In this document: in pieces, positions 1 to 64,000 of the stretch
Position numbering within the stretch: position 1 is the first letter of the stretch
Layout: the number at the start of each line of letters is the position of its first letter
Assembly: GCF_900604315.1 (NCBI RefSeq)
Contig: NZ_LR026978.1
Coordinates: 2,556,325-2,620,324 of the forward strand
Length of the DNA stretch: 64,000 nt
Direction of reading: 5' to 3'
From: [Erwinia] mediterraneensis
GTDB lineage: Bacteria; Pseudomonadota; Gammaproteobacteria; Enterobacterales; Enterobacteriaceae
Translations under genes and position numbers: made by a program
Notes under the pieces: generated by a model
Database searches by the model: none
Seen by the model: the letters and a program-made list of their open reading frames with translations, nothing else
Told to the model about the DNA's origin: nothing

Positions 1-596
1 GTCCACTGCTTGAATCCCTGATGGAAGCGTTGCGCTGCCTGCCCGGTGTCGGGCCAAAATCGGCGCAGCGTATGGCGTTCCAGCTTTTGCAACGCGATCG
101 CAGCGGTGGGATGCGGCTGGCGCAGGCGCTGACGCGCGCAATGTCCGAGATCGGTCACTGTGCGGATTGCCGCACGTTTACCGAGCAGGAGATCTGCACC
201 ATCTGCGCTAACCCGCGTCGCCAGCAAAATGGTCAGATTTGCGTGGTGGAAAGCCCGGCTGACATTCACGCCATTGAGCAGACCGGTCAGTTCGGCGGCC
301 GTTATTTTGTGCTGATGGGCCATCTTTCACCGCTGGATGGCATCGGGCCGCATGATATTGGTCTCGACCGGCTGGAGCAGCGGCTGGAAAATGAGACCAT
401 TCAGGAGGTGATCCTTGCCACCAACCCCACGGTAGAAGGAGAAGCCACGGCAAACTACATCGCTGAGCTCTGTGGTCAGTATGGCGTCGAGGCGAGCCGC
501 ATCGCGCATGGCGTGCCGGTCGGCGGCGAGCTGGAGATGGTTGACGGCACCACGCTGTCACACTCGCTGGCGGGACGTCACAAGATTAAATTTTAA
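1..596 (+). CDS. recR: Recombination mediator RecR (5' end cut by window)
   Basis: RecR works with RecF and RecO to load RecA on gapped single-stranded DNA. The visible frame opens at base 3 with [20 protein letters not shown], which matches RecR from about residue 5, so only some four codons lie outside the window. Visible parts are the helix-hairpin-helix ([11 protein letters not shown]), a four-cysteine zinc finger (HCADCRTF...CTICANP) and the Toprim domain ([24 protein letters not shown]). It ends with the typical HKIKF tail. In relatives recR follows dnaX and ybaB and precedes htpG, as here. Identification is secure; only the true start is missing. Confidence 0.97.
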
Positions 597-625
597 GCGC
601 TTGCCGGTGCCCGTTCGGATGCCGG

Positions 626-653
626 CTTGAAATTTCATTTCCCACCCCCATTT
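626..653 (+). promoter_or_regulatory. Sigma32 (heat-shock) promoter of htpG
   Basis: CTTGAAA (626-632) and CCCCATTT (646-653) separated by 13 bp match the RpoH promoter consensus (CTTGAAA, 13-15 bp, CCCCAT-T). It lies about 40 bp before the htpG start. This fits the known heat-shock control of htpG. Confidence 0.85.
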
Positions 654-693
654 CTCCCCCAACGTTCGTTAAACCTGATCTGTTGAGGTATCA

Positions 694-2568
694 ATGACCA
701 TGAAAGGACAAGAGACGCGTGGTTTCCAGTCAGAGGTGAAGCAGCTTCTGCACCTGATGATCCATTCCCTCTATTCAAACAAAGAGATTTTCCTGCGTGA
801 GCTGATCTCCAACGCCTCGGATGCGGCAGATAAATTGCGCTTCCGTGCGCTCTCCGCCCCGGAGCTGTATGAAGGTGACGGCGAGCTGCGCGTGCGGGTC
901 TCTGTTGATAAGGAAAACCGTACCCTGACGCTGAGTGATAACGGCATCGGGATGCGACGTGACGAGGTAATTGAAAACCTGGGCACCATTGCCAAATCGG
1001 GGACGAAAGCTTTCCTGGCGTCGCTCGGTTCGGACCAGGCCAAAGACAGCCAGCTGATTGGTCAGTTCGGCGTGGGCTTCTACTCCGCCTTTATTGTCGC
1101 CGACAAGGTTTCCGTGCGTACCCGTGCGGCTGGCGCTTCCGCTGACGAAGCCGTGTTCTGGGAGTCTGCAGGAGAAGGCGAATATACCATTGCCGACATC
1201 AGCAAAGCGGATCGCGGTACCGAAATCACCCTGCACCTGCGCGAAGGTGAGGATGAGTTCCTTGATGCCTGGCGCGTACGCAGCATTATCAGTAAATATT
1301 CCGATCATATTGCATTGCCGGTCGAGATCGAAAGCAAAGACGAAGAGAACGACACCACTCACTGGGAGAAAATCAACAAGGCCCAGGCGCTGTGGACGCG
1401 CAACAAATCAGAAATCAGTGACGAAGAGTACAACGAGTTTTACAAACATATCGCCCATGACTTCACCGATCCGCTGAGCTGGAGTCACAACCGCGTGGAA
1501 GGGAAGCAGGAATATACCAGCCTGCTCTATATTCCGGCGCGCGCGCCCTGGGATATGTGGAACCGCGATCATAAACATGGTCTGAAACTCTATGTGCGGC
1601 GTGTTTTCATCATGGATGACGCCGAGCAGTTTATGCCGAACTACCTGCGCTTCGTGCGCGGCCTGATCGACTCCAGCGATCTGCCGCTCAACGTATCGCG
1701 TGAGATTCTGCAGGACAGCCGCGTCACTCAGACTCTGCGCGGAGCGCTGGCAAAACGTTCGCTGCAGATGCTCGATAAATTAGCGAAGGATGACGCGGAA
1801 AAATATCAGCAGTTCTGGAAAGAGTTTGGCCTGGTACTGAAAGAGGGCCCGGCTGAAGACAGCGCTAACCAGCAGGCGATCGCTAAACTGTTGCGCTTCG
1901 CTTCGACCCACAACGACAGTGCGGAGCAGAACGTCTCGCTGGAGCAGTACGTCAGCCGCATGGTGGAAGGGCAGGAGAAGATCTATTACATCACTGCGGA
2001 CAGTTATGCCGCAGCGAAAAGCAGCCCGCATCTGGAGCTGTTCCGTAAGAAAGGCATTGAGGTGCTGCTGCTCTCCGATCGCATCGATGAGTGGATGATG
2101 AGCTACCTCACCGAGTTTGACGGTAAAGCTTTCCAGTCAGTGAGCAAAGCGGATGAGTCGCTGAACAAGCTGGCCGATGAAGAGACAGAAGCGCAGAAAG
2201 AAGCGGAAAAAGCGCTGGAGCCTTTTGTTGAGCGCGTGAAAACGCTGCTGGGCGATCGGGTCAAAGAGGTGCGTCTGACGCATCGCCTGACCGATACCCC
2301 GGCGATTGTCACCACTGATGCTAACGAAATCAGCACGCAGATGGCGAAGCTGTTTGCGGCGGCAGGGCAGAGTGTTCCCGAAGTGAAATATATCTTCGAG
2401 CTGAATCCGGAACACAGCCTGGTGAAACGCGTCGCCGACACCCAGGATGAAACGCGCTTTGGTGAATGGATTGAACTGCTGCTGGATCAGGCGCTGCTGG
2501 CTGAACGCGGCACCCTGGACGATCCCAACCAGTTTATCCGCCGCATGAACCAGTTGCTGAGCGCCTAA
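694..2568 (+). CDS. htpG: Hsp90-family molecular chaperone HtpG
   Basis: Cytosolic ATP-dependent chaperone that remodels client proteins together with DnaK. The 624-aa product has the GHKL ATPase domain at the N-terminus ([31 protein letters not shown]), the middle domain ([11 protein letters not shown]) and the C-terminal dimerisation domain, and it ends NQLLSA. Length is as in Escherichia coli. The start at 694 ([10 protein letters not shown]) has GAGG 5 nt upstream; the second ATG at 700 gives the usual MKGQETRG start and cannot be excluded. It lies between recR and adk, as in other enterobacteria, with a sigma32 promoter upstream and a terminator downstream. A LysR gene and an unknown gene are inserted before adk. 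Confidence 0.98.
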
Positions 2569-2580
2569 AACCCCTCTCAG

Positions 2581-2607
2581 GCCGATCGCCCACGGGCATC
2601 GGCCTTT
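2581..2607 (+). terminator. Rho-independent terminator of htpG
   Basis: GCCGAT/ATCGGC outer stem with an inner GCC/GGC stem (2581-2603, one bulged C), followed by CTTTTC. It sits 13 bp after the htpG stop codon and before the convergent LysR gene. Confidence 0.8.
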
Positions 2608-2618
2608 TCTCTGTCCGC

Positions 2619-3488
2619 TTAGCGCAGGACGGCATCCTGTAGCCAGCTGCGAAACAGCGAAACCTCGGCTTCCTCGCCACGATCCTTTTTGGTCATCATC
2701 CAGGTTGTGCGATCGACGCGCACAAAGCCCAACGGGGCAATCAGCCCTCCCTCTGACAACTCCTGACGCACCAGCAACTGCGGCGCTATGGTAATACCAA
2801 GGTTATTTCGCGCCGCCTGAATAGCCAGCGCCAGATTGTCAAAGTGCTTGCCCGGCCAGAACGGACCCGACGTACCGCTCTTTTTTGCCCACTCCATCCA
2901 GGCGTTTGGCCAGGTATTGGCATGCAGCAGCGGCAGATGGGGGAGATCGCTGGCACTGCGAAAACCGCGGGCAAAATGCGGCGAGCAGACCGGCCCGATA
3001 CATTCATCGCTGATCTGTGTAGAGGCAATATCCTCGCCTGGCGGCAGCTCGGCACTTTTGATCAGCACATCGGTATGCTCGCTACGCAGCTGATCGACAT
3101 CCACGAGTCCCTGAAACTGAATGGTGATATCGGGATAGCGTTGATAAAAAGTGGCGATACGCGGGATCAACCATTGTGACAGAAAGCTGGGGGAGCAGGA
3201 GATGGTGAGGTGGTGGCGCATACCGGTACGGATGCTTTCACAGGTCGTGCGCAATTCGCTAAACGCTTTCTGACAGCTGAGCAACAGCCGTTCGCCCTGA
3301 GAGGTTAATTTCACCCGTCCGCTGGTGCGCACGAACAGCGGCGTACCCATCCAGCTTTCCAGTTGACGTACCTGATGGCTAACGGCGCTATGCGTTACGT
3401 GAAGCCGTTCTGCAGCGGTACTGAAGCTGCAATGAAGTGCGGCCTGATGGAAATAGTGTAACGCCCTCAATGAGGGAAGCCCTGTCAT
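2619..3488 (-). CDS. LysR-type transcriptional regulator (GcvA-like)
   Basis: A 289-aa DNA-binding regulator. The winged helix-turn-helix is at residues 1-65 (LRALHYFHQAALHCSFSTAA, VTHSAVSHQVRQLE) and is followed by a periplasmic-binding-protein-like effector domain (QFQGLVDVDQLRSEHTDVLI...). The overall look is of the GcvA/AmpR branch; the effector is unknown. It converges on htpG and diverges from the gene at 3680, with a 191-bp shared upstream region. That arrangement suggests it controls its neighbour, as is usual for LysR regulators. It is absent from this spot in E. coli, so it is an accessory insertion between htpG and adk. Confidence 0.9.
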   Translation of the reverse strand: MTGLPSLRALHYFHQAALHCSFSTAAERLHVTHSAVSHQVRQLESWMGTPLFVRTSGRVKLTSQGERLLLSCQKAFSELRTTCESIRTGMRHHLTISCSPSFLSQWLIPRIATFYQRYPDITIQFQGLVDVDQLRSEHTDVLIKSAELPPGEDIASTQISDECIGPVCSPHFARGFRSASDLPHLPLLHANTWPNAWMEWAKKSGTSGPFWPGKHFDNLALAIQAARNNLGITIAPQLLVRQELSEGGLIAPLGFVRVDRTTWMMTKKDRGEEAEVSLFRSWLQDAVLR

Positions 3489-3510
3489 GCTCGTCTCTCT
3501 GCGTAAAAAC

Positions 3511-3578
3511 CTAACAGGGATTGTCAGTTTATATCATTTTAAAGTCCAGCCGCATTGGCCTAACCTTGGCAGCCTAAT
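3511..3578. promoter_or_regulatory. Possible LysR operator region (CTAAY repeats)
   Basis: Three copies of CTAAC or CTAAT (3511-3515, 3560-3564, 3574-3578) lie in the divergent region between the LysR gene and the gene at 3680. GcvA-type regulators are known to bind CTAAT boxes. The match is short, so this is only a suggestion. Confidence 0.3.
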
Positions 3579-3679
3579 ATGGCGGGTTGACTCCCCGTTA
3601 CGCTTGTGCCAGCGCCGGGCAGGGCCTCTGGCGCAGGAGTGTCTTACAGCCACCTTGTCCTAAAGAGAATAGAGCCCTT

Positions 3680-4522
3680 ATGGCTGCCTTTGCTTCCACC
3701 TCCTCTGATCACAATACATTAAGAGCGCTGTTGTCTCGCCACTACCGGCTGGAGCAGTTCGATCTTTTTTTCGTTCCTTCATTGCACATCGCACGCATTA
3801 TTCTTTCTCAACTGTTTTTGCGTCAGGAACAGGCGCGTAACCATTCACGCTATGCAGCGCTTTACCCCATCAGCGAGCTGAACATTTTGCCGGCGGTGCC
3901 GGTGAACGCGGGTAGCATCGCGCTGGTGCCGCATGTGGATATTCCGCAGGGCCGGGTCTGTGGGTTAAAGGAGTGCCACAGTCGGGGGGTTACCGATGCG
4001 ACAGAAAGTTTTGCGACCCTGCTGCATGAGCAGTTAGTGGATGAGGCCAGTCTTTTTGTCAGTCGACTCGATCGCCATGCCGATCTGAGCGCGGATCTGG
4101 TTCTGATTGCGCTACGCACCCAGGATTTCAGTACCCTGGTGCGCAGCGAGCTACGCTTATTTGAACAAAGCATGCCATTAGACGAAGCGGTAAAGGCGGC
4201 GCTGGCGCGGATGAAAAGCGCTGACTGGCGTCCGTGGAATGTGGCCGTGGTGGACGCGCTACAGGTGGCGGCTACCGGTGGGTTACATGCCTGCCAACAG
4301 CCGGGGCTGCCGTTTGCCTGCTTTACGCTGACCCCTGAGCAGCGCTTGCGCCTGCCTGAACGCCTGGATCGTGGGATGCATTTCTGGCCACGGGAAAAAA
4401 AGTTACAGGTGGACGCCTGGGCGCGCAGCAACGGTAAAAAACGCGTCAATATGACGCAAAATGTACGAAAACGCGTCACAGCCCTGTTCAGCGGCGACAT
4501 AAAGTCTGAAAAAAGCGCTTAA
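3680..4522 (+). CDS. Unrecognised protein, possible target of the divergent LysR regulator
   Basis: A 280-aa soluble protein that I do not recognise with confidence. The start chosen is ATG 3680 (MAAFASTSSDH), because upstream in-frame sequence looks non-coding. It has no signal peptide or membrane segment. Fragments such as LVPHVDIPQGRV and the early RLEQFDLFFVPS faintly recall the fold of class V aminotransferases, but no PLP lysine motif can be pointed to. The C-terminus is basic (RSNGKKRVNMTQNVRKR). It lies between a divergent LysR gene and adk, a place where E. coli has no gene, so the pair is probably a transferred unit. Function unknown. Confidence 0.75.
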   Translation: MAAFASTSSDHNTLRALLSRHYRLEQFDLFFVPSLHIARIILSQLFLRQEQARNHSRYAALYPISELNILPAVPVNAGSIALVPHVDIPQGRVCGLKECHSRGVTDATESFATLLHEQLVDEASLFVSRLDRHADLSADLVLIALRTQDFSTLVRSELRLFEQSMPLDEAVKAALARMKSADWRPWNVAVVDALQVAATGGLHACQQPGLPFACFTLTPEQRLRLPERLDRGMHFWPREKKLQVDAWARSNGKKRVNMTQNVRKRVTALFSGDIKSEKSA

Positions 4523-4613
4523 GTTCTCTGCAGGCTGGCTTCTGCAGCCAAAGGGGGTAAAGTAAAGGCTTAGCAGGAACCCCGGCCCTTGCCTTGTGGA
4601 TAACGGGTCATAA

Positions 4614-5315
<702 letters not shown>

Positions 5316-5322
5316 CCCCTCC

Positions 5323-5346
5323 GGGGCCAGTATGCTGGCCCCTTTT
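5323..5346 (+). terminator. Rho-independent terminator of adk
   Basis: Perfect 8-bp stem GGGGCCAG/CTGGCCCC around a TATG loop, followed by TTTT. Confidence 0.9.
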
Positions 5347-5427
5347 GCAGCAATTGCTTTTCCCTCCCGCTATTTCGGCTACAATTGCCTCGTTTTCACG
5401 CATCCTTACGTCATTCAAGGAATAAAA

Positions 5428-6387
5428 ATGAGGCAAGACAAGCCTGGCGTGTTGCTGGTGAATTTAGGTACGCCAGATGCGCCAACAACTCCAGCGGTAA
5501 AACGCTATCTGAAACAATTTCTCGGTGACCCGCGCGTGGTCGATACGCCGCGCTGGTTATGGTGGCCGATTCTGAACGGCATCATTCTTCCTTTCCGCTC
5601 GCCGCGCGTATCCAAACTGTATGCCTCTGTCTGGATGGATGAGGGCTCGCCGCTGATGGTCTACAGCAAACGCCAGCGTGATGCGCTCGCACAGCGTCTG
5701 GACATGCCTGTGGCGTTGGGGATGAGCTACGGTACCCCCAGCCTGAAAAGCGCGGTGGATAGCCTGATGGCGCAGGGCGTTACGCGTCTTATCGTGTTAC
5801 CGCTCTATCCGCAATTCTCCTGCTCCACGGTGGCTGCGGTCTGGGACGGGCTGCACAGCGCGTTCAAAACTTACCGTACCATGCCGGACATCCGTTTTAT
5901 CCGCGATTATGCGGAACATCCCGCCTATATTGCAGCACTGAAAGCCTCGGTAGAACGCTCCTTTGCGCAACATGGTCAACCCGATCTGCTGGTCATGTCC
6001 TATCACGGTATCCCGCAGCGTTTCGCTAACGAAGGCGATGACTATCCGCAGCGTTGTGCCGACACCACGGCGGCATTGACTCAGGCGCTGGGGCTGCGCC
6101 CGGATCAGGTGAAAATGACCTTCCAGTCGCGTTTTGGTCGTGAGCCCTGGCTGACGCCTTATACTGATGAAACCATGCAGAGTCTGCCCGGTAAGGGAGT
6201 TAAGCATGTGCAGGTGATGAGTCCCGGCTTCTCTGCGGACTGCCTCGAAACGCTGGAAGAGATCAGCGAGCAGAACTGTGAGTTCTTCATGCATGCCGGC
6301 GGTGAGAAGTTTGAATATATCCCGGCGCTGAACGACGACGCCGCCCATATTGAGATGATGGTGCAGTTAGTTAACACACCTCTGTAA
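5428..6387 (+). CDS. hemH: Ferrochelatase
   Basis: Inserts Fe2+ into protoporphyrin IX in the last step of protoheme synthesis; peripheral to the inner membrane. The 319-aa product begins [19 protein letters not shown] and carries the family signatures MSYHGIPQR (active-site His) and [16 protein letters not shown]. The start at 5428 has AAGGA 7-8 nt upstream; the frame is open further upstream but without homology. It follows adk directly, as in E. coli. Confidence 0.97.
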
Positions 6388-6394
6388 GGGTAAC

Positions 6395-6429
6395 GGCAGA
6401 GAGTGTGCTATCCTCCTCTGCCTGTTTTT
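6395..6429 (+). terminator. Probable terminator of hemH
   Basis: GGCAGAG (6395-6401) pairs with CTCTGCC (6416-6422), followed by TGTTTTT. It sits in the short hemH-gsk gap. Confidence 0.6.
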
Positions 6430-6445
6430 CCTGACGATATGTACG

Positions 6446-7747
6446 ATGAAATTTCCTGGCAAACGCAAATCCAAACACTACTTTCCCGTCAGCGCCCGCG
6501 ATCCCTTACTGCAAGCTGTGCAAAGCGAGCAGGAGGAGGGCAGTTGGGTGGTGGGTATTGATCAAACCCTGGTCGATATTGAGGCCCAGGTCGACAACGA
6601 CTTTCTGACGCGCTACGGCCTGAGTGCCGGGCATTCGCTGGTGATCGAGGATGGGGTGGCGGAAGCGCTTTATCGTGAGCTGATGCGCGATGAGTTGATC
6701 AGCCACCAGTTTGCCGGCGGTACCATTGGCAACACCCTGCATAACTATTCGGTACTGGCTGACGATCGCTCTATACTGCTGGGAGTGATGTGCAATAACA
6801 TCCAGATAGGCGGTTACGCCTATCGTTACCTCTGTAACACCTCCAGCCGCGTGGATCTGAACTATCTGCAGGGTGTCGATGGTGCCATTGGCCGCTGTTT
6901 TACCCTGATTGGCGAGCAGGGCGAGCGTACGTTTGCCATCAGCCCGGGACAGATGAACCAGCTGCGCGCGGAGAGCATTCCGGAAGCGGTGATCGCCGGC
7001 GCCTCGGCGCTGGTGCTGACTTCCTATCTGGTGCGCTGCAAAGCGGGCGAACCGATGCCGGAAGCGACCATGCAGGCCATCGCCTGTGCGAAACGCCATC
7101 AGGTGCCGGTGGTACTGACGCTGGGCACCAAATTTGTGATTGGCGATAACCCGCAGTTCTGGCGCGATTTCCTGCGCGATCACGTCTCGATTGTCGCGAT
7201 GAACGAAGAGGAAGCGCTGGCTCTGACCGGCGAAAGCGATCCACTGCTGGCCGCCGACCGGGCGCTGGAATGGGTGGATCTGGTGCTCTGCACCGCCGGA
7301 CCGGCGGGATTATATATGGCGGGCTACACCGAAGAGGCGAACAAGCGCAAAACCGATCATCCGCTGCTGCCTGGCGCCATCGCTGAATTTAACCAGTATG
7401 AGTTCAGCCGCGTCATGCGTCAGCAGGATTGTGAACAACCACTGCGCATTTACTCCCATATTGCGCCTTATATGGGCGGCCCGGAGAAAATCATGAATAC
7501 CAACGGTGCCGGTGATGGGGCGCTGGCGGCATTGCTGCATGATATTACCGCCAACAACTATCATCGCCAGAAGGTGCCGAACTCCAGCAAACATGTACGT
7601 CCTTACCTGACTTACTCGTCACTGGCGCAGGTGTGCAAGTATGCGAACCGCGTCAGCTATCAGGTGCTTAACCAGCACTCGCCGCGCCTGACGCGCGGTC
7701 TGCCTGAACGTGAAGACAGCCTGGAGGAGTCCTACTGGGATCGTTAA
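6446..7747 (+). CDS. gsk: Inosine-guanosine kinase
   Basis: PfkB-family kinase that phosphorylates inosine and guanosine to IMP and GMP in purine salvage. The 433-aa product is collinear with E. coli Gsk: MKFPGKRKSKHYFPV at the start, FAGGTIGNTLHNYSVLADD, and the PfkB signature NTNGAGDGALAALLHD with the catalytic Asp, ending REDSLEESYWDR. It is followed by a bidirectional terminator and the convergent ybaL. In E. coli aes sits between hemH and gsk; here it is absent. Confidence 0.97.
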   Translation: MKFPGKRKSKHYFPVSARDPLLQAVQSEQEEGSWVVGIDQTLVDIEAQVDNDFLTRYGLSAGHSLVIEDGVAEALYRELMRDELISHQFAGGTIGNTLHNYSVLADDRSILLGVMCNNIQIGGYAYRYLCNTSSRVDLNYLQGVDGAIGRCFTLIGEQGERTFAISPGQMNQLRAESIPEAVIAGASALVLTSYLVRCKAGEPMPEATMQAIACAKRHQVPVVLTLGTKFVIGDNPQFWRDFLRDHVSIVAMNEEEALALTGESDPLLAADRALEWVDLVLCTAGPAGLYMAGYTEEANKRKTDHPLLPGAIAEFNQYEFSRVMRQQDCEQPLRIYSHIAPYMGGPEKIMNTNGAGDGALAALLHDITANNYHRQKVPNSSKHVRPYLTYSSLAQVCKYANRVSYQVLNQHSPRLTRGLPEREDSLEESYWDR

Positions 7748-7757
7748 CTGGCTAACT

Positions 7758-7793
7758 CACGCCGGGGCAGGTTGCTGCCCCGGCGTGGCTTTT
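7758..7793. terminator. Bidirectional terminator between gsk and ybaL
   Basis: Perfect 13-bp stem (CACGCCGGGGCAG and its complement) around a GTTG loop, followed by GCTTTT. It serves gsk and probably the convergent ybaL. Confidence 0.9.
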
Positions 7794-7802
7794 CTGGCGC
7801 GC

Positions 7803-9467
7803 TCAGAGAGGCCTCATCTCCGCTTCCAGCATCTGCAACATACTGCTGGCGATTTCGCGCTCGCCCATCACCACGCGGCTGGCACCGCGCTCGAGGATGT
7901 AGTTCACTTCGTCGTCATAGTGCGCCCGGGCGATAATTTCCAGATTGTCGCGCTTTTCCCGTGCGGCAGCGACAATTTCACCCGATTCATAGCCGTTAGG
8001 GATGGTCAGCAGCAGCCAGCTGGCGCAATCGAGGCGGGCCAGTTCCATGATTTCGGCACGGGCCGCATTGCCCAGCACCGCTCTGATACCCTGCGCGCGC
8101 AGCGCCTCGACGCGCGGGCGGGAATTCTCTATGACCACCAGCGGCACATTCGCCTCCAGCAGTTTCTCCCCCAGCAGACTGCCGACCCGGCCATAGCCCA
8201 CCAGCACAACATGATTGCAGATATCCACCGGATTCTGTTGTTCATCCTCCACCGCCTCCTCGAAGGTCTGCTCTTCAATGGTCTCATTTTTTTCCAGAAA
8301 GCGTTCCAGCAGGGAAAAGAGGATCGGGTTGATCATAATCGAGAGGATGGCCGAGGCCAGCACCAGATTGCGTCCTTCCTCACTCAGCAGGCCCAGCGAA
8401 ATACCGAGCCCGGCCAGAATAAAGGCGAATTCGCCAATCTGGGCAAGGCTCACGGAAATGGTCAGCGCGGTACGGCGTGAATGACCCAGCAGGCTCACCA
8501 GCAGCCAGGCGGCAAGGGATTTGCCCAACACCACAATCACCAGCGCTCCCAGCACCGCCAGCGGCTGCTCCAGCAGAATCATCGGATCAAACAGCATGCC
8601 CACCGAGACAAAGAACAGCACGGCAAAGGCGTCACGCAGCGGCAGCGTATCGTGCGCGGCACGATGACTCAGCTCAGACTCGTTCAGCACCATACCGGCA
8701 AAGAAAGCGCCCAGGGCAAAAGAGACATCAAAAAAGGTCACGGCACCATAGGCGATACCGAGCGCCAGAGCCAGCACCGACAGGGTGAAAAGTTCACGTG
8801 AGCCGGTTGAGGCGCTGCGGGCGAGAATCCAGGGCACCACGCGGCGGCCTACCACCATCATCAGCACCATAAAGGTGGCGACCTTACCCATGGTCAGCAG
8901 CAGATCCCAGGCAAGCAGGGTTGGGCTGGCATTACCTTCTTCCAACATTGAGGCGACAGCAGGCAACAGCACCAGCGTCAGTACCATCACCAGATCTTCC
9001 ACAATCAGCCAGCCAATAGCGATTTGTCCGCGCTGGCTGTCAATCAGCTGACGCTCCTCCAGCGCGCGCAGCAGCACCACGGTACTGGCAGTTGAAAGGC
9101 AGAGGCCAAATACCAGCCCGGTCATCCACGACCAGCCCAGCGCCCGGGAGAGCCCCATTCCCAACAACGTCGCCACCATAATCTGGGCGATCGCGCCGGG
9201 AATGGCGATGGACTTTACCGCCAGTAGATCCTTCATCGAGAAGTGCAGGCCCACCCCAAACATCAACAGAATTACCCCCAGTTCAGCCAGTTCCGATGCC
9301 AGGGTGGTATCAGCAACGAAACCGGGCGTAAAAGGGCCAGCCAGCACACCCGCAAACAGATAGCCGACCAGCGGAGAGATGCGCAGGCGATTCGCCAGCA
9401 TACCGAGGAGGAAGGCGAGAACGAGCGCTCCAACAATGGTGGTGATTAAGGGGGTAGTGCTATGCAT
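7803..9467 (-). CDS. ybaL: CPA2-family cation/proton antiporter with RCK (TrkA-N) domain
   Basis: Inner-membrane transporter of the KefB/KefC type, 554 aa, very close to E. coli YbaL. About residues 1-390 form 12 or so hydrophobic helices of a Na+/H+ exchanger domain (GVILLMFGVGLHFS, FDVSFALGAFFAGMVLNES). The C-terminal half carries a TrkA-N nucleotide-binding domain (VVLVGYGRVGSLLGEKLLE). The start at 9467 (MHSTTPLITTIVG) has AAGGAG 6-7 nt before it; the 18-residue in-frame extension is not homologous. The transported ion has not been firmly established for YbaL. Confidence 0.95.
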   Translation of the reverse strand: MHSTTPLITTIVGALVLAFLLGMLANRLRISPLVGYLFAGVLAGPFTPGFVADTTLASELAELGVILLMFGVGLHFSMKDLLAVKSIAIPGAIAQIMVATLLGMGLSRALGWSWMTGLVFGLCLSTASTVVLLRALEERQLIDSQRGQIAIGWLIVEDLVMVLTLVLLPAVASMLEEGNASPTLLAWDLLLTMGKVATFMVLMMVVGRRVVPWILARSASTGSRELFTLSVLALALGIAYGAVTFFDVSFALGAFFAGMVLNESELSHRAAHDTLPLRDAFAVLFFVSVGMLFDPMILLEQPLAVLGALVIVVLGKSLAAWLLVSLLGHSRRTALTISVSLAQIGEFAFILAGLGISLGLLSEEGRNLVLASAILSIMINPILFSLLERFLEKNETIEEQTFEEAVEDEQQNPVDICNHVVLVGYGRVGSLLGEKLLEANVPLVVIENSRPRVEALRAQGIRAVLGNAARAEIMELARLDCASWLLLTIPNGYESGEIVAAAREKRDNLEIIARAHYDDEVNYILERGASRVVMGEREIASSMLQMLEAEMRPL

Positions 9468-9919
9468 GCCTGGCTCCTTATGCGCAAATGTATCCGCTTG
9501 TAACAACTCAGTGTATGTCAATATGCCTGTTAACGTGTGTGAAAAGGAAGCAAACCTGAAAAAAAGTCAAAAAAAGGTCAGGATTGGACTCAGCAGGCTA
9601 TTTCTGAAGCTTATCTCTCTATATCGGCTGCATTTGCTGATAATCAAGGGCAGTCACGGAAAAATTTCTCTGCCTGAAAAGGCTGACGTACCGGGAAATT
9701 ATGGCCTGACATGAGCGTTACGTGCGGAATAAAGGTTGCGGTGGGATAACAACGCGCTTTTCTGACATATTACAGGCCTTTATCAGATGTGTCTGGCGCG
9801 TTTAAGGCGCGTAAACCCGCTTTCGACTTGAGTTCACCGACAGAATATGCGACACAGTGGAGCGAAAAAGTCAGTAAAACCCGTCCGGGGCTGGTCAGCA
9901 GGGAATAAGGAGAACGGTT
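9468..9919. other. Intergenic region between ybaL and ushA
   Basis: A 452-bp divergent gap that must hold the ybaL and ushA promoters. I see no convincing gene: the frames open here run antisense into ybaL and lack start signals. E. coli has fsr (fosmidomycin efflux) at this place; no remnant of it was recognised. Confidence 0.5.
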
Positions 9920-11680
9920 TTGTTTTTACCTCAACGGATAGCACAATATTTTGCGCTTACGCTGGCCCTGGTGCCAATGTTTACGCATGCCTGGCAACAG
10001 GATCGCACCTATCGCTTTTCGGTATTGCATACCAACGATCATCACGGTCACTTCTGGCCTAACGCGCAGGGCGAATATGGTCTGGCCGCGCAGAAAACCC
10101 TGATGGATAAGATGCGCTATGAAGTGCAGGCACGAGGGGGCGGTGCCCTGATTCTTTCTGGCGGCGATATCAACACCGGCACGCCGGAATCGGATCTGCT
10201 GGATGCGGAGCCCGATTTTCGCGGGATGAACCTGGTGGGCTATGACGCCATGGCGATCGGCAACCATGAGTTTGATAATCCGCTGACGGTGCTGCGCCAG
10301 CAGGAAAAATGGGCCAAATTTCCGCTGCTCTCCGCCAATATCTATCAGAAAAGCAGCGGCAAGCGACTGTTTAAACCCTGGGCGCTGTTTAACCGTATGG
10401 GGCTGAAAATCGCTGTTATCGGGCTGACCACAGAAGATACGGCGAAAATCGCCCATCCCGCTTATCTGCAGGACATTGAATTCCGCGATCCGATTGCCGA
10501 GGCGCGCAAGGCGGCAGAGGAACTGCGCGCGCAGGAGAAGCCGGACGTCATCATTGCCCTGACCCATATGGGGCATTATGACAACGGTCATCACGGCAGT
10601 AACGCGCCGGGAGATGTGACGCTGGCGCGCTCGCTGCCGGCAGGGACGCTGAATATCATTGTCGGCGGCCATTCACACGATGCGGTGTGCATGGAAAAAG
10701 AGAACGTCAGTCAGCGTGACTATCAGCCGGGCACCCCCTGCCGGCCGGATCAGCAAAATGGCGTCTGGATTATGCAGGCGCAAGAGTGGGGCAAATACAT
10801 TGGCCGTGGCGATTTTACTTTTCGTAATGGCGAACTGACGCTGGAAAACTATCAGCTGGTGCCGGTGAACCTGAAGCATAAGATCAAAAACCGGGACGGC
10901 AGCGAATCCTGGCTCACCTGGGGAGAAGAGGTGACGGGCAACGGCGCGATGATGAAGCTGCTGATGCCGTTCAAGAAGCGCGGCGAGGCGCAGCTGCAGG
11001 TCAAAATAGGACGCGCTGAGGGGACTTTTATCGGCGAACGCAACAAAGTGCGTTTTGAGCAGACCAATATGGGACAGTTGATCCTGCGCGCGCAGATGGC
11101 GCGTACCCAGGCGGACTTTGCGCTGATGAGTGGTGGTGGGATTCGCACCTCGCTGCCGTCAGGGCCGATCACGTACCATGACGTGCTGGAGGTGCAGCCC
11201 TTCGCCAATCAGCTTTGCGTGGTGACGCTGACCGGCGAGGAGATTGCCCGTTATCTGGCGGTGGTCGCCAATATTAAGCCTGATTCCGGGGGCTTTGCGC
11301 AGTTTGCCAACGTCAGCCTGGTCGCGGACGGCAGCGGCGTCAGCGGGATCAAAATCAATGGCGTACCGCTGGAGGCGAAAAAAACCTGGCGCATGGCGAT
11401 CAACAGTTTTAATGCTGCCGGCGGCGATGGCTATCCCCGTCTCGATCAGCATGCGGGTTTCGTCAACACCGGGCTGGTGGATGCGGAAGTGCTGAAGCGC
11501 TATATCAGTGAACATTCACCGCTGAAAGCGAGCGAGTATGCGCCGCGCGGCGAGATTGTTTATCTGACCGAAGCGCAAAAGCGCGAGCGCGACAGCAAAG
11601 AAGAGAAAATGCGCCACCGCTCCTATCCCAAAATGCTGCTGGCCTGGCTCTGGCCATCTTCGTTCGGGGCCAGTCAGTAA
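9920..11680 (+). CDS. ushA: Periplasmic UDP-sugar hydrolase / 5'-nucleotidase
   Basis: Hydrolyses UDP-glucose and extracytoplasmic nucleotides to nucleosides and phosphate. It begins at a TTG codon (9920) with AAGGAG 7 nt upstream. The first 24 residues (RIAQYFALTLALVPMFTHA then W) form a Sec signal peptide. Metal-binding motifs of the metallophosphatase domain are clear: HTNDHHGHFW, SGGDINTGTPESD, IGNHEFD, THMGHYDNG and GGHSHD. The C-terminal substrate domain has FNAAGGDGYPRL. At 586 aa it is about 36 residues longer than E. coli UshA, because of a charged C-terminal tail that ends FGASQ. Confidence 0.95.
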   Translation: MFLPQRIAQYFALTLALVPMFTHAWQQDRTYRFSVLHTNDHHGHFWPNAQGEYGLAAQKTLMDKMRYEVQARGGGALILSGGDINTGTPESDLLDAEPDFRGMNLVGYDAMAIGNHEFDNPLTVLRQQEKWAKFPLLSANIYQKSSGKRLFKPWALFNRMGLKIAVIGLTTEDTAKIAHPAYLQDIEFRDPIAEARKAAEELRAQEKPDVIIALTHMGHYDNGHHGSNAPGDVTLARSLPAGTLNIIVGGHSHDAVCMEKENVSQRDYQPGTPCRPDQQNGVWIMQAQEWGKYIGRGDFTFRNGELTLENYQLVPVNLKHKIKNRDGSESWLTWGEEVTGNGAMMKLLMPFKKRGEAQLQVKIGRAEGTFIGERNKVRFEQTNMGQLILRAQMARTQADFALMSGGGIRTSLPSGPITYHDVLEVQPFANQLCVVTLTGEEIARYLAVVANIKPDSGGFAQFANVSLVADGSGVSGIKINGVPLEAKKTWRMAINSFNAAGGDGYPRLDQHAGFVNTGLVDAEVLKRYISEHSPLKASEYAPRGEIVYLTEAQKRERDSKEEKMRHRSYPKMLLAWLWPSSFGASQ

Positions 11681-11685
11681 GTGCA

Positions 11686-11712
11686 GGGGAGGCGTGATGC
11701 CTCCTCTTTTTT
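11686..11712. terminator. Terminator between ushA and the PACE gene
   Basis: Eight-bp stem (11686-11693 with 11699-11706) around a GTGAT loop, followed by TTTTTT. It sits between the convergent 3' ends of ushA and the efflux gene. Confidence 0.85.
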
Positions 11713-12148
11713 ATGCTTCGCACACTTTACGCCTTATCCAGCGCTGGCGCAGTTTGTCCCATGCCCAGTTGTACGCCACGGTATAAGGCAGGAAGAAGAG
11801 GAAGAAGGCAACCTCCAGCATAAATGCCGACCACAGACCGATGTGCAGCATGCCTGCGGCAATCGGCAGACCGATTAAAATAAATCCCCCTTCGAACCCG
11901 AGTGCGTGCAGTACACGCAGTACCAGACCACGTCTGACGCGATCAGGCGGGCAGAGGCGATCGAAGCCAGCGTTATAGATCATGTTCCATAGCATGGCGA
12001 CGGTAGAAAGGGCGATCGCCAGCGCACCCACCTGAAACAGCGGCTTATCCATTGCCCAGGCGGCGAGCGGAGAGACCGTAACTATCGCCAGCACCTCAAA
12101 GCACACAGCGTGACAAAAACGTTCTTTCAGTGAGCGGGCTTGCATCAT
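11711..12148 (-). CDS. PACE-family (AceI-like) biocide efflux transporter
   Basis: A 145-aa inner-membrane protein with four predicted helices arranged as two related pairs. The four PACE signature motifs can be read: RFCHAVCFE in helix 1, WNMIYNAGFD at the end of helix 2, RVLHALGFE in helix 3 and YTVAYNWAWD at the end of helix 4. Members such as AceI export chlorhexidine or short-chain diamines by proton antiport; the substrate here is unknown. AAGGAG precedes both ATGs (12148 and 12145). It is divergent from a LysR gene, the usual partner of PACE genes, but that regulator is broken by a stop codon. Confidence 0.92.
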   Translation of the reverse strand: MMQARSLKERFCHAVCFEVLAIVTVSPLAAWAMDKPLFQVGALAIALSTVAMLWNMIYNAGFDRLCPPDRVRRGLVLRVLHALGFEGGFILIGLPIAAGMLHIGLWSAFMLEVAFFLFFLPYTVAYNWAWDKLRQRWIRRKVCEA

Positions 12149-12230
12149 CTTCTCCTTAATAACAGAGCGCTATCTTCTCACAGACTGTAACCAGGCTAAA
12201 ATGAGAACCTATCGATAAAAGCGATGGATA

Positions 12231-13106
12231 ATGATGAAATACTCCCCGGAATCTCTGAATGCTTTTGTGCAGACGGTGGCAAGCGGCTCTTTTTCCGCTG
12301 CGGCCCGTGCGCTGGGTAAAAGCCAGTCGACTATCAGCAGCGCCGTAGCGGCGCTGGAGGCGGATCTTGGCTTTACCCTGTTTGACCGCCAGGGGCGCCA
12401 GCCAGTGCTCACCCAACAAGGGAAGCGCGCGCTGGCGCAGGTAGAAGCCATTCTGCACGCCAGTCACCGGCTCGATGAGCTGGCGGTACGTCTCGCGTAG
12501 GGTGTAGAACCGCGGCTCAGCCTGGCGATTTCCGATTTCTGGCAGGCCGATCATCATGAAAAGCTGCTGAAAGGCTTTGAAGCGCGTTATCCCGATATCG
12601 AATTTGAATGCATGATTGCCGAGGATGAGGATGTGCTGGCGCTGTTGCAGAGCGGCCGTGTCCAGCTGGGCATTGTGCGCGCCCAGCCGCGGTTGCTGCC
12701 CGATATTGCTGCGGCACGTCTGCAGGTGCAGGCGGAGATGGCGATCTGGCTGCACCGCGATCATGTGCTGGCACGACAGCCGCAGGTCACCGAAGCTGCG
12801 CTGCAGGAAGTGCGCCAGCTGCGCCTGAACACCTGGGCGCAGAGCAGCACGCGTCCGCTGAGCGCCGGACGGGTCTGGTCAGCGCCTTCCTATCTGCTGC
12901 TGCTGGAGATGGCGGAGCAGGGGTTTGGCTGGAGCGTGCTGCCGCGCTGGCTGGTGCAACAGTTTGGACATCAGCAACTGAAAGAGCTCAGGGTGCCGGG
13001 CTGGCCGCAACATATTGCGGTTGAGGCGATCTGGTCGACGCGCCATCCTCCCGGACCCGCCGGGCGCTGGATGATCGATCAACTCTGCGCCCAGCCGCCC
13101 GCTTAA
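12231..13106 (+). pseudogene. LysR-type regulator interrupted by one in-frame TAG
   Basis: The first 89 codons encode a normal LysR winged helix-turn-helix (SPESLNAFVQTVASGSFSAA, QSTISSAVAALE). A TAG at 12498-12500 then interrupts the same frame. Reading on without any shift gives the rest of the effector domain (RLSLAISDFWQADHHEKLL ... WSVLPRWLVQQF) to the natural stop at 13106. Intact, the protein would be 291 aa. A single base change explains the break. It is divergent from the PACE efflux gene and was probably its regulator. The 3' end overlaps convergent ybaK by 4 bp. Sequencing error or suppression cannot be ruled out. Confidence 0.9.
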
Positions 13107-13582
13107 TCGCGACGGGCAATATCCGTCAGCGGCGCATCCAGCAGACGCGACAGATCCTGGGGTGACAGTTCAATATCCAGCCCGCGTTTACCGCCGGAAA
13201 TAAAGATCGTGGGGAAGTCGCCCGCCAGAATATCAATCACCGTGGGCAGCCGTTTTTTTTGCCCCAGCGGACTGATGCCGCCTACCAGATAGCCGGTTAC
13301 CCGCTGGGCCAGCAGCGGATCTGCCATATCCGCCTTTTTCGCGCCCAGCGCCCGGGCAACCTTTTTCAGATCCAGCTGACTGGAGACCGGCGTGATCGCA
13401 ACCGCCAGCTGCTTTACATCGCCGTTGAGTGCCACCAGCAGGGTTTTATACACCTGACTGGCATTCAGATTCAGTTTGCGCACCACTTCATCACCAAAAT
13501 TGGTTTCGCTGGCGTCATGCTCATAAGGGTGTAGCGTGAAGCTGACTTTTTGTTTTTCGAGGAGTTTTACTGCGGGCGTCAT
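13103..13582 (-). CDS. ybaK: Cys-tRNA(Pro) deacylase YbaK
   Basis: Editing-domain protein that hydrolyses mischarged Cys-tRNA(Pro), complementing prolyl-tRNA synthetase. The 159-aa product has the same length as E. coli YbaK and the same landmarks: [24 protein letters not shown] with the catalytic Lys (residue 46), and [27 protein letters not shown] precedes the ATG at 13582. Its position next to ybaP is conserved, while the overlapping LysR gene at its 3' side is not. Confidence 0.95.
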
Positions 13583-13676
13583 AACGGCTCCTGGTGCTGT
13601 ACAATTTTTAAACCATGAACGAATGAATAAAGCTGGCGTAAAGGGGCACTTTGCGCGAGAATTGGCCCTGCGCCAG

Positions 13677-13756
13677 CCGCTGAGGCTGAGCGATAACCAA
13701 AACCATAAATCGATTTTACATTGACAGGCCAGTAGCGATACTGGCCTTCTTTTTTT
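13677..13756 (+). ncRNA. Candidate ChiX-like small RNA
   Basis: In E. coli and Salmonella the Hfq-dependent sRNA ChiX lies between ybaK and ybaP and ends in a GCC(A)ATAGCGATATTGGCC-type terminator. Here the same gap ends in GGCCAGTAGCGATACTGGCC (13727-13746) plus a T-rich run on the + strand. A small hairpin (CGCTgaggctgAGCG) lies about 50 nt upstream, giving an RNA of about the right length. The known ChiX seed is not clearly preserved, and the 5' end is a guess. TACAAT at 13598-13603 is a possible -10, which would imply a longer RNA. Confidence 0.4.
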
Positions 13757-14559
13757 CAGGCCCGCCTCAGTAAATCCGGTAAGTTCTCCTCGCCATACAG
13801 ATGCAGCGCCCCTACCGCCACCACATAACGCCCCGGCGGTAGCTGCGTCAGTACATCCCGCCAGTGCTGGTTGCGTTGATTCATCAGTACCTCACTCAAG
13901 GTGCTACTGAATGTGGTGGGCAGCGACGCCGGTGGCTGGCGACGCGGCGCGTCCAGCCACCAGCTAATCATGGTTTGTAACAACCGTGCGTTGGTATGCC
14001 AGTGCACCAGGGTATCCTGCAGCAGCGCCATACCCTCATCGGGCAAGGCTTTCAGCAGCGCAATCTGGACATCCGCCCCTTCCAGCTCCTGCACCGGCTT
14101 TTGCCAGCGTTTCGCCGCCAGTAGCAGCTGATAATCGATACCGTAGTCGGGCCGTAGCCCCAGCTGCTGTGCCTGCTGCGCCTGCAACATCAGCGCAATC
14201 TGCCAGGCAGGCAGCGTATCAAACAGCGCCATCGACAATTGCAGGTCGTCACACAGCTTCTGCAGCTGCGCCAGCGCCTGCGCATCCAGACGCGATGCCA
14301 GCGGCGGCTGTTCGTCACTTTTGACATAGGGTGACGAGCCCTGAGTAACGTCCGCCTCCACAATAAGCGCATCGGCCTGCTGCAGTCGGGTAAGCAGTTT
14401 TGCCGGCAGCGGTTGCATATCACGCGTCCCCATATGGATGCTGCCGACCAGATGAAATTCCCGATCCCCCAGGTGAATATCCACGGCGGGCCAGGCGTAG
14501 CTGACCGGGGCGAGGCGCCGTAACATCGCGTTTAATGATCGCCACAAGCTGCGCATCAT
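13756..14559 (-). CDS. ybaP: TraB/GumN-family protein YbaP
   Basis: A 267-aa protein of the TraB/GumN (ChaN/EreA-like) family, whose founding member is a plasmid pheromone-shutdown protein; some members are proposed metalloproteases. E. coli YbaP has no established role. Conserved features are [18 protein letters not shown] near the N-terminus with the family His, [12 protein letters not shown] in the middle, and the C-terminal [20 protein letters not shown], which holds the second motif. No clear signal peptide. The last bases abut the T-run of the putative ChiX-like terminator. Confidence 0.93.
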
Positions 14560-14629
14560 GCCCTGTCCTTATTGGTTAAAAAGCCATGCTAGCGATTTCA
14601 ACCGGTGAAGAACAGGGCCGTCGCTGCAA

Positions 14630-17143
14630 TCAGGATTTGGGCGGTCGGAAGCGCAACAGGCGATTGGCATTGCTCACCACGGTGATCGAGGAGAGCGCCA
14701 TGGCAGCACCGGCCAGCACCGGGCTGAGCAGCGTGCCGGTAAAGGGATAGAGCACGCCCGCCGCCACCGGAATGCCCAGACTGTTGTAAACAAAGGCCCC
14801 GAGTAAGTTCTGTTTCATATTGCGCAGCGTTGCGCGCGAGATGGCCAGCGCATCCGCAACGGCATGCAGATCGTGGCGCATCAGCGTCATGGCTGCGGTT
14901 TCAATCGCCACATCGCTGCCGCTGCCCATGGCGATGCCCACGTCCGCCTGAGCCAGCGCAGGGGCATCGTTAATGCCATCGCCGATCATCGCCACCTGCG
15001 CACCTTGTTGCTGCAGCTGGCGTATCGCTTCCGCTTTCCCTTCCGGCAGGACGCCCGCCATCACCTCATCAATACCCGCTTCCTGCGCGATTACCTGCGC
15101 CGTCTGCGCATTATCGCCGGTCAGCATGATCAGACGATAACCTGAGCGGTGCAGACGCTGCAGGGCGTCACGACTCTCCTGACGTAGCGCATCGCGCAGG
15201 GCGAACAGGGCAACCAACTGGTTGTCGACGGCCAGCATCACCGGCGTCGCGCCTTGTGCCGTGAGGGCGGTAAGCGCCTGCGTAGCGGGACTGCAATCAA
15301 TGTTTTGCTGCAGCAGCAGGGCTGGGTTACCCAGCAGCAGCGACTTGCCTGCCAGTGTACCGCTGACGCCCTGGCCGCGTATTGTACGAAATTGCTCAAC
15401 CGCAGGCAGGGTTGCGCCCTCAGCCGCCGCCACCAGCGCTTTCGCCAGCGGGTGGCTGGAATCCTGCTCAAGGGCTGCCGCCAGGCGCACAACCCCGGCG
15501 CGTTCAGCGGCGTTAAAGGTCTGAATATCAACGACGCGCGGCTGGCCTTCCGTCAGCGTGCCGGTTTTATCAAACACCAGCGTATTCAGCGTGCTGGCGC
15601 GCTGCAACGCGTCGGCGTCGCGCACCAGTACGCCCAGCTCGGCGGCGCGCCCGACACCAGCGATAATCGACATCGGCGTTGCCAGCCCCAGTGCGCAGGG
15701 GCAGGCGATAATCAGCACCGTGGTGGCAATCACCAGCGTATAGACAATTTGCGGCTGCGGCCCCACCAGATACCAGATCAGGGCGCTGATCAGCGCAATG
15801 GCGACCACCGCCGGGACAAAAACCGCAGAGATGCGATCCGCCAGCCGGCCAATTTCCGGCTTGCTGCTTTGCGCCTGACGCACCAGCTGGATAATGCGCG
15901 CCAGGGTAGTGTGTTGACCGATGGCGCGGGCTGTAAAGCGCACTGCGCCATCCTGCACCAGAGTTCCGGCGTGGATGCTGGCGCCACGGCTTTTTGCCTG
16001 CGGCACCGGCTCGCCGGTGAGCATCGCCTCATCGAACCAGGCTTCGCCGTCAGTGATCTCGCCATCCACGGGGACGCGATCGCCGGTGACCAGACGCAGC
16101 GTCATGCCAGGCTGCAGCTCGCTCAGCGGCACCTTTTTCTCGCCCTGATCGGTGATCACCCGCGCCTGGGTCGGCGTCAGATCCAGCAGGCGCTCCAGTG
16201 CCTGTGATGAACGCTGACGCGCGCGCTGTTCCAGCGCATGGCCGAGATTAATCAGGCCGATAATCATGACGCTGGCTTCAAAATAGAGGTGGCGTGCCTG
16301 ATGGGGGAAAAAGTCGGGCCAGATCGCCACACTGATGGAGTAGAGCCAGGCGGCGCCAGTGCCCAGCGCCACCAGCGTATCCATGGTCGCCGTGCCCTTG
16401 CGCAGGCTACGCCAGGCGCTGCGCCAGAAATGACCGCCCGCCACCAGCATCACCAGCAGCGTAATGCCGCCCAGCCATAGCCAGGTCGTACGGTTCGCGG
16501 CGCTGAGCATCATATTGTCGCCCCACATGCCCCAGAACATCATCGGCACGCCCAGCAGCAGGGCCAGCGCCGCCTGCCAGCTGAAGCGGCGCATTGCCTG
16601 ACGCGCGCTCTGCTGCTGTTTCTGCCGCCGTTCGCCTTCATCGGCAACAAACTGCGCGCCGTAACCCGCCTCTTCGACGGCGGCGACCAGGGTCTGAGGA
16701 TCGGCGCTGCCCAGTACCAGGGCGCTGCGCTCGCCCAGGTTAACGCGCGCCTGGCTGACGCCAGCTACCTGCTGTAAGGCACGTTCCACGCGACTCACGC
16801 AACTGGCGCAGCTCATGCCGTCAATCAGCAGGTGGAGCGCGTCAGCGCGCTCCGGTGCCGGAAGCTGTTGAGACGCCGCTGTCAGCGCTTCCGGCTGTGG
16901 TTCTGTTGCTGTCAGCGGTTCAGGCTTTGGGTGTGCGTCGTCCTGTTTCAGGGTCGCGTGATAGCCCACCTGCTCAACAGTGGCGATCAGCGCCTGCGCT
17001 TCGGCCTGACCTGCAATGCGTGCCTCTTCCAGCGTAACTTCCGCCTGTTCAACGTCGCTGCGCTGTTCCAGCGCTTCTTTGACGCGTTTAATGCAGTGAC
17101 CGCAGGAGAGACCATCCAGGGCCAGTACGGTTGTTTGTGACAT
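14630..17143 (-). CDS. copA: Cu(+)-exporting P1B-type ATPase (also encodes short chaperone CopA(Z))
   Basis: Inner-membrane pump that drives Cu+ from cytoplasm to periplasm. The 837-aa product has two N-terminal heavy-metal domains with CxxC pairs (C14/C17 in GLSCGHC, C112/C115 in GMSCASC). It has eight helices including the CPC transport motif ([14 protein letters not shown]), the TGEP actuator loop, the phosphorylated DKTGT, and the HP motif ([10 protein letters not shown]). The start at 17143 ([11 protein letters not shown]) has AAGGAG upstream; the in-frame extension covers the promoter. A CueR-type promoter lies upstream and cueR is nearby. A slippery heptamer after the first metal domain predicts a second product. 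Confidence 0.97.
16857..16931 (-). promoter_or_regulatory. Programmed -1 frameshift site and downstream stem in copA
   Basis: On the copA mRNA the heptamer C-CCA-AAG (complement 16925-16931) covers codons 72-73. After a -1 slip the ribosome reads GCC and then TGA (complement 16920-16922), giving a 74-aa product that holds only the first metal-binding domain. A 9-bp stem follows 29 nt downstream (16887-16895 with 16857-16865, 21-nt loop). E. coli copA is known to use the same heptamer to make the copper chaperone CopA(Z). Confidence 0.8.
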
Positions 17144-17199
17144 CGTTGACTCCTTAAAAAGAGCGGGGCAGCCCCGCAAGGAAAGGTGATACGTGACAA

Positions 17200-17230
17200 A
17201 GTTTAAACCTTCCATCAAGGGGAAGGTCAA
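17200..17230 (-). promoter_or_regulatory. CueR-controlled copA promoter
   Basis: On the minus strand TTGACC (-35, 17225-17230) and TAAACT (-10, 17200-17205) are 19 bp apart, the over-long spacer typical of MerR-family promoters. The 21-bp dyad ACCTTCC-N7-GGAAGGT (17207-17227) fills the spacer and matches the CueR operator of E. coli copA. Confidence 0.93.
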
Positions 17231-17300
17231 TAAAGCGCAGGAGATAAATAGCTATGCAGGGGCAGACTGCGGGTTGTGTAGAGTAAGGAAGGGCCAGGAT

Positions 17301-17323
17301 AAAAAGCCAGCCTGCAGGCTGGC
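17301..17323 (-). terminator. Rho-independent terminator of the 17333-17752 gene
   Basis: Perfect 18-nt palindrome GCCAGCCTGCAGGCTGGC (17306-17323) followed on the minus strand by TTTTT. It lies 10 bp after the orphan gene's stop, which supports that gene being transcribed. Confidence 0.85.
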
Positions 17324-17332
17324 AGGGTTTTG

Positions 17333-17752
17333 TTAGTAGAGATATTCTTCGGCAGACTCTTTTTCGGCTTTTTTTGCCTGTATTTCTGCCAGGGAGCTGC
17401 AATGGGATGGCAGGCTGCTTACCCCATTTTCCCGGCTGCGAGGGTTTTGAACATTCCTGATAATAACTTCAAGCAGCTTTTTACCATTATTTATCCTTGC
17501 TGATTTATTTTTATTATGCGTGTGCGGGTTTGCATTAATAATTTCTGTATATTGATTTGCTTTGGCTAATAATGTGTTTGCGTCGCTGATGATTTCACTT
17601 CGGGACTGCTGCCAGCCGGCCCGATAGCTTTTGTTGCTTACATTAATCACTTCTTTTAAAAGGCTTTTTATTGCTTTGTTTTTGATATGGACATTTTCAT
17701 CTGCGTGGGCGTGTTGACACCTGGCCCAGTATATGATTTTTGCAATTTGCAT
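17333..17752 (-). CDS. AT-rich orphan protein of unknown function
   Basis: A 139-aa hydrophilic protein that I do not recognise. It has no signal peptide or membrane helix, is rich in Asn, Lys and Ser, and ends in an Ala/Lys/Glu-rich helix (IQAKKAEKESAEEYLY). Codons are much more A/T-rich than those of the flanking host genes, and the following 340 bp are also AT-rich, which points to horizontal acquisition. The gene sits between copA and cueR, a pair that is closer together in some relatives. A perfect terminator directly behind it supports expression. The start at 17752 (MQIAKIIYW) is the first available. Confidence 0.65.
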   Translation of the reverse strand: MQIAKIIYWARCQHAHADENVHIKNKAIKSLLKEVINVSNKSYRAGWQQSRSEIISDANTLLAKANQYTEIINANPHTHNKNKSARINNGKKLLEVIIRNVQNPRSRENGVSSLPSHCSSLAEIQAKKAEKESAEEYLY

Positions 17753-18092
17753 CGCATGGTCCTCTGTGTAATAACCGGGCTTGAAATTGTACGCTAATCA
17801 AAGAGAAATAATTCTATAAAGCACTCATCTGTTTTTTAATAATTTGTTTTCTGGTTTGGAAAGTCTCTTTGTTAAATCTTTATTTGTATGTAAAACTATT
17901 TTTAATAAAAAGAAGTGTTTTTAGTAATGTGATATAGCGGCCTGACAGCCTGTCGCTTCCATCTTAAACTTCTCGCCTGCACATTTTAAAAATTATCGTT
18001 GCCAGTGACCGGCGAATCAGCACACTATCAGAGCGATAGCATCCGCCTGAACAGGCCGGTGATACAATCTTCCGGGGAAAGAGGAGAGCATG
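17753..18092. other. AT-rich intergenic region before cueR
   Basis: A 340-bp stretch that separates the orphan gene from cueR and must hold the divergent promoters of both. It is markedly AT-rich from about 17780 to 17940. No further gene or clear operator was recognised. Confidence 0.5.
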
Positions 18093-18500
18093 ATGAATAT
18101 CAGTGATGTTGCCAGCAAAACCGGCTTAACCCGTAAAGCGATCCGCTTTTATGAGGAGAAAGGGGTAGTGACGCCGCCGCTGCGCAGCGAAAACGGCTAC
18201 CGCAGCTACAGCGCACGTCATCTGGAGGAGCTCACGCTGTTGCGCCAGGCGCGTCAGGTGGGTTTTAATCTGGAAGAGTGCCGCGAACTGGTGCAGCTGT
18301 TTAATAATCCAGCGCGCCACAGCGCGGAAGTGAAAGCACGTACGCTGCAAAAAGCGGACGAGATTGCGGCGCATATTGAACAGCTGCAGGTCATGCATGC
18401 ACGACTGTTACAACTCGCGGCCGCCTGTCCGGGAGATGAAAGCGCGGACTGCCCGATTATCAACCATCTGGCGGGCTGCTGCGGCCATCACTCTGAGTGA
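18093..18500 (+). CDS. cueR: Cu(+)-responsive MerR-family activator CueR
   Basis: Cytosolic Cu+ sensor that twists the 19-bp-spaced promoters of copA and cueO into active form. The 135-aa product matches E. coli CueR along its whole length: MERR helix-turn-helix ([22 protein letters not shown]), [14 protein letters not shown], a long dimerisation helix, and the metal-binding loop with C112 and C120 ([10 protein letters not shown]). The C-terminal CC pair is also present. ATG 18093 has GAGGAG 6 nt upstream and gives the usual MNISDVA start; the ATG at 18090 is less well placed. The matching operator lies before copA. Confidence 0.96.
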
Positions 18501-18949
18501 TGGCGCGGCTGAATGCGCAGCGTAATCCCCTCAACATTCACCACAACCACCTCTGTACCGGCCGGCAGATCGCGATCGGCCTGCACGCGCCAGCTGCTGT
18601 CACCCAGACGTACATGGCCGATACCGTCACGCAGATCCGTATCGAGCGTCAGATGGCGGCCTATCATTTGCCTGCCACGTTGATTCAGCGCATTTGGCCT
18701 CTGCTGGCGTTCGCGATAGCGCAACCAGCGATACCATAAAAACAGGCACAGCAGCGTCAGCGCGGCAAACAGTAGCCCCTGACCCTTCCAGGACATCGGA
18801 AGCAGCCACTCAACCAGTCCCACCAGCACCGCCGCCAGGCCGCTCCAGAGCAGATAGCCGCTGGTACCCAGCATTTCTGCGGCCAGCAGCAGGCCGCCCA
18901 GGGTGAGCCAGAACCAGTGGGGATGAGCGATGATCTCGGCCATTATCAT
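18488..18949 (-). CDS. ybbJ: NfeD-like membrane protein YbbJ
   Basis: A 153-aa inner-membrane protein with two to three N-terminal hydrophobic segments ([51 protein letters not shown]) and a C-terminal OB-fold NfeD domain ([13 protein letters not shown]). NfeD proteins pair with SPFH proteins; here the gene follows qmcA with an ATGA overlap, as in E. coli. In E. coli QmcA/YbbJ are linked to membrane quality control. The 3' end overlaps convergent cueR by 13 bp. Confidence 0.93.
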
Positions 18950-19860
18950 GATTCGGGCTTCCGGCGCTTGTCGTTCAGCAGTTCGCTGATGCCAGCCACC
19001 GCACCCAACAGGTTGCCCGCCTCCAGTGGCATCATTACCACCTTACTGCTGTCAGACTCACCAATTTTCTGCAGCGCATCGGTATATTTCTGCGCCACAA
19101 AGTAATTCACCGCCTGGATATCCCCTGCCGCAATTGCGTCGGAGACCATGCGGGTCGCGGTCGCCTCCGCCTCTGCCTGACGTTCACGCGCTTCAGCCAG
19201 TAAAAAGGCGGACTGGCGCTCGCCCTCTGCTTTAAGGATCTGCGACTGTTTTTCCCCTTCGGCGCGCAGAATCGCGGCCTGACGCACCCCTTCCGCCGTG
19301 AGAATATCGGCACGCTTGGTACGTTCGGCTTTCATCTGGGCGTTCATCGCGGCGATCAGCTCCTGCGGCGGTCGCACATCGCGGATTTCAATACGGGTGA
19401 TTTTGACCCCCCAGGGGTTGGTGGCTTCATCAACAATATGCAGCAGGCGGGTGTTAATGTTGTCGCGCTGGGAGAGCATCTCATCCAGCTCCATACCGCC
19501 GAGCACAGTACGGATATTGGTCATGGTAAGATTGATAATCGCCAGTTCGAGATTGCTGACTTCATAAGCTGCGCTGGCAGGATCGACCACCTGAATAAAA
19601 CAGACGGCATCAATGGTGACGTTGGCGTTGTCTTTGGAGATGACTTCCTGAGAGGGAATATCCAGCACCTGTTCCATCATATTAATCTTGCGACCAATAC
19701 GATCCATAAAGGGCACCACCAGACTCAGGCCGGGCTGGAGTGTGCGCGTATAGCGACCAAAACGCTCTACGGTCCACTGGTAGCCCTGCGGGACAATTTT
19801 CACCCCGGCCCAGACCACCACCAGTGCCAGGACAATAAGTACCGGAATCACAGTAATCAT
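18946..19860 (-). CDS. qmcA: SPFH/band-7 membrane protein QmcA
   Basis: A 304-aa stomatin/prohibitin-like protein with one N-terminal membrane anchor ([19 protein letters not shown]), then the SPFH domain ([19 protein letters not shown]) and a coiled-coil rich in Glu, Ala and Arg ([19 protein letters not shown]). E. coli QmcA is a multicopy suppressor of an ftsH htpX defect and forms large membrane-associated oligomers. GGAGG precedes the start at 19860. It is the first gene of a qmcA-ybbJ operon. Confidence 0.95.
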
Positions 19861-19923
19861 ATAACCTCCAGACTGTCAGCTTGTCGGGCCGAGTCGCTTC
19901 GGCCCGTGGAAACCATCAGTAAC

Positions 19924-20781
19924 TCAGTAGAGCAGGGAGTAGAGCTGACGGCGATATTTACCCGCCAGCGCGTCACCGGTACCCAGCGCCGCCAGAATCT
20001 CCTGCATCATTTTACGTGCCTGACCCTCAGCGGCGTTGAGATCTTGCTTCAGGAAACCAAACAGCAGCTCCAGCGCCTCTTCGTTGCGGCCCACCTGATG
20101 CAGCTGCAGCGCCAGTTTTGTCGCCAGCCCGGCGTTACCGGCATCCTGCGCCAGCTGCGCCTGCAACTGCTGAATTTCCGGCGTATCGGCCGCCTGCTTA
20201 AGCAGGTCGATCTGCGCCATCAGGCCCTGGTAGCGGGTATCCTGATCCTGCAAGGGCACTACCTTTAACACCGCCTCCGCTTCATCGCTACGGTTCAGGC
20301 TAATCAGCGCTTCAGCCAGCAGAAAACCGATTTCACTGGTCTGATTGCTCAGCTGCCAGGCCTCTTTCAGCAACGGCAGGGCATCCAGCGGTTTGCCTTC
20401 CTGCATCAGGGCCATCGCCTGCTGCGCCTTCAGTTCTTCTTCACGCGGCAACACTTTTTCCAGCAGCGCGCGGATCGCCTCTTCCGGCTGCGGTCCCTGG
20501 AAGCCGTCAACCGGCTGACCGTTCTGGAACAGATAGACGGTAGGAATGGCGCGCAGGCCAAATTGCGCCGCCACCATCTGCTCTTTATCACAATCCAGTT
20601 TGGCCAGAATAAACTGCCCGGCATACTCCTGCGCCAGACGTTCCAGCACCGGCGTCAGCTGTTGACAATGCTGACTGCGGTCAGACCAGAAGTAGAACAG
20701 CACCGGCAGCTGCATGGACTGCTCCAGCGTCTGATGCAGGTTGGATTCATTAATGTCGATAATCGAAGCTTGTGGTGACAT
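19924..20781 (-). CDS. cnoX: Chaperedoxin CnoX (YbbN)
   Basis: Thioredoxin-like holdase that protects clients from oxidation and passes them to GroEL and DnaK. The 285-aa product has an N-terminal thioredoxin fold in which the active site is S-x-x-C ([14 protein letters not shown]), as in E. coli where it lacks reductase activity. Then come the cis-Pro loop ([19 protein letters not shown]) and four TPR-like repeats to [10 protein letters not shown]. The start at 20781 ([10 protein letters not shown]) matches the family; the 22-residue extension upstream is not homologous. Confidence 0.95.
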
Positions 20782-20861
20782 GAAGACGTCTCTTTCGCTG
20801 TAAATGTTCTGAGGATATGGGGATGAAGCCCGGCGCTTCAAGTTCAATTATGGCAATCTGC

Positions 20862-21635
20862 TTAATGGTTGCGCAAAATGCGATCCAGCATCCAGCCTGG
20901 CAGTAACCGTTTCAGCAGGCTGAGGCTGTGTGCGACCATCGTCACCGGATAGCGCAAACGCGGATGTTGACTCTCCAGCGCGTGACGCAGTTCAGGTAAA
21001 ATGGCTTCCGGCGGCAGGGTAAAGCGCGCAGCAATGGCCGGATTGCGCACCGGCTTCTCCTGTTCGCTCTGGGTCACATTCTCGGTGAAACGGGTGCGAA
21101 TTGGCCCCGGTTCGATCAGGCTGACGCGTATGCCGCTACTGTGCAGCTCCATACGCAGCGCATCGGACCAGGCTTCCAGCGCGTGTTTACTGGCGGCATA
21201 GGCGCCCCGGCCAGGCGTGGCGATCAGCCCCAGCACCGAACTGGTATTGATGATGCGTCCCTGTCCGCTGGCCCGCAGCGCGGGCAGCAAACGCATGGTC
21301 AGTTGATGAGTGCCGAAAAAGTTAGTAGCGAACTGCTGTTCCAGTTGCTGGCGTGACAGCGTAGACAGCGGGCCATAAAGGCCAAAACCGCCATTATTAA
21401 ACAGCGCGTAAAGGCGGTTACTGGTCAGGGCAATAACTTCATCGGCGGCCCGATCTACACTCTGCGCATCGTCCAGATCCAGCAAGATGCCGGTAAAACC
21501 GAGCTCGTTCATGCGCGTAACATCTGCTGGCTTACGGCAGGCTGCCAGGACGCGATAGCCGCGCGTCAGCAAATCCTGCGCCGCCACCAGGCCGATACCA
21601 CTGGAACAGCCGGTAATAAGAACGTTTTTTTGCAT
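20862..21635 (-). CDS. ybbO: Short-chain dehydrogenase YbbO
   Basis: NADP(H)-dependent oxidoreductase; E. coli YbbO reduces medium- and long-chain aldehydes. The 257-aa product has the Rossmann TGCSSGIG motif (residues 8-15), the NNGGFG segment, and the catalytic Ser-Tyr-Lys set (NTSSVLGLIATPGRGAYAASK with Y and K four residues apart). It begins at MQKNVLITG; the E. coli protein has about 12 extra N-terminal residues. It lies between cnoX and tesA in the conserved order. Confidence 0.93.
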   Translation of the reverse strand: MQKNVLITGCSSGIGLVAAQDLLTRGYRVLAACRKPADVTRMNELGFTGILLDLDDAQSVDRAADEVIALTSNRLYALFNNGGFGLYGPLSTLSRQQLEQQFATNFFGTHQLTMRLLPALRASGQGRIINTSSVLGLIATPGRGAYAASKHALEAWSDALRMELHSSGIRVSLIEPGPIRTRFTENVTQSEQEKPVRNPAIAARFTLPPEAILPELRHALESQHPRLRYPVTMVAHSLSLLKRLLPGWMLDRILRNH

Positions 21636-21666
21636 AACTTTACCTGTCAGATAGCACGACGATCCG

Positions 21667-22293
21667 TTACTCGTGTTTAACTAGCGGAGCCAGTGCCTGG
21701 TCCATGAGTGTGGCAATCCAGGGCTGGGCGGCGGGGGCGGGATGGATACCGTCCTGCTGCATCCACTCCGGCTTCTGATAAACCTGCTCCATAAAAAAGG
21801 GCACCAGCGGAATATCATATTGCTGAGCCAGTTTGGGATAGATATCGCTGAACGCCTCGGTATAACGGCGTCCATAATTAGCAGGCAGGCGAATCTGCAT
21901 CAGTAACGGTCTGGCGTTGGCCGCGCGTATACCGTCAATGATTTTGCGCAGATCCTGCTCAATAGTTTGCGGCGGAAAGCCGCGTAAACCATCATTACCG
22001 CCCAGTTCGATTAACACCCATTGCGGCTGATGCTGTTTTAATAACCCGGGCAACCGCGCCAGCCCCTGACCCACGGTATCGCCGCTGATGCTGGCGTTGA
22101 CCACCCGGGGCTGCTGCTGCCATTTTTTATCCAGCAGGTTCGGCCAGGCCTCCGTGGCCGCCATGCGATAACCTGCACTCAGGCTGTCGCCAAGCACCAT
22201 CAGTGTGTCCGCTGCGGCGAGACGCGAGACCAGTAAAAGCAAGAAAAACAGGAAGGGATAATGCCAGCGGAAAACATTGTTGAAGTTCATCAT
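21667..22293 (-). CDS. tesA: Periplasmic acyl-CoA thioesterase I / protease I / lysophospholipase L1
   Basis: SGNH hydrolase of the periplasm, 208 aa, the same length as E. coli TesA. A signal peptide (WHYPFLFFLLLLVSRLAAA) ends before ADTLMVLGDS. All four SGNH blocks are seen: GDSLSAG with the nucleophile Ser, the Gly of block II (SISGDTVGQG), GGNDGL with Asn, and DGIHP with Asp and His. The start at 22293 (MMNFNNVFRW) is that of E. coli. Its 5' end overlaps the divergent ybbA start by 33 bp, an arrangement conserved in relatives. Confidence 0.96.
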   Translation of the reverse strand: MMNFNNVFRWHYPFLFFLLLLVSRLAAADTLMVLGDSLSAGYRMAATEAWPNLLDKKWQQQPRVVNASISGDTVGQGLARLPGLLKQHQPQWVLIELGGNDGLRGFPPQTIEQDLRKIIDGIRAANARPLLMQIRLPANYGRRYTEAFSDIYPKLAQQYDIPLVPFFMEQVYQKPEWMQQDGIHPAPAAQPWIATLMDQALAPLVKHE

Positions 22294-22947
22294 CTTACTA
22301 AATCCGTCGGTCAGGGAGAGCATCAGTTGTCCATCCTTACCGGAGTTGAGCTGGTTGTCAAACCAGCACAGACCCTGGCGCTGATTGGCGAATCGGGTTC
22401 CGGGAAGTCGACCTTGCTGGGAATTCTGGCCGGGCTGGATGACGGCAGCAACGGAGAAGTCCATCTGATGGGGCAACCACTGCATCAGATGAATGAAGAG
22501 CAGCGGGCTGCTCTGCGCGCGCAACACGTGGGTTTCGTGTTTCAATCCTTTATGCTGGTACCGACGCTGAACGCGCTGGAAAATGTCCAGCTGCCTGCGC
22601 TGCTGCGTGGCGATAATGAGCGTCAGAGCCGTCAGCAGGCGAGTGCGCTTCTGACACAACTCGGCCTGGGGCAGCGCCTGCACCATCTCCCCGCCCAGCT
22701 TTCCGGCGGCGAACAGCAACGGGTCGCGCTGGCCCGGGCGTTTAATGGTCGCCCGAATCTGCTGTTTGCCGATGAACCGACCGGCAATCTGGATCGTAAA
22801 ACCGGCGATCGTATCGCCGATCTGCTGTTCTCGCTGAACCGTGATTTCGCCACCACACTGATTCTGGTGACCCATGATGAACAACTGGCGGCGCGCTGCG
22901 ATCGTCGGCTGCGTTTGCGTGACGGCAAACTACAGGAGGAAGCATGA
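22261..22947 (+). CDS. ybbA: ABC transporter ATP-binding protein YbbA
   Basis: A 228-aa ATPase of the LolD/MacB type. Walker A is GESGSGKST, the signature is LSGGEQQRVALARA, and Walker B is LLFADEPTGNLD followed by the H-loop THDEQ. It partners with the large permease encoded next (4-bp ATGA overlap). The substrate is not established; the operon with tesA in divergent overlap suggests a lipid or envelope-related role (inference). Confidence 0.94.
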   Translation: MPAENIVEVHHLTKSVGQGEHQLSILTGVELVVKPAQTLALIGESGSGKSTLLGILAGLDDGSNGEVHLMGQPLHQMNEEQRAALRAQHVGFVFQSFMLVPTLNALENVQLPALLRGDNERQSRQQASALLTQLGLGQRLHHLPAQLSGGEQQRVALARAFNGRPNLLFADEPTGNLDRKTGDRIADLLFSLNRDFATTLILVTHDEQLAARCDRRLRLRDGKLQEEA

Positions 22948-25361
22948 TCTGGCGCTGGTTCTGGCGCGAGTGGCGCTCGCCCTCGCTGCTGATTGTCTGG
23001 CTGGCGCTGACGCTGGCTGTGGCCTGCGTGCTGGCGCTGGGATCGATCAGCGATCGCATGGAGAAAGGGCTCAGCCAGCAGAGCCGCGATTTTATGGCGG
23101 GCGATCGCACCTTGCGCAGCAGTGCGCCGGTGCCGCCGCAGTGGCTGAGTCAGGCGCGCGAGGAGGGACTAACGGTCAGCAGCCAGCTCCGTTTTATGAC
23201 CATGACCTTTGCCGATCAGACGCCACAGCTGGCGGCGGTGAAAGCGGTGGACGATCGCTATCCGATGTTTGGCACCCTGCAGACCGATCCACCCGGCCTG
23301 AAGCCGCAGGCGGGCACGGTGCTGGCCGCGCCGCGACTGCTGGCGCTGCTGAATCTGAAAGCTGGTGATGCTATTGAGGTCGGCGATACCCGGCTGCAGA
23401 TTGCCGGTGCGGTGATTCAGGAGCCTGACGGCGGATTTAATCCGTTTCAGACCGCGCCACGCCTGATGATGAATCTGGCGGATGTCGGGAAGACCGGGGC
23501 GGTACAGCCCGGTAGCCGCCTCAGCTGGCACTATAAATTTTCCGGCAACCCGCAGCAGCTGGCGCGTTACGATCGCTGGATCGTTCCGCAGCTGAAAGCC
23601 GATCAGCGCTGGATCAGCGTGGAGAATTCTGAGGATGCGCTCGGCCGCTCTATGCAGCGGGCCCAGCAGTTTTTGCTGCTCTCCGCACTGCTGACCCTGA
23701 TGCTGGCGCTGGCGGCAGTAGCGGTAGCGATGAGTCACTACTGTCGCAGCCGCTACGACCTGGTGGCGGTACTGAAAACGCTCGGTGCGACGCGCACGGC
23801 TCTGCAGAAGCTGATCGTGGGTCAGTGGCTGGCCGTATTGCTGCTGGCGGCGCTCTGCGGCAGCGTGCTTGGGCTGGGATTTGAGGCGCTCCTGCTCGCG
23901 ATGCTGAAGCCGGTACTGCCCGCCAGCTTGCCCGCGGCCAGTTTCTGGCCCTGGCTGTGGGCGCTGGGATCGCTGTTTGTGATTTCGCTGCTGGTGGGGC
24001 TGCGGCCTTATCGCCTGTTGCTGGCGACCCAGCCGCTGCGCGTATTGAGGCGTGATGTGGTGGCGCGCGTCTGGCCATTAAAATTTTATCTGCCGCTGAT
24101 GGCGGGGCTGGTGGTGGTGTTGCTGGCGCTGCTGGTGGGCGGCAGCAAACTGCTCTGGGCGTTGTTGGCCGGGGTCGTGATGCTGGCGCTGCTGCTGGCG
24201 CTGCTTGGCTGGGGGACATTACTGCTGTTGCGTCGCCTGGTGATAAAAAATCTGGCGCTGCGGCTGGCCATTAACCGACTGTTGCGCCAGCCCTGGATGA
24301 CGCTGAGCCAGCTCTCCACTTTTTCCCTGTCGTTTATGTTGCTGGCATTGCTGCTGGTGCTGCGCGGCGATCTGCTCGACCGCTGGCAACAACAGCTGCC
24401 GCCCGACAGCCCTAACTATTTCCTGCTGAATATCACGCAGGAGCAAGTGCCGCAGGTACGCAGTTTCCTTGCTGAACATCAGATTAAAACGGAAACTTTC
24501 TATCCGATTGCGCGCGTGCGCCTGACAGAAATCAACGGGAAAGAGGCCGATCCGAAGCAGGATAATGCGCTAAATCGCGAGCTGAACCTCACCTGGCAGG
24601 CGGAACGCCCGGATCACAATCCGCTCACCGCAGGCCGCTGGCCGCCGCAAGCGGGTGAAGTCTCGATGGAGGAAGAGCTGGCGGGACGGCTGGGCGTGAC
24701 GCTCGGCGATACACTGACTTTTACTGGCGATACGCAGCAGTTTACGGCCAGAATCAGCAGTCTGCGTAAGGTGGACTGGGAGAGCCTGCGACCCAATTTC
24801 TTCTTTATTTTTCCCCCTGGCGCGCTCGATGCACAGCCGCAAACCTGGCTGACCAGCTTCCGCATGGAGCATAACCCGACGCTGCTGGCCCAGCTGAACC
24901 GCCAGTTTCCGACTCTGAGCCTGCTGGATATTGGCAGTATGATGCGCCAGATTGGCCAGGTGCTGGCGCAGGTGAGCCAGGCGCTGGAGATTATGGTGGT
25001 GCTGGTGACCCTGTGCGGAGGCCTGTTGCTGCTGGCGCAGATTCAGGTGGGGATGCGCCAGCGACATCAGGAACTGATGGTGTACCGCACGCTGGGGGCC
25101 AGCAAGCGCCTGTTGCGTACCACGCTCTGGTGTGAGTTTGCGCTGATTGGCGTGGTGGCAGGTGTGGCGGCGGCGATGGGGGCAGAGGCTGCGCTCTGGG
25201 GCCTGCAGCGCAAAATATTTGATTTCCCCTGGCAGCCCGACTGGCAACTCTGGCTGGCGCTGCCGCTGACCGGCGCGCTGCTGCTGTCGTTCTGCGGCGG
25301 CTGGCTGGGCGTCAGGTTGCTGAAGGGCCAGGCGCTGTTCCGCCGTTTCGAAGCGGCATAA
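22944..25361 (+). CDS. ybbP: ABC transporter permease YbbP (FtsX-like)
   Basis: An 805-aa inner-membrane protein. It has one N-terminal helix, a large periplasmic MacB-like region, and then about nine further helices in two FtsX-like blocks (around residues 240-480 and 680-800) with a second periplasmic domain between them. This double-FtsX layout is typical of YbbP/LolCE-type mechanotransmission transporters. It overlaps ybbA by 4 bp and is followed by a strong terminator. Substrate unknown. Confidence 0.94.
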   Translation: MIWRWFWREWRSPSLLIVWLALTLAVACVLALGSISDRMEKGLSQQSRDFMAGDRTLRSSAPVPPQWLSQAREEGLTVSSQLRFMTMTFADQTPQLAAVKAVDDRYPMFGTLQTDPPGLKPQAGTVLAAPRLLALLNLKAGDAIEVGDTRLQIAGAVIQEPDGGFNPFQTAPRLMMNLADVGKTGAVQPGSRLSWHYKFSGNPQQLARYDRWIVPQLKADQRWISVENSEDALGRSMQRAQQFLLLSALLTLMLALAAVAVAMSHYCRSRYDLVAVLKTLGATRTALQKLIVGQWLAVLLLAALCGSVLGLGFEALLLAMLKPVLPASLPAASFWPWLWALGSLFVISLLVGLRPYRLLLATQPLRVLRRDVVARVWPLKFYLPLMAGLVVVLLALLVGGSKLLWALLAGVVMLALLLALLGWGTLLLLRRLVIKNLALRLAINRLLRQPWMTLSQLSTFSLSFMLLALLLVLRGDLLDRWQQQLPPDSPNYFLLNITQEQVPQVRSFLAEHQIKTETFYPIARVRLTEINGKEADPKQDNALNRELNLTWQAERPDHNPLTAGRWPPQAGEVSMEEELAGRLGVTLGDTLTFTGDTQQFTARISSLRKVDWESLRPNFFFIFPPGALDAQPQTWLTSFRMEHNPTLLAQLNRQFPTLSLLDIGSMMRQIGQVLAQVSQALEIMVVLVTLCGGLLLLAQIQVGMRQRHQELMVYRTLGASKRLLRTTLWCEFALIGVVAGVAAAMGAEAALWGLQRKIFDFPWQPDWQLWLALPLTGALLLSFCGGWLGVRLLKGQALFRRFEAA

Positions 25362-25387
25362 AAAAAGCGGGGCTGGCCCCGCTTTTT
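25361..25387. terminator. Bidirectional terminator between ybbP and purK
   Basis: GCGGGGCTGGCCCCGC (25367-25382) flanked by A6 on the left and T5 on the right, so it can act on both convergent transcripts. Confidence 0.92.
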
Positions 25388-25403
25388 GTACTTTTGCGCT
25401 GAG

Positions 25404-26468
25404 TTACAGCTTAGCAAGGGCCCAATCGATGCCGCTGGCGTATTCCGCTGGCAGCAGCGGCACCAGCGCCTGCAGGGCGGCTTTCAGACGCGTGCTGTCG
25501 CTGTCGCTGAGGTTAAGATGGCCTACCTTGCGTCCTGGCCGCACCTCTTTTTCATACCAGTGCAGATGCACCAGCGGCTGCTGTAGCCATTCGAGGTTCA
25601 CTGCCGTGCCGATTAGATTGATCATCACCGCAGGCGCTATCACCACCGGCTGTGGCAGCGGCAGATCCAGAATGGCGCGCAGATGCAGTTCAAACTGGCT
25701 GATGGAAGCGCCGTTTTGCGTCCAGTGGCCGCTGTTATGAACACGCGGGGCCAGTTCGTTAATCAGCAGGCCTTCCGGCGTGACAAAACACTCCATTGCC
25801 ATCACGCCGACGTAATTCAGTTCATGCATAATGGCGCTGAGCATCTGCTCCGCCTGGCATTGCTGCGCGGGATCGGCCTGCGGGAACGCCACGCTGGTAC
25901 GCAGGATCCCCTCCTGATGCAGATTGTGCGTAAGCGGATAGAACACCGTCGTGCCGTCATGCGCGCGCGCACCGACCAGCGACACTTCACCGGAAAAGTT
26001 AATGCCTTGCTCAACGATGCACTCGCCGTAGCACTCGGCCGGCAGCGCGTCGGTCTCATGGGCGCGTAAGCGCCACTGACCGCGGCCGTCATAGCCGCCG
26101 GTACGGCGTTTGACAATCGCCAGTTCACCGAGACGGGCAAACACCTGCGGCCATTCGCTGGCGGCAGCGAGCAGCTGCCAGGGGGCGGTGGCGAGGTTCA
26201 GCTGATCGAGCAGCTGTTTTTGCGTCAGACGATCTGCCAGACGCGGAAAAATGTCGCGATTCACAAACGCCGGATGACGCGCCAGTTCACGCGTCAGGGC
26301 TGTTTCCGGCCAGCGTTCAATTTCGGCGGTAACCACGCTCTGGGCGATGGGCAGGGCTTCCGGCTCAGCATCCAGGCCTACCGGATAGACGGCAATCCCC
26401 AGCGGCTCGCCCGCCTGACGCAGCATACGGCCCAGCTGACCGTTTCCTAATACGCAAACCGGCTTCAT
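25404..26468 (-). CDS. purK: N5-carboxyaminoimidazole ribonucleotide synthase
   Basis: ATP-grasp enzyme that converts AIR, bicarbonate and ATP to N5-CAIR in purine synthesis. The 354-aa product begins [20 protein letters not shown] and has the ATP-grasp segments [14 protein letters not shown] and [11 protein letters not shown], plus [14 protein letters not shown]. It overlaps the end of purE by 4 bp (ATGA), giving translational coupling, as in E. coli. Confidence 0.97.
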
Positions 26469-26974
26469 GCTTCCTCCCGCGGATCCGGGTTATTCAGCAC
26501 GTCGTCAGTCTGGCTCTGACGCCAGGCCGCCAGACGGCTGGCGAGCTCGGGATCGTGCAGCGCCAGGATCTGCGCTGCCAGCAGGCCGGCGTTTGCCGCC
26601 CCCGCTTTGCCAATCGCCAGGGTGCCTACCGGAATCCCGCGCGGCATCTGTACGATGGAGTAGAGGCTGTCGACACCGCTCAGTGCCGCGCTCTGGACCG
26701 GTACGCCCAGTACCGGCACCAGGGTTTTGGCGGCCAGCATGCCGGGCAGATGCGCCGCGCCGCCAGCACCGGCGATAATCACCTGAAAGCCGTTCTGCGC
26801 CGCCGTTTCGGCAAAGCTGAACAGTTTATCGGGGGTGCGGTGCGCAGAAACCACTTCAACGTGAAACGGCACCTCGAGGCTGGTGAGGATTTCCGCAGCG
26901 AACTGCATGGTAGCCCAGTCACTTTTAGAACCCATAACAATAGCGATGCGGACCGGGGCGGCGTTGGATGACAT
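26465..26974 (-). CDS. purE: N5-CAIR mutase
   Basis: Moves the carboxyl group of N5-CAIR to give CAIR. The 169-aa length equals that of E. coli PurE; the active-site stretches [18 protein letters not shown] and [11 protein letters not shown] are intact. The start at 26974 (MSSNAAPVR) is the family start; an upstream in-frame extension reaches into the promoter region. First gene of purEK, with a PurR box upstream. Confidence 0.97.
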
Positions 26975-27058
26975 GCGGTCAACTCCTGTGAATAGACAAA
27001 CGAACCTGGCCGGGCGGGCAGGTGAAGAGGGCACAGAGGATAGCATGAGACGCCAGCG

Positions 27059-27074
27059 AGGAAAACGGTTGCGT
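27059..27074 (-). promoter_or_regulatory. PurR operator of purEK
   Basis: ACGCAACCGTTTTCCT on the minus strand matches the PurR box ACGCAAACGTTTTCGT at 14 of 16 positions. It lies about 85 bp before purE. Its distal half is also one arm of a 10-bp inverted repeat with 27088-27097. Confidence 0.8.
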
Positions 27075-27103
27075 CACCGCTACAGGGCCGTTTTCCTGCA
27101 CAT

Positions 27104-27820
27104 TCAGAAGTCGAAATCGATCAGGGTTACGCCGCTGGCGTCGAGCTGGATCATCGAGCCGCGTGTATGCCAGGCGCCCAGTACCGCACGGCGGGCGGGA
27201 CGATTCTGCACTTTCAGGTCGTGTATCGCGGGCCGGTGCGTGTGGCCGTGGATCAGCAATTGCACCTGCTGGCGTGTCATCGCCGCTTCTACCGCCGCCT
27301 GATTGACATCCATAATGCTTAATGACTTATGCTGGTTCGATTGCTGGCTACCGGCGCGCATGCGCAGGGCAACGCGTTTGCGGATAAACAGCGGCAGGGA
27401 AAGAAACAGTTTCTGCAGCCAGCGCTGGTGGACCTTCGCGCGAAAACGTTGATAGCCCTGATCGTCGGTGCAGAGCGTATCGCCATGCATAATCAGCACC
27501 CGCTGTCCGTAGCGCTCCACAATCTGCTCTTCCGGCAGCAGCGTCATGCCGCAGGCCGCAGCAAATGCATGGCCCAGTAAAAAGTCGCGGTTGCCATGAA
27601 TAAAGAAGACGGGAACCGGCAGGGCTTTCAGCGCGGCAGCGATCTGCTGATGCAGCGGATTGGGATCGTCATCGCCGATCCAGGCCTCAAACAGGTCGCC
27701 AAGGATATAGAGCGCATCACAGTGGTGCGCTTCCCGCTGTAAAAAACGCAGAAAACCGGCAGTGATTGCCGGTTCTTCCTGGCACAGATGTAAATCTGCG
27801 ATAAACAGCGTGCGCGACAT
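27104..27820 (-). CDS. lpxH: UDP-2,3-diacylglucosamine diphosphatase LpxH
   Basis: Calcineurin-like phosphoesterase of lipid A synthesis that cleaves UDP-2,3-diacylglucosamine to lipid X and UMP. The 238-aa product has the metal motifs [33 protein letters not shown] and HGHTHRP. It follows ppiB with the TAATG stop/start overlap at 27820, so the two are probably co-transcribed. Confidence 0.96.
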
Positions 27821-28314
27821 TACTCGCTGACGGTCACTTTCTGAATGACGACGTCTTCTTTCGGCACGTCCTGATGCATACCGCTGCGGCCGGTGGCAAC
27901 CGCTTTGATTTTATCAACCACGTCCATGCCTTCGACCACTTCAGCGAATACGCAGTAGCCCCAGCCCTGCAGACTTTCGTCACGGAAGTTCAGGAAGTCG
28001 TTATCCGCTACGTTGATGAAAAACTGGGCGGTAGCGGAGTGCGGTGCAGAGGTACGCGCCATCGCCAGGGTGCCACGGGTGTTTTTCAGACCGTTGTTTG
28101 CTTCGTTACGGATCTCTTCTTTGGTGGCTTTCTGTTTCATGCCAGGCTCAAAGCCGCCGCCCTGAATCATAAAACCGTTAATCACACGGTGGAAAATGGT
28201 GTTGTCGTAAAAGCCTTCGCGGCAGTAATCCAGAAAGTTTTTCACGGTAGCAGGCGCTTTATCATCAAAGGTTTTGATGACGATATCGCCGTGGTTTGTC
28301 TGGAAGGTAACCAT
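27820..28314 (-). CDS. ppiB: Cytoplasmic peptidyl-prolyl cis-trans isomerase B (cyclophilin)
   Basis: Cyclophilin that catalyses Xaa-Pro isomerisation in the cytosol. 164 aa, no signal peptide. Core motifs are [15 protein letters not shown] (catalytic Arg), [16 protein letters not shown] and [16 protein letters not shown]. It is divergent from cysS, as in E. coli, and overlaps lpxH by one base. Confidence 0.96.
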
Positions 28315-28531
28315 ATTCTCGTCCTGTAAAAGGGGTTGTCAGTGTTGTGGACCGCGCCGAAAGGAGAGCGGGCCATTTTACAGAGGCACTTATATCATAA
28401 TTTCTGATGATGCGTCAGCAAGGCAGCGGCTGTTGGCTTGCTTTGCGTCGCGCGAGCGGGAAAAATACGGCACAATAATCAGACCATCTGAAAATAAGCG
28501 TAACCCGCACACGTCTAAACGGAATCGTTCA

Positions 28532-29917
28532 ATGCTAAAGATTTATAACACGCTGAGTCGCCAGAAAGAGGAATTTAAACCTATCCATGCCGGTGAGATT
28601 GGTATGTACGTGTGCGGCATCACGGTGTACGACCTCTGTCATATTGGCCACGGGCGTACCTTTGTGGCTTTCGACGTGGTCGCGCGCTATCTGCGCTACT
28701 GCGGTTATCGGCTGAAATATGTGCGTAACATCACCGATATTGATGACAAAATCATTAAACGTGCCAGTGAGAATGGCGAGAGCATTGAAACCCTGACCAA
28801 TCGTATGATTGGTGAAATGCATAACGACTTTGCGGCGCTGAATATCCTGCCGCCCGATCTGGAACCGCGCGCTACGCGCCATATCAGCGAAATTATCGAG
28901 CTGGTGAACAAACTGCTCGATCGCGGACACGCCTACGTGGCGGAGAACGGCGATGTAATGTTTGATGTGGCAAGTGACGCCGATTATGGCCTGCTGTCCC
29001 GCCAGGATCTGGAACAGCTGCAGGCTGGCGCGCGCGTCGAAGTAACTGAAGCAAAACGTAATCCCATGGACTTCGTGCTGTGGAAAATGTCCAAAGCGGA
29101 AGAGCCCGCATGGTCTTCGCCCTGGGGCAATGGCCGACCGGGTTGGCATATCGAATGTTCTGCCATGAACTGCAAACAGCTGGGCGAACATTTTGACATT
29201 CACGGCGGCGGCTCAGATCTGATGTTCCCGCATCATGAAAATGAGATCGCGCAGTCCACCTGCGCGCATGACGGCCCGTACGTTAACTACTGGATGCACT
29301 CCGGGATGGTGATGGTTGACCGCGAGAAGATGTCAAAATCGCTGGGTAACTTCTTCACCGTGCGCGACGTGCTACAGCACTATGATGCGGAAACCGTGCG
29401 CTATTTCCTGATGTCCGGTCACTATCGTAGCCAGTTGAACTACGGTGAAGACAACCTGAACCAGGCGCGTGCGGCGCTGGAGCGTCTTTACACCGCGCTG
29501 CGTCATACTGACCGCGATGTACAGGCGGCAGGGGGAGAGGAGTTTGAGGTCCGTTTCCGCGCCGCGATGGATGATGACTTCAACACGCCGGAAGCCTATT
29601 CAGTGCTGTTTGATATGGCGCGTGAAGTGAATCGTCTGAAGAGTGTTGACAGTGCGGTGGCGAATGGGCTGGCGGCGAAATTGCGTCAGCTGGGCGAGGT
29701 GCTGGGCATTCTGCAACAGGATCCGGAACAGTTCCTGCAGAGCGGCGCGCAGGCCAGCGATGATGAAGTGCAGGTGATCGAAGCGTTGATCCAGCAGCGT
29801 CTGGATGCGCGTAAAGCGAAAGACTGGGCGGCGGCGGATGCGGCGCGTGACCGTCTTAACGAGATGGGGATTGTGCTGGAAGATGGTGCGCAGGGCACCA
29901 CCTGGCGTCGTAAGTAA
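28532..29917 (+). CDS. cysS: Cysteinyl-tRNA synthetase
   Basis: Class I aminoacyl-tRNA synthetase, 461 aa as in E. coli. It has the zinc ligand Cys in [18 protein letters not shown], which also contains the HIGH signature. A second block is GWHIECSAM, then [14 protein letters not shown], and the KMSKS loop ([11 protein letters not shown]). The start at 28532 ([11 protein letters not shown]) is the family start; a long in-frame extension upstream overlaps the divergent ppiB promoter region and is not coding. A terminator follows. Confidence 0.98.
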
Positions 29918-29924
29918 TAACGCC

Positions 29925-29958
29925 AGCCCGGCAGCGTGATGCTGTCCGGGCTGTTTTT
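29925..29958 (+). terminator. Rho-independent terminator of cysS
   Basis: AGCCCGG-CAGC stem pairing with GCTG-T-CCGGGCT (29925-29952, one bulge) followed by GTTTTT. Confidence 0.88.
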
Positions 29959-29984
29959 CCTGCGGCGACGCCTTATGGCTGTCT

Positions 29985-31001
29985 CTACGCCGATTCCCGC
30001 ACCACTAACTCGCCAGAGAGCGTAATACGCTGCGTCCTGAGCACTGGCTCTTTGAGCGTACGTATAATCAGTTCAGCCGCCTGCCGTCCGGTTTCTTCAC
30101 TGGCGGAAGCCACATAGGTGAAGGAGGGGGAGGTGAGGTTGATGTGCAGCATATCTTCAAAGCCTACCAGCGCCACCTGTTGGGTGAGAAACACATCTTT
30201 CCCGACGGTTCGTCCAACATGATGGATGCCGGAAAGGGCGCCAATCATCGCATCGGGCGAGTGACAGAGCAGGGCGGTGAAGGTGTTATTCTGTTCCAGT
30301 AACTGGCGCGTCACAAAACTGGCTGAATGGGTGTCGTCGTTACACACCGGTGTCGCCTCGGCGCGCAGTGTCAGGCCATACTGGGTCATGGCGCTGCGAA
30401 ATCCCAGCAGACGCTGCTGGCGAATCAGGTCACCTTCGCTGCCGCCGATATAGGCGATATGACGATGCCCGCGCTCAATCAGATAGCGTGCCGCCAGGTT
30501 GGCGGCCTGGCGGTTATCACGCATTACCAGGTTGCACTCTTCTTCCAGCAGCGATTGCGATACCACCACCAGCGGCATCGGACAGTGGCGAATTTGTTCG
30601 GGTAGCCGCGCGCTGTGCGTGTCTGACGCCAGATAGATGACGCCCGCCACACCCTGCTGTTTGAAGGAAAGCAGGCAGCGCTCCAGGTGCTCGCCATCAT
30701 TGAGTGGCTGGCCCAGGAATACCATATAGCCCTGTTTTTCCAGTTCCAGCACCACGCTGGCCATCACTTTAATGGAAAAGCTGTCGCTGAAATCGCGCAA
30801 TATCAGGCCGATCAGATTGGAGGTACTGGAGCGGAGATTAGCGGCGGCAACATTATGCACATAGCCCAGGGTGTTAATCGCCGCCTGCACGCGTTCAATG
30901 GTTGCGTCTGAGATCTTTCCTTTCTGACGCAGCACCAGCGAAACGGTAGAGACCGAGACCCCGGCCTCTCTGGCTACATCAATAATACTGACTTTCTTCA
31001 C
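29985..31001 (-). CDS. LacI-family repressor (MalI-like)
   Basis: A 338-aa repressor with an N-terminal LacI helix-turn-helix (VSIIDVAREAGVSVSTVSLVLRQKGKIS), hinge helix and a periplasmic-binding-like sensor domain. The DNA-reading segment resembles E. coli MalI. The start chosen is GTG 31001, which has AGGGAG 5 nt upstream; a GTG at 31031 adds ten residues but has a poor ribosome site. It lies 55 bp after the PTS permease gene on the same strand, so repressor and transporter form one operon, and tandem LacI-type operators precede the permease. The inducer is unknown. Confidence 0.9.
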   Translation of the reverse strand: MKKVSIIDVAREAGVSVSTVSLVLRQKGKISDATIERVQAAINTLGYVHNVAAANLRSSTSNLIGLILRDFSDSFSIKVMASVVLELEKQGYMVFLGQPLNDGEHLERCLLSFKQQGVAGVIYLASDTHSARLPEQIRHCPMPLVVVSQSLLEEECNLVMRDNRQAANLAARYLIERGHRHIAYIGGSEGDLIRQQRLLGFRSAMTQYGLTLRAEATPVCNDDTHSASFVTRQLLEQNNTFTALLCHSPDAMIGALSGIHHVGRTVGKDVFLTQQVALVGFEDMLHINLTSPSFTYVASASEETGRQAAELIIRTLKEPVLRTQRITLSGELVVRESA

Positions 31002-31085
31002 ATCCGCTCCCTGCTGTTCGCCGTTATCCACCTGAAATAACAGCGTCTCCCGGGGCGACGGGAGACGCCTCAGTGCAGCATAGTA

Positions 31086-32591
31086 TTACTTCGCGATCTG
31101 GCTGGACATGCTTTGCGCGATAAATTGTGCCCTGGCGCCAAAAATCACCTGAACGCCATTATCGCCGACAAACACCACCCCGCGGGCACCGATGCCGTTA
31201 AGACCTTCGCGGTCCACCATTTCGCTTTTCTCGACTTCAAGGCGCAGGCGCGTAATGCATGAGCCTACGGAAGCGATGTTCTGCGCGCCGCCCATCAGGC
31301 CGATGATTTCGCTGGCGAGCTCAGCATCGGTCTTATTATTGGTCGTGGCGGTCACATCAGTACGGCCCGGCGTTTTGACATCGAAACGACGGATAACAAA
31401 GCGGAAGGTGAAGTAGTAAATCAGCGCCATCGGAACGCCGACAATCACCGCATTGAGGAAATTGGTCTGATAACCGTTAAAGGAAGGCAGAATCCCGAAA
31501 GAGATATAGTCAATCAGGCCGGCGGAGAATGACTTGGCGATGTGAGCGTGCAGCAGATACATCATCATATAGGCCAGACCCGCCATGATGGCGTTAAAGA
31601 CATAGAGGATCGGCGCAACGAAAATAAAGGTAAATTCTACCGGCTCGGTGATCCCCGTCAGGAAGCAGGTCAGGGCAGCGGAGAAAAGGATGCCGGAGGC
31701 GATCTTCTTGTTTTTGCTGTGCGCTTCCTGGTACATCGCCAGGCAGGCCGCAGGCAGAGCGAACAGCATCAGCGGGAATTCACCCTGCATAAACTTACCG
31801 GCATTCTGATAGGTGTCGCTGCTGAAGGATTTCGTGCCTTCTTCCAGCATTTTAAACCAGATGCTCTGATCGCCGTGGATCACCTGACCTGCCTGAGTGG
31901 TGTAGTCGCCAAAGGAGTACCAGAAAGAGGGGTACCAGATATGGTGCAGGCCAAGCGGGATCAATGCGCGTTCCACCAGGCCAAAAATAAAGGTGGAGGC
32001 CGCCTGGTTATCACCGTTGACCATCACCGACAGGGCGTCGATACCGTTCTGAATATGCTGCCAGATATAAGGTAACAGCAGGCCGAGCAGGAATGAGAGG
32101 AAAGCGGTGGCGATGGCCACAAAGCGTTTCCCGGAGAAGAAGCCGAGGAACTCCGGCAGCTGCAGAGTATGGAAGCGGTTATAGCACCAGGCAGCAAGAA
32201 TGCCGCAGATCAGACCGCCAAAGACGCCCATCTGCAGCGTAGTAATACCCACCACCATCGCATATTTCCCGCCCTGAGAGGCCATTTCCGGCGTGATATT
32301 TAACAATGTGCCGATGGTGATATTGGTGACAAAGACCGATACGGCGGCGGAGAGCGCGGCGATACCCGACTCGGACGCCAGACCGACCGCGGAACCAATC
32401 GCAAACAGCAGCGGCAGGTTATCGAAGATGACGCCGCCAGCGTTCATCATCAGCGGCAGATGAAATTTATCACCAAACGCCAGCAGCAGACCGGCGGCAG
32501 GCAGCAGCGAGATAGGCAGCATTAAGGCGCGCCCAATCATCGACAATTTAGACAGCGATTTCACAAATCCGGATAGCAGACTCATACCCAT
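31086..32591 (-). CDS. PTS sugar permease EIIBC (glucose/maltose, MalX/PtsG type)
   Basis: A 501-aa inner-membrane permease. The EIIC part spans roughly residues 10-390 with about ten helices (IPLGLHHIWYPSFW, LTGITEPVEFTFIF). The EIIB domain at the C-terminus carries the phosphorylated Cys445 in GSCITRLRL. No EIIA is fused, so phosphate would come from a separate EIIA such as Crr. Closest by look to MalX and PtsG; the sugar cannot be read from sequence. In E. coli malX is followed by malY and divergent from malI; here malY is absent and the MalI-like repressor is downstream on the same strand. Confidence 0.92.
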   Translation of the reverse strand: MGMSLLSGFVKSLSKLSMIGRALMLPISLLPAAGLLLAFGDKFHLPLMMNAGGVIFDNLPLLFAIGSAVGLASESGIAALSAAVSVFVTNITIGTLLNITPEMASQGGKYAMVVGITTLQMGVFGGLICGILAAWCYNRFHTLQLPEFLGFFSGKRFVAIATAFLSFLLGLLLPYIWQHIQNGIDALSVMVNGDNQAASTFIFGLVERALIPLGLHHIWYPSFWYSFGDYTTQAGQVIHGDQSIWFKMLEEGTKSFSSDTYQNAGKFMQGEFPLMLFALPAACLAMYQEAHSKNKKIASGILFSAALTCFLTGITEPVEFTFIFVAPILYVFNAIMAGLAYMMMYLLHAHIAKSFSAGLIDYISFGILPSFNGYQTNFLNAVIVGVPMALIYYFTFRFVIRRFDVKTPGRTDVTATTNNKTDAELASEIIGLMGGAQNIASVGSCITRLRLEVEKSEMVDREGLNGIGARGVVFVGDNGVQVIFGARAQFIAQSMSSQIAK

Positions 32592-32610
32592 TCCCCCTGA
32601 AGAGCGTTTT

Positions 32611-32656
32611 AACAGCGTTGTTATTGTCAGTAGAACGTTTTACTAGAACGTTCTAC
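32611..32656. promoter_or_regulatory. Tandem LacI-family operators before the PTS operon
   Basis: Two dyads centred on CG touch each other: GTAGAACGTTTTAC (32630-32643) and CTAGAACGTTCTAC (32643-32656). A weaker AACAGCGTTGTT lies at 32611-32622. They start 20-40 bp before the permease gene. The core AAACGTTY matches the MalI operator style, so the downstream repressor is the likely ligand. Confidence 0.8.
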
Positions 32657-32801
32657 TTATCCTTCAATATGCCTGATCGCGCTGCAACAAGATTTTCACA
32701 TTCAGCGATACGAAATAGTGATAGTTTGACGCCGATCGAATTTTGCCGGGGAAAAGTGCGCGTGTCAGGGGAGAAGGGGGGCCGGGGAAAGCAAGGAGAA
32801 A

Positions 32802-32828
32802 GCCGGGCGGCAGAATGCCTGACCCGGC
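32802..32828 (-). terminator. Possible terminator of ybcJ/folD
   Basis: GCCGGG/CCCGGC stem with an inner GGCA/TGCC stem, followed on the minus strand by TTTCTCCTT. The T-run is poor. Confidence 0.5.
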
Positions 32829-32843
32829 CTGCATAACAGAAGG

Positions 32844-33065
32844 TTATTCAGCGGAACCGGTTACCGTGACGTTGTGCCCGGCAAAAGAGACTTTCTGTCC
32901 GGCCACAATTTTGCAGCGCTTGCGGGTTTCCACCACGCCGTCAACTTTTACCTGCCCTTCGCTGATGGCGATTTTTGCCTGTGCGCCACTTTCACTCCAG
33001 CCTTCCAGCTTCAGCAGGTCACACAGTTCAACGTAGGGGTGTTTACCCAGGGCAAAATTTGCCAT
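32844..33065 (-). CDS. ybcJ: S4-like RNA-binding protein YbcJ
   Basis: A 73-aa ribosome-associated S4-domain protein. The whole domain is present (ELCDLLKLEGWSESGAQAK, EGQVKVDGVVETRKRCKI). AGGAGAGCTGAG precedes the ATG at 33065 (MANFALGKHP); the upstream extension is inside folD. It follows folD with one base between stop and start, as in E. coli. Confidence 0.94.
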   Translation of the reverse strand: MANFALGKHPYVELCDLLKLEGWSESGAQAKIAISEGQVKVDGVVETRKRCKIVAGQKVSFAGHNVTVTGSAE

Positions 33066-33066
33066 C

Positions 33067-33933
33067 TCAGCTCTCCTGAATATCGTGCCAGGCTTCGCAT
33101 GCCTGCAGCGTATTTTCAATCAGTGTGGCCACCGTCATCGGTCCAACACCACCCGGCACCGGCGTGATATAAGCCGCGCGTTCGCTGGCGGCATGAAAAT
33201 CGACGTCGCCGACCACTTTGCCGTTTTCCAGACGGTTAATGCCTACATCAATGACAACCGCCCCCGGCTTGATCCAGTCGCCCGGAATAAAGTTCGGCTT
33301 GCCTACCGCCACGACCAGCAAATCGGCATGTTCTACGTGATGACGCAGATCTTTGGTGAAGCGATGGGTCACGGTGGTGGTGCAACCCGCCAGCAGCAGT
33401 TCCATGCTCATTGGACGGCCAACGATATTGGACGCGCCTACGACCACCGCATTCAGACCGAAGGTGTCAATATTATAGCGTTCCAGCAGGGTGACGATAC
33501 CGCGCGGCGTGCAGGGGCGCAGCTTTGGCGCGCGCTGACACAGGCGACCTACGTTATAGGGATGGAAGCCATCCACATCTTTGTCCGGTACGATGCGTTC
33601 CAGCACCTTAACGTTATCGATGCCTGCCGGTAAGGGCAGCTGCACCAGAATGCCGTCGATCTCCCTGTCGTTATTCAGCTCATCAATCAGCTGCAGCAGC
33701 TCGGCTTCGCTGGTGGTAGCGGGGAGATCGTAAGAGCGGGAGATAAAGCCAACCTCTTCACAGGCACGACGTTTGCTGCCGACATAGATTTGCGAAGCGG
33801 GGTTTTCGCCGACCAAAACGACCGCCAGTCCAGGGGCGCGTTTACCCGCCGCCAGGCGCTGCTTTACTTTTTCCGCAACCTCAAGGCGTACCTGCTGCGC
33901 AATCGTTTTGCCATCAATAATTTTTGCTGCCAT
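33067..33933 (-). CDS. folD: Methylenetetrahydrofolate dehydrogenase / cyclohydrolase
   Basis: Bifunctional cytosolic enzyme that interconverts 5,10-methylene-THF and 10-formyl-THF. The 288-aa length equals that of E. coli FolD. Signatures are [19 protein letters not shown] with the catalytic Lys region (YVGSKRRAC), [10 protein letters not shown], and the NADP site [10 protein letters not shown], with [12 protein letters not shown] near the end. The start at 33933 ([10 protein letters not shown]) matches the family. The argU tRNA lies upstream in the opposite direction, as in E. coli. Confidence 0.97.
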
Positions 33934-34069
33934 CAGAGAGGAAATCCACTGTATTGTGATGAATCGGGGGAAGGCGCCTATTTTGTCAGAAGCGCGGCGT
34001 GCTGTCAGGCACTGAATCAATGCGGTTGTCTGAATCTTCAGCAACCACCCGCAATACAGAGCAAAATTA

Positions 34070-34097
34070 TTGACTCATCGGGTCGTGACCGTATAAT
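34070..34097 (+). promoter_or_regulatory. Promoter of tRNA-Arg(TCT)
   Basis: TTGACT (34070-34075) and TATAAT (34092-34097) with a 16-bp spacer lie 15 bp before the tRNA. A G/C-rich discriminator follows the -10. Confidence 0.85.
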
Positions 34098-34112
34098 CCA
34101 CGCAATCCCCGT

Positions 34113-34189
34113 GCGCCCTTAGCTCAGCTGGATAGAGCACCGGCCTTCTAAGCCGTAGGTCGCAGGTTCGAATCCTGCAGGGCGTGCCA
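34113..34189 (+). tRNA. argU: tRNA-Arg (anticodon TCT)
   Basis: A 77-nt cloverleaf with encoded CCA; anticodon loop CTTCTAA, T-arm GCAGGTTCGAATCCTGC. It reads the rare AGA codon. The acceptor stem is GCGCCCT/AGGGCGT, so pair 1-72 is G-U, whereas E. coli argU has G-C. The 3' end is the prophage attachment site, and the changed base may have been brought by the phage copy of the att core. folD-argU is the same site used by DLP12 in E. coli K-12. Confidence 0.97.
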
Positions 34190-34204
34190 TTAAATTTCAA
34201 GTAG

Positions 34205-35368
34205 TTAGCTCTCTCCTTCCGCCTTCAAATTTTCCCTGTGGGACAGATTTGGGACACGATTGCCAAAAATCGCGTCAATTTGCCTCGCATGCTCCGTTAA
34301 ATGGTTAGGCGCCAGATGTGCATAACGCTGCACCATCTCGATGCTTTCCCAGCCACCCATTTCCTGTAATGCCGATAACGGGACGCCAGCCTGAATTAAC
34401 CAGCTCGCCCAAGTGTGTCGAAGGTCATGAAATCGAAAGTCCTCAATACCGGCTCTTTTTAATGCTGCCCGCCATGCAGTATTTGAATCGACGCGCATCT
34501 TCCTGACGCTCGCCGTTGTCGTTCCGTCATTCCGCTTCACAGCTTCGGTGTGTACGAACACCCAGTTGTGATGCTTGCCAAGCTGCCGCTTCAGAACGGC
34601 GCAGGCTGTGTCATTCAGTGCAACGCCAATTGCTCTGCCTGACTTACTTTCCTCCGGGTATATCCACGCCACCTTGCGCTGCATATCAATTTGCTGCCAC
34701 TTCAAATCGACAATGTTTGACCGGCGCAAGCCTGTCGCCAGAGCAAACTCTACGGTAGACTTAAGAGGTTCAGGGCATTCATCAATCAGTCGTTGAGCCT
34801 CAGCGGGTTCGAGCCACCGCACCCGCTTATTTCTCTCCTGAGGCACCTTAATGACAGGTGACTTCTCGATCCACTTCCATTCCCTTTCTGCCGCTCGCAT
34901 CAGAGCCTTCATTAATGCCAGGTGCTTTGCCTTGGTTGACGTTGATACGGGGGCTGGCTTATAGGGCCCGATATCCACGCCTTTCTTTTTCATCGACGCG
35001 GCTCGCATCCCCCATCTTTCTGCTGCCTTCCTGTTAGTCATCCGGCTTACAGCCGCATAAATTTTTGCTTCGCTGATATCCTTCAGCAGCACCCCTTCAA
35101 AATGCATGAGCCAGAATCCGATCCGGCCCTTATCGGCATCGAGTGACTTTTTATGCGCCTTCTCTTCCAGCCATCGCAGGCAGGCTTCTTCGAACGTTAC
35201 ATCCGGGAAATCACCCAGGCGCTCTATTCGCCATAACTCAGCCTTTCGCCGGTCGTGCAACTCCTGTGCTTGCTTTCGGTCCTCTGTGCCAAGAGATTCT
35301 TTAATTCGCTTGCCGCCCGGCGTCGTGTAACTCCCGTACCAGACGGAACCTCTGCGGAAGATCGACAT
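34205..35368 (-). CDS. int: Tyrosine-type integrase (P22/DLP12 IntD family)
   Basis: Site-specific recombinase that inserts and excises the prophage at argU. The 387-aa product has the arm-binding N-domain ([18 protein letters not shown]), a core-binding domain and the catalytic domain with R215 (TGLRRSN), K242 region, H314-x-x-R317 (HDLRHTW), W340 and the nucleophile Y349 (RYAHLAPN). It closely recalls P22 Int and IntD of DLP12; the latter also targets argU. The first 145 bp overlap xis. Confidence 0.96.
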
Positions 35369-35595
35369 GATATTTTCTCCTCATGTGCAACCGCCGCGCT
35401 CACGGCGACAGTGTGCATTGGATTGTTGAGAGCGGCAATACAGGCCTGGCGGGTGAGAAGGTAAGGTGACCTGGTTTTAGACGGATCCTTCCGTGTCGCA
35501 GGCAGTCGGCCGGAGCGTATCCACTGCAAAGCGGTAGGCCGTGAAATGCCAAGAAATGCGCAGGCTTCATCCATGGAAAGCGAATAAGTTTCCAT
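35224..35595 (-). CDS. xis: Excisionase (P22 Xis-like)
   Basis: Small directionality factor, 123 aa. The N-terminal helix-turn-helix ([33 protein letters not shown] split here as one motif) and [14 protein letters not shown] match P22 Xis. The start at 35595 ([11 protein letters not shown]) has GAGGAG upstream, better than the start nine codons earlier. It overlaps int out of frame by 145 bp, as in P22. Confidence 0.9.
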
Positions 35596-35622
35596 ATCTA
35601 CTCCTCTGGCGGCCATAGCCAC

Positions 35623-35654
35623 AAAAAAGGGCGAGGTCAGTTAAGCGCTCGCCC
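35623..35654 (-). terminator. Terminator before xis/int
   Basis: On the minus strand GGGCGAG (35648-35654) pairs with CTCGCCC (35629-35635), followed by TTTTTT. It separates the accessory operon from xis-int, so unmodified transcripts should stop here while N-modified ones read through. Confidence 0.85.
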
Positions 35655-35674
35655 GGAGAATGGGGTGGGGTTGG

Positions 35675-36259
35675 TCATGCTGCCTGGCCGGTTTCTTTTC
35701 TCTGGCAGGCAAGTAGCTTTCTTCCGATCGCCATTAGCGTGTCGCGCGGGACAAAACCTGTCAGGCCAAAATCAGACACGAACGGGTTCCATATGAGCAG
35801 CATCGATCCCTTGTTGTTTCCGTTAACGGGCTTGCCGGTATCGGCGCGGATAAAGGAGATCCGGCCATCAATGATAAAGCGAACCTCAGTGCAGGTTTTC
35901 CGCGCCAGACTAAACCACCCAACCGACGTATCGGCCGGAACGAGCATTACAGTGCCGATCCCGTTGCGGCACTCTTCATCAGCTTTCTTCACCCATGGAG
36001 AAATATCGCTGTAAGGTGGGTTACACCAGACGATGCCGATCGGAAGCTGCCCGGCCCAGTCCTGTTCCAGCGCGTTATCCGTTTCGGTGAAGTAAACCGG
36101 TAGTAAGTTATTCTGCGCGCTGGCTGCCACATCAGCGACAAAACGGAAGTCCCGGTTAAGAGCGGCGAATATCTCAGGCGGCGTCTGCCAGTTGTCACGG
36201 TGTGCCGGAGGTGTCTGGCTGTCGTGGTAGCCAGATATGGGGCGTATTTCATCAGGCAT
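35675..36259 (-). CDS. Phage DNA N6-adenine methyltransferase (Dam_phage family)
   Basis: A 194-aa methyltransferase of the compact phage Dam type. DNWQTPPEIF near residue 22 and the catalytic WCNPPYS (an NPPY form of the DPPY motif) are the family marks. It probably methylates adenine in short sites to guard phage DNA or affect packaging; the target site is not predictable from sequence. It is among the last genes of the leftward operon. Confidence 0.9.
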   Translation of the reverse strand: MPDEIRPISGYHDSQTPPAHRDNWQTPPEIFAALNRDFRFVADVAASAQNNLLPVYFTETDNALEQDWAGQLPIGIVWCNPPYSDISPWVKKADEECRNGIGTVMLVPADTSVGWFSLARKTCTEVRFIIDGRISFIRADTGKPVNGNNKGSMLLIWNPFVSDFGLTGFVPRDTLMAIGRKLLACQRKETGQAA

Positions 36260-36305
36260 AACAACTCCTCACGCAGAGCGCGATAGTGAATAGGGTGGGT
36301 GGGTG

Positions 36306-36617
36306 TTACTTCAGGGTAATGTGGGGGATTTTGCCGGCTAAGATGGCGTCGTAAACATCATCTCCGCATGACCAGCAGATATCGTTAAGCGCTTTGACTG
36401 CCTCCTCTCGCTTAATAAGCTCTTCGTGCGGCATGGGCCTGAATTCCCATTTATCAGTGTCCAATGCGCCGCAAGTGCCAGCTCTTGTCCAGAACCCGAA
36501 TATGGTTCCGAACTTTTCAGCTACCACATCAAAATCACTCCATCCGATCTGACCCTTCTGTTTTGCCTGACACTTTCCAACAGGCGGCAAACCTTCGCCA
36601 TTCCATTCAACGTTCAT
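36306..36617 (-). CDS. Phage protein of unknown function
   Basis: A 103-aa protein that starts MNVEWNGEGLPPVGKC. The first part recalls phage proteins that open with a short beta-rich WNGEGLPPVG segment, and the end has an acidic helix (EELIKREEAVKALNDICWSCGDD). AGAGG precedes the ATG. It overlaps the zinc-finger gene by 4 bp (ATGA). Function unknown. Confidence 0.75.
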   Translation of the reverse strand: MNVEWNGEGLPPVGKCQAKQKGQIGWSDFDVVAEKFGTIFGFWTRAGTCGALDTDKWEFRPMPHEELIKREEAVKALNDICWSCGDDVYDAILAGKIPHITLK

Positions 36618-36826
36618 ACCACACCTCTCTGTTTCTGCGCCCACTGCACCCGGCTATGGTCTTCTCTGCACTCAGCCGAACAATAATGCCCCTTGCTTAT
36701 CGGCTCCTCGCAGTAGTGACACTTGCCGGTAAACGTCATTCCCGGCTTTGGCCGGTTGGCCAGGGCAATGGCGATCAGCTGCTGCTCGCGTTCTGAGGCT
36801 TCGTCAAGAATATCGGCGTGACTCAT
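36614..36826 (-). CDS. Small zinc-finger protein (DksA/TraR-like C4)
   Basis: A 70-aa protein, MSHADILDEASEREQQ at the start, with a four-cysteine finger (CHYCEEPISKGHYCSAEC). N-terminal helix plus C4 finger recalls the phage TraR/DksA group, though it is short. It overlaps both neighbours by ATGA, so translation is coupled. Confidence 0.8.
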   Translation of the reverse strand: MSHADILDEASEREQQLIAIALANRPKPGMTFTGKCHYCEEPISKGHYCSAECREDHSRVQWAQKQRGVV

Positions 36827-37092
36827 GCTGCCACCTCCTTGAAAGCCTGCTCGCACTGCGCAGCTACGCGCTCGATATATTTCTCCAGATGCTCCAGGGA
36901 GGCAACGTCGGCAGTCCGGCCTTCAAGATGAAGAAGGGCCGCCACCAGTTACGAAAGCTTCGGAAAATATCCAACCGTCTGCTGGTATTCGCTTCCGGCG
37001 TTTTTACCTTCCTTGACCGTCTTTCGCTCATTCAGGATGTACTGATACTGGTCTCCAGTGACCACGTATTTTTCACTAATACTGATTTGCAT
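36823..37092 (-). pseudogene. DUF5405-like phage gene broken by one in-frame TAA
   Basis: From ATG 37092 the frame reads MQISISEKYVVTGDQYQYIL ... GYFPKLS and meets TAA at codon 48 (complement 36949-36951). It then goes on without a shift as LVAALLHLEGRTADVASLEH ... EQAFKEVAA to a TGA that overlaps the next gene's ATG. The intact protein would be 89 aa and looks like the DUF5405 family of phages. A CAA-to-TAA change fits. Because the downstream ATGA coupling is intact, the damage appears recent. Confidence 0.75.
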
Positions 37093-37114
37093 GTTGTTTT
37101 TCCAAATTTTGGGT

Positions 37115-37139
37115 ATAAAAAAACCTGCCGGAGCAGGTT
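37115..37139 (-). terminator. Rho-independent terminator in the leftward operon
   Basis: On the minus strand AACCTGC-TCCG-GCAGGTT followed by TTTTTTTAT. It lies directly after the 61-aa gene at 37144. Confidence 0.88.
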
Positions 37140-37143
37140 GGTT

Positions 37144-37329
37144 TTATATGAGGTTGAATTGAAGAATGTTTATATTTTCCTTCTCAAGATTAAGGCGCTC
37201 GCACTTGGATGTTATCCATTCATCAAGTGCAACCTCTCCGTCATAACCTTCAACAAAGGTGTGAAGTTTGATTGGTGGGTGTACTTCTTTTTCGATTTCA
37301 TATGAAACAAACCACTTCTTGGTAGTCAT
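37144..37329 (-). CDS. Small phage protein of unknown function
   Basis: A 61-aa acidic protein (MTTKKWFVSYEIEKEVHPPI) without membrane segments. It follows the next gene with a 4-bp ATGA overlap and is followed by a terminator. Not recognised. Confidence 0.7.
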   Translation of the reverse strand: MTTKKWFVSYEIEKEVHPPIKLHTFVEGYDGEVALDEWITSKCERLNLEKENINILQFNLI

Positions 37330-37568
37330 TCCTTGCTCTCCTTTTGATAAACCGGATCGCCGCCGCGCGGGAACTGCTGTGACAGGCTGCGATAGTGCTG
37401 AAGCCGCTCCTGAAAGTACGGCCGCAACGCTTCCGGCTGCTGCATCTCCACTTCATACGGGATAACCGGCTGGTTCATGCGCTCTTTGTAAGCAACGCCG
37501 GATGCGGCTAAATCGACGTTAACCTTATCCCTTTCTTCTTTGCTGCGTGCTGCGATATTGTGTGTCAT
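37326..37568 (-). CDS. Conserved small phage protein
   Basis: An 80-aa hydrophilic protein beginning MTHNIAARSKEERDKVNVDL. Proteins with this opening are frequent in the early left operons of enterobacterial prophages, but I know of no function. It overlaps the 61-aa gene by 4 bp. Confidence 0.75.
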   Translation of the reverse strand: MTHNIAARSKEERDKVNVDLAASGVAYKERMNQPVIPYEVEMQQPEALRPYFQERLQHYRSLSQQFPRGGDPVYQKESKE

Positions 37569-37603
37569 GCGATTCCTCCTGAGTGGAGTATATCTCGGTG
37601 AGA

Positions 37604-37843
37604 TTATTCTGGAACAGGTCGGGCGTACAGCGGTTCTATATAATATTCGCAGCCATCTTTAGTTGCTGCTTTGAGGGTGTTGTAATAAGCGCCGTCGCCA
37701 TAGTAGGCCACTGGATTGCTAAACGCCTTGCGCAGCGCCAGCAGTTCTTTTGCTAATGCCGCCGTTTCTGATGCTGACAATAGCTCATCCTCAGCTCCCA
37801 TTCGAATAGCTTCTTCCAGCCTTTGATCACTAATCATAATCAT
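37604..37843 (-). CDS. Ea22-like short phage protein
   Basis: A 79-aa protein, MIMISDQRLEEAIRMGAED. It has a helical N-terminal half (ETAALAKELLALRKAF) followed by NPVAYYGDG...EYYIEPLYARP. The helix-SNPVAYY-EPLY pattern is shared with the gene at 37995 and recalls the modular Ea22-type proteins of lambdoid phages. Role unknown. Confidence 0.75.
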   Translation of the reverse strand: MIMISDQRLEEAIRMGAEDELLSASETAALAKELLALRKAFSNPVAYYGDGAYYNTLKAATKDGCEYYIEPLYARPVPE

Positions 37844-38001
37844 CTCCTTACTTCACCACACTCAAGCTGAGCAAACGGCTTACGCTCCAGAATCCGCTTC
37901 TTCATCTGCGTACAGGCTTCAAGGGTGGGGTAAATTGTTTCTGATACTGGCATAGCGACAGGGAAGGTGGAGGTAACGAGGAGAACGAATCCGGCTAACA
38001 C
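37840..38001 (-). CDS. Small secreted or membrane phage protein (DUF1482-like)
   Basis: A 53-aa protein with GTG start at 38001, preceded by a very strong ribosome site (GGAGGTGAT, 6 nt before GTG when counted from GGAGG). The first 17 residues (LAGFVLLVTSTFPVAM) form a signal peptide or anchor, followed by a short domain with two Cys (EACTQMKKRILER, AQLECGEV). This plan resembles DUF1482 proteins. It overlaps the upstream stop (GTGTTAG) and the downstream start (ATGA), which strongly supports coding. Confidence 0.75.
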   Translation of the reverse strand: MLAGFVLLVTSTFPVAMPVSETIYPTLEACTQMKKRILERKPFAQLECGEVRR

Positions 38002-38270
38002 TCATCACCTCCGGTCAGTTTCGGTATGCGGATAAGCGGCTCCACTTGCCAGCCGTTTTCAAATGCGTCTGCAGCGTCATCATCTTCTTCAGGTGAGGTC
38101 AGCGAGACATCACGGCCATAATCGCTTTCGTTAAACCAGTAATAGGCAACCGGTTCGGATGCCGCCTTGCGCCAGGCGAGAAGCTCCCTTGCTATTTGGG
38201 TGCGTTCTGTCAGGTCGAAGCCGTAAGCCACGCCGCTCGCTATCTGCTCAAGCCGCTCTTTACTCACCAT
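37995..38270 (-). CDS. Ea22-like short phage protein
   Basis: A 91-aa protein that shares its architecture with the 37604 gene: helix (RTQIARELLAWRKAA), SEPVAYYWF, an acidic linker and VEPLIRIP at the end. The two look like diverged tandem copies. Translation of the next gene starts within its stop codon. Function unknown. Confidence 0.75.
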   Translation of the reverse strand: MVSKERLEQIASGVAYGFDLTERTQIARELLAWRKAASEPVAYYWFNESDYGRDVSLTSPEEDDDAADAFENGWQVEPLIRIPKLTGGDEC

Positions 38271-38697
38271 CGCTCACCTCCATCCCGTTAAGGCGCTTGA
38301 CCGGGAAGTACTTGCTGTTGTACGCCTTGCCATCGGGAAACGGCTTAATTTTCCCGCACAGGAAAAGCGGGTCTCGACTGTCTCCATCCTCTTCACGCAC
38401 CCAGCCGACAATCTCATCCGGCAGCGCGATAGCCGAGGCGGGCGGGGCGGTGTAGAGTACCCGTGTTTTTACGCCGTACTTTTTGCAATCGTCGTAATGA
38501 GACTTCGTTACAGACGACATCACGCCGTTTATCTCTGCTTCGTATACTTCCGGCTCCGACTTCAGGCTGGCGAGCGCAATGCTGAATACCTGACGCTCTC
38601 TTGAGCTGTATCCTAACTCCTCTCCGCGCTCTACAACATCTTCCGCAAACGCAATCAGCGCCTGCCGTTCTTCATTTGTCATTTTCTGATTATTCAT
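38260..38697 (-). CDS. Phage protein of unknown function (Ea22-like)
   Basis: A 145-aa protein starting MNNQKMTNEERQALIAFAED at 38697, with GGAGG upstream. It has an N-terminal helical part and a C-terminal part that includes VLYTAPPAS, the sort of linker found in Ea22-type modular proteins. It overlaps both neighbours by 8-11 bp. Function unknown. Confidence 0.72.
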   Translation of the reverse strand: MNNQKMTNEERQALIAFAEDVVERGEELGYSSRERQVFSIALASLKSEPEVYEAEINGVMSSVTKSHYDDCKKYGVKTRVLYTAPPASAIALPDEIVGWVREEDGDSRDPLFLCGKIKPFPDGKAYNSKYFPVKRLNGMEVSDGE

Positions 38698-39079
38698 CTT
38701 TCGATTCCTCCCCATTCCGCACCCATTTAACCCCTGCGGCGTCTAAGGCGTCTCGCAGTTGTTGCGCGTCATAAACGTAGTCACACACGACGCAATAAGG
38801 CTCCGGCAACTTAACCGGCGCTGGCGGCGCGGCGCGGGTGAATAACAATTTATTTTCTGCATCTTCCGCTCTTTTTCTCAGAGCTGCACTTACACCCTCA
38901 GCCTTTCTAACAGCTAATTCCAGATGATTATTTAGCTCCTCTGCTGCCTCTAAGCGGGCAATCAGCTCAAGAATGGTGGCCGGAGTTACCTGATTTACGA
39001 AATTCCATATCTGCGCATCTCTACTGCCTCCCTGCTTTGCCGCCATAGCCAGTTCTTTCAGCTTCTGAATATCAGCCAT
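38690..39079 (-). CDS. Phage protein of unknown function (Ea22-like coiled coil)
   Basis: A 129-aa protein. The start at 39079 (MADIQKLKELAM) has AAAGGAGG upstream. A central coiled coil (LELIARLEAAEELNNHLELA) precedes the AAPPAPVKLPEPYCVVCDY linker, again like Ea22-type proteins. Function unknown. Confidence 0.75.
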   Translation of the reverse strand: MADIQKLKELAMAAKQGGSRDAQIWNFVNQVTPATILELIARLEAAEELNNHLELAVRKAEGVSAALRKRAEDAENKLLFTRAAPPAPVKLPEPYCVVCDYVYDAQQLRDALDAAGVKWVRNGEESKDE

Positions 39080-39554
39080 TGCTGCCTCCTTTGTCGCGGA
39101 GTTGGGCGTCGATTGCTGAGCGAACTTCATCTGCGTAATCACGCTTAAATTCTTCGGGAGAGGCGTTAGGCAAGAACTCCAGAGTGCTTAACACTGCGCC
39201 GGAGATATCTAAAGCCTGCTCCGGTGTGTCATCGATAAACCCGCTTTCCCATGCTGCCAGCATACGATTGGCGACAAAGTGAATGCCCTCCGCCCGGAGC
39301 TGGTTGGCAAGGGCTTCGTATGCGGGCATCTTCATAACCGCAAGATGCCTGATGATATTTTGAACATTCGAGGGGCATTGTTCGTAATCTTCATCAGTGA
39401 CGAAAACGGCTTCGGAATGGATTTGCTCAACGGCGCAAAGCTCCGCAGCCAGCTCCTCCACATCCTCCCACTTCACATATTCCCCTTCATGATGCGCCTG
39501 CATAAAGCCCCCGGCCATTTCGTGAAATGCCTGGTTATAGCGTTTGATTGTCAT
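39072..39554 (-). CDS. Phage protein of unknown function
   Basis: A 160-aa acidic, mostly helical protein starting MTIKRYNQAFHEMAGGFMQA at 39554, with GGAGAG upstream. No known motif. It overlaps the DUF3268 gene by 20 bp and the next gene by 8 bp. Confidence 0.72.
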   Translation of the reverse strand: MTIKRYNQAFHEMAGGFMQAHHEGEYVKWEDVEELAAELCAVEQIHSEAVFVTDEDYEQCPSNVQNIIRHLAVMKMPAYEALANQLRAEGIHFVANRMLAAWESGFIDDTPEQALDISGAVLSTLEFLPNASPEEFKRDYADEVRSAIDAQLRDKGGSNG

Positions 39555-39927
39555 GAAAACTCTCCATTTCGTTGCAAACCCTGACGACTTCGGAACACGT
39601 CGCGACATCAAACATTCCGATATGACAGTCTTTGAAAGGAATGCCGAGCTTTCGACTCAGCCATAGATATGCGTTCTTTCTGCTTTTCCTGCCTGATTTC
39701 CAGATCGGGTCAAACGCTGCGTGAGCTGTACTTTTTGCTTTTCGTAGCTCTGCATTTGCCAGGCGCCCAAGCGGAACAGCGTTGGAGCGTTTGTGGCAAC
39801 CTACCCATGCCTCGCATGGCGAACACTTCCAGAATTGCAGGCCATACAAATCAGGGCGGTGGGGGTACATTTCCTTTCCTGATACAAGCGCGGCATCCTT
39901 ACCGCAGTAATCGCAAATGACTGACAT
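39535..39927 (-). CDS. DUF3268 zinc-finger phage protein
   Basis: A 130-aa protein with paired zinc ligands (CDYCGKDA, CSPCEAWVGCH) and the family-typical YPHRPDLYGLQFW, PLGRLANAELRKAK and HAAFDPIW. DUF3268 proteins are small zinc-finger proteins of phages and islands with no proven role. It is part of the leftward operon. Confidence 0.85.
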   Translation of the reverse strand: MSVICDYCGKDAALVSGKEMYPHRPDLYGLQFWKCSPCEAWVGCHKRSNAVPLGRLANAELRKAKSTAHAAFDPIWKSGRKSRKNAYLWLSRKLGIPFKDCHIGMFDVATCSEVVRVCNEMESFHDNQTL

Positions 39928-39929
39928 AT

Positions 39930-40262
39930 TTAATCCCCGTGGTAATGCTTATCAGCCCATTCGGGATAGGCTAAGTTGATATAGCTCTCCTGCTTAACCA
40001 GCGGTCGGGCAGGGTAGTAAGAAGTCATTGCTGCATTCCGTTGCAGCCTCTGGCGTTCCGCTATCTCATCGACGAAGCGCTCCTTTTCCTCGGTGCTTTC
40101 CAGTTCTGCCAGCCTGTCGTGTTCGTCTACTGAAAGAATCATCCGCTGAATGCGTATCCTCAGCTTTGCGGCTCTCAATGCCTCAGGGCCGAGGTATGGC
40201 AATCCGTGCATGTCGGTTCTGTACGGGCGTGACGAATCCGCCCCGGACTGAGGTTTGGTCAT
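39930..40262 (-). CDS. Phage protein of unknown function
   Basis: A 110-aa basic, hydrophilic protein with a long predicted helix (LRIRIQRMILSVDEHDRLAE). It lies between ssb and the DUF3268 gene in the leftward operon. Not recognised. Confidence 0.7.
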   Translation of the reverse strand: MTKPQSGADSSRPYRTDMHGLPYLGPEALRAAKLRIRIQRMILSVDEHDRLAELESTEEKERFVDEIAERQRLQRNAAMTSYYPARPLVKQESYINLAYPEWADKHYHGD

Positions 40263-40284
40263 GTGAGAGCCTTACTGGTGAGCG

Positions 40285-40752
40285 TTAGAAGGGGGTGTCG
40301 TCGTCGAAGTCCATCGGAGGTTCATTGTTGGCCGGTGGCGTAGATTGTCCACGCTGCGGCTGACTCCGTGACTGTGGCTGGCGGTTTCCCTGACTGGCTT
40401 CCTGCCTGCCGCCCAGCATCTGCATGGTTCCACCAACGTTAACCACAATCTCCGTGGTGTAGCGGTCTTGCCCGCTGTTGTCCTGCCACTTACGGGTTCG
40501 CAACTGGCCTTCGATGTACACCTGCGAACCTTTGCGCAGGTGTTCGCCCGCGACTTCCGCCAACTTTCCGAACAAAACTACGCGGTGCCATTCAGTAACT
40601 TCCTTGTTTTCGCCCGTCTGCTTATCCCGCCAGCTTTCTGACGTTGCCAGGGTGATGTTAGCTACTGCCCCTCCGCTGGGCATATAGCGAATTTCCGGAT
40701 CCTGCCCTAAATTCCCAACCAGGATGACTTTATTTACCCCACGTGTAGCCAT
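40285..40752 (-). CDS. ssb: Phage single-stranded DNA-binding protein
   Basis: A 155-aa SSB with the OB-fold ([52 protein letters not shown]), a Gln/Pro-rich linker and the acidic tip MDFDDDTPF that recruits partner proteins. It overlaps the end of the Sak4-like gene by one base, so the two form a recombination cassette. Confidence 0.95.
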
Positions 40753-41624
40753 TATGCTGCCTCGCTATTCTGCTCAAGTTCCGCCTTGCGGATGTCATAA
40801 ATTTCTTTGGCCTTAGCCTGATATTCGGTGCCGCGCAGGGTGCGCCATGCTTCTTCGAAAAGTGGCTTGAGGTCGTCAATGCTGGCTGCTTCAGCCGCTG
40901 ACTGAGTGAATACCTTCAGCGACTCTTCAGCAGGATTTGCGCCAGACTCCAGCCAGTTGAGCAACTGCTTGCCAGTCTGCTCGCTGAGAACCACTGGGTC
41001 GGCATTACTGAAGAGCTTCGTCCTGTCCTTGCTGGCGATCGCATGATGCGTTTCGTGTCCGATATCGAGCACGGTGGTGAACTCGTATTCGACGCCATCA
41101 CGCTGCTCTGACTTCATGCCGAGCTTGGCGACCTTCTTGCGTCCGTTCTCCTCAACCTGAGCCGTTTCCGTCTTGCTGCGCATGGTGGCGATGATGTGCA
41201 TTGAGGAGCGCAGAATCGCATCCAGGAACGAACGGTGACGCGGGTTAATCTCGCTCCATGCTGACCATGAATTGCCGCGATACTTCGTCTTAGCGATGGT
41301 GTCTACGAGCTCCAGGCAACCGCCAACGCCGCCCCATTCATGAGTGATGCTATCGATGATCAGACTGTCATATCCGGCCTGCTCGGCAGCGCTGATAGCT
41401 TCAATGAAGCGCTCCGGCGTAAATGGCGGATCCAGCTCCAGGACGTCGAATTCAGCAACGTCAGAGTAGAGCGACGCACTGCCTTTTTCCGTGTCGATGA
41501 CCGCAATGCGTCCGCCGATGCCTTTCGCTACCAGCAGCGCGCTATACGTCTTCCCTGAACCACTTGGCCCGGTAAGTGCCAGCCGCAGCTTGGCTTTCTT
41601 CCTCATGGCTTTTTCAAATTTCAT
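40752..41624 (-). CDS. Sak4-like RecA-type ATPase (phage recombination)
   Basis: A 290-aa ATPase with P-loop GPSGSGKT (residues 19-26), a Walker B-like [11 protein letters not shown] and IATMRSKTE. This shape fits the Sak4 group of minimal RecA-like phage recombinases, which act with a cognate SSB in strand annealing. The ssb gene directly downstream supports this. Phages with Sak4 usually lack Red beta, and none is seen here. Confidence 0.82.
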
Positions 41625-41638
41625 CTCACACCTCAGTG

Positions 41639-41794
41639 TCAGTTATGGGCGCACCAGTCGATGCGGTTCTGTTGTTGCTCCGTGCGGTAATCAGCAATCG
41701 CATCCATTGCGGCTTGCTCGTATGTCATAGGGTCTGCCAGATCACCCAGCATGCCCTCCATCAGTGCGATAAAAGCGTCTTCATCATGCTGCAT
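41639..41794 (-). CDS. Small phage protein of unknown function
   Basis: A 51-aa acidic protein (MQHDEDAFIALMEGMLGDLA). The start at 41794 has GGGAGAAG upstream and overlaps the previous stop by 11 bp. Not recognised. Confidence 0.65.
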   Translation of the reverse strand: MQHDEDAFIALMEGMLGDLADPMTYEQAAMDAIADYRTEQQQNRIDWCAHN

Positions 41795-41972
41795 GGTGCT
41801 TCTCCCAGTCCTGGTCCTGACAGTCATGCCAGCCGAGCGATATAGCGCTGGCCCACATAACGGCTTTGTTCATTCCCTCTTTCGTGTCGGGAAACGATTC
41901 TTCGTACAACTTGTTAAATTCGCGATTGCCTTGCTGAACCAGAATGGTTCCGTTAACGGGGATAATCGTCAT
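41784..41972 (-). CDS. Small phage protein of unknown function
   Basis: A 62-aa protein (MTIIPVNGTILVQQGNREFN) with a Trp/His-rich C-terminus. Its ATG overlaps the stop of the upstream 39-aa gene by ATGA. Not recognised. Confidence 0.68.
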   Translation of the reverse strand: MTIIPVNGTILVQQGNREFNKLYEESFPDTKEGMNKAVMWASAISLGWHDCQDQDWEKHHAA

Positions 41973-42088
41973 AAGGGCTCACCTTTCTGGTTAAGTGTTT
42001 TTGCTATGCGGATAAGCAGCTCAATGAGCGGGTTTCGTTTAGGTAGCGGCTGGCCAACGACGGGCCAACCAGCGATTGCCATATTCAT
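41969..42088 (-). CDS. Very small phage protein
   Basis: A 39-aa basic peptide (MNMAIAGWPVVGQPLPKRNP). AAGGA lies 7 nt before the ATG and the stop overlaps the next start (ATGA), which supports coding in spite of its size. Function unknown. Confidence 0.6.
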   Translation of the reverse strand: MNMAIAGWPVVGQPLPKRNPLIELLIRIAKTLNQKGEPL

Positions 42089-42119
42089 CGTTGGTGTCCT
42101 TAATTCATTTGGTGTTGGT

Positions 42120-42146
42120 AAAAAAAAGCCCCGGCATTGCCAGGGC
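42120..42146 (-). terminator. Rho-independent terminator in the leftward operon
   Basis: On the minus strand GCCCTGGC-AAT-GCCGGGGC (one T-G pair) followed by eight T. It lies between the 39-aa gene and the 46-nt palindrome. Confidence 0.85.
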
Positions 42147-42193
42147 GAAAGGGTTAATAGCTATTGGATTGCGTACCGCAGTGCGCAGTGGTG

Positions 42194-42239
42194 ATTAACA
42201 CCGTAATGGCCTGTCGTGACAAGCCATTGCGCTGTTAAT
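42194..42239. repeat. 46-nt near-perfect palindrome
   Basis: Bases 42194-42215 pair with 42218-42239 at 20 of 22 positions (one of them G-U); the two mismatches are at 42201/42232 and 42211/42222. It begins at the last base of the TAA of the 51-aa gene and has no T-run, so it is not a standard terminator. Confidence 0.85.
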
Positions 42240-42394
42240 TAATCCCAGGCTTTGCTCCAAGCCTCTTCAGGGGTAAGCCCGGCTTCATAATCCTCCTGCC
42301 ACTCATCAGGAAAGTTTGCCGCGCCACCTTTCTTTGCTGCATGGTCGCGCAGAAAGTCCATCCACTCATCAAAACCAAAATTCTCGTTGGTCAT
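42239..42394 (-). CDS. Small acidic phage protein
   Basis: A 51-aa protein (MTNENFGFDEWMDFLRDHAA), strongly acidic and aromatic. AGGAGAAGAAG precedes the ATG. A terminator lies upstream and the long palindrome directly follows. Function unknown. Confidence 0.7.
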   Translation of the reverse strand: MTNENFGFDEWMDFLRDHAAKKGGAANFPDEWQEDYEAGLTPEEAWSKAWD

Positions 42395-42416
42395 CTTCTT
42401 CTCCTGTTACAGGCAA

Positions 42417-42439
42417 TAAAAAACCCGCTCGGTGGCGGG
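42417..42439 (-). terminator. Rho-independent terminator in the leftward operon
   Basis: On the minus strand CCCGC-CACCGA-GCGGG followed by a T-run. It lies after the 79-aa gene. Confidence 0.85.
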
Positions 42440-42442
42440 CTT

Positions 42443-42682
42443 CTAATCGTTAAATGCTTCGATTATTTCGTCGATACATCGGTCGGTATCGGCGCCCCTA
42501 CCGTCTGCTCGCCGCAGAACTTCACTGACTTCTTCAGCTGTCAGGTTTAGCGCTGTGAGAAACTCAACAATCGCTGACGTTACAGCCCGGTATTCCTGCT
42601 CATACAGGCATGAAGCAAATGAGCCGGCCACTGCATTTCCCAGCTTCTCTTTGAGATCGCTGGGGTAATCCGTGTTTATCAT
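42443..42682 (-). CDS. Small phage protein of unknown function
   Basis: A 79-aa acidic helical protein (MINTDYPSDLKEKLGNAVAG). It has its own terminator on either side. Not recognised; a cIII role cannot be supported from sequence. Confidence 0.7.
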   Translation of the reverse strand: MINTDYPSDLKEKLGNAVAGSFASCLYEQEYRAVTSAIVEFLTALNLTAEEVSEVLRRADGRGADTDRCIDEIIEAFND

Positions 42683-42712
42683 CTATCCCTCCATCGGCTT
42701 ATCACCGGCAAT

Positions 42713-42734
42713 AAAAAAGGCCGATTACTCAGCC
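42713..42734 (-). terminator. Rho-independent terminator in the leftward operon
   Basis: On the minus strand GGCTGA-GTAA-TCGGCC (one T-G pair) followed by TTTTTT. It overlaps the 3' end of the 83-aa gene. Confidence 0.7.
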
Positions 42735-42976
42735 TGTTCTGGCTCGCTAATCGCCGCGCTTAGCGTCAGGATTTTCCCGTCGCCTAAATCCCATCGCACC
42801 GGCTTACCTTCTTTAAGAAGCTTGTCAGCCACGCACCCCAGCGCATCATCCGTTACATCTACCTTGTCACCGGTGAATTGGCGCACACCCGGCGCAGCAC
42901 CCTTAACTGGCTTACTGCGCCCTGCATAAATCTTTCCGCTTAATGGGGAGAACCCCAGAGTTAATGGATTAGGCAT
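42725..42976 (-). CDS. Small phage protein of unknown function
   Basis: An 83-aa protein that opens MPNPLTLGFSPLSGKIYAGR, a start seen in several prophage proteins of unknown role, and carries FTGDKVDVTDDALGCV. It overlaps the next upstream gene by 8 bp. Confidence 0.72.
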   Translation of the reverse strand: MPNPLTLGFSPLSGKIYAGRSKPVKGAAPGVRQFTGDKVDVTDDALGCVADKLLKEGKPVRWDLGDGKILTLSAAISEPEQAE

Positions 42977-43193
42977 TGTTGAAACCTCTCTCAGTGAAGA
43001 ATGTAAGGCCAGATTCGTATGCGCCTATAAGTACTTTTGATTCTGGCGTGGTGGCAAACTCTGGCGGCCATGACCTGAATATCTCGATGCCGCGCTTAAG
43101 CTTTCCGACGATGACCCGCTCGATGTATTCTCGACGACTTTCAAGTAGCTCAGGCGATGCCTGATTCATATAAAAGTTGAGTTGCTCAATCAT
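42969..43193 (-). CDS. Small phage protein of unknown function
   Basis: A 74-aa protein (MIEQLNFYMNQASPELLESR) with no membrane segment or known motif. It directly follows the N-like gene (3 bp gap). Confidence 0.7.
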   Translation of the reverse strand: MIEQLNFYMNQASPELLESRREYIERVIVGKLKRGIEIFRSWPPEFATTPESKVLIGAYESGLTFFTERGFNNA

Positions 43194-43196
43194 CTC

Positions 43197-43439
43197 TCAC
43201 CTCGCCGTTACGATGTCTTTAGATTTGCGATGACCCGCACTGTAGATAGCCACAGCCGGCAGACATACAGCACCGCCTTCATTCCGATCACGCAGACTCG
43301 GCAGGGTGGTTGCTTTGGCTACGTTTAAGCTGCAACCAGACAGCGCACGAGCCACTTTCTTCTCGAAGCGCGACTCGTTCATTGCTTCAGCTGCTTTCTT
43401 TGCGTTGAAGGCAGCCATACGGCGTTGATTTCTGTTCAT
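43197..43439 (-). CDS. N: Early antiterminator N (P22 gene 24-like)
   Basis: An 80-aa basic protein. The N-terminal arginine-rich motif (MNRNQRRMAAFNAKKAAEAM) would bind boxB RNA. The C-terminal segment GGAVCLPAVAIYSAGHRKSK followed by DIVTAR closely matches the end of the P22 N protein (gene 24). N proteins convert RNA polymerase to a terminator-resistant form at nut sites. A nut-like site lies 315 bp upstream in the pL leader and another after cro. At least four terminators lie in the leftward operon downstream, in line with such control. Confidence 0.82.
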   Translation of the reverse strand: MNRNQRRMAAFNAKKAAEAMNESRFEKKVARALSGCSLNVAKATTLPSLRDRNEGGAVCLPAVAIYSAGHRKSKDIVTAR

Positions 43440-43642
43440 GCAGACACCTCTTTGGCACGACGCATATCGTCTAGCTTCAGCCAGACGCGGATTGAAACCG
43501 GGCGATCACTCGGTAGACACTTAACCATCAGAGGCATTTCCTCCTGCAGGTCACCGAAAAGGTTGCGCCAGCCGTTGCGAGCGTAACGACCTGCACGCTG
43601 ACGATATTCACTACGCATTGCTTTAAATTGCTGCTTGTTCAT
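43436..43642 (-). CDS. Small basic phage protein upstream of N
   Basis: A 68-aa basic protein (MNKQQFKAMRSEYRQRAGRY). First gene of the leftward operon; its stop overlaps the ATG of N (ATGA). Its position is like that of ral or other accessory genes, but no homology is claimed. Confidence 0.7.
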   Translation of the reverse strand: MNKQQFKAMRSEYRQRAGRYARNGWRNLFGDLQEEMPLMVKCLPSDRPVSIRVWLKLDDMRRAKEVSA

Positions 43643-43753
43643 GGGTATTCCTCGATGAGTGCTTGGGTGAATGGCGAGTGGCGCTCTATCCACTATTCCC
43701 GTCCCGCCTTAGGCCAACGTAGGTCATCACCATTCCCGAAGCACTCGCCTCGG

Positions 43754-43787
43754 CCTGTGTATTCACAGGGTCATATTGTTAAAGAGC
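43754..43787 (-). promoter_or_regulatory. nutL-like antitermination site
   Basis: On the pL transcript boxA is GCTCTTTAACA (complement 43777-43787), identical to the rrn-type boxA core. It is followed 7 nt later by a boxB-like hairpin CCTGTG-AATA-CACAGG (43754-43769). Target of the N-like protein. Confidence 0.8.
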
Positions 43788-43830
43788 TGATATCCGTTTC
43801 GTACTGCGCCAGCGTCCTGCTGATGGGTTC

Positions 43831-43871
43831 ATTTAAAACTATAGTTGTAATCATGTCAACAACTGTGGTTG
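43831..43871 (-). promoter_or_regulatory. Early leftward promoter pL with operators OL
   Basis: TTGACA (complement 43854-43859) and TTAAAT (complement 43831-43836) with a 17-bp spacer. A repressor site TTACAACTATAGTTT (43836-43850) fills the spacer and a second, CAACCACAGTTG (43860-43871), abuts the -35. Both match the OR sites. Further GTGGTTG half-sites follow to about 43908. Confidence 0.82.
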
Positions 43872-43942
43872 TAATATTTTGATGGTGGTTGTTTTGTGGT
43901 TGTTTTTGAAAGGAAAAAAGTTGTAGAAATTTACTTGGGGCA

Positions 43943-43966
43943 ATAAAAAACCCGCCGAAGCGGGTT
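43943..43966 (-). terminator. Terminator of cI
   Basis: On the minus strand AACCCGC-TTCG-GCGGGTT followed by a T-run. It lies 15 bp after the cI stop codon and stops cI transcripts before pL. Confidence 0.9.
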
Positions 43967-43981
43967 CTTGTTATGTAAAAG

Positions 43982-44695
43982 CTAGACGTCTAAAACGGAC
44001 CACCAGAATACTCTTCCCATCACTTCCACTTTCTCTTCAGGGATTTCTTCATCTGCATATTCATCCCTGTTAAAACTTCTAATGACGACCATTCCTCCCG
44101 GCTTCCTGTAAAGCTGCTTTATGCGCTTCAGGCCGTCCTGGTTGATAGCGTACAGCTTCCCATCTATGATTTTCTTGTTGTAGCAGTCAACAGCCACCGT
44201 AGTTCCGCTTGGAATTATGGGCTCCATGCTATTGCCGTAAGCAGGAAAGCAAATTACACCCTCACCGCTGGTGTCAGCACCAACCTTGCGGAGTGTCGAC
44301 TTAGAGAAACGAAGCATAAACCCGTTATTATCCTCTTCCGCAAAGCTACCGTCTCCGGCAGCCAGCTCAATATCCTTGTAATACGGTACCTCTACTTCAT
44401 CTGAGCGCAAAGGGGTTGTGCTATCCCAGGGATCGACGGGCACAACATCATAGCTGCCCGGTATTTCACTCACGCGGTTAGAGGATTTCATCTCGCCATT
44501 CTCATCGGAAAGCCACTCAGGCCTTACATCCAATGCTCTGGCTATCTCAACTAGCTTCGTAGAGCTCTTGGCTTTACCTGAAGTTAGCTTCTGTATTGCT
44601 GCTTGCGACACGCCGATCCGCTCAGCCAGTGATGCCTGAGTCACATTCGCGTTGCGCATTGCCAGCTTTAGTCGTTCTGCAAGTGTCATTTTCAT
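43982..44695 (-). CDS. cI: Phage repressor CI (S24 LexA-like)
   Basis: Lysogeny repressor, 237 aa. The N-terminal helix-turn-helix is VTQASLAERIGVSQAAIQKL; the C-terminal half is a self-cleaving S24 domain with the catalytic Ser in AYGNSMEP and a Lys in GKLYAINQDG, so RecA-driven cleavage is likely. The start at 44695 (MKMTLAERL) lies 7 bp after the pRM -10, so the pRM transcript is probably leaderless, as for lambda cI; MTLAERL at 44689 is possible. The frame is open further upstream but through the operators. Confidence 0.92.
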   Translation of the reverse strand: MKMTLAERLKLAMRNANVTQASLAERIGVSQAAIQKLTSGKAKSSTKLVEIARALDVRPEWLSDENGEMKSSNRVSEIPGSYDVVPVDPWDSTTPLRSDEVEVPYYKDIELAAGDGSFAEEDNNGFMLRFSKSTLRKVGADTSGEGVICFPAYGNSMEPIIPSGTTVAVDCYNKKIIDGKLYAINQDGLKRIKQLYRKPGGMVVIRSFNRDEYADEEIPEEKVEVMGRVFWWSVLDV

Positions 44696-44702
44696 GCCGC
44701 GC

Positions 44703-44773
44703 AAAATACAACCGTAGTAATACGCAGTCAAACAACTAAAGTGTTTGCAAAATAACAACCATAGTTATATATT
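44703..44773. promoter_or_regulatory. OR operators with promoters pR and pRM
   Basis: pR (+): TTGCAA (44745-44750), 17 bp, TATATT (44768-44773). pRM (-): TTGACT (complement 44726-44731), 17 bp, TATTTT (complement 44703-44708). Three related sites of the form ACAACYRTAGTTRT lie at about 44752-44769 (in pR), 44730-44747, and 44705-44722 (over the pRM -10), the expected OR1, OR2 and OR3 layout. Confidence 0.85.
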
Positions 44774-44802
44774 TAGTACTGCATTACAACGGAGGTGGTT
44801 TT

Positions 44803-45030
44803 ATGAACCAAGTAATTAAAACTGCCATTGCCATTGTCGGCACGCAAAAGGGATTGGCCCAAGCGTGCGGTGTGAGTCAGGCGGCCGTACAGAAATGGCT
44901 GCATAACAAGGCAAAGGTAGCGCCCCATAACGTTGCTTCTCTGGTTAGAGCAACAAACGGACAGATTAAAGCTCATCAGATCCGTCCGGACTTACCAACG
45001 CTGTTCCCGAATCCCAACAAGGCAGCGTAA
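44803..45030 (+). CDS. cro: Cro-type repressor
   Basis: A 75-aa helix-turn-helix protein (AIVGTQKGLAQACGVSQAAVQKWL) of the Cro/YdaS group. First gene from pR, with GGAGGTGG just before the ATG. It should bind the same operators as CI with a different order of preference. The end is short and basic. Confidence 0.9.
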   Translation: MNQVIKTAIAIVGTQKGLAQACGVSQAAVQKWLHNKAKVAPHNVASLVRATNGQIKAHQIRPDLPTLFPNPNKAA

Positions 45031-45037
45031 GCAGTAC

Positions 45038-45075
45038 CGCTCTTTAATAACCTGACCTCCCTCGGAACACCAGGG
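45038..45075 (+). promoter_or_regulatory. nutR-like antitermination site
   Basis: boxA CGCTCTTTA (45038-45046) is followed by a boxB-like hairpin (45059-45075, CCCT with AGGG, inner GG/CC, loop AACA). Same order and spacing type as nutL; it lies directly after cro as in lambda. Confidence 0.75.
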
Positions 45076-45132
45076 AATCATTAAGTGGCAAACCCCACGG
45101 TTTGCTCATGTAACTAATTAATCAACAAGAGA

Positions 45133-45165
45133 ATACTACTAAATGGAACAAGCAAAACCACGCAA
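45133..45165 (-). promoter_or_regulatory. CII-dependent promoter pRE
   Basis: On the minus strand TTGC-GTGGTT-TTGC (45152-45165) is an exact TTGC-N6-TTGC CII box. The -35 hexamer lies between the repeats, and TAGTAT (complement 45133-45138) is 17 bp further. It overlaps the cII start and would transcribe antisense to cro and into cI, as in lambda. Confidence 0.82.
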
Positions 45166-45481
45166 ATCACCAACGATCGCCTTTATCGGTCGTCACTTAC
45201 TGTCTACCGCCCATCAGGCGCTGAGCAATACCCGCCAGTCAGTCGTTGCGAAGCTGCTCGATGTGGCTGATTCAACCATCCTGCGCCGGACTGAGAAGTA
45301 CCCGGAGCTGATGGAAACACTGGCCGCAAGTGGTGTGGAAGATTTCGTGCTGAAAGGGGAGAAGAAAGTCTCTCTGGAGGAGTACCGCTGGCTCATGTCG
45401 ATGGCGATGAAATTCGCGAGCCTGCAGCTGGAAATGACCAAAGAAAAAGCCGAGATGAGCAGCAACTCAATCTCGGCCTGA
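45143..45481 (+). CDS. cII: Transcriptional activator CII
   Basis: A 112-aa activator of the lambda CII family. The helix-turn-helix region is TRQSVVAKLLDVADSTILRR, and the C-terminal part is helical and ends ...EMSSNSISA. It follows cro and nutR and precedes O. A CII box lies over its own 5' end, which fits the lysogeny decision circuit. Confidence 0.85.
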   Translation: MEQAKPRKSPTIAFIGRHLLSTAHQALSNTRQSVVAKLLDVADSTILRRTEKYPELMETLAASGVEDFVLKGEKKVSLEEYRWLMSMAMKFASLQLEMTKEKAEMSSNSISA

Positions 45482-45514
45482 TGCGAATAGCTAGGACAAT
45501 TCACAGGAGAAATT

Positions 45515-45658
45515 ATGCCAAAGAAACATGTAGCTTACCAGGCTGAAATGCATAAAAACCTTGCCCGTATCGAATTCTGCAAAGGCTTCAACCCGAAGGT
45601 CGCCGAGAAGCTGAAAGGCATCCTGGAAGAGCATAAAGCGAAGGAGAAGGGCAAATGA
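45515..45658 (+). CDS. Small basic phage protein between cII and O
   Basis: A 47-aa Lys-rich protein (MPKKHVAYQAEMHKNLARIE). CAGGAGAAATT precedes the ATG and its stop overlaps the O start by ATGA. Function unknown. Confidence 0.75.
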   Translation: MPKKHVAYQAEMHKNLARIEFCKGFNPKVAEKLKGILEEHKAKEKGK

Positions 45659-46521
45659 GTAACGTAGCGTATGCAACTTTCGGGGTTCCCAGAGAACCCG
45701 TGGAGCGTAAAGTGGCGCAGCTTGAAGATGGTTTCTTGCGCCTCGCTAATGACCTTCTTGATGCTGCAATGTGTTCTGGTCTGCCTGAGACGGAGCTGTG
45801 CATCCTGATGGCCGTCTGGCGCAAGACGTACGGATTTAGCAAGAAGATGGACTGGATCAGCAATGAGCAGCTGTCAGAGATGATTGATAAGCATTACACG
45901 CATTGCTCTACCGCCAAGAATAATCTGGTCAGAAAGAAAGTACTGATTCAGGAAGGCCGGAAAGTTGGCATGAATACCAACATTTCTGAGTGGGAAACAA
46001 AGAATAACGGATTCCGCAAAACATTAGCGGAACCTGCTAAGGATTCCTTAGCGGAACCTGCTAATTGCATTAAGCAGAACCTGCTAACCACAAAAGACAA
46101 TATTACAAAAGAAAAGAAAGACAATAAAAACACTATGTCCGAACAAGTTCAGACGGTGTGTGAAAAGTCCGCTAAGACTGCAACAAAAAATCAGGATACA
46201 GACCGGGCATTCGAAACCATTTTCTGGTGTGCAGGAATGCGTAAGGCTGGCAAGAAAAACGCATCTTCAGCATTTCGCACTCAGTTCAAAGAGTGGCGCT
46301 CGATAAGTAAGGGAACCGCAGAGGAGTTTGCGACCATGCTGGCAGATGACATTTCAGCCCGCATCGCCAGTAAGCAGTTTGGCTTTGACCGGCTACTACC
46401 GGCCAGCTACCTCAACGGCCAGCGCTGGAATGACGAGAAGCCAGCAGCGGCAACTACTTCAAGCAGCGTTAAATCAGCCATCACAGTAACCAAGTCTGGC
46501 TACGTGTTTATCGACAGGTGA
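45655..46521 (+). CDS. O: Replication initiator O
   Basis: Phage origin-binding protein, 288 aa. The N-terminal Phage_rep_O winged helix is clear (QLEDGFLRLANDLLDAAMC, MAVWRKTYGFSKKMDWISN). The middle is a low-complexity linker whose DNA holds direct repeats (iterons), as in lambda O. The C-terminal part (FRTQFKEWRS, LLPASYLNGQRW) would contact the helicase. It is followed by a DnaB-type primase-helicase instead of lambda P. Confidence 0.9.
   Translation: MSNVAYATFGVPREPVERKVAQLEDGFLRLANDLLDAAMCSGLPETELCILMAVWRKTYGFSKKMDWISNEQLSEMIDKHYTHCSTAKNNLVRKKVLIQEGRKVGMNTNISEWETKNNGFRKTLAEPAKDSLAEPANCIKQNLLTTKDNITKEKKDNKNTMSEQVQTVCEKSAKTATKNQDTDRAFETIFWCAGMRKAGKKNASSAFRTQFKEWRSISKGTAEEFATMLADDISARIASKQFGFDRLLPASYLNGQRWNDEKPAAATTSSSVKSAITVTKSGYVFIDR
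46024..46137 (+). other. Phage replication origin (iterons plus AT-rich stretch) inside O
   Basis: Three 17-bp iterons at 46024-46040, 46048-46064 and 46071-46087, two identical (TTAGCGGAACCTGCTAA) and one with two changes. Spacing is 23-24 bp, about two helical turns. Each has TTAGC/GCTAA arms. From 46088 to 46137 follows a purine-rich AT stretch, a likely unwinding element. The layout equals lambda ori. Confidence 0.85.
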
Positions 46522-46525
46522 TCAC

Positions 46526-46633
46526 ATGAAGCCACGGATTAAGTCACTGCTGATTGCCGGATATAACCACGGCCTGCTGAGCGCTGCGTTTGTCCGGTTC
46601 TGGTTTGAAAAACTCCAACTGAGGTCATGCTGA
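46526..46633 (+). CDS. Very small phage protein between O and helicase
   Basis: A 35-aa peptide (MKPRIKSLLIAGYNHGLLSA) of a type often found between replication genes of lambdoid prophages. Its TGA overlaps the ATG of the helicase (TGATG). Function unknown. Confidence 0.65.
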   Translation: MKPRIKSLLIAGYNHGLLSAAFVRFWFEKLQLRSC

Positions 46634-48516
46634 TGACGCCAGCCGAATTAAGTGACCTGTTGTGGAATCAGGTCGACAGGGTAGCCCGATACCTGTTGCC
46701 AAACGGCAAAAAAGAGGCACATGAGTGGGTTGCAGGAAGCGTTAACGGGGAGTCAGGGAAAAGCCTGAAGGTGAATCTGGCAGGCAAGAAAGTCTGGCAG
46801 GATTTCGCAGAAGGCAGCGGAGGCGACCTGTTAGACCTGTGGGTTGCCGTCAAGGACTGCGGATTACACCAGGCGATGACGGAAGCGAAAGAGTTTCTCG
46901 GCATCAAGGATAACGACCACCACTTCGCAGCAAAGCAGCAAAAGAAATTTTCCCGCCCCGACCGCAAGAAAATCAGCAAGTACCTCACCAAAACCGAAAA
47001 GCACATCGACTACCTTGCATCCCGCGGCATCACCGCTGAGACAGCGAAGGCGTTTGAAGTGGCTTCGGCTAAGGTCTGGAACGGTGAGCGTGAGCTTGAT
47101 GCGCTGGCCTTCCCCTACAAGCGCGACGGTGAGCTGTTGCAGGTAAAGCGCATCAGCACTGAGCGCCCTGACGGGAAGAAGGTGATTATGGCCGAAGGGG
47201 ATTGCGAGCCGTGCCTGTTTGGCTGGCAGGCGATGCCGAAAAACATCCGGGTTGTTGTTATCTGCGAAGGTGAAATCGACTGCATGACTTACTTCCAGTA
47301 CGGACTTCCGGCGCTTTCGGTTCCGTTTGGCGGGGGTAAGGGGGCAAAACAACAGTGGATTGAATTTGAATTTCACAACCTCGACCGCTTCGACGAAATC
47401 TGGATTTCAATGGACTCCGACGAAGTAGGGCAGACCGCTGCGAGAGAAATCGCATCCCGCCTCGGGGAACACCGCTGCCGACTGGTTAACCTGCCTCACA
47501 AAGACATCAACGAGTGCTTGCAGGCAGGCATGACCGCCGATGAGGTTATCGATGTTCTGGAGCGTGCGGCCTACTTCGATCCGGAAGAACTCTACAGCGC
47601 CCGCGAGTTCTATCAGGACACCATCAACGCCTTCTACGGCAAAGAGCAGTGCCTGTTCCGCAGCCCGTGGGAAACGCTGAACCACAACTTCGCCTTCCGC
47701 GAGGCAGAGCTGACTATCGTCAATGGGGTGAACGGGCACGGGAAAACTGAAGTTGTCGGTCACATGGTACTGGAAGCCATGCGGCAGGGTGTCAGATCAT
47801 GCGTGGCGTCTCTGGAGTTAAAGCCCGGCGCGTTACTGAAGCGACTTACCCGTCAGGCTACCTGCCTGAAGTTGCCGCCACAGATGGAAATCGACTCGGC
47901 GTTTAACTTCTACGACGACCGCCTGTGGCTGTTCGGCCTGACCGGCACCGCAAAAGCGGATCGCCTTCTGGAAATCTTCGAGTACGCCCATCGCCGCTAC
48001 GGCATTCAGCTGTTCATCATCGACAGCCTGATGAAGTGTGGAATCGGCGACGACGACTACAACGGCCAGAAAGCGTTTGTTGACGCGGTATGTGATTTCA
48101 AGAACCGAACCAACAGCCACGTCATCATGGTGACGCACAGCCGTAAGGGAGACAGCGAGGAAAAACCTACCGGCAAGATGGATGTGAAAGGCACTGGCGC
48201 TATTACTGACCTGACCGACAACCTGTTCATCATCTGGCGTAACAAGGTCAGGGAGAGAGCCTTACAGAAGCAGCACATGAATGAGCCTCTGAATGAAAAA
48301 GAGCAGGCCGCCCTTGCCGGTTCAGCTTCGGTTCTGATGCTGGAGAAGCAGCGAAACGGAGAAGGCTGGGAAGGCGGAATACCGCTTTACCTTCACGAGC
48401 AATCGCACCAGTTCCTGATGATGGACGGCGCAACGCCTTACAACTACATCGCCAACATGCCCGCAGATGAATACGACCAGGCATGGGCGAGCGAGAATGT
48501 TACGGAGTACGCATGA
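46633..48516 (+). CDS. TOPRIM primase / replicative helicase
   Basis: A 627-aa primase-helicase in the style of T7 gp4. The N-terminal part resembles a primase entry domain (WQDFAEGSGGDLLDLW); the TOPRIM domain follows (VVICEGEIDCMTYFQYG, ISMDSDEVG). The C-terminal half is a DnaB/RecA-like helicase with Walker A VNGVNGHGKTE and IDSLMKCG, VTHSRKGD. The start at 46633 has GAGG 8 nt upstream; the ATG at 46627 is too close to it. It takes the place of lambda P and supplies its own helicase. Confidence 0.92.
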   Translation: MTPAELSDLLWNQVDRVARYLLPNGKKEAHEWVAGSVNGESGKSLKVNLAGKKVWQDFAEGSGGDLLDLWVAVKDCGLHQAMTEAKEFLGIKDNDHHFAAKQQKKFSRPDRKKISKYLTKTEKHIDYLASRGITAETAKAFEVASAKVWNGERELDALAFPYKRDGELLQVKRISTERPDGKKVIMAEGDCEPCLFGWQAMPKNIRVVVICEGEIDCMTYFQYGLPALSVPFGGGKGAKQQWIEFEFHNLDRFDEIWISMDSDEVGQTAAREIASRLGEHRCRLVNLPHKDINECLQAGMTADEVIDVLERAAYFDPEELYSAREFYQDTINAFYGKEQCLFRSPWETLNHNFAFREAELTIVNGVNGHGKTEVVGHMVLEAMRQGVRSCVASLELKPGALLKRLTRQATCLKLPPQMEIDSAFNFYDDRLWLFGLTGTAKADRLLEIFEYAHRRYGIQLFIIDSLMKCGIGDDDYNGQKAFVDAVCDFKNRTNSHVIMVTHSRKGDSEEKPTGKMDVKGTGAITDLTDNLFIIWRNKVRERALQKQHMNEPLNEKEQAALAGSASVLMLEKQRNGEGWEGGIPLYLHEQSHQFLMMDGATPYNYIANMPADEYDQAWASENVTEYA

Positions 48517-48707
48517 ATAACATAATCAAATTCCCCAGCTGCACCCGGCAGCTATCTCAGGCCAGAAACATTGCCGAGGGCTGGCAGAAGCTGATGGAAC
48601 GCGAACCCCGCACCCTGGAAGAGGCAAAAGATCTGCTGAAGCACAGCGCTATCTTTGCCGGTGACATTCACGCGATCCTGACTGATGAGCTGAAGGAGAG
48701 GAAGTGA
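48513..48707 (+). CDS. Small phage protein
   Basis: A 64-aa protein (MNNIIKFPSCTRQLSQARNI). It starts within the helicase stop (ATGA) and ends in the start of the next gene. Not recognised. Confidence 0.75.
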   Translation: MNNIIKFPSCTRQLSQARNIAEGWQKLMEREPRTLEEAKDLLKHSAIFAGDIHAILTDELKERK

Positions 48708-49006
48708 TGGATAAGAGCATCAGCATTTCTGAGTGGATGATGATTGGTCTCATGGCAATTAGCTACGCATTCATTGTCGTCAAGGCCTTCGAATGGTTCG
48801 TACTTTTAGTGGCTAAGCAGTGGGATAAGCGAAGGAAGGAATCGCGTAGACAGAAGGCTGTCAACGAGCTGTACGACGCATTCCAGCTTGACCGGCTAAA
48901 GGACGGTAGCACCATGCGGGTAGCAACTAAAGGCGATCTGAATATCTTGATGTACAGAAAAGGTGAAGCCGATGGAGATACCGAAGGACGGCATACGCCT
49001 TCATAA
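48707..49006 (+). CDS. Small membrane protein of unknown function
   Basis: A 99-aa protein with one N-terminal membrane helix (MMIGLMAISYAFIVVKAFEW) and a cytosolic basic coiled region (KQWDKRRKESRRQKAVNELY). GGAGAGGAAG precedes the ATG. Function unknown. Confidence 0.72.
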   Translation: MDKSISISEWMMIGLMAISYAFIVVKAFEWFVLLVAKQWDKRRKESRRQKAVNELYDAFQLDRLKDGSTMRVATKGDLNILMYRKGEADGDTEGRHTPS

Positions 49007-49427
49007 ATCAAACTTCAGCGCCATCGGGCAACAGCTTCAACCTCTGCTCGAATCCGGCGAATGCTACAGACTCACAATAAAGCCCTGGCGCGATAAGCGC
49101 AGCCTCTCTCAGAACTCTCTTTCCCACATGTGGTACGCAGAAATCAGCGCCTTTCTCATCCGGCGCGGTAAGCCTTTTGCGTCTCCGGAATGGGTGAAAG
49201 ACGCGATGAAACACACCTATCTCGGTTACGAGGAGCGGGAGATGGTTGATGTCGTCACGGGAGAGAAAACCACTATCCGCACGCTGCGGCACACCTCAGA
49301 CCTCGATACCGGCGACATGCATTTCTACCTCACCCAGGTGGAAGGCTGGGCGCTGAACATCGGATGCAGGCTGACGGTGCCAGACGACAGCGAATACGCA
49401 AAACTGCGAGACAAACAGAACCAATGA
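48972..49427 (+). CDS. YbcN/NinB-family recombination-associated protein
   Basis: A 151-aa protein, MEIPKDGIRLHKSNF at the start. RDKRSLSQNSLSHMWYAEIS, FASPEWVKDAMKHTYLGYEE and the C-terminal LRDKQNQ recall YbcN of DLP12, which belongs with NinB-type DNA recombination proteins. It occupies the NinB position of the nin region. The start at 48972 has AAGGTG upstream. Confidence 0.75.
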   Translation: MEIPKDGIRLHKSNFSAIGQQLQPLLESGECYRLTIKPWRDKRSLSQNSLSHMWYAEISAFLIRRGKPFASPEWVKDAMKHTYLGYEEREMVDVVTGEKTTIRTLRHTSDLDTGDMHFYLTQVEGWALNIGCRLTVPDDSEYAKLRDKQNQ

Positions 49428-49591
49428 CCACATTCACCGACATTAACGCAGCTATTGAAGAGGCTGTGTGGCTTTCTCACGCCCATAAGAAGCCTTACAG
49501 CGTTTATCAGACCACCGCCGCAGAAATGGAAACGGGCCATTCGACCCGACCCGTTACCCCATGTTCACGACCAGCCAGCAGGGCACGGTAA
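49424..49591 (+). CDS. Small phage protein
   Basis: A 55-aa protein (MTTFTDINAAIEEAVWLSHA). Its ATG overlaps the previous stop. The last third looks less protein-like. Function unknown. Confidence 0.55.
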   Translation: MTTFTDINAAIEEAVWLSHAHKKPYSVYQTTAAEMETGHSTRPVTPCSRPASRAR

Positions 49592-49613
49592 ATACTCAAC
49601 TCAGGAGCGCAGC

Positions 49614-49958
49614 ATGAACCACGCTGAATTAATCAAAAAGCTCTTCACAGGGCACGCAACATCCACATCCGCAGAAGCAACCCTGTTCTTTCAGGGGGCG
49701 GGACTTTCTTACAAAGCAGCCGGTCAGGCGCTCGCCCGGGCGTTCCGTGATGGCCTGATCCGACGGAAGAAAATGAAGCGCGCGAAAGGCTATGAGTTCC
49801 GCCTGGCATCCCGGTATCCGAAATTCGGGAAAAGCTATGCGGAAGAGATGGCGTCCCGTCCGGCACCGGTCAGCACCATTGAGCAATGTCGGAAACACTC
49901 CCGCCTGGTGGAGTTCAACAACCGGATTGCAGGAGCCCGCCAATGCATGACGCAGTAA
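49614..49958 (+). CDS. Phage protein, possible winged helix
   Basis: A 114-aa basic protein (MNHAELIKKLFTGHATSTSA) with a helix-rich front half (AGQALARAFRDGLIRRKKMK) that may be a winged-helix DNA-binding domain. AGGAG precedes the ATG. Function unknown. Confidence 0.72.
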   Translation: MNHAELIKKLFTGHATSTSAEATLFFQGAGLSYKAAGQALARAFRDGLIRRKKMKRAKGYEFRLASRYPKFGKSYAEEMASRPAPVSTIEQCRKHSRLVEFNNRIAGARQCMTQ

Positions 49959-50173
49959 ACCATCCGAAGCACTACACGCAGGGCGGCATTGAATGTATCG
50001 ACGCCATAGCCGCAGCCACCGTCAACAAGCAGGGCATCGAGGCGGCGTGTGTAGCGAACATCATTAAGTATCTGTGGCGGTATGAGGCAAAGAACGGCGC
50101 TGAGGATGTGAACAAAGCGCGCTGGTACATCGACAGACTGATTAAGGAGCTTGGCGATGGCCCGACAGCGTAA
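49943..50173 (+). CDS. DUF3310 nucleotide kinase-like small protein
   Basis: A 76-aa protein with the DUF3310 marks NHPKHYTQGGIECIDAI and IKYLWRYEAKNG-ED. DUF3310 domains occur in phage nucleotide-metabolism proteins; the role is not proven. AGGAG precedes the ATG, and it overlaps the previous gene by 16 bp. Confidence 0.85.
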   Translation: MHDAVNHPKHYTQGGIECIDAIAAATVNKQGIEAACVANIIKYLWRYEAKNGAEDVNKARWYIDRLIKELGDGPTA

Positions 50174-50330
50174 ATCCCTATGGCAACGTTATGAGTCTCA
50201 CGCCATCTACCAAGTACCGCGCCGCAGAAGTAAACGAAAACCCCAGCCAACCGAATCGCAAATCAAAACCTTCCAGTACCTGGGCGGACTGCGCGCGGCC
50301 ATGGCTAACAGAATGAGGCTCACACGATGA
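50157..50330 (+). CDS. Small basic phage protein
   Basis: A 57-aa very basic protein (MARQRKSLWQRYESHAIYQV). GGAG precedes the ATG by 7 nt; the stop overlaps the next ATG (ATGA). Function unknown. Confidence 0.68.
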   Translation: MARQRKSLWQRYESHAIYQVPRRRSKRKPQPTESQIKTFQYLGGLRAAMANRMRLTR

Positions 50331-50602
50331 AAGAACGCTGCTGCCGCTGCCACACCTGCCTAACCTCAGAAGACAAATATCACTACGGGCATTCATGCGA
50401 AGAATGCGAGCAGGATTATCTCTATGAAGAAGCCGAAAGTAACCAGCTCATCAAGTCGCCGTACTGGAAGTGGCGAGCCATCTGCTTTGGTTTGCGTTGG
50501 TTGTGGAATACGCCTCAAGCCATCGGAAGTCTATGCCTGCGCAGAGTGTCTCGACCTGTGGACGCTAACCGATCCTCACTTCGACATGACGGGAGGCGAT
50601 GA
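50327..50602 (+). CDS. Small zinc-ribbon phage protein
   Basis: A 91-aa frame beginning MKERCCRCHTCLTSEDKYHY with paired cysteines (CCRCHTC, CEEC). GAGG lies 8 nt before the ATG. After residue about 40 the sequence becomes Trp/Arg-rich and less natural, in the stretch shared out of frame with the gene at 50424, so the C-terminal half may be read-through of an older, shorter gene. Confidence 0.6.
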   Translation: MKERCCRCHTCLTSEDKYHYGHSCEECEQDYLYEEAESNQLIKSPYWKWRAICFGLRWLWNTPQAIGSLCLRRVSRPVDANRSSLRHDGRR

Positions 50603-50609
50603 TGAGTAA
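50424..50609 (+). CDS. Small zinc-ribbon phage protein, out-of-frame overlap
   Basis: A 61-aa frame (MKKPKVTSSSSRRTGSGEPS) with a good zinc ribbon (CVGCGIRLKPSEVYACAEC). It overlaps the 50327 frame by 179 bp in another phase and ends within the ybcO start. Its composition looks more protein-like than the other frame over the shared stretch. Confidence 0.55.
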   Translation: MKKPKVTSSSSRRTGSGEPSALVCVGCGIRLKPSEVYACAECLDLWTLTDPHFDMTGGDDE

Positions 50610-50892
50610 TCTTCGCAAAGAAGCCCGGGGCAGAGAATGCCAGGTGCGATTACCCGGCGTCTGTAACGGCAACCCTGAAACTGTTGTGCTCGCTCACTAC
50701 CGCATGGTTGGCATATGCGGAACCGGAATGAAGCCAGACGACCTTTTCGGCGCGTGGGCCTGCTCAGGGTGCCATGACGAGATAGACCGGCGCACACGGC
50801 GCTGTGACGCCACTGAGGCCCGCATAGCGCATCTGGAAGGCGTTATCCGCACGCAGAACGCACTGCTCAGGGAGGGCAAAGTGAAACGATGA
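50602..50892 (+). CDS. ybcO: YbcO-family endonuclease (DUF1364)
   Basis: A 96-aa protein very like YbcO of DLP12: SNLRKEARGRECQVRLPGVC at the start, NPETVVLAHYRMVG, and the HNH-like C-terminal CSGCHDEIDRRT. YbcO proteins are metal-dependent nucleases of the nin region. It overlaps rusA by 4 bp. Confidence 0.9.
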   Translation: MSNLRKEARGRECQVRLPGVCNGNPETVVLAHYRMVGICGTGMKPDDLFGAWACSGCHDEIDRRTRRCDATEARIAHLEGVIRTQNALLREGKVKR

Positions 50893-51251
50893 ACGATTAC
50901 AGGCTGGAGTTACCCTGGCCGCCGACAGTGAATACCTACTGGCGACATGCCAGAGGAAGGCACTACATCAGCGACAAAGGGAAGAAATACCGAACCGCAG
51001 TACACAGTATTATCACCGCAGCAAACCTCGCAATAAACACCACAGCACGACTCCGAATCACCATTGATGCCCACGCCCCCGATAAGCGCCGCCGCGACCT
51101 AGACAACCTGCAGAAGGCTGTTTTCGATTCGCTTGCCAGCGCCGGATTCATGGTGGACGACGAGCAGATTGATGATTTCCGGGTGCGGCGTCGGGAAAAA
51201 GTGCAGGGCGGGAAGCTGCTAATCGTCATCACCGAACTGGAGGCCGCATGA
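50889..51251 (+). CDS. rusA: Holliday junction resolvase RusA
   Basis: A 120-aa dimeric resolvase that cuts four-way junctions. The PPTVNTYWR opening, the acidic catalytic residues in RRRDLDNLQKAVFDSL and MVDDEQIDD, and the basic RVRRREK stretch are all present. It is part of the nin region, as in DLP12. Confidence 0.95.
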   Translation: MNDYRLELPWPPTVNTYWRHARGRHYISDKGKKYRTAVHSIITAANLAINTTARLRITIDAHAPDKRRRDLDNLQKAVFDSLASAGFMVDDEQIDDFRVRRREKVQGGKLLIVITELEAA

Positions 51252-51355
51252 CCTGGCTAACCCGACTACTTAACCGGTTCCGCCCCATAGAACCCACCAT
51301 ACAGCCCGCTCACTGGCAGTCATGGGATACCGAACCCCGGCGGAGGAAGAAATGA
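51248..51355 (+). CDS. Very small phage protein
   Basis: A 35-aa basic peptide (MTWLTRLLNRFRPIEPTIQP). Both ends overlap neighbours by ATGA. Function unknown. Confidence 0.55.
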   Translation: MTWLTRLLNRFRPIEPTIQPAHWQSWDTEPRRRKK

Positions 51356-51489
51356 TAGCGGAATACCTCAGAGAGAAATGGCTACACCTGCGCCTCTATA
51401 GGCGGAAGGGCGGATTTACCGTGGATTACCAGATATTAAGACGAACAGCGAAAATGATAGGAGCGAATTATGCCGGTACGCGAGCTTAA
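51352..51489 (+). CDS. Very small basic phage protein
   Basis: A 45-aa basic peptide (MIAEYLREKWLHLRLYRRKG). GGAGGAAGAA precedes the ATG. It overlaps the Q gene by 20 bp. Confidence 0.6.
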   Translation: MIAEYLREKWLHLRLYRRKGGFTVDYQILRRTAKMIGANYAGTRA

Positions 51490-51958
51490 TCTCACCAAAG
51501 AGCAGCATGACTGGCTGAATGGATGGTTAGAGCTTTGGGGCGCGTGGGTTTATTCAGGAAGGCTGGAAAAGCGCCAGAGCAGTGTCATAGCGCAGTATAT
51601 GGCGACTGTTGAGCCGCAATCTTATCCATCCCGCCCAATGTGCAATGATGACGACGGACTCTTGATTTCTCAGGTCGTGGACTCCGTCATGTACATCGAC
51701 AAAAAAGCCTTTGGCATCCTGCTCAGTTACTACGCTCACGGGTCTTCCAAGCGAGCCATTGCATCGTACTACCACAAGGTTGCAAGTCCTCGCAAAATGT
51801 CAGGAAGGGGTGGAGAAAGTATCAGGCGTCCGTCCATGGTTACCTGCAGGCGGGAGGTGGATGAAATACTAAACGCCAGTTTGTATCTTCTCTACAATCC
51901 GCTGCTATCTGCATTTAACAACCGCAAACGTGTCGTGAAAATTAGAAAAGTCGCATAA
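51470..51958 (+). CDS. Q: Late antiterminator Q
   Basis: A 162-aa protein of the phage antitermination Q family (P22 gp23-like): LELWGAWVYSG, SRPMCNDDDGLLISQVVDS, YYAHGSSKRAIASYYHK and a C-terminal helical part. It lets RNA polymerase starting at the late promoter read through the leader terminator. AGGAG precedes the ATG. Last gene of the rightward early operon; the late promoter region follows. Confidence 0.85.
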   Translation: MPVRELNLTKEQHDWLNGWLELWGAWVYSGRLEKRQSSVIAQYMATVEPQSYPSRPMCNDDDGLLISQVVDSVMYIDKKAFGILLSYYAHGSSKRAIASYYHKVASPRKMSGRGGESIRRPSMVTCRREVDEILNASLYLLYNPLLSAFNNRKRVVKIRKVA

Positions 51959-51964
51959 AGGGGA

Positions 51965-51996
51965 TTGACTTCATTGATCCATTGAGCCACTATATA
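51965..51996 (+). promoter_or_regulatory. Probable late promoter pR'
   Basis: TTGACT (51965-51970) directly after Q, with TATATA at 51991-51996. The 20-bp spacer is longer than usual; alternative -10 choices with 17 bp are poor. The position matches lambda pR'. Confidence 0.5.
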
Positions 51997-52080
51997 AGGG
52001 TAAGCTACCGTAAGTGTTCTTAGGATGCTGCGGTACTAAAAGTTTCATCACTTTCTGGTTGTAAACAGTGAGAGATCAAG

Positions 52081-52113
52081 ACGCCTCCGGCTACCAACCG
52101 AGAGGCGTTTTTT
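52081..52113 (+). terminator. Late leader terminator tR'
   Basis: ACGCCTC (52081-52087) pairs with GAGGCGT (52102-52108), followed by six T. It lies in the late leader before the tRNA and holin, so late genes should depend on Q. Confidence 0.88.
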
Positions 52114-52128
52114 ATTGCCAAAAATTCA

Positions 52129-52203
52129 GGGTGAGAAGCACAGGGGTTGTGCGATCGGCTGTTAACCGATTGGTCGCAGGTTCGAATCCTGCCTCGCCCG
52201 CCA
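52129..52203 (+). tRNA. Phage-encoded tRNA-Asn (anticodon GTT)
   Basis: A complete 75-nt cloverleaf: acceptor GGGTGAG/CTCGCCC (one G-U), D-stem GCAC/GTGC with a short 7-nt loop, anticodon stem ATCGG/CCGAT with loop CTGTTAA, T-arm GCAGGTTCGAATCCTGC, discriminator G and encoded CCA. Position 8 is A instead of the usual U. It sits between the late terminator and the holin, a place where lambdoid phages often carry tRNAs. Whether it is charged is unknown. Confidence 0.85.
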
Positions 52204-52439
52204 CATTCCAGAGGGTCGCCATCAGAGCGGCCTTTTTCTTTTTTGCGCTCCTGCCAATCACAGCGACCTTATGGATTTCCCTCACCGTGGCAGCGGGCGC
52301 ATTTTTCACACAGCTGATGATTCGAAAGAAGGGGTAAAGCGCGGGGATTTCTCAGGTGACATTGAGAAGTTTAACCGGGCTCGCTCAGTTCACCATTTCA
52401 TCAAGTCTTAAAAGCGAGTCCCCTTGAGTGGGGGTGGAA

Positions 52440-52751
52440 ATGAAAAGAATGCCTGACAAAGACCCTAACCTTGCCGGGTTGTCATGGCTGATATTACTCG
52501 GCGTCGCTTGCTGGGGCGGACTCGTTCGCTACCTCATCGACATAAAGCAAAGTCGCGCTTCATGGAGTTGGGCAGCAGCGGTTGCTCAGATTGTTGTCTC
52601 TGGATTTTGCGGCCTGCTGAGTGGCTTTCTCAGCATGGCGGGCGGCCTGGATATTTATTACATGCTTTTTGCCGCAGGTGTCAGTGGGACGATGGGTTCT
52701 GTCGCTCTGACTTACTTTTGGGAAAGGTTGACGGGGGTAAGGATCCAGTGA
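52440..52751 (+). CDS. Holin
   Basis: A 103-aa membrane protein with about three helices (GLSWLILLGVACWGGLVRYL, AAAVAQIVVSGFCGLLSG, YYMLFAAGVSGTMGSVAL) and charged ends. It is likely the lysis holin that times release of the endolysin, since the lysozyme gene follows with a GTGA overlap. Start ATG 52440 is chosen; 52449 is possible. Confidence 0.82.
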   Translation: MKRMPDKDPNLAGLSWLILLGVACWGGLVRYLIDIKQSRASWSWAAAVAQIVVSGFCGLLSGFLSMAGGLDIYYMLFAAGVSGTMGSVALTYFWERLTGVRIQ

Positions 52752-53215
52752 GCCAGATAATCCAGATACTTAATTTTGAGGAGGGCTATGTAGAAAAGCC
52801 CTATCTCGACACGCTCGGCTATCCCACGGTTGCCGGTGGCATAAAGATTGGCCCGAAAGGTGCCAGCCTGGCAAATTACACCTTCACGGTTCCGCGAGCG
52901 GTAGGCGATGTCTGGAAACAGGTGATTGTCGCCAGCAAGCAGGCGGAGATGAAGCGAAACAGTGCAATTGCCGCAGCCCTGAAGCAATGCAATCCGGCGC
53001 GCGAGGACATTCTCACGTCGATGGCCTTTCAGCTTGGAACGGGAGGTCTGGCAGATTTCCGTAAGACGCTCATTTTTATTTCGAATGGCGACTTCCTGAG
53101 TGCTGCAAACGAAATGCTTAACAGCCGCTGGGCCCGTCAGACTCCGGCCCGCGCCCGCCGTCATGCTGATGTAATGCGTACCGGCACCTATGACATCTAC
53201 AAGGGGCTGATATGA
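52748..53215 (+). CDS. Endolysin, T4-type lysozyme (GH24)
   Basis: A 155-aa muramidase without signal peptide, so it needs the holin. It aligns with T4 lysozyme: Glu12, Asp21 and Thr27 match the T4 catalytic E11, D20 and T26 (EEGYVEKPYLDTLGYPT). The TIGIGH loop of T4 is replaced by TVAGGI. The C-terminal part has SMAFQLGTGGLADF, SRWARQTPARARR and RTGTYDIYKG. It starts at GTG 52748 with TAAGGA upstream, overlapping the holin stop. Confidence 0.9.
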   Translation: MSQIIQILNFEEGYVEKPYLDTLGYPTVAGGIKIGPKGASLANYTFTVPRAVGDVWKQVIVASKQAEMKRNSAIAAALKQCNPAREDILTSMAFQLGTGGLADFRKTLIFISNGDFLSAANEMLNSRWARQTPARARRHADVMRTGTYDIYKGLI

Positions 53216-53436
53216 AGCTGGTAAGCGACTGGCGCAACTGGTGGCGCTGGCATTCAACGAAAGCCATTATTGCTCTCGGCATGTTGCCAACCATCTGGTT
53301 TGAACTGCCGCCGGAATGGAAAGCGGAAATCCCCTCCAGCTGGATGCGCATTGCGGCCATCGTGGTCATGGTCATCGGCGTTTATTCCCGGATGACATTA
53401 CAGAAACCACCGGAGAATAAGCATGATGACCATTGA
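53212..53436 (+). CDS. Small membrane protein in lysis cassette
   Basis: A 74-aa protein with two likely helices (KAIIALGMLPTIWFELP, RIAAIVVMVIGVYSRMTL). It overlaps the lysozyme gene by 4 bp. It may be a second holin-like or antiholin protein; this is inference from place and topology. Confidence 0.75.
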   Translation: MKLVSDWRNWWRWHSTKAIIALGMLPTIWFELPPEWKAEIPSSWMRIAAIVVMVIGVYSRMTLQKPPENKHDDH

Positions 53437-53698
53437 AACTATCATCGGCGGTGTCGTGGCGCTGATTGCAGCCATCATCGCTACCTACCTTGGCGGGAAG
53501 AAGGTCGGAAAGACCGAAACGCAGGCTAAAGCCGATGTAGCGGAAGCAGAGCGCATTAAGCGCCAGGCTGAAGCCAGAACCGATATCGAGTCAACGCACA
53601 TTAAGGTGGCGAAAGATGTTCAGCAGGAAAATGCTTCTCTTGATGATCCCACCGCTCGCGACCGGCTGCGGAACTCGAAATACCACACCGACGACTGA
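53423..53698 (+). CDS. Spanin-like inner-membrane protein
   Basis: A 91-aa protein with one N-terminal helix (IIGGVVALIAAIIATYLGG) and a periplasmic coiled coil rich in Ala, Glu and Lys (AKADVAEAERIKRQAEARTD). This topology suits an i-spanin (Rz), although it is short. The lipoprotein frame overlaps its end out of phase, as Rz/Rz1 pairs do. Confidence 0.72.
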   Translation: MMTIETIIGGVVALIAAIIATYLGGKKVGKTETQAKADVAEAERIKRQAEARTDIESTHIKVAKDVQQENASLDDPTARDRLRNSKYHTDD

Positions 53699-53840
53699 GT
53701 ACATCGTTACCGACTCCAGCTGCACGCTGTTCAGTCCTATCCGAACTCACGGCAAAGACGCTGACCTGATGGATATCAGGACGGTGAGGGCGATCAACAC
53801 CCATAACGAGCTGTGGGACAGAATCTGCGGGAAGTTGTGA
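53616..53840 (+). CDS. Spanin-like outer-membrane lipoprotein
   Basis: A 74-aa frame with a lipoprotein signal (MFSRKMLLLMIPPLATGC) whose lipobox ends LATGC, then a Thr-rich stretch and a small domain with two more Cys. It overlaps the preceding gene by 83 bp in another frame, the Rz/Rz1 style of an o-spanin. It is the last gene before a terminator. Confidence 0.72.
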   Translation: MFSRKMLLLMIPPLATGCGTRNTTPTTEYIVTDSSCTLFSPIRTHGKDADLMDIRTVRAINTHNELWDRICGKL

Positions 53841-53882
53841 CAACCCCCAAGAAGATTCACCCTCATTAACAGAGCAACATCA

Positions 53883-53906
53883 GCCTCGCTAACGCGGGGC
53901 TTTTTT
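53883..53906 (+). terminator. Terminator after the lysis genes
   Basis: GCCTCGC pairs with GCGGGGC (53883-53900, loop TAAC) followed by six T. The KilA-N leader begins directly after it. Confidence 0.82.
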
Positions 53907-53944
53907 ATGCGCCTCGCACGCGCAAACAACAACCCAGAGCCTAC

Positions 53945-54023
53945 AGAAAGCGAGCCTGAGAGAAACCCGTATAGGTGCGGACCTCTCTGGGGCGAGTTTC
54001 TCTGTGCGACAGGCTCACTTTCT
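53945..54023 (+). promoter_or_regulatory. Structured RNA leader of the KilA-N gene
   Basis: An outer stem pairs 53945-53958 with 54010-54023 (13 of 14 pairs, one C-A mismatch); an inner stem pairs 53959-53966 with 53996-54003 (8 bp), with a 6-nt bulge on the 3' side. The loop (53967-53995) holds a small GGT/ACC hairpin. It ends 12 nt before the ATG of the KilA-N gene. Confidence 0.75.
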
Positions 54024-54035
54024 ATAGGTATCCGT

Positions 54036-54725
54036 ATGAAGATTGTAATTTTTGACGTAGCTGTAAAGCAGGATAAAGAAGGTCGTTTCTGTCTGAACGA
54101 TTTGCACAAGGCATCTGGCGGCGAAGCAAAGCATGAACCTAACAGGTTTTCACGCCTTGCATCGTTTGATGACCTTGTCAAAGAGCTAACGCCAGATATG
54201 GCGGTAGAGCCGGTGAGCGTGCAGAAAGGTGGTAAGCATCCCGGTGTCTTTGTCTGCAAAGAGCTCGTTTATGCCTACGCAATGTGGATCAGTGCCAAGT
54301 TCCACCTGCACGTCATTCGAACCTTTGATGCGATCGCGGCAAAAGAGCAGATTCGCGTTTCCTATCGCGACACTGCACGCCTCGAATATAAGCCTATGAC
54401 TGACGCCATCAAGCATGAGCGAGAGGCGCAGGGGAAACAGATTGCGCCGCACCACTTCAGTAACGAGGCCGATCTGATTAACCGGCTGGCATTGGGTATG
54501 ACGGCAGCAAAGTTTCGCGTACACCATGAGATTGGGAAAAAGGAAGCCATTCGAGACTACCTCACCCCCGAGCAAATCCACTGCATCACTGAGCTTCAAC
54601 GAGCTAACACTGTGTTCATCAGTATGGGGTGGGATTTCGAACAGCGAAAAGAAGTGCTGAAAGGAATGTTTGACCGGAACCATCGCCAGCCGCTGATTGA
54701 AGAACAGCACACCCTGGCAGCATAA
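54036..54725 (+). CDS. KilA-N domain protein (phage regulator or antirepressor-like)
   Basis: A 229-aa protein. The N-terminal KilA-N DNA-binding domain is clear: KIVIFDVAVKQDKEGRFCLN, DLHKASGGEAKHEPNRF, and VYAYAMWISAKFHLHVIRTF. The C-terminal half (FSNEADLINRLALGMTAAKF) recalls phage antirepressor and Rha/Roi-type proteins. The start at 54036 is chosen because the domain begins there; the frame is open upstream to ATG 53907 but through the RNA hairpin. It lies between lysis and packaging genes, behind a terminator. Confidence 0.85.
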   Translation: MKIVIFDVAVKQDKEGRFCLNDLHKASGGEAKHEPNRFSRLASFDDLVKELTPDMAVEPVSVQKGGKHPGVFVCKELVYAYAMWISAKFHLHVIRTFDAIAAKEQIRVSYRDTARLEYKPMTDAIKHEREAQGKQIAPHHFSNEADLINRLALGMTAAKFRVHHEIGKKEAIRDYLTPEQIHCITELQRANTVFISMGWDFEQRKEVLKGMFDRNHRQPLIEEQHTLAA

Positions 54726-54838
54726 GTGAGTGGAGAGCCTCTTTCACAACGGCTCTTAACGAATCCTCCGACAAGGGATAACGGTTAGCCACGCTGTGAA
54801 GCGTTGCGAGTCCGGACTGATTAAGTCCAGAGGTCAGC

Positions 54839-55045
54839 ATGTCTATTGAAGGTAGTAATAACCCGAACCGATTTCGTAACCACTTGGACACCTCCATATC
54901 AGAAGGCAGCGAAATGCGCCTTATGGAGAATATGGCAGATGATGAGCACTCGGCAGTAAGTCTATCCGACATTGAGAAGCGATTCGAAGGCGTCGAGATG
55001 TCAGCATTTAATGGCTGGCCTAGTGCAAAAAAGATTACGGACTAA
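54839..55045 (+). CDS. Small acidic phage protein
   Basis: A 68-aa acidic protein (MSIEGSNNPNRFRNHLDTSI). AGAGGT precedes the ATG and a terminator overlaps its end. Function unknown. Confidence 0.7.
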   Translation: MSIEGSNNPNRFRNHLDTSISEGSEMRLMENMADDEHSAVSLSDIEKRFEGVEMSAFNGWPSAKKITD

Positions 55046-55066
55046 ACCTCCTTCGGGAGGTTTTTT
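55045..55066 (+). terminator. Rho-independent terminator before the HNH gene
   Basis: AACCTCC-TTCG-GGAGGTT followed by TTTT. It separates the early-late border genes from the packaging genes. Confidence 0.88.
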
Positions 55067-55078
55067 ATTGGAGTGAAT

Positions 55079-55429
55079 ATGCCCGCAGCTATTCCCCGAT
55101 CATGCCGAAAGCGAGGTTGCCCAAAGACCACAACAGATCGCTCAGGTTATTGCGAGGCTCACCGTAACGAAGGCTGGCAACAGCATCAGCGCGGGCAGAG
55201 CAGGCACCAGCGCGGCTACGGCAGCAAATGGGATGTTATCCGCGCACGCATCCTCAAGCGTGACCGGCACATCTGCCAGGAGTGTCTGAGGAACGGCAGG
55301 CCAGTCCCGGCAGCTACGGTTGATCACATCAAACCCAAAGCTCATGGTGGCACCGATGAGGACAGCAACCTCGAAGCCCTATGCTGGCCCTGCCATAAGC
55401 GCAAAACGGCCCGTGAAAGGCTCAAATGA
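55079..55429 (+). CDS. HNH endonuclease (HK97 gp74-like)
   Basis: A 116-aa HNH nuclease. Zinc-binding CxxC pairs (CQEC, CWPC) surround the HNH core VDHIKPKAHGGTDEDSNLEA. HNH proteins next to the terminase genes of cos phages, such as HK97 gp74, are needed for terminase action and head formation. The start at 55079 (MPAAIPRSC) is chosen; a GTG two codons earlier is possible. Confidence 0.93.
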   Translation: MPAAIPRSCRKRGCPKTTTDRSGYCEAHRNEGWQQHQRGQSRHQRGYGSKWDVIRARILKRDRHICQECLRNGRPVPAATVDHIKPKAHGGTDEDSNLEALCWPCHKRKTARERLK

Positions 55430-55491
55430 GAATCAATATCATCAATATAGTTGCAAATGAAACTATAACGCTTCGAATGATAATGATTCTC
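55428..55491. repeat. Extended inverted repeat between HNH and terminase genes
   Basis: GAGAATCA (55428-55435) with TGATTCTC (55484-55491), ATCAT with ATGAT inside, and ATAGTT (55447-55452) with AACTAT (55461-55466). The stretch is AT-rich and followed by a G-rich segment (GAGGGAGGGCGGGGC, 55508-55522), as might be found around a cos site. The gap up to 55638 has no gene. Confidence 0.7.
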
Positions 55492-55638
55492 GATTAGGAC
55501 GCCATTTGAGGGAGGGCGGGGCAAAAGTTCAGGGCCTTAGGCCTAAAGGACCGCCGCCTCAGGTTTATTTTCATCGCCGCAGGTTAGAAACCTTTTTTAT
55601 GGGTACCCCCAAAGTGCCCTTTCAGTGGAGTTTTCCCT

Positions 55639-56112
55639 ATGCCCGGACCACCGAAAACCCCGTCACACCTGGTTTTGGTGAAGGGGAACCCATCCAAGCG
55701 ACCGATTAACCAGAATGAGCCGAAGCCGGAGAAAGGGATACCCAATACTCCGAAGCATCTCGACAAGATGGGGAAGTACTGGTTCCAGCAGATTGCTCAG
55801 GAGCTGGACAATATCGGCGTGCTGACTCAGCTCGATGCCAAAGCGCTTGAGCTGTTGATCGAAGCCTATACCGAATACCGGCGCCACTGCGAAACGCTGG
55901 ATACTGAAGGTTATACCTACCGGGTAGAAACCCAGACCGGTGACGTAATGATAAAGGCACACCCGGCAGCAGCGATGAAAGCTGATGCCTGGAAACGCAT
56001 CCGCGCCATGCTGGCCGAATTTGGCATGACTCCGGCGTCACGGAGCAAAGTGAATGCTGGCGGGCCCGATAAAGCAGACCCGCTGGAAGAATTCCTGAAA
56101 GCGAGGGACTGA
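55639..56112 (+). CDS. Terminase small subunit (P27 family)
   Basis: A 157-aa DNA-recognition subunit that brings the terminase to cos or pac. MPGPPKTPSHLVLVKGNPSK at the start and the helical LTQLDAKALELLIEAYTEYR, FGMTPASRSKV are family marks. It overlaps the large subunit by one base. Confidence 0.92.
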   Translation: MPGPPKTPSHLVLVKGNPSKRPINQNEPKPEKGIPNTPKHLDKMGKYWFQQIAQELDNIGVLTQLDAKALELLIEAYTEYRRHCETLDTEGYTYRVETQTGDVMIKAHPAAAMKADAWKRIRAMLAEFGMTPASRSKVNAGGPDKADPLEEFLKARD

Positions 56113-57842
56113 TGGCAAAGGTTGCTGACGGAATCCGCTATGCCGAGCGCGTAGTTGGTGGCGAAATTGTTGCGTGTAAATATGTTAAGCAGGCGTGTGC
56201 CCGCTTCCTTGATGATCTGCAGGAAGGGGAGAAGCGCAATATCTTCTTCAGTGAAAGCCGCGCCCAGCACATCCTGAACTTCTATAAGTTCGTGCCGCAC
56301 GTTAAAGGCGATCTGGCTGGCAAGCCGATTGAGCTGATGGACTGGCACATCTTCATCCTGATTAACATCTTTGGTTTCGTTGTCCCCCTGGTAAACGAGC
56401 AGACTGGTGAGCAGGTGATGAGTGACAAGGGCCGCCCGGTCATGGTTCGCCGGTTCCGCACTGCCTACAACGAAGTGGCGCGTAAAAATGCCAAGTCCAC
56501 GCTTTCATCGGGCATTGGCCTGTATATGGCCGGCGCGGACGGTGAAGGCGGCGCTGAGGTTTACTCTGCGGCCACGACCCGTGATCAGGCACGCATCGTA
56601 TTTAACGACGCGGTGAACATGATTAAGCAGTCCCGCGCCGCGCTGGGTCGGCTTTTCGATTACAACAAGCTTGCCATTTTCCAGGAACGAACCGCATCCA
56701 AGTTTGAGCCACTCTCCAGTGACGCGAACAACCTTGACGGCCTGAACATCCATTGCGCTATCGTCGATGAGCTGCACGCCCACCGTACCCGCGATGTATG
56801 GGATGTTCTGGAAACCGCGACAGGTGCCCGATCACAATCCCTGCTGTTTGCAATCACTACTGCGGGCTTTAACCGTGAGGGGATCTGTTACGAGTTGCGC
56901 GATTATGCGGTCAAGGTATTAAGTGGCGTGGTTGAGGATGACACCTTTTTCGGGATTATTTTTACCCTTGATGAAGGTGATGAGCCTTTCGACGAGAAAG
57001 TCTGGCAAAAGGCTAATCCCGGGCTGGGCATCTGTAAGCGCTGGGATGATCTGCGCCGCCTGGCTAAGAAGGCTCAGGAGCAGGTATCAGCCCGCAATAA
57101 CTTTTTCACCAAACACCTGAACATCTGGGTAAGCGCTGAATCAGCCTGGATGGACATGATGAAGTGGGAGGCCTGCGAGCCTCTTGCGCCGGAGCATGAG
57201 CTGAAAACCTATCCGATGTGGGTTGGCGTCGATCTGGCAAATAAAATCGATATCTGCGCAGCTGTAAAGGTCTGGCGGGCCCCTGCTGGCCATGTTCACG
57301 CAGACTTTAAATTCTGGTTGCCTGAAGGCCGTCTGGAGCGCTGCTCCCGGCAGATGGCGGAACTGTATCAGAAGTGGAGCGACAGCGGTCACCTGACACT
57401 GACAGATGGCGATGTGGTCGATCACGCCGTCATTAAAGAAGACCTGATGGCATGGATCGCCGGTGAAAACCTGCGTGAAATTGGCTTTGACCCATGGGGC
57501 GCAACGCAATTCAGCCTGTCACTGGCGGAAGAAGGGGTGCCCATGGTTGAGGTGGCGCAGACCGTTCGTAACCTGTCTGAAGCCATGAAAGAAACGGAAG
57601 CTCTGGCATATGCAGGTCGCCTTCACCACGGTAATCACCCGGTGATGACCTGGATGATGAGCAACGTCACTGCCAAGGTCGATAAGAACGACAACATCTT
57701 CCCCAACAAATCGACGCCCGAGGCGAAGATAGACGGCCCGGTAGCGATGTTTACCGGCCTGAGTCGTCTCATCCTGAATGGCGGAGAAGAACCACAGGAT
57801 TTAAGCGGCTTCTTTGATAATCCCATAATGGTAGGTTTCTGA
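56112..57842 (+). CDS. Terminase large subunit (HK97 type)
   Basis: A 576-aa packaging motor. The ATPase part shows the Walker A-like RKNAKST (residues 124-130) and Walker B AIVDE with its Glu (216-220). The nuclease part begins VGVDLANKIDICA, with its first Asp, and has further acidic residues in IGFDPWGATQF. Length and order fit the Terminase_1 family. The portal gene starts within its stop codon (TGATG). Confidence 0.95.
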   Translation: MAKVADGIRYAERVVGGEIVACKYVKQACARFLDDLQEGEKRNIFFSESRAQHILNFYKFVPHVKGDLAGKPIELMDWHIFILINIFGFVVPLVNEQTGEQVMSDKGRPVMVRRFRTAYNEVARKNAKSTLSSGIGLYMAGADGEGGAEVYSAATTRDQARIVFNDAVNMIKQSRAALGRLFDYNKLAIFQERTASKFEPLSSDANNLDGLNIHCAIVDELHAHRTRDVWDVLETATGARSQSLLFAITTAGFNREGICYELRDYAVKVLSGVVEDDTFFGIIFTLDEGDEPFDEKVWQKANPGLGICKRWDDLRRLAKKAQEQVSARNNFFTKHLNIWVSAESAWMDMMKWEACEPLAPEHELKTYPMWVGVDLANKIDICAAVKVWRAPAGHVHADFKFWLPEGRLERCSRQMAELYQKWSDSGHLTLTDGDVVDHAVIKEDLMAWIAGENLREIGFDPWGATQFSLSLAEEGVPMVEVAQTVRNLSEAMKETEALAYAGRLHHGNHPVMTWMMSNVTAKVDKNDNIFPNKSTPEAKIDGPVAMFTGLSRLILNGGEEPQDLSGFFDNPIMVGF

Positions 57843-59146
57843 TGAAAGAGAACAAACAGCCCGGCAGGGTGAAAAGCGCACTGCTGAACTGGCTGGGTGT
57901 GCCGATCGAACTGACGACGGGAACCTTCTGGCAGGAATGGATGGGCATGAGTAGTAGCGGAAAGGTGGTATCGGCTGACAAAGCGATCCACCTTTCCGCC
58001 GTCTGGGCCTGCGTACGGTTACTCAGTGAGTCAGTGTCTACGCTGCCGCTGAAGATTTACGAGCGCCAGCCTGACGGGTCACGCAAGCCCGCCACCAATC
58101 ACCCGGCTTATCAGGTACTCTGCCGCCGTCCCAACCTCGAAATGACGCCTTCACGCTTCATGCTGATGCTGGTAGCCAGCATTTGCCTGCGTGGTAACGC
58201 CTTTGTCGAGAAGAAGATGATCGGTAACCGGCTTGTCTCGCTGGTGCCACTACTTCCGCAGAATATGGTGGTAAAACGGCTGGACAATGGCAGCCTGGAA
58301 TATACCTATACAGAATCTGCAACGGCCCGCGTTATCCCCGCCAAGAACATCATGCACATTCGCGGCTTCGGTCTGGATGGCGTCTGCGGAATGATGCCGA
58401 TGATGGCTGGCCGTGACGTGATCGGCTCAGCAATGGCCGTTGAAGAGTCGGCGGCAAAAATATTTGAGAACGGCCTGCAAAGCTCCGGTTTTCTCAGTGC
58501 TGATGGCGCGCTGAATGAAGAGCAGCGGGAAAGGCTTCGCGGCTACATGGCGAAGTTTATTGGCTCCCGTAATGCCGGGAAGATCATGGTGCTTGAAGGC
58601 GGGCTGAAATATCAGAACGTCACCATGAATCCCGAGGCGGCGCAGATGCTGGAGTCCCGCGCATTCAGCATCGAAGAAATCTGCCGCTGGTTCCGTGTTC
58701 CGCCGTTTATGGTCGGTCACGCGGACAAGCAAAGCAGCTGGGCATCCAGCGTTGAGGGAATGAACCTGCAGTTCCTGACCAACACGCTGCGACCTCTGTT
58801 AGTGAACATTGAGCAGGAGATTTCCCGCTGCCTGCTGGATGGTGACGACGACCTGTTTGCAGAGTTCTCTGTTGAAGGTCTGCTGCGGGCGGACAGCGCC
58901 GGGCGTGCTGCGTATTACACAACCGCACTGCAGAACGGATGGATGTCGCGCAACGATGTGCGCCGTCTGGAAAACATGCCTCCGATCGAAGGCGGCGATA
59001 TTTATACCGTGCAACTCAATCTGACGCCGCTGGAAGACCTGAAGAAAAACAGCCAGGCAGCGCAGGCCGCTAACCTTCTGAAAATCCATAACTACGTTTT
59101 CCCTGATATTCCTTTCGAACAATCCCCGCTGAAAAAGGCGGCTTAG
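57842..59146 (+). CDS. Portal protein (HK97 family)
   Basis: A 434-aa dodecameric portal subunit through which DNA enters the head. VSADKAIHLSAVWACVRLLS near the start, NVTMNPEAAQMLESRAFSIE and RWFRVPPFMVGHADKQSSWA are typical of the HK97 portal group. It lies between terminase and protease. Confidence 0.95.
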   Translation: MKENKQPGRVKSALLNWLGVPIELTTGTFWQEWMGMSSSGKVVSADKAIHLSAVWACVRLLSESVSTLPLKIYERQPDGSRKPATNHPAYQVLCRRPNLEMTPSRFMLMLVASICLRGNAFVEKKMIGNRLVSLVPLLPQNMVVKRLDNGSLEYTYTESATARVIPAKNIMHIRGFGLDGVCGMMPMMAGRDVIGSAMAVEESAAKIFENGLQSSGFLSADGALNEEQRERLRGYMAKFIGSRNAGKIMVLEGGLKYQNVTMNPEAAQMLESRAFSIEEICRWFRVPPFMVGHADKQSSWASSVEGMNLQFLTNTLRPLLVNIEQEISRCLLDGDDDLFAEFSVEGLLRADSAGRAAYYTTALQNGWMSRNDVRRLENMPPIEGGDIYTVQLNLTPLEDLKKNSQAAQAANLLKIHNYVFPDIPFEQSPLKKAA

Positions 59147-59156
59147 GAGCTATTCC

Positions 59157-60005
59157 ATGACACTGAAAAGCCTTCCGGCTGCACCGGCGGGGCGGCCTTC
59201 TGCGCTCTCAAAACGGGACTTGCCGTCTGCTGCCATGGAGCGCTGGAACGGCGGCATCAAGGCCGCTAACGCTGATGAAAACAGCATTTCAATATTTGAT
59301 GTGATCGGTGCGGACTACTGGGGCGACGGCGTAACCGCCAGTCGTATCGCCGGGGCGCTCCGCTCCCTGGATGGTGCTGACGTTACGGTCAACATCAACT
59401 CCCCTGGCGGCGACATGTTCGAAGGCCTGGCGATTTATAACCTGCTTCGTGAGTACCGGGGCAAGGTTACGGTGAAGGTGCTGGGCCTTGCGGCTTCAGC
59501 GGCCTCCATTATCGCCATGGCCGGGGATGATATTCAGATTGGCCGCGGCGCATTCCTGATGATCCACAACTGCTGGGTTTATGCGATGGGTAATCGTCAC
59601 GATCTGGCTCAGATAGCGGCCGATATGGAGCCGTTTGATAAAGCCATGGGTGACATTTACTCCGCCCGTACCGGTCTCGGCATGGATGAAGTAGCCGCAA
59701 TGATGGACGGTGAAACCTACATTGGCGGCAGCGACGCGGTCGAAAAAGGTTTTGCTGACCGGCTTCTGTCCGCTGAGGAAATCGCGAATGACGACGACAG
59801 TCCGGCGGCCGCACTGCGCAAGCTCGATGCGTTACTGGCAAAAGCCGACACGCCCCGATCTGAACGTCGAAAACTCCTGAAAGCTTTAACCGGCAGCAAG
59901 CCAGGCGCTGCTGCCGATCATGATGGTACGCCGGGCGCTACCGAAGAAATCAATCCTGACGATCTTAAACAACTTGAAGACGCCCTGGCGGCGTTCGGCA
60001 AATAA
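59157..60005 (+). CDS. Head maturation protease (ClpP-like S14)
   Basis: A 282-aa protease that trims the capsid protein. The ClpP-like core has NSPGGDMFEG, the nucleophile Ser114 (GLAASAAS) and His137 (MIHNC). The C-terminal tail is acidic and may be removed on maturation. AGGAG precedes the ATG. Confidence 0.93.
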   Translation: MTLKSLPAAPAGRPSALSKRDLPSAAMERWNGGIKAANADENSISIFDVIGADYWGDGVTASRIAGALRSLDGADVTVNINSPGGDMFEGLAIYNLLREYRGKVTVKVLGLAASAASIIAMAGDDIQIGRGAFLMIHNCWVYAMGNRHDLAQIAADMEPFDKAMGDIYSARTGLGMDEVAAMMDGETYIGGSDAVEKGFADRLLSAEEIANDDDSPAAALRKLDALLAKADTPRSERRKLLKALTGSKPGAAADHDGTPGATEEINPDDLKQLEDALAAFGK

Positions 60006-60014
60006 GGAAAAACC

Positions 60015-61232
60015 ATGTCTGAAGTTAACGATTTACTGAAAAAAGTCTCTGCGAAGCTGGAAGAAGTTTCCGGCACCTTCAGCCAGAAGGCCGAAGACGC
60101 CCTGAAAGAGGCAAAAAACTCCGGTCAGCTGTCGGCTCAGACCAAAGATGCGGTAGATAAAATCGCTTCCGAATTTAATGCTCTGAACGAAGCGAACAAA
60201 ACGCTGAAAGCCTCTCTGGGTGAGCTGGAACAGCACGTTGCCAATATGCCACTGAACAACGCGAAAAAGGTTGTTGAGACGGTAGGTCAGGTGGTCATCA
60301 GCTCCGAAGCACTGAAAACCTTTGCGGCCAGCGTTGAAGGCGGCAAGCGCGTCAGCGTGCCGGTTAATGCAGCATTGCTGTCAACGGATGTGGCAGAGGG
60401 TGTGGTTGAGCCGCAGCGCCTGCCGGGTATCGATACCGCGCCGAAACAGCGCCTTTTCATTCGTGACCTGATTGCCCCGGGCCGTACCTCTTCCCCGGCC
60501 ATTTTCTGGGTGCAGCAGACCGGCTTTACCAACGCCGCTGCGGTTGTACCTGAAGGCACCACGAAGCCGTACAGCAGCATTGAGTTCGCGACCAAAATTA
60601 CCCCGGTCACCACCATCGCGCATATGTTCAAAGCGTCCAAGCAGATTCTGGATGACTTTGCGCAGCTGCAGTCCACGGTAGACGCTGAGATGCGCTACGG
60701 CCTGAAGTACGTGGAAGAACAGGAAATTCTGTTCGGCGACGGCACCGGCGCACACCTGCACGGCATCGTGCCGCAGGCGACCGCGTTCAACGCCGCATTC
60801 ACCGTCGAGCAGCAGAACGGTATCGACGATCTGCGTCTGGCCATGCTGCAGGCGCAGCTGGCACGCTTCCCGGCGTCCGGCCACGTTCTGCACTTCATTG
60901 ACTGGGCGAAGATTGAACTGACCAAAGACACGCTGGGCCGCTACATTCTGGCGAATCCGTCATCGCTGACCGGTCCGACTCTCTGGGGCCTGCCGGTGGT
61001 GGCCACCGAGGCTGCGGCGTTCCAGGGCAAGTTCCTGACCGGCGCCTTCAACGCTGCAGCGCAGCTTTTCGACCGTGAAGATGCCAACGTGGTTATCTCC
61101 ACCGAGAACGCCGACGACTTTGAGAAAAACATGATCTCAATCCGTTGCGAAGAGCGTCTGGCTCTGGCGGTGAAGCGTCCGGAAGCGTTTATTTATGGCT
61201 CCTTCACTGCGCCTGTCGCTGGTGGTGCGTAA
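60015..61232 (+). CDS. Major capsid protein (HK97 gp5 fold)
   Basis: A 405-aa capsid subunit. About the first 105 residues form a Lys/Glu/Ala-rich coiled delta domain that acts as scaffold and is cut by the protease. The shell domain follows: LFIRDLIAPGRTSS, EGTTKPYSSIEFATKITPVT, LLFGDGTG-like ILFGDGTGAHLHGI, and ISIRCEERLALAVKRPEAFI. Whether covalent crosslinks form as in HK97 cannot be settled here. Confidence 0.95.
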   Translation: MSEVNDLLKKVSAKLEEVSGTFSQKAEDALKEAKNSGQLSAQTKDAVDKIASEFNALNEANKTLKASLGELEQHVANMPLNNAKKVVETVGQVVISSEALKTFAASVEGGKRVSVPVNAALLSTDVAEGVVEPQRLPGIDTAPKQRLFIRDLIAPGRTSSPAIFWVQQTGFTNAAAVVPEGTTKPYSSIEFATKITPVTTIAHMFKASKQILDDFAQLQSTVDAEMRYGLKYVEEQEILFGDGTGAHLHGIVPQATAFNAAFTVEQQNGIDDLRLAMLQAQLARFPASGHVLHFIDWAKIELTKDTLGRYILANPSSLTGPTLWGLPVVATEAAAFQGKFLTGAFNAAAQLFDREDANVVISTENADDFEKNMISIRCEERLALAVKRPEAFIYGSFTAPVAGGA

Positions 61233-61278
61233 TCAATAACGGCGGCCTGCGGGCCGCTCTTTCTTTTGGGAGAACGGC

Positions 61279-61464
61279 ATGAAACTGCGATCCATCAAAC
61301 CTACGTACCAGAAAGGCGAAGTGCTGACGGAAGGGGTGGTTTTTGAAACTCTGGAGCAGCATGGCCGGGAACTGATTCAGCGTGGTTATGCTGAAGAAGT
61401 TAAGGCCCGAGAAGCTGAGCCCGGCAGTGATAAAGATCCAAAGGGCAAGGGCAAGGCTAAGTAA
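61279..61464 (+). CDS. Small head-region protein
   Basis: A 61-aa protein (MKLRSIKPTYQKGEVLTEGV) with a basic Lys/Gly tail. Such small proteins occur between capsid and connector genes; function unknown. Confidence 0.75.
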   Translation: MKLRSIKPTYQKGEVLTEGVVFETLEQHGRELIQRGYAEEVKAREAEPGSDKDPKGKGKAK

Positions 61465-61473
61465 GGAGTTTCT

Positions 61474-61800
61474 ATGCTGACCGTCGAGCAGGTCAAACTG
61501 CACTGCCGCATTGATTCCGATTCGACAGAAGAAGATGAGTGGATAGCTGCCCGCATAAAAGCGGCGGTGCGTTATGTCGAAAATTACACCCGCCGCAAGC
61601 TCTTCGAATCTTCTGACGATACAGCTTACCTGGCTGAGCCTTATCGGCTGCTTTACACCGAAGATATCGAAACCGCCATGCTGATGTTGATCGCTCACTG
61701 GTATGCGAACCGCGAGGCAGTAGTGACCAACGGCAGCTCAACGACGGTCGATATGGCTGTAGAGTCATTTCTGCAGCCATATCGTGTCTACGGGCTGTAA
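61474..61800 (+). CDS. Head-tail connector (HK97 gp6-like)
   Basis: A 108-aa adaptor. MLTVEQVKLHCRIDSDSTEE, IAARIKAAVRYVENYTRRKL and MLMLIAHWYANREAV match the Phage_gp6 family, which forms a ring under the portal. Confidence 0.9.
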   Translation: MLTVEQVKLHCRIDSDSTEEDEWIAARIKAAVRYVENYTRRKLFESSDDTAYLAEPYRLLYTEDIETAMLMLIAHWYANREAVVTNGSSTTVDMAVESFLQPYRVYGL

Positions 61801-61809
61801 GGAGTCGTT

Positions 61810-61986
61810 ATGGCCTGTGCCGGATGTGAACGCCGCCGCGCGTGGCTCAAAAAATGGATGAAGATTGCCCATGAAAGAGTTACAGGAAAGTCTGTTGGCG
61901 ACAACGCTGGAGAAGCTGGCGGAAAGCTTCCATCAGGTAGCCGAGGGGATGAAAGCCCAGACGGAGGCGATAAACCGCCTGGCTGA
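61810..61986 (+). CDS. Small Cys-rich head-region protein
   Basis: A 58-aa protein (MACAGCERRRAWLKKWMKIA). AAGGAG precedes the ATG. The first 26 residues look like a conserved basic motif of phages; the rest overlaps the next gene out of frame and is Gly-rich. Confidence 0.6.
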   Translation: MACAGCERRRAWLKKWMKIAHERVTGKSVGDNAGEAGGKLPSGSRGDESPDGGDKPPG

Positions 61987-62092
61987 ATCCAATGAGACGC
62001 TTTCGGTACTGATCTACCAGTCGATGGCGGCTGAAGAGAGTGAGGTTGAGATGCCCCGCGGCACCTATCTCAGCGGAAAACCAAAGGGGTAG
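61871..62092 (+). CDS. Small coiled-coil phage protein
   Basis: A 73-aa helical acidic protein (MKELQESLLATTLEKLAESF). It overlaps the 61810 gene by 116 bp in another frame and ends 5 bp before the next ATG. Function unknown. Confidence 0.68.
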   Translation: MKELQESLLATTLEKLAESFHQVAEGMKAQTEAINRLAESNETLSVLIYQSMAAEESEVEMPRGTYLSGKPKG

Positions 62093-62097
62093 CAACC

Positions 62098-62430
62098 ATG
62101 CAGGCCGGAAAACTACGCCACCGCATAACCCTGCAAAAACCGGTAAAGAAGCAGAGCCCGACTACTGGCGCGATCATAAACACCTGGGAGGATGTTGCGA
62201 CACTCTGGGCTGATGTTGTTGACCTGTCGGTGCGGGAATTTGTCGCGGCGCAGGCCGGGCAAAGCGAAGTGACATCGCGCATTACCATTCGTTACCGGCA
62301 GGATGTGACGAACAAACACCGCATCCTTTACCGGGGCCGGATTTACAATATTCATGGCGTACTTGCTGACGATAAAAGCGGTTCGGAATATCTGACGCTG
62401 CCTTGCTCACAGGGGGTTAACGATGGCTGA
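62098..62430 (+). CDS. Head closure protein (head-tail joining)
   Basis: A 110-aa protein of the Phage_H_T_join family (SPP1 gp16-like): GKLRHRITLQKPVKKQSPTT, WADVVDLSVREFVAAQA, and IRYRQDVTNKHRILYRGRIY. It closes the head opening. It overlaps the next gene by 8 bp. Confidence 0.92.
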   Translation: MQAGKLRHRITLQKPVKKQSPTTGAIINTWEDVATLWADVVDLSVREFVAAQAGQSEVTSRITIRYRQDVTNKHRILYRGRIYNIHGVLADDKSGSEYLTLPCSQGVNDG

Positions 62431-62908
62431 CGGTGTTGATTTCAGTCTTACCGGTCTGGATTCCCTGCTGGGAAAACTGGATGAAATCAGTGATGACCTG
62501 CGCCGGAAAGGTGGGCGATCTGCTTTGCGCCGCGCCGGGAATGTCATCGTCAATAAAGCGAAGGCCAACGCTCAGCATCTTGATGATCCGGTGACCGGGC
62601 GCAGCATTGCCGATAACGTGGCCCAGCGCTGGAACGGCCGTCTTTTCAAACAGACCGGCAATCTGGGGTTTCGCATTGGCGTACTTCATGGCGCTGTGCT
62701 GAAAAAGCACCCGGACAAAGCGCAGAATGCGCCAACGCCGCACTGGCGCCTGCTGGAGTTTGGCACCGAGAAAATGCGTGCTCAGCCCTTTATGCGCCCC
62801 GCAGCCGAAAGCAGTATCAGTGAGGTCGTGACAACGTTTTCTGACGAATATGAGAAAGCGATTGATCGGGCTATCAAACGGGCGCGGAAAAAAGGAGTGC
62901 CGCCATGA
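62423..62908 (+). CDS. HK97-gp10-like tail completion protein
   Basis: A 161-aa protein of the HK97-gp10 family: GLDSLLGKLDEISDDLRRKG, GRSALRRAGNVIVNKAKANA and LLEFGTEKMRAQPFMRPA. It acts at the head-tail joint or tail terminator. Confidence 0.92.
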   Translation: MADGVDFSLTGLDSLLGKLDEISDDLRRKGGRSALRRAGNVIVNKAKANAQHLDDPVTGRSIADNVAQRWNGRLFKQTGNLGFRIGVLHGAVLKKHPDKAQNAPTPHWRLLEFGTEKMRAQPFMRPAAESSISEVVTTFSDEYEKAIDRAIKRARKKGVPP

Positions 62909-63270
62909 TTGCACCCATATTTGCGGTCTGCGCGGCCAGTCAGGCGGTCAACAGTCTTATCGGGGGCGATACGCTCCGGCTTTACCCGTTTGGCCTGCAG
63001 GACGACAACGTTATTTATCCCTATGCCGTCTGGCAGAACATCAGCGGCGAGCCGGAAAACTATCTTGCTCAGCGGCCTGACGCTGACACTTTCACGCTTC
63101 AGGTTGATGTTTACGCCGATACGCCTGATGAAGTGATCACTGTGGCCGCTGCACTCCGTGACGCAATCGAACCTCATGCCTATATCACTCGCTGGGGCGG
63201 GCAGGAAATTGACAGCGATACACGGCGCTACCGCTATTCATTCGATGTGGACTGGATAGTCAGACGCTGA
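62905..63270 (+). CDS. DUF3168 tail completion protein
   Basis: A 121-aa protein of the DUF3168 family (gp17/gp11-like): LRLYPFGLQDDNVIYPYAVW, FTLQVDVYADTPDEVITVAA and RYRYSFDVDWIV. Likely tail terminator. It overlaps the previous gene by 4 bp. Confidence 0.92.
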   Translation: MIAPIFAVCAASQAVNSLIGGDTLRLYPFGLQDDNVIYPYAVWQNISGEPENYLAQRPDADTFTLQVDVYADTPDEVITVAAALRDAIEPHAYITRWGGQEIDSDTRRYRYSFDVDWIVRR

Positions 63271-63284
63271 CCCTACCTATTACC

Positions 63285-63308
63285 AACCGGCCCTGAGCCG
63301 GTTTTTTT
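63285..63308 (+). terminator. Hairpin terminator before the tail tube gene
   Basis: AACCGGC-CCTGA-GCCGGTT (63285-63303) followed by a T-run. Q-modified polymerase should read through it; it may set the ratio of head to tail transcripts. Confidence 0.82.
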
Positions 63309-63325
63309 ATGACCGGAGATAACCC

Positions 63326-63823
63326 ATGTCTGTACTGACTCAAGGCACGCAGCTTTTCGTGCTCACAAAAGGTGTGGTGAGCGAAGTGGAGTGCATCACT
63401 GCATTCTCCCCGGGCAGCAACCCTGCTGACCAGATTGAAGACACCTGTCTTTCCGAGCGCACAGACCGTACGTATAAGCGCGGTCTGCGTACCCCCGGGC
63501 AGGCGTCCCTGACGCTTAACGCCGACCCGAAAAACAGCAGCCATATCATGCTGTATAACCTGTCCATTTCTGATGATGAAGAGGATCAGGACCTGACCTT
63601 TGCGATTGGCTGGTCAGATGGCACCGCTTCACCCACTGTTGCTGGCGCTGATGACACCGATGCTGTGGATGGGCTGGTATTGCCTGACAGCCGTACCTGG
63701 TTCGTATTCAAAGGCTACGTGTCCGATTTCCCGTTTGATTTCTCGGCGAACACGGTTGTTTCCTCTTCTGCCTCGATCCAGCGTTCCGGCGCGGCGGTCT
63801 GGGTGCCCAAAGCGAGCACTTAA
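63326..63823 (+). CDS. Major tail tube protein
   Basis: A 165-aa tail tube protein: [40 protein letters not shown] and [20 protein letters not shown]. It is the long-tail (siphovirus) type. A tail assembly chaperone gene follows. Confidence 0.9.
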
Positions 63824-63826
63824 CGC

Positions 63827-64000
63827 ATGAAGCTGACTCTCGACTCACTCAAAAAGGCCGGGGCATTCACCGGCCGTCCCGTTGAAAAAGAAATTTCCTG
63901 GAAGCAGGGCGGTGAGGAATTTACCGCCACGGTCTATATCCGCCCGATGGGGTATCACACCGCCACTTCTGATGTGCTGGCATACGGCGGAAAAGTGGAT
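63827..64000 (+). CDS. Tail assembly chaperone (cut by window end)
   Basis: The first 58 codons are in view (MKLTLDSLKKAGAFTGRPVE, SWKQGGEEFTATVYIRPMGY). Position after the tail tube and this beta-rich start fit the phage tail assembly chaperone (TAC) family, whose genes often use a frameshift to make a longer form; that part lies beyond the window. Confidence 0.78.
   Translation, partial: MKLTLDSLKKAGAFTGRPVEKEISWKQGGEEFTATVYIRPMGYHTATSDVLAYGGKVD

Follow-up and report, generated by a model that had tools for sequence, protein, structure and literature searches.

The window, by which is meant the whole stretch of 64,000 nucleotides that was analysed, carries copA, a gene for a copper-exporting ATPase, together with a divergent regulatory gene of the MerR family whose CueR-like name is inferred (Table 1). 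An inverted repeat upstream of copA presumably resembles a CueR operator. Between copA and the cueR-like gene lies an open frame of 139 aa (17333-17752, minus strand) with a G+C content of 40.5% versus 55.5% for the window. The sole Pfam match of this frame, to SNaCT5 (a NACHT-associated C-terminal domain), scores 18.2 bits and is below the cut-off of 27.

Table 1 Features of the copA locus and the basis on which each was placed.
Feature	Position in window	Strand	Basis
copA, 837-aa copper-exporting P1B ATPase with two HMA domains	14630..17143	-	Translation; Pfam HMA (2 stretches), E1-E2 ATPase, Hydrolase
Slippery heptamer C CCA AAG, codons P72-K73	16925..16931	-	Recomputed from window sequence
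-1 frame stop TGA, end of predicted 74-aa slip product	16920..16922	-	Recomputed; adjoins slip site
6-nt spacer CCTGAA, heptamer to stem 1 (includes -1 TGA)	16919..16924	-	Recomputed
Pseudoknot stem 1, 5' arm CCGCTG	16913..16918	-	Pairing with CAGCGG
Pseudoknot stem 1, 3' arm CAGCGG	16876..16881	-	Pairing; CCGTTG/CAACGG as a compensatory pair set in 56 loci
Pseudoknot stem 2, 5' arm GCCGGAAGC (stem of the first-pass annotation)	16887..16895	-	Folding and pairing
Pseudoknot stem 2, 3' arm GCTTCCGGC	16857..16865	-	Folding and pairing
Coding sequence, from ATG to -1 TGA, of the predicted chaperone of 74 aa resembling CopA(Z)	16920..17143	-	Computed slip product
Inverted repeat ACCTTCC...GGAAGG upstream of copA	17208..17227	-	Sequence
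Putative CueR-like regulator of the MerR family, transcribed divergently from copA	18090..18500	+	Pfam MerR_1, MerR-DNA-bind

The first-pass annotation had proposed a programmed frameshift within copA, and recomputation from the start codon (ATG at 17143, minus strand) reproduced its anatomy. The heptamer CCCAAAG falls in the right phase at codons 72-73, the TGA is met early in the -1 frame, and the product of a slip would be 74 aa long with the C-terminus HPKA, matching the Pro-Lys-Ala ending that had been given. This product comprises one complete HMA domain (PF00403, E = 1.6e-10, residues 7-62). A 9-bp stem that had been described 29 nt past the heptamer was recovered as stem 2, and the pseudoknot partner that had been suspected in the interval is present, as CCGCTG, 6 nt past the heptamer, pairs with CAGCGG; the 29-nt distance is thus explained by a first stem that starts much closer to the slip site. 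The order of parts is heptamer, 6 nt, stem 1 arm, 17-nt loop, stem 2 arm, 5 nt, stem 1 arm, 10 nt and stem 2 arm. Because the arms of the two stems cross, the element would form an H-type pseudoknot, and from heptamer to distal stem it occupies exactly the span originally flagged, 16857-16931. CCCAAA[A/G] occurs ten times in the window on both strands, and at the copA site only is it followed by an immediate -1 stop. No Rfam family matched the stretch 16700-17250, even with E values of up to 1 allowed.

These observations point, with very high confidence, to a two-product gene that gives the full pump and, by a -1 slip at the heptamer with the aid of the pseudoknot, a CopA(Z) protein. Ribosomes that stay in frame would make the 837-aa copper-exporting ATPase. 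Some ribosomes would slip back by one base on C CCA AAG, aided by the H-type pseudoknot 6 nt downstream, add one alanine and terminate at the TGA, leaving a 74-aa HMA protein that should carry Cu(I) in the cytosol. For this species we infer the slipping, its efficiency and the chaperone role from the E. coli system.

Conservation was followed in 257 gathered loci and the window, oriented and scanned as 258 entries. An in-frame CCCAAA[G/A] was present in 212 of them and lacking in 46. Leaving out L168, whose frame is broken by a stop before the second domain, and collapsing duplicates gave 190 distinct loci, and 189 once a Vibrio locus with CCCAAAG ahead of the domains (L051) was set aside. As the 189 were chosen for having the heptamer, its frequency has to be judged from the 46. 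The word is CCCAAAG in 137 of the 189 and CCCAAAA in 52, and the -1 stop is found at the same codon in 188. The exception, L240 (G193), retains the heptamer and has lost the early -1 stop; its -1 product would continue until a stop that lies 20 codons from the heptamer. In 184 of the 189 loci, stem 1 consists of Watson-Crick pairs throughout and starts exactly 6 nt past the heptamer; the remaining five have five of six Watson-Crick pairs, the sixth being a wobble by reading of the letters. Five pair sets occur in all: CCGCTG/CAGCGG in 125 loci, CCGTTG/CAACGG in 56, and CCGCCG/CGGCGG, CCACTG/CAGTGG and CCGCAG/CTGCGG in one each. Within the genus of the window, a search found copA in 59 of 61 genomes, and every one of the 59 loci fetched, including the broken gene of L168, has the in-frame CCCAAAG and the same -1 stop. 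The alignment that the first-pass annotation had proposed, with loss of heptamer or stop in close relatives as the case against it, therefore speaks for the element.

The element was compared with chance by drawing synonymous codons from the usage of each gene. On average over the 189 loci, 7.8% of such draws contained the heptamer in phase, 16.7% the -1 stop and 3.3% a fully paired stem 1; for the copA of the window alone the values were 7.7%, 13.4% and 3.0%. Covariation was examined in 145 distinct sequences picked for stem 1 pairing in a fixed register, so that their 100% paired stem 1 is by construction; in three of its six pairs, changes on both sides were seen. Stem 2, which had no part in this choice, is 82% paired compared with 20-42% in registers slid by 1-3, and it is shorter in many Pantoea, often GCCGG/CCGGC. 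Nested thermodynamic folding of the 77-nt element was discarded as a test, as stem 1 cannot appear in it and the fold is weakly better than that of shuffles (z = -1.73, with 13 of 200 shuffles folding as well), and was replaced by pairing counts and synonymous constraint. Judged by sequence comparison, it is conservation and not nested folding that is decisive for the element being more than chance.

For synonymous constraint, 185 loci supplied 72 separate sequence pairs, which were compared across codons -70 to +330 relative to P72, with the expectation taken from the same stretch. The lowest nine-codon window had 18 synonymous changes versus 167 expected, and the 25 lowest of all such windows start at codons -7 to +17 relative to P72. 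H71, P72, P74 and P76 had no synonymous change at all, with 16-20 expected at each. From codon +24 or +25, right past stem 2, the ratio of observed to expected returns to 0.9-1.0, and within the codons analysed the constraint is confined to the element. The stretch with suppressed synonymous change thus begins at codon 71 and ends near codon 96, which marks the extent of the selected RNA element and agrees with its anatomy. Anatomy, conservation, stem covariation and synonymous constraint are all observed properties of the site, and the constraint speaks for selection on the nucleotides beyond the protein. Just past the pseudoknot lies a strong, G+C-rich hairpin, GGAGCGCG-CUGA-CGCGCUCC (16834-16853, minus strand). 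It is probably not part of the element, since synonymous change there is near normal.

The range of the device is bounded by the 46 entries without in-frame CCCAAA[G/A], of which 31 lie outside the family by name and 15 are others. None of the 32 loci outside the family by name (L048, L050-L072, L074-L081) has CCCAAA[G/A] at this junction. The heptamer has been lost from fused copA genes in Chimaeribacter californicus (L049 and L236, same species) and in L248. The 46 also include L250 with an exchanged slippery word (below), split frames (L244-L246), a pump frame without the first domain (L247), loci with the chaperone only (L251, L252, L254, L255, L257) and a different two-domain ATPase (L253, L256). 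A further 31 loci (L324-L327, L333-L356, L360-L362) comprise 27 with CCCAAAA and the stop at the same place, eight of which have stem 1 as an exact complement, the sole form tested; the rest are L333, a fused frame without the heptamer, and three loci without a fused frame. As a few relatives have copA without the heptamer or without the early stop, the frameshift device is not indispensable. Elsewhere the slippery word itself has been exchanged. L250 (G207) carries A AAA AAA with a TGA and the stem 1 CCACTG/CAGTGG, and A AAA AAG with a -1 TGA occurs at the same place in L050 (named as uncultured Plesiomonas) and L308 (G457, from another family of the order). These three loci suggest that slippery words switch and the design persists, and the sites in L308 and L050 may mean that the frameshift predates the family and that its slippery word was switched. 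In a thin sampling of the other families of the order (12 loci scanned, L308-L319), a heptamer was present in L308 only; L311 and L316 have a matching domain and no heptamer, and nine gave no readable frame in the scan. Finally, a regular expression found more than one metal-binding motif ahead of the heptamer in 34 of the 189 loci (two in 29, three in 5), in which the slip product should thus be multi-domain.

Two other explanations of the window's element can be weighed against these data. An RNA structure selected for mRNA stability or for pausing between the metal-binding domains, with frameshifting as an incidental effect, is very improbable: conservation alone is silent on what a structure does, but heptamer phase, 6-nt distance and adjacent -1 stop are conserved jointly, the -1 stop is retained where the slippery word has switched to A AAA AAA (L250) or A AAA AAG (L308, L050), and slipping at the E. 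coli site is described as well supported in PMC9548414. Even less credible is that heptamer and early stop are a by-product of a conserved protein linker (Pro-Lys ... Pro-Leu) without any slipping, as the linker residues are themselves rather conserved but the synonymous positions at H71, P72, P74 and P76 are frozen, only the small share of synonymous draws given above retains the heptamer, and the stem arms vary in matched pairs.

Programmed slipping to a chaperone is therefore kept as the reading for the window, and in some relatives the same signal appears with its polarity inverted. Among 392 genomes of the family, 11 matched a pattern with a 5-nt spacer, at 12 places in total; as a backwards control pattern gave 6 matches, most of these places are chance. 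Four of them are copA (G064, G167, G164, G175), and the letters matched elsewhere are unlike copA. A genus search added G464, and in genus g116 two of six species have the split form and four the usual one (paired comparison of L244-L246 and L328-L331 versus L324-L327). In the split genes the 0 frame through C CCA AAA soon ends, giving a 76-aa chaperone (G064, G167, G175, G464), and the pump frame lies in -1, with 779 codons in G175, 794 in G167, 795 in G064 and 601 seen in G464. Both parts are degenerate in G164, where a stop closes the -1 frame after 62 codons. All five genes have an intact stem 1. The pump part has a dN/dS of 0.15 (G064/G167) and 0.086 (G175/G464), low values which argue that the out-of-frame pump is maintained by selection. 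An assembly error behind the split frames is unlikely, given the 5-nt spacer in G064, G167 and G164 (three genera) and in two of six species of a fourth genus. In a protein tree of 41 rows, G064 and G167 (100/100) stand apart from G175 and G464, which are nested among usual congeners (100/100). This nesting points to two origins of the inversion; a label test on the tree (eight rows counted) taken alone leaves one origin possible.

The simplest reading of the split relatives is that the same signal would now give the full-length pump by slipping. For these relatives only, it is also conceivable, if rather unlikely, that the gene underwent fission, that the pump starts inside the linker by ordinary initiation and that the heptamer is a relic. 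Some start-like codon lies downstream of the heptamer in every pump frame, making a shorter pump possible, and G175 and G464 have in-frame ATG codons before or at the second domain, the first of them 34 codons past the heptamer. However, the first ATG of G064 and G167 lies inside the second metal-binding motif, and, of the other common start codons, G064 has just a GTG at codon 11 and G167 just a TTG at codon 35. On the upstream side of the heptamer, the pump frame extends without a stop over just 2 codons in G175 and G464 (Ile-Ile) and 4 in G167 (Gly-Asp-Arg-Cys), which counts against the fission reading there, and over 32 in G064. The in-phase heptamer and stem 1 are, moreover, retained in all split genes. 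Production of the pump by slipping thus stays the preferred reading.

In other relatives the pump is missing from the copA locus. A small HMA chaperone gene with no pump in the 6-7.5 kb fetched was found in 11 genomes of three genera (G076 and G221; G084, G228, G311, G377 and G433; G229, G481, G482 and G483), in the gene order cueR, small HMA gene, TraB/GumN gene and YbaK-like gene that matches the order in the window. The proteins are 66-67 aa long in the seven with the start resolved. One genus has such a locus in five of its six genomes, another in four of 30 and the third in both genomes sampled, and a fused copA with the heptamer is kept in one further member of the first genus and in 22 of the second. 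For the five genomes in which the whole protein was used as query (G076, G221, G084, G228, G229), the best ATPase match lies elsewhere in the genome and has 44-45% identity. The chaperone part can thus persist here after loss of the pump, which speaks for an independent function. In the 1.9-Mb genome G487 (genus g26), locus L395 holds a first-domain part of copA beside cueR (3404-3577, minus strand), with no pump in the 7 kb fetched; this piece is either a chaperone remnant or a decaying gene. No report of an inverted or chaperone-only copA was found in the literature searched, which is weak evidence as the search covered largely titles and abstract openings and few subscription journals, and, with the same coverage of journals, no paper was found on a copA frameshift with a chaperone in Sodalis or on frameshifting with CopZ in Serratia.

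Together, these relatives give moderate support to the view that the recoding signal has been inverted at least twice, with the 5-nt spacer making a 76-aa chaperone the default and leaving an intact, selected pump accessible via the -1 slip only, and that elsewhere the pump has been lost from the locus. Perhaps, the frameshift is then a reversible setting of the chaperone-to-pump ratio. In the window, a diverged copA of the Pantoea type retains the E. coli recoding signal, which is here worked out to the base pair, with covariation and a sharply bounded synonymous constraint. The chaperone would be missed by gene finders restricted to the long frame, and in the E. coli record viewed, the RefSeq annotation has copA alone there. 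Relatives with a switched heptamer, with inverted polarity (two lineages), with a predicted slip product of several domains or with the chaperone alone at the locus can be set side by side as a natural series, which bears on the question of why a chaperone is made by frameshifting rather than from a separate gene.

The kind of element described here is already known. A -1 programmed ribosomal frameshift in E. coli copA, giving CopA(Z), was reportedly described in 2017 by both Meydan et al. and Drees et al., and the former are said to have noted similar elements in other bacteria. In dnaX of E. coli, too, a -1 slip ends translation early and gives a shorter N-terminal product, as predicted for copA; dnaX uses A AAA AAG, an upstream Shine-Dalgarno-like site and a hairpin, whereas the copA element uses C CCA AAG and a pseudoknot. 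Like the predicted product, a stand-alone CopZ is a small HMA chaperone of one domain that accompanies a copper-exporting ATPase; it differs in having a separate gene instead of arising by a slip, as in the window's copA. Tandem copZ genes of this sort are described for Haemophilus influenzae in PMC10187127.

The closest counterpart is E. coli copA itself, which the first-pass annotation had rightly named as the model, since gene, heptamer and stem 1 are the same. The copA stretch of the window is matched at 60-80% DNA identity in 5371 of 5426 E. coli genomes. In E. coli BE2-5, copA has CCCAAAG at P68-K69, the same stem 1 and a computed 70-aa -1 product ending in PKG, which agrees in size with the 70-aa frameshift product reported for E. 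coli copA in PMC5009743. The slippery sequence, a pseudoknot and the CopA nascent chain are listed as stimulators in PMC7558416, and PMC9548414 regards the E. coli copA case as well supported and independently confirmed and rejects the claim for human ATP7B. Based on this comparison of sequences, the element in the window is the published E. coli CopA(Z) frameshift in another copA. Common to both are the heptamer C CCA AAG, a -1 stop two codons past the slip, stem 1 CCGCTG/CAGCGG at 6 nt and a one-domain product. The copA of the window differs in four additional linker codons before the site, a product of 74 aa instead of 70 aa, Ala instead of Gly as the last residue and TGA instead of TAA as the stop, and its slipping is predicted from sequence.
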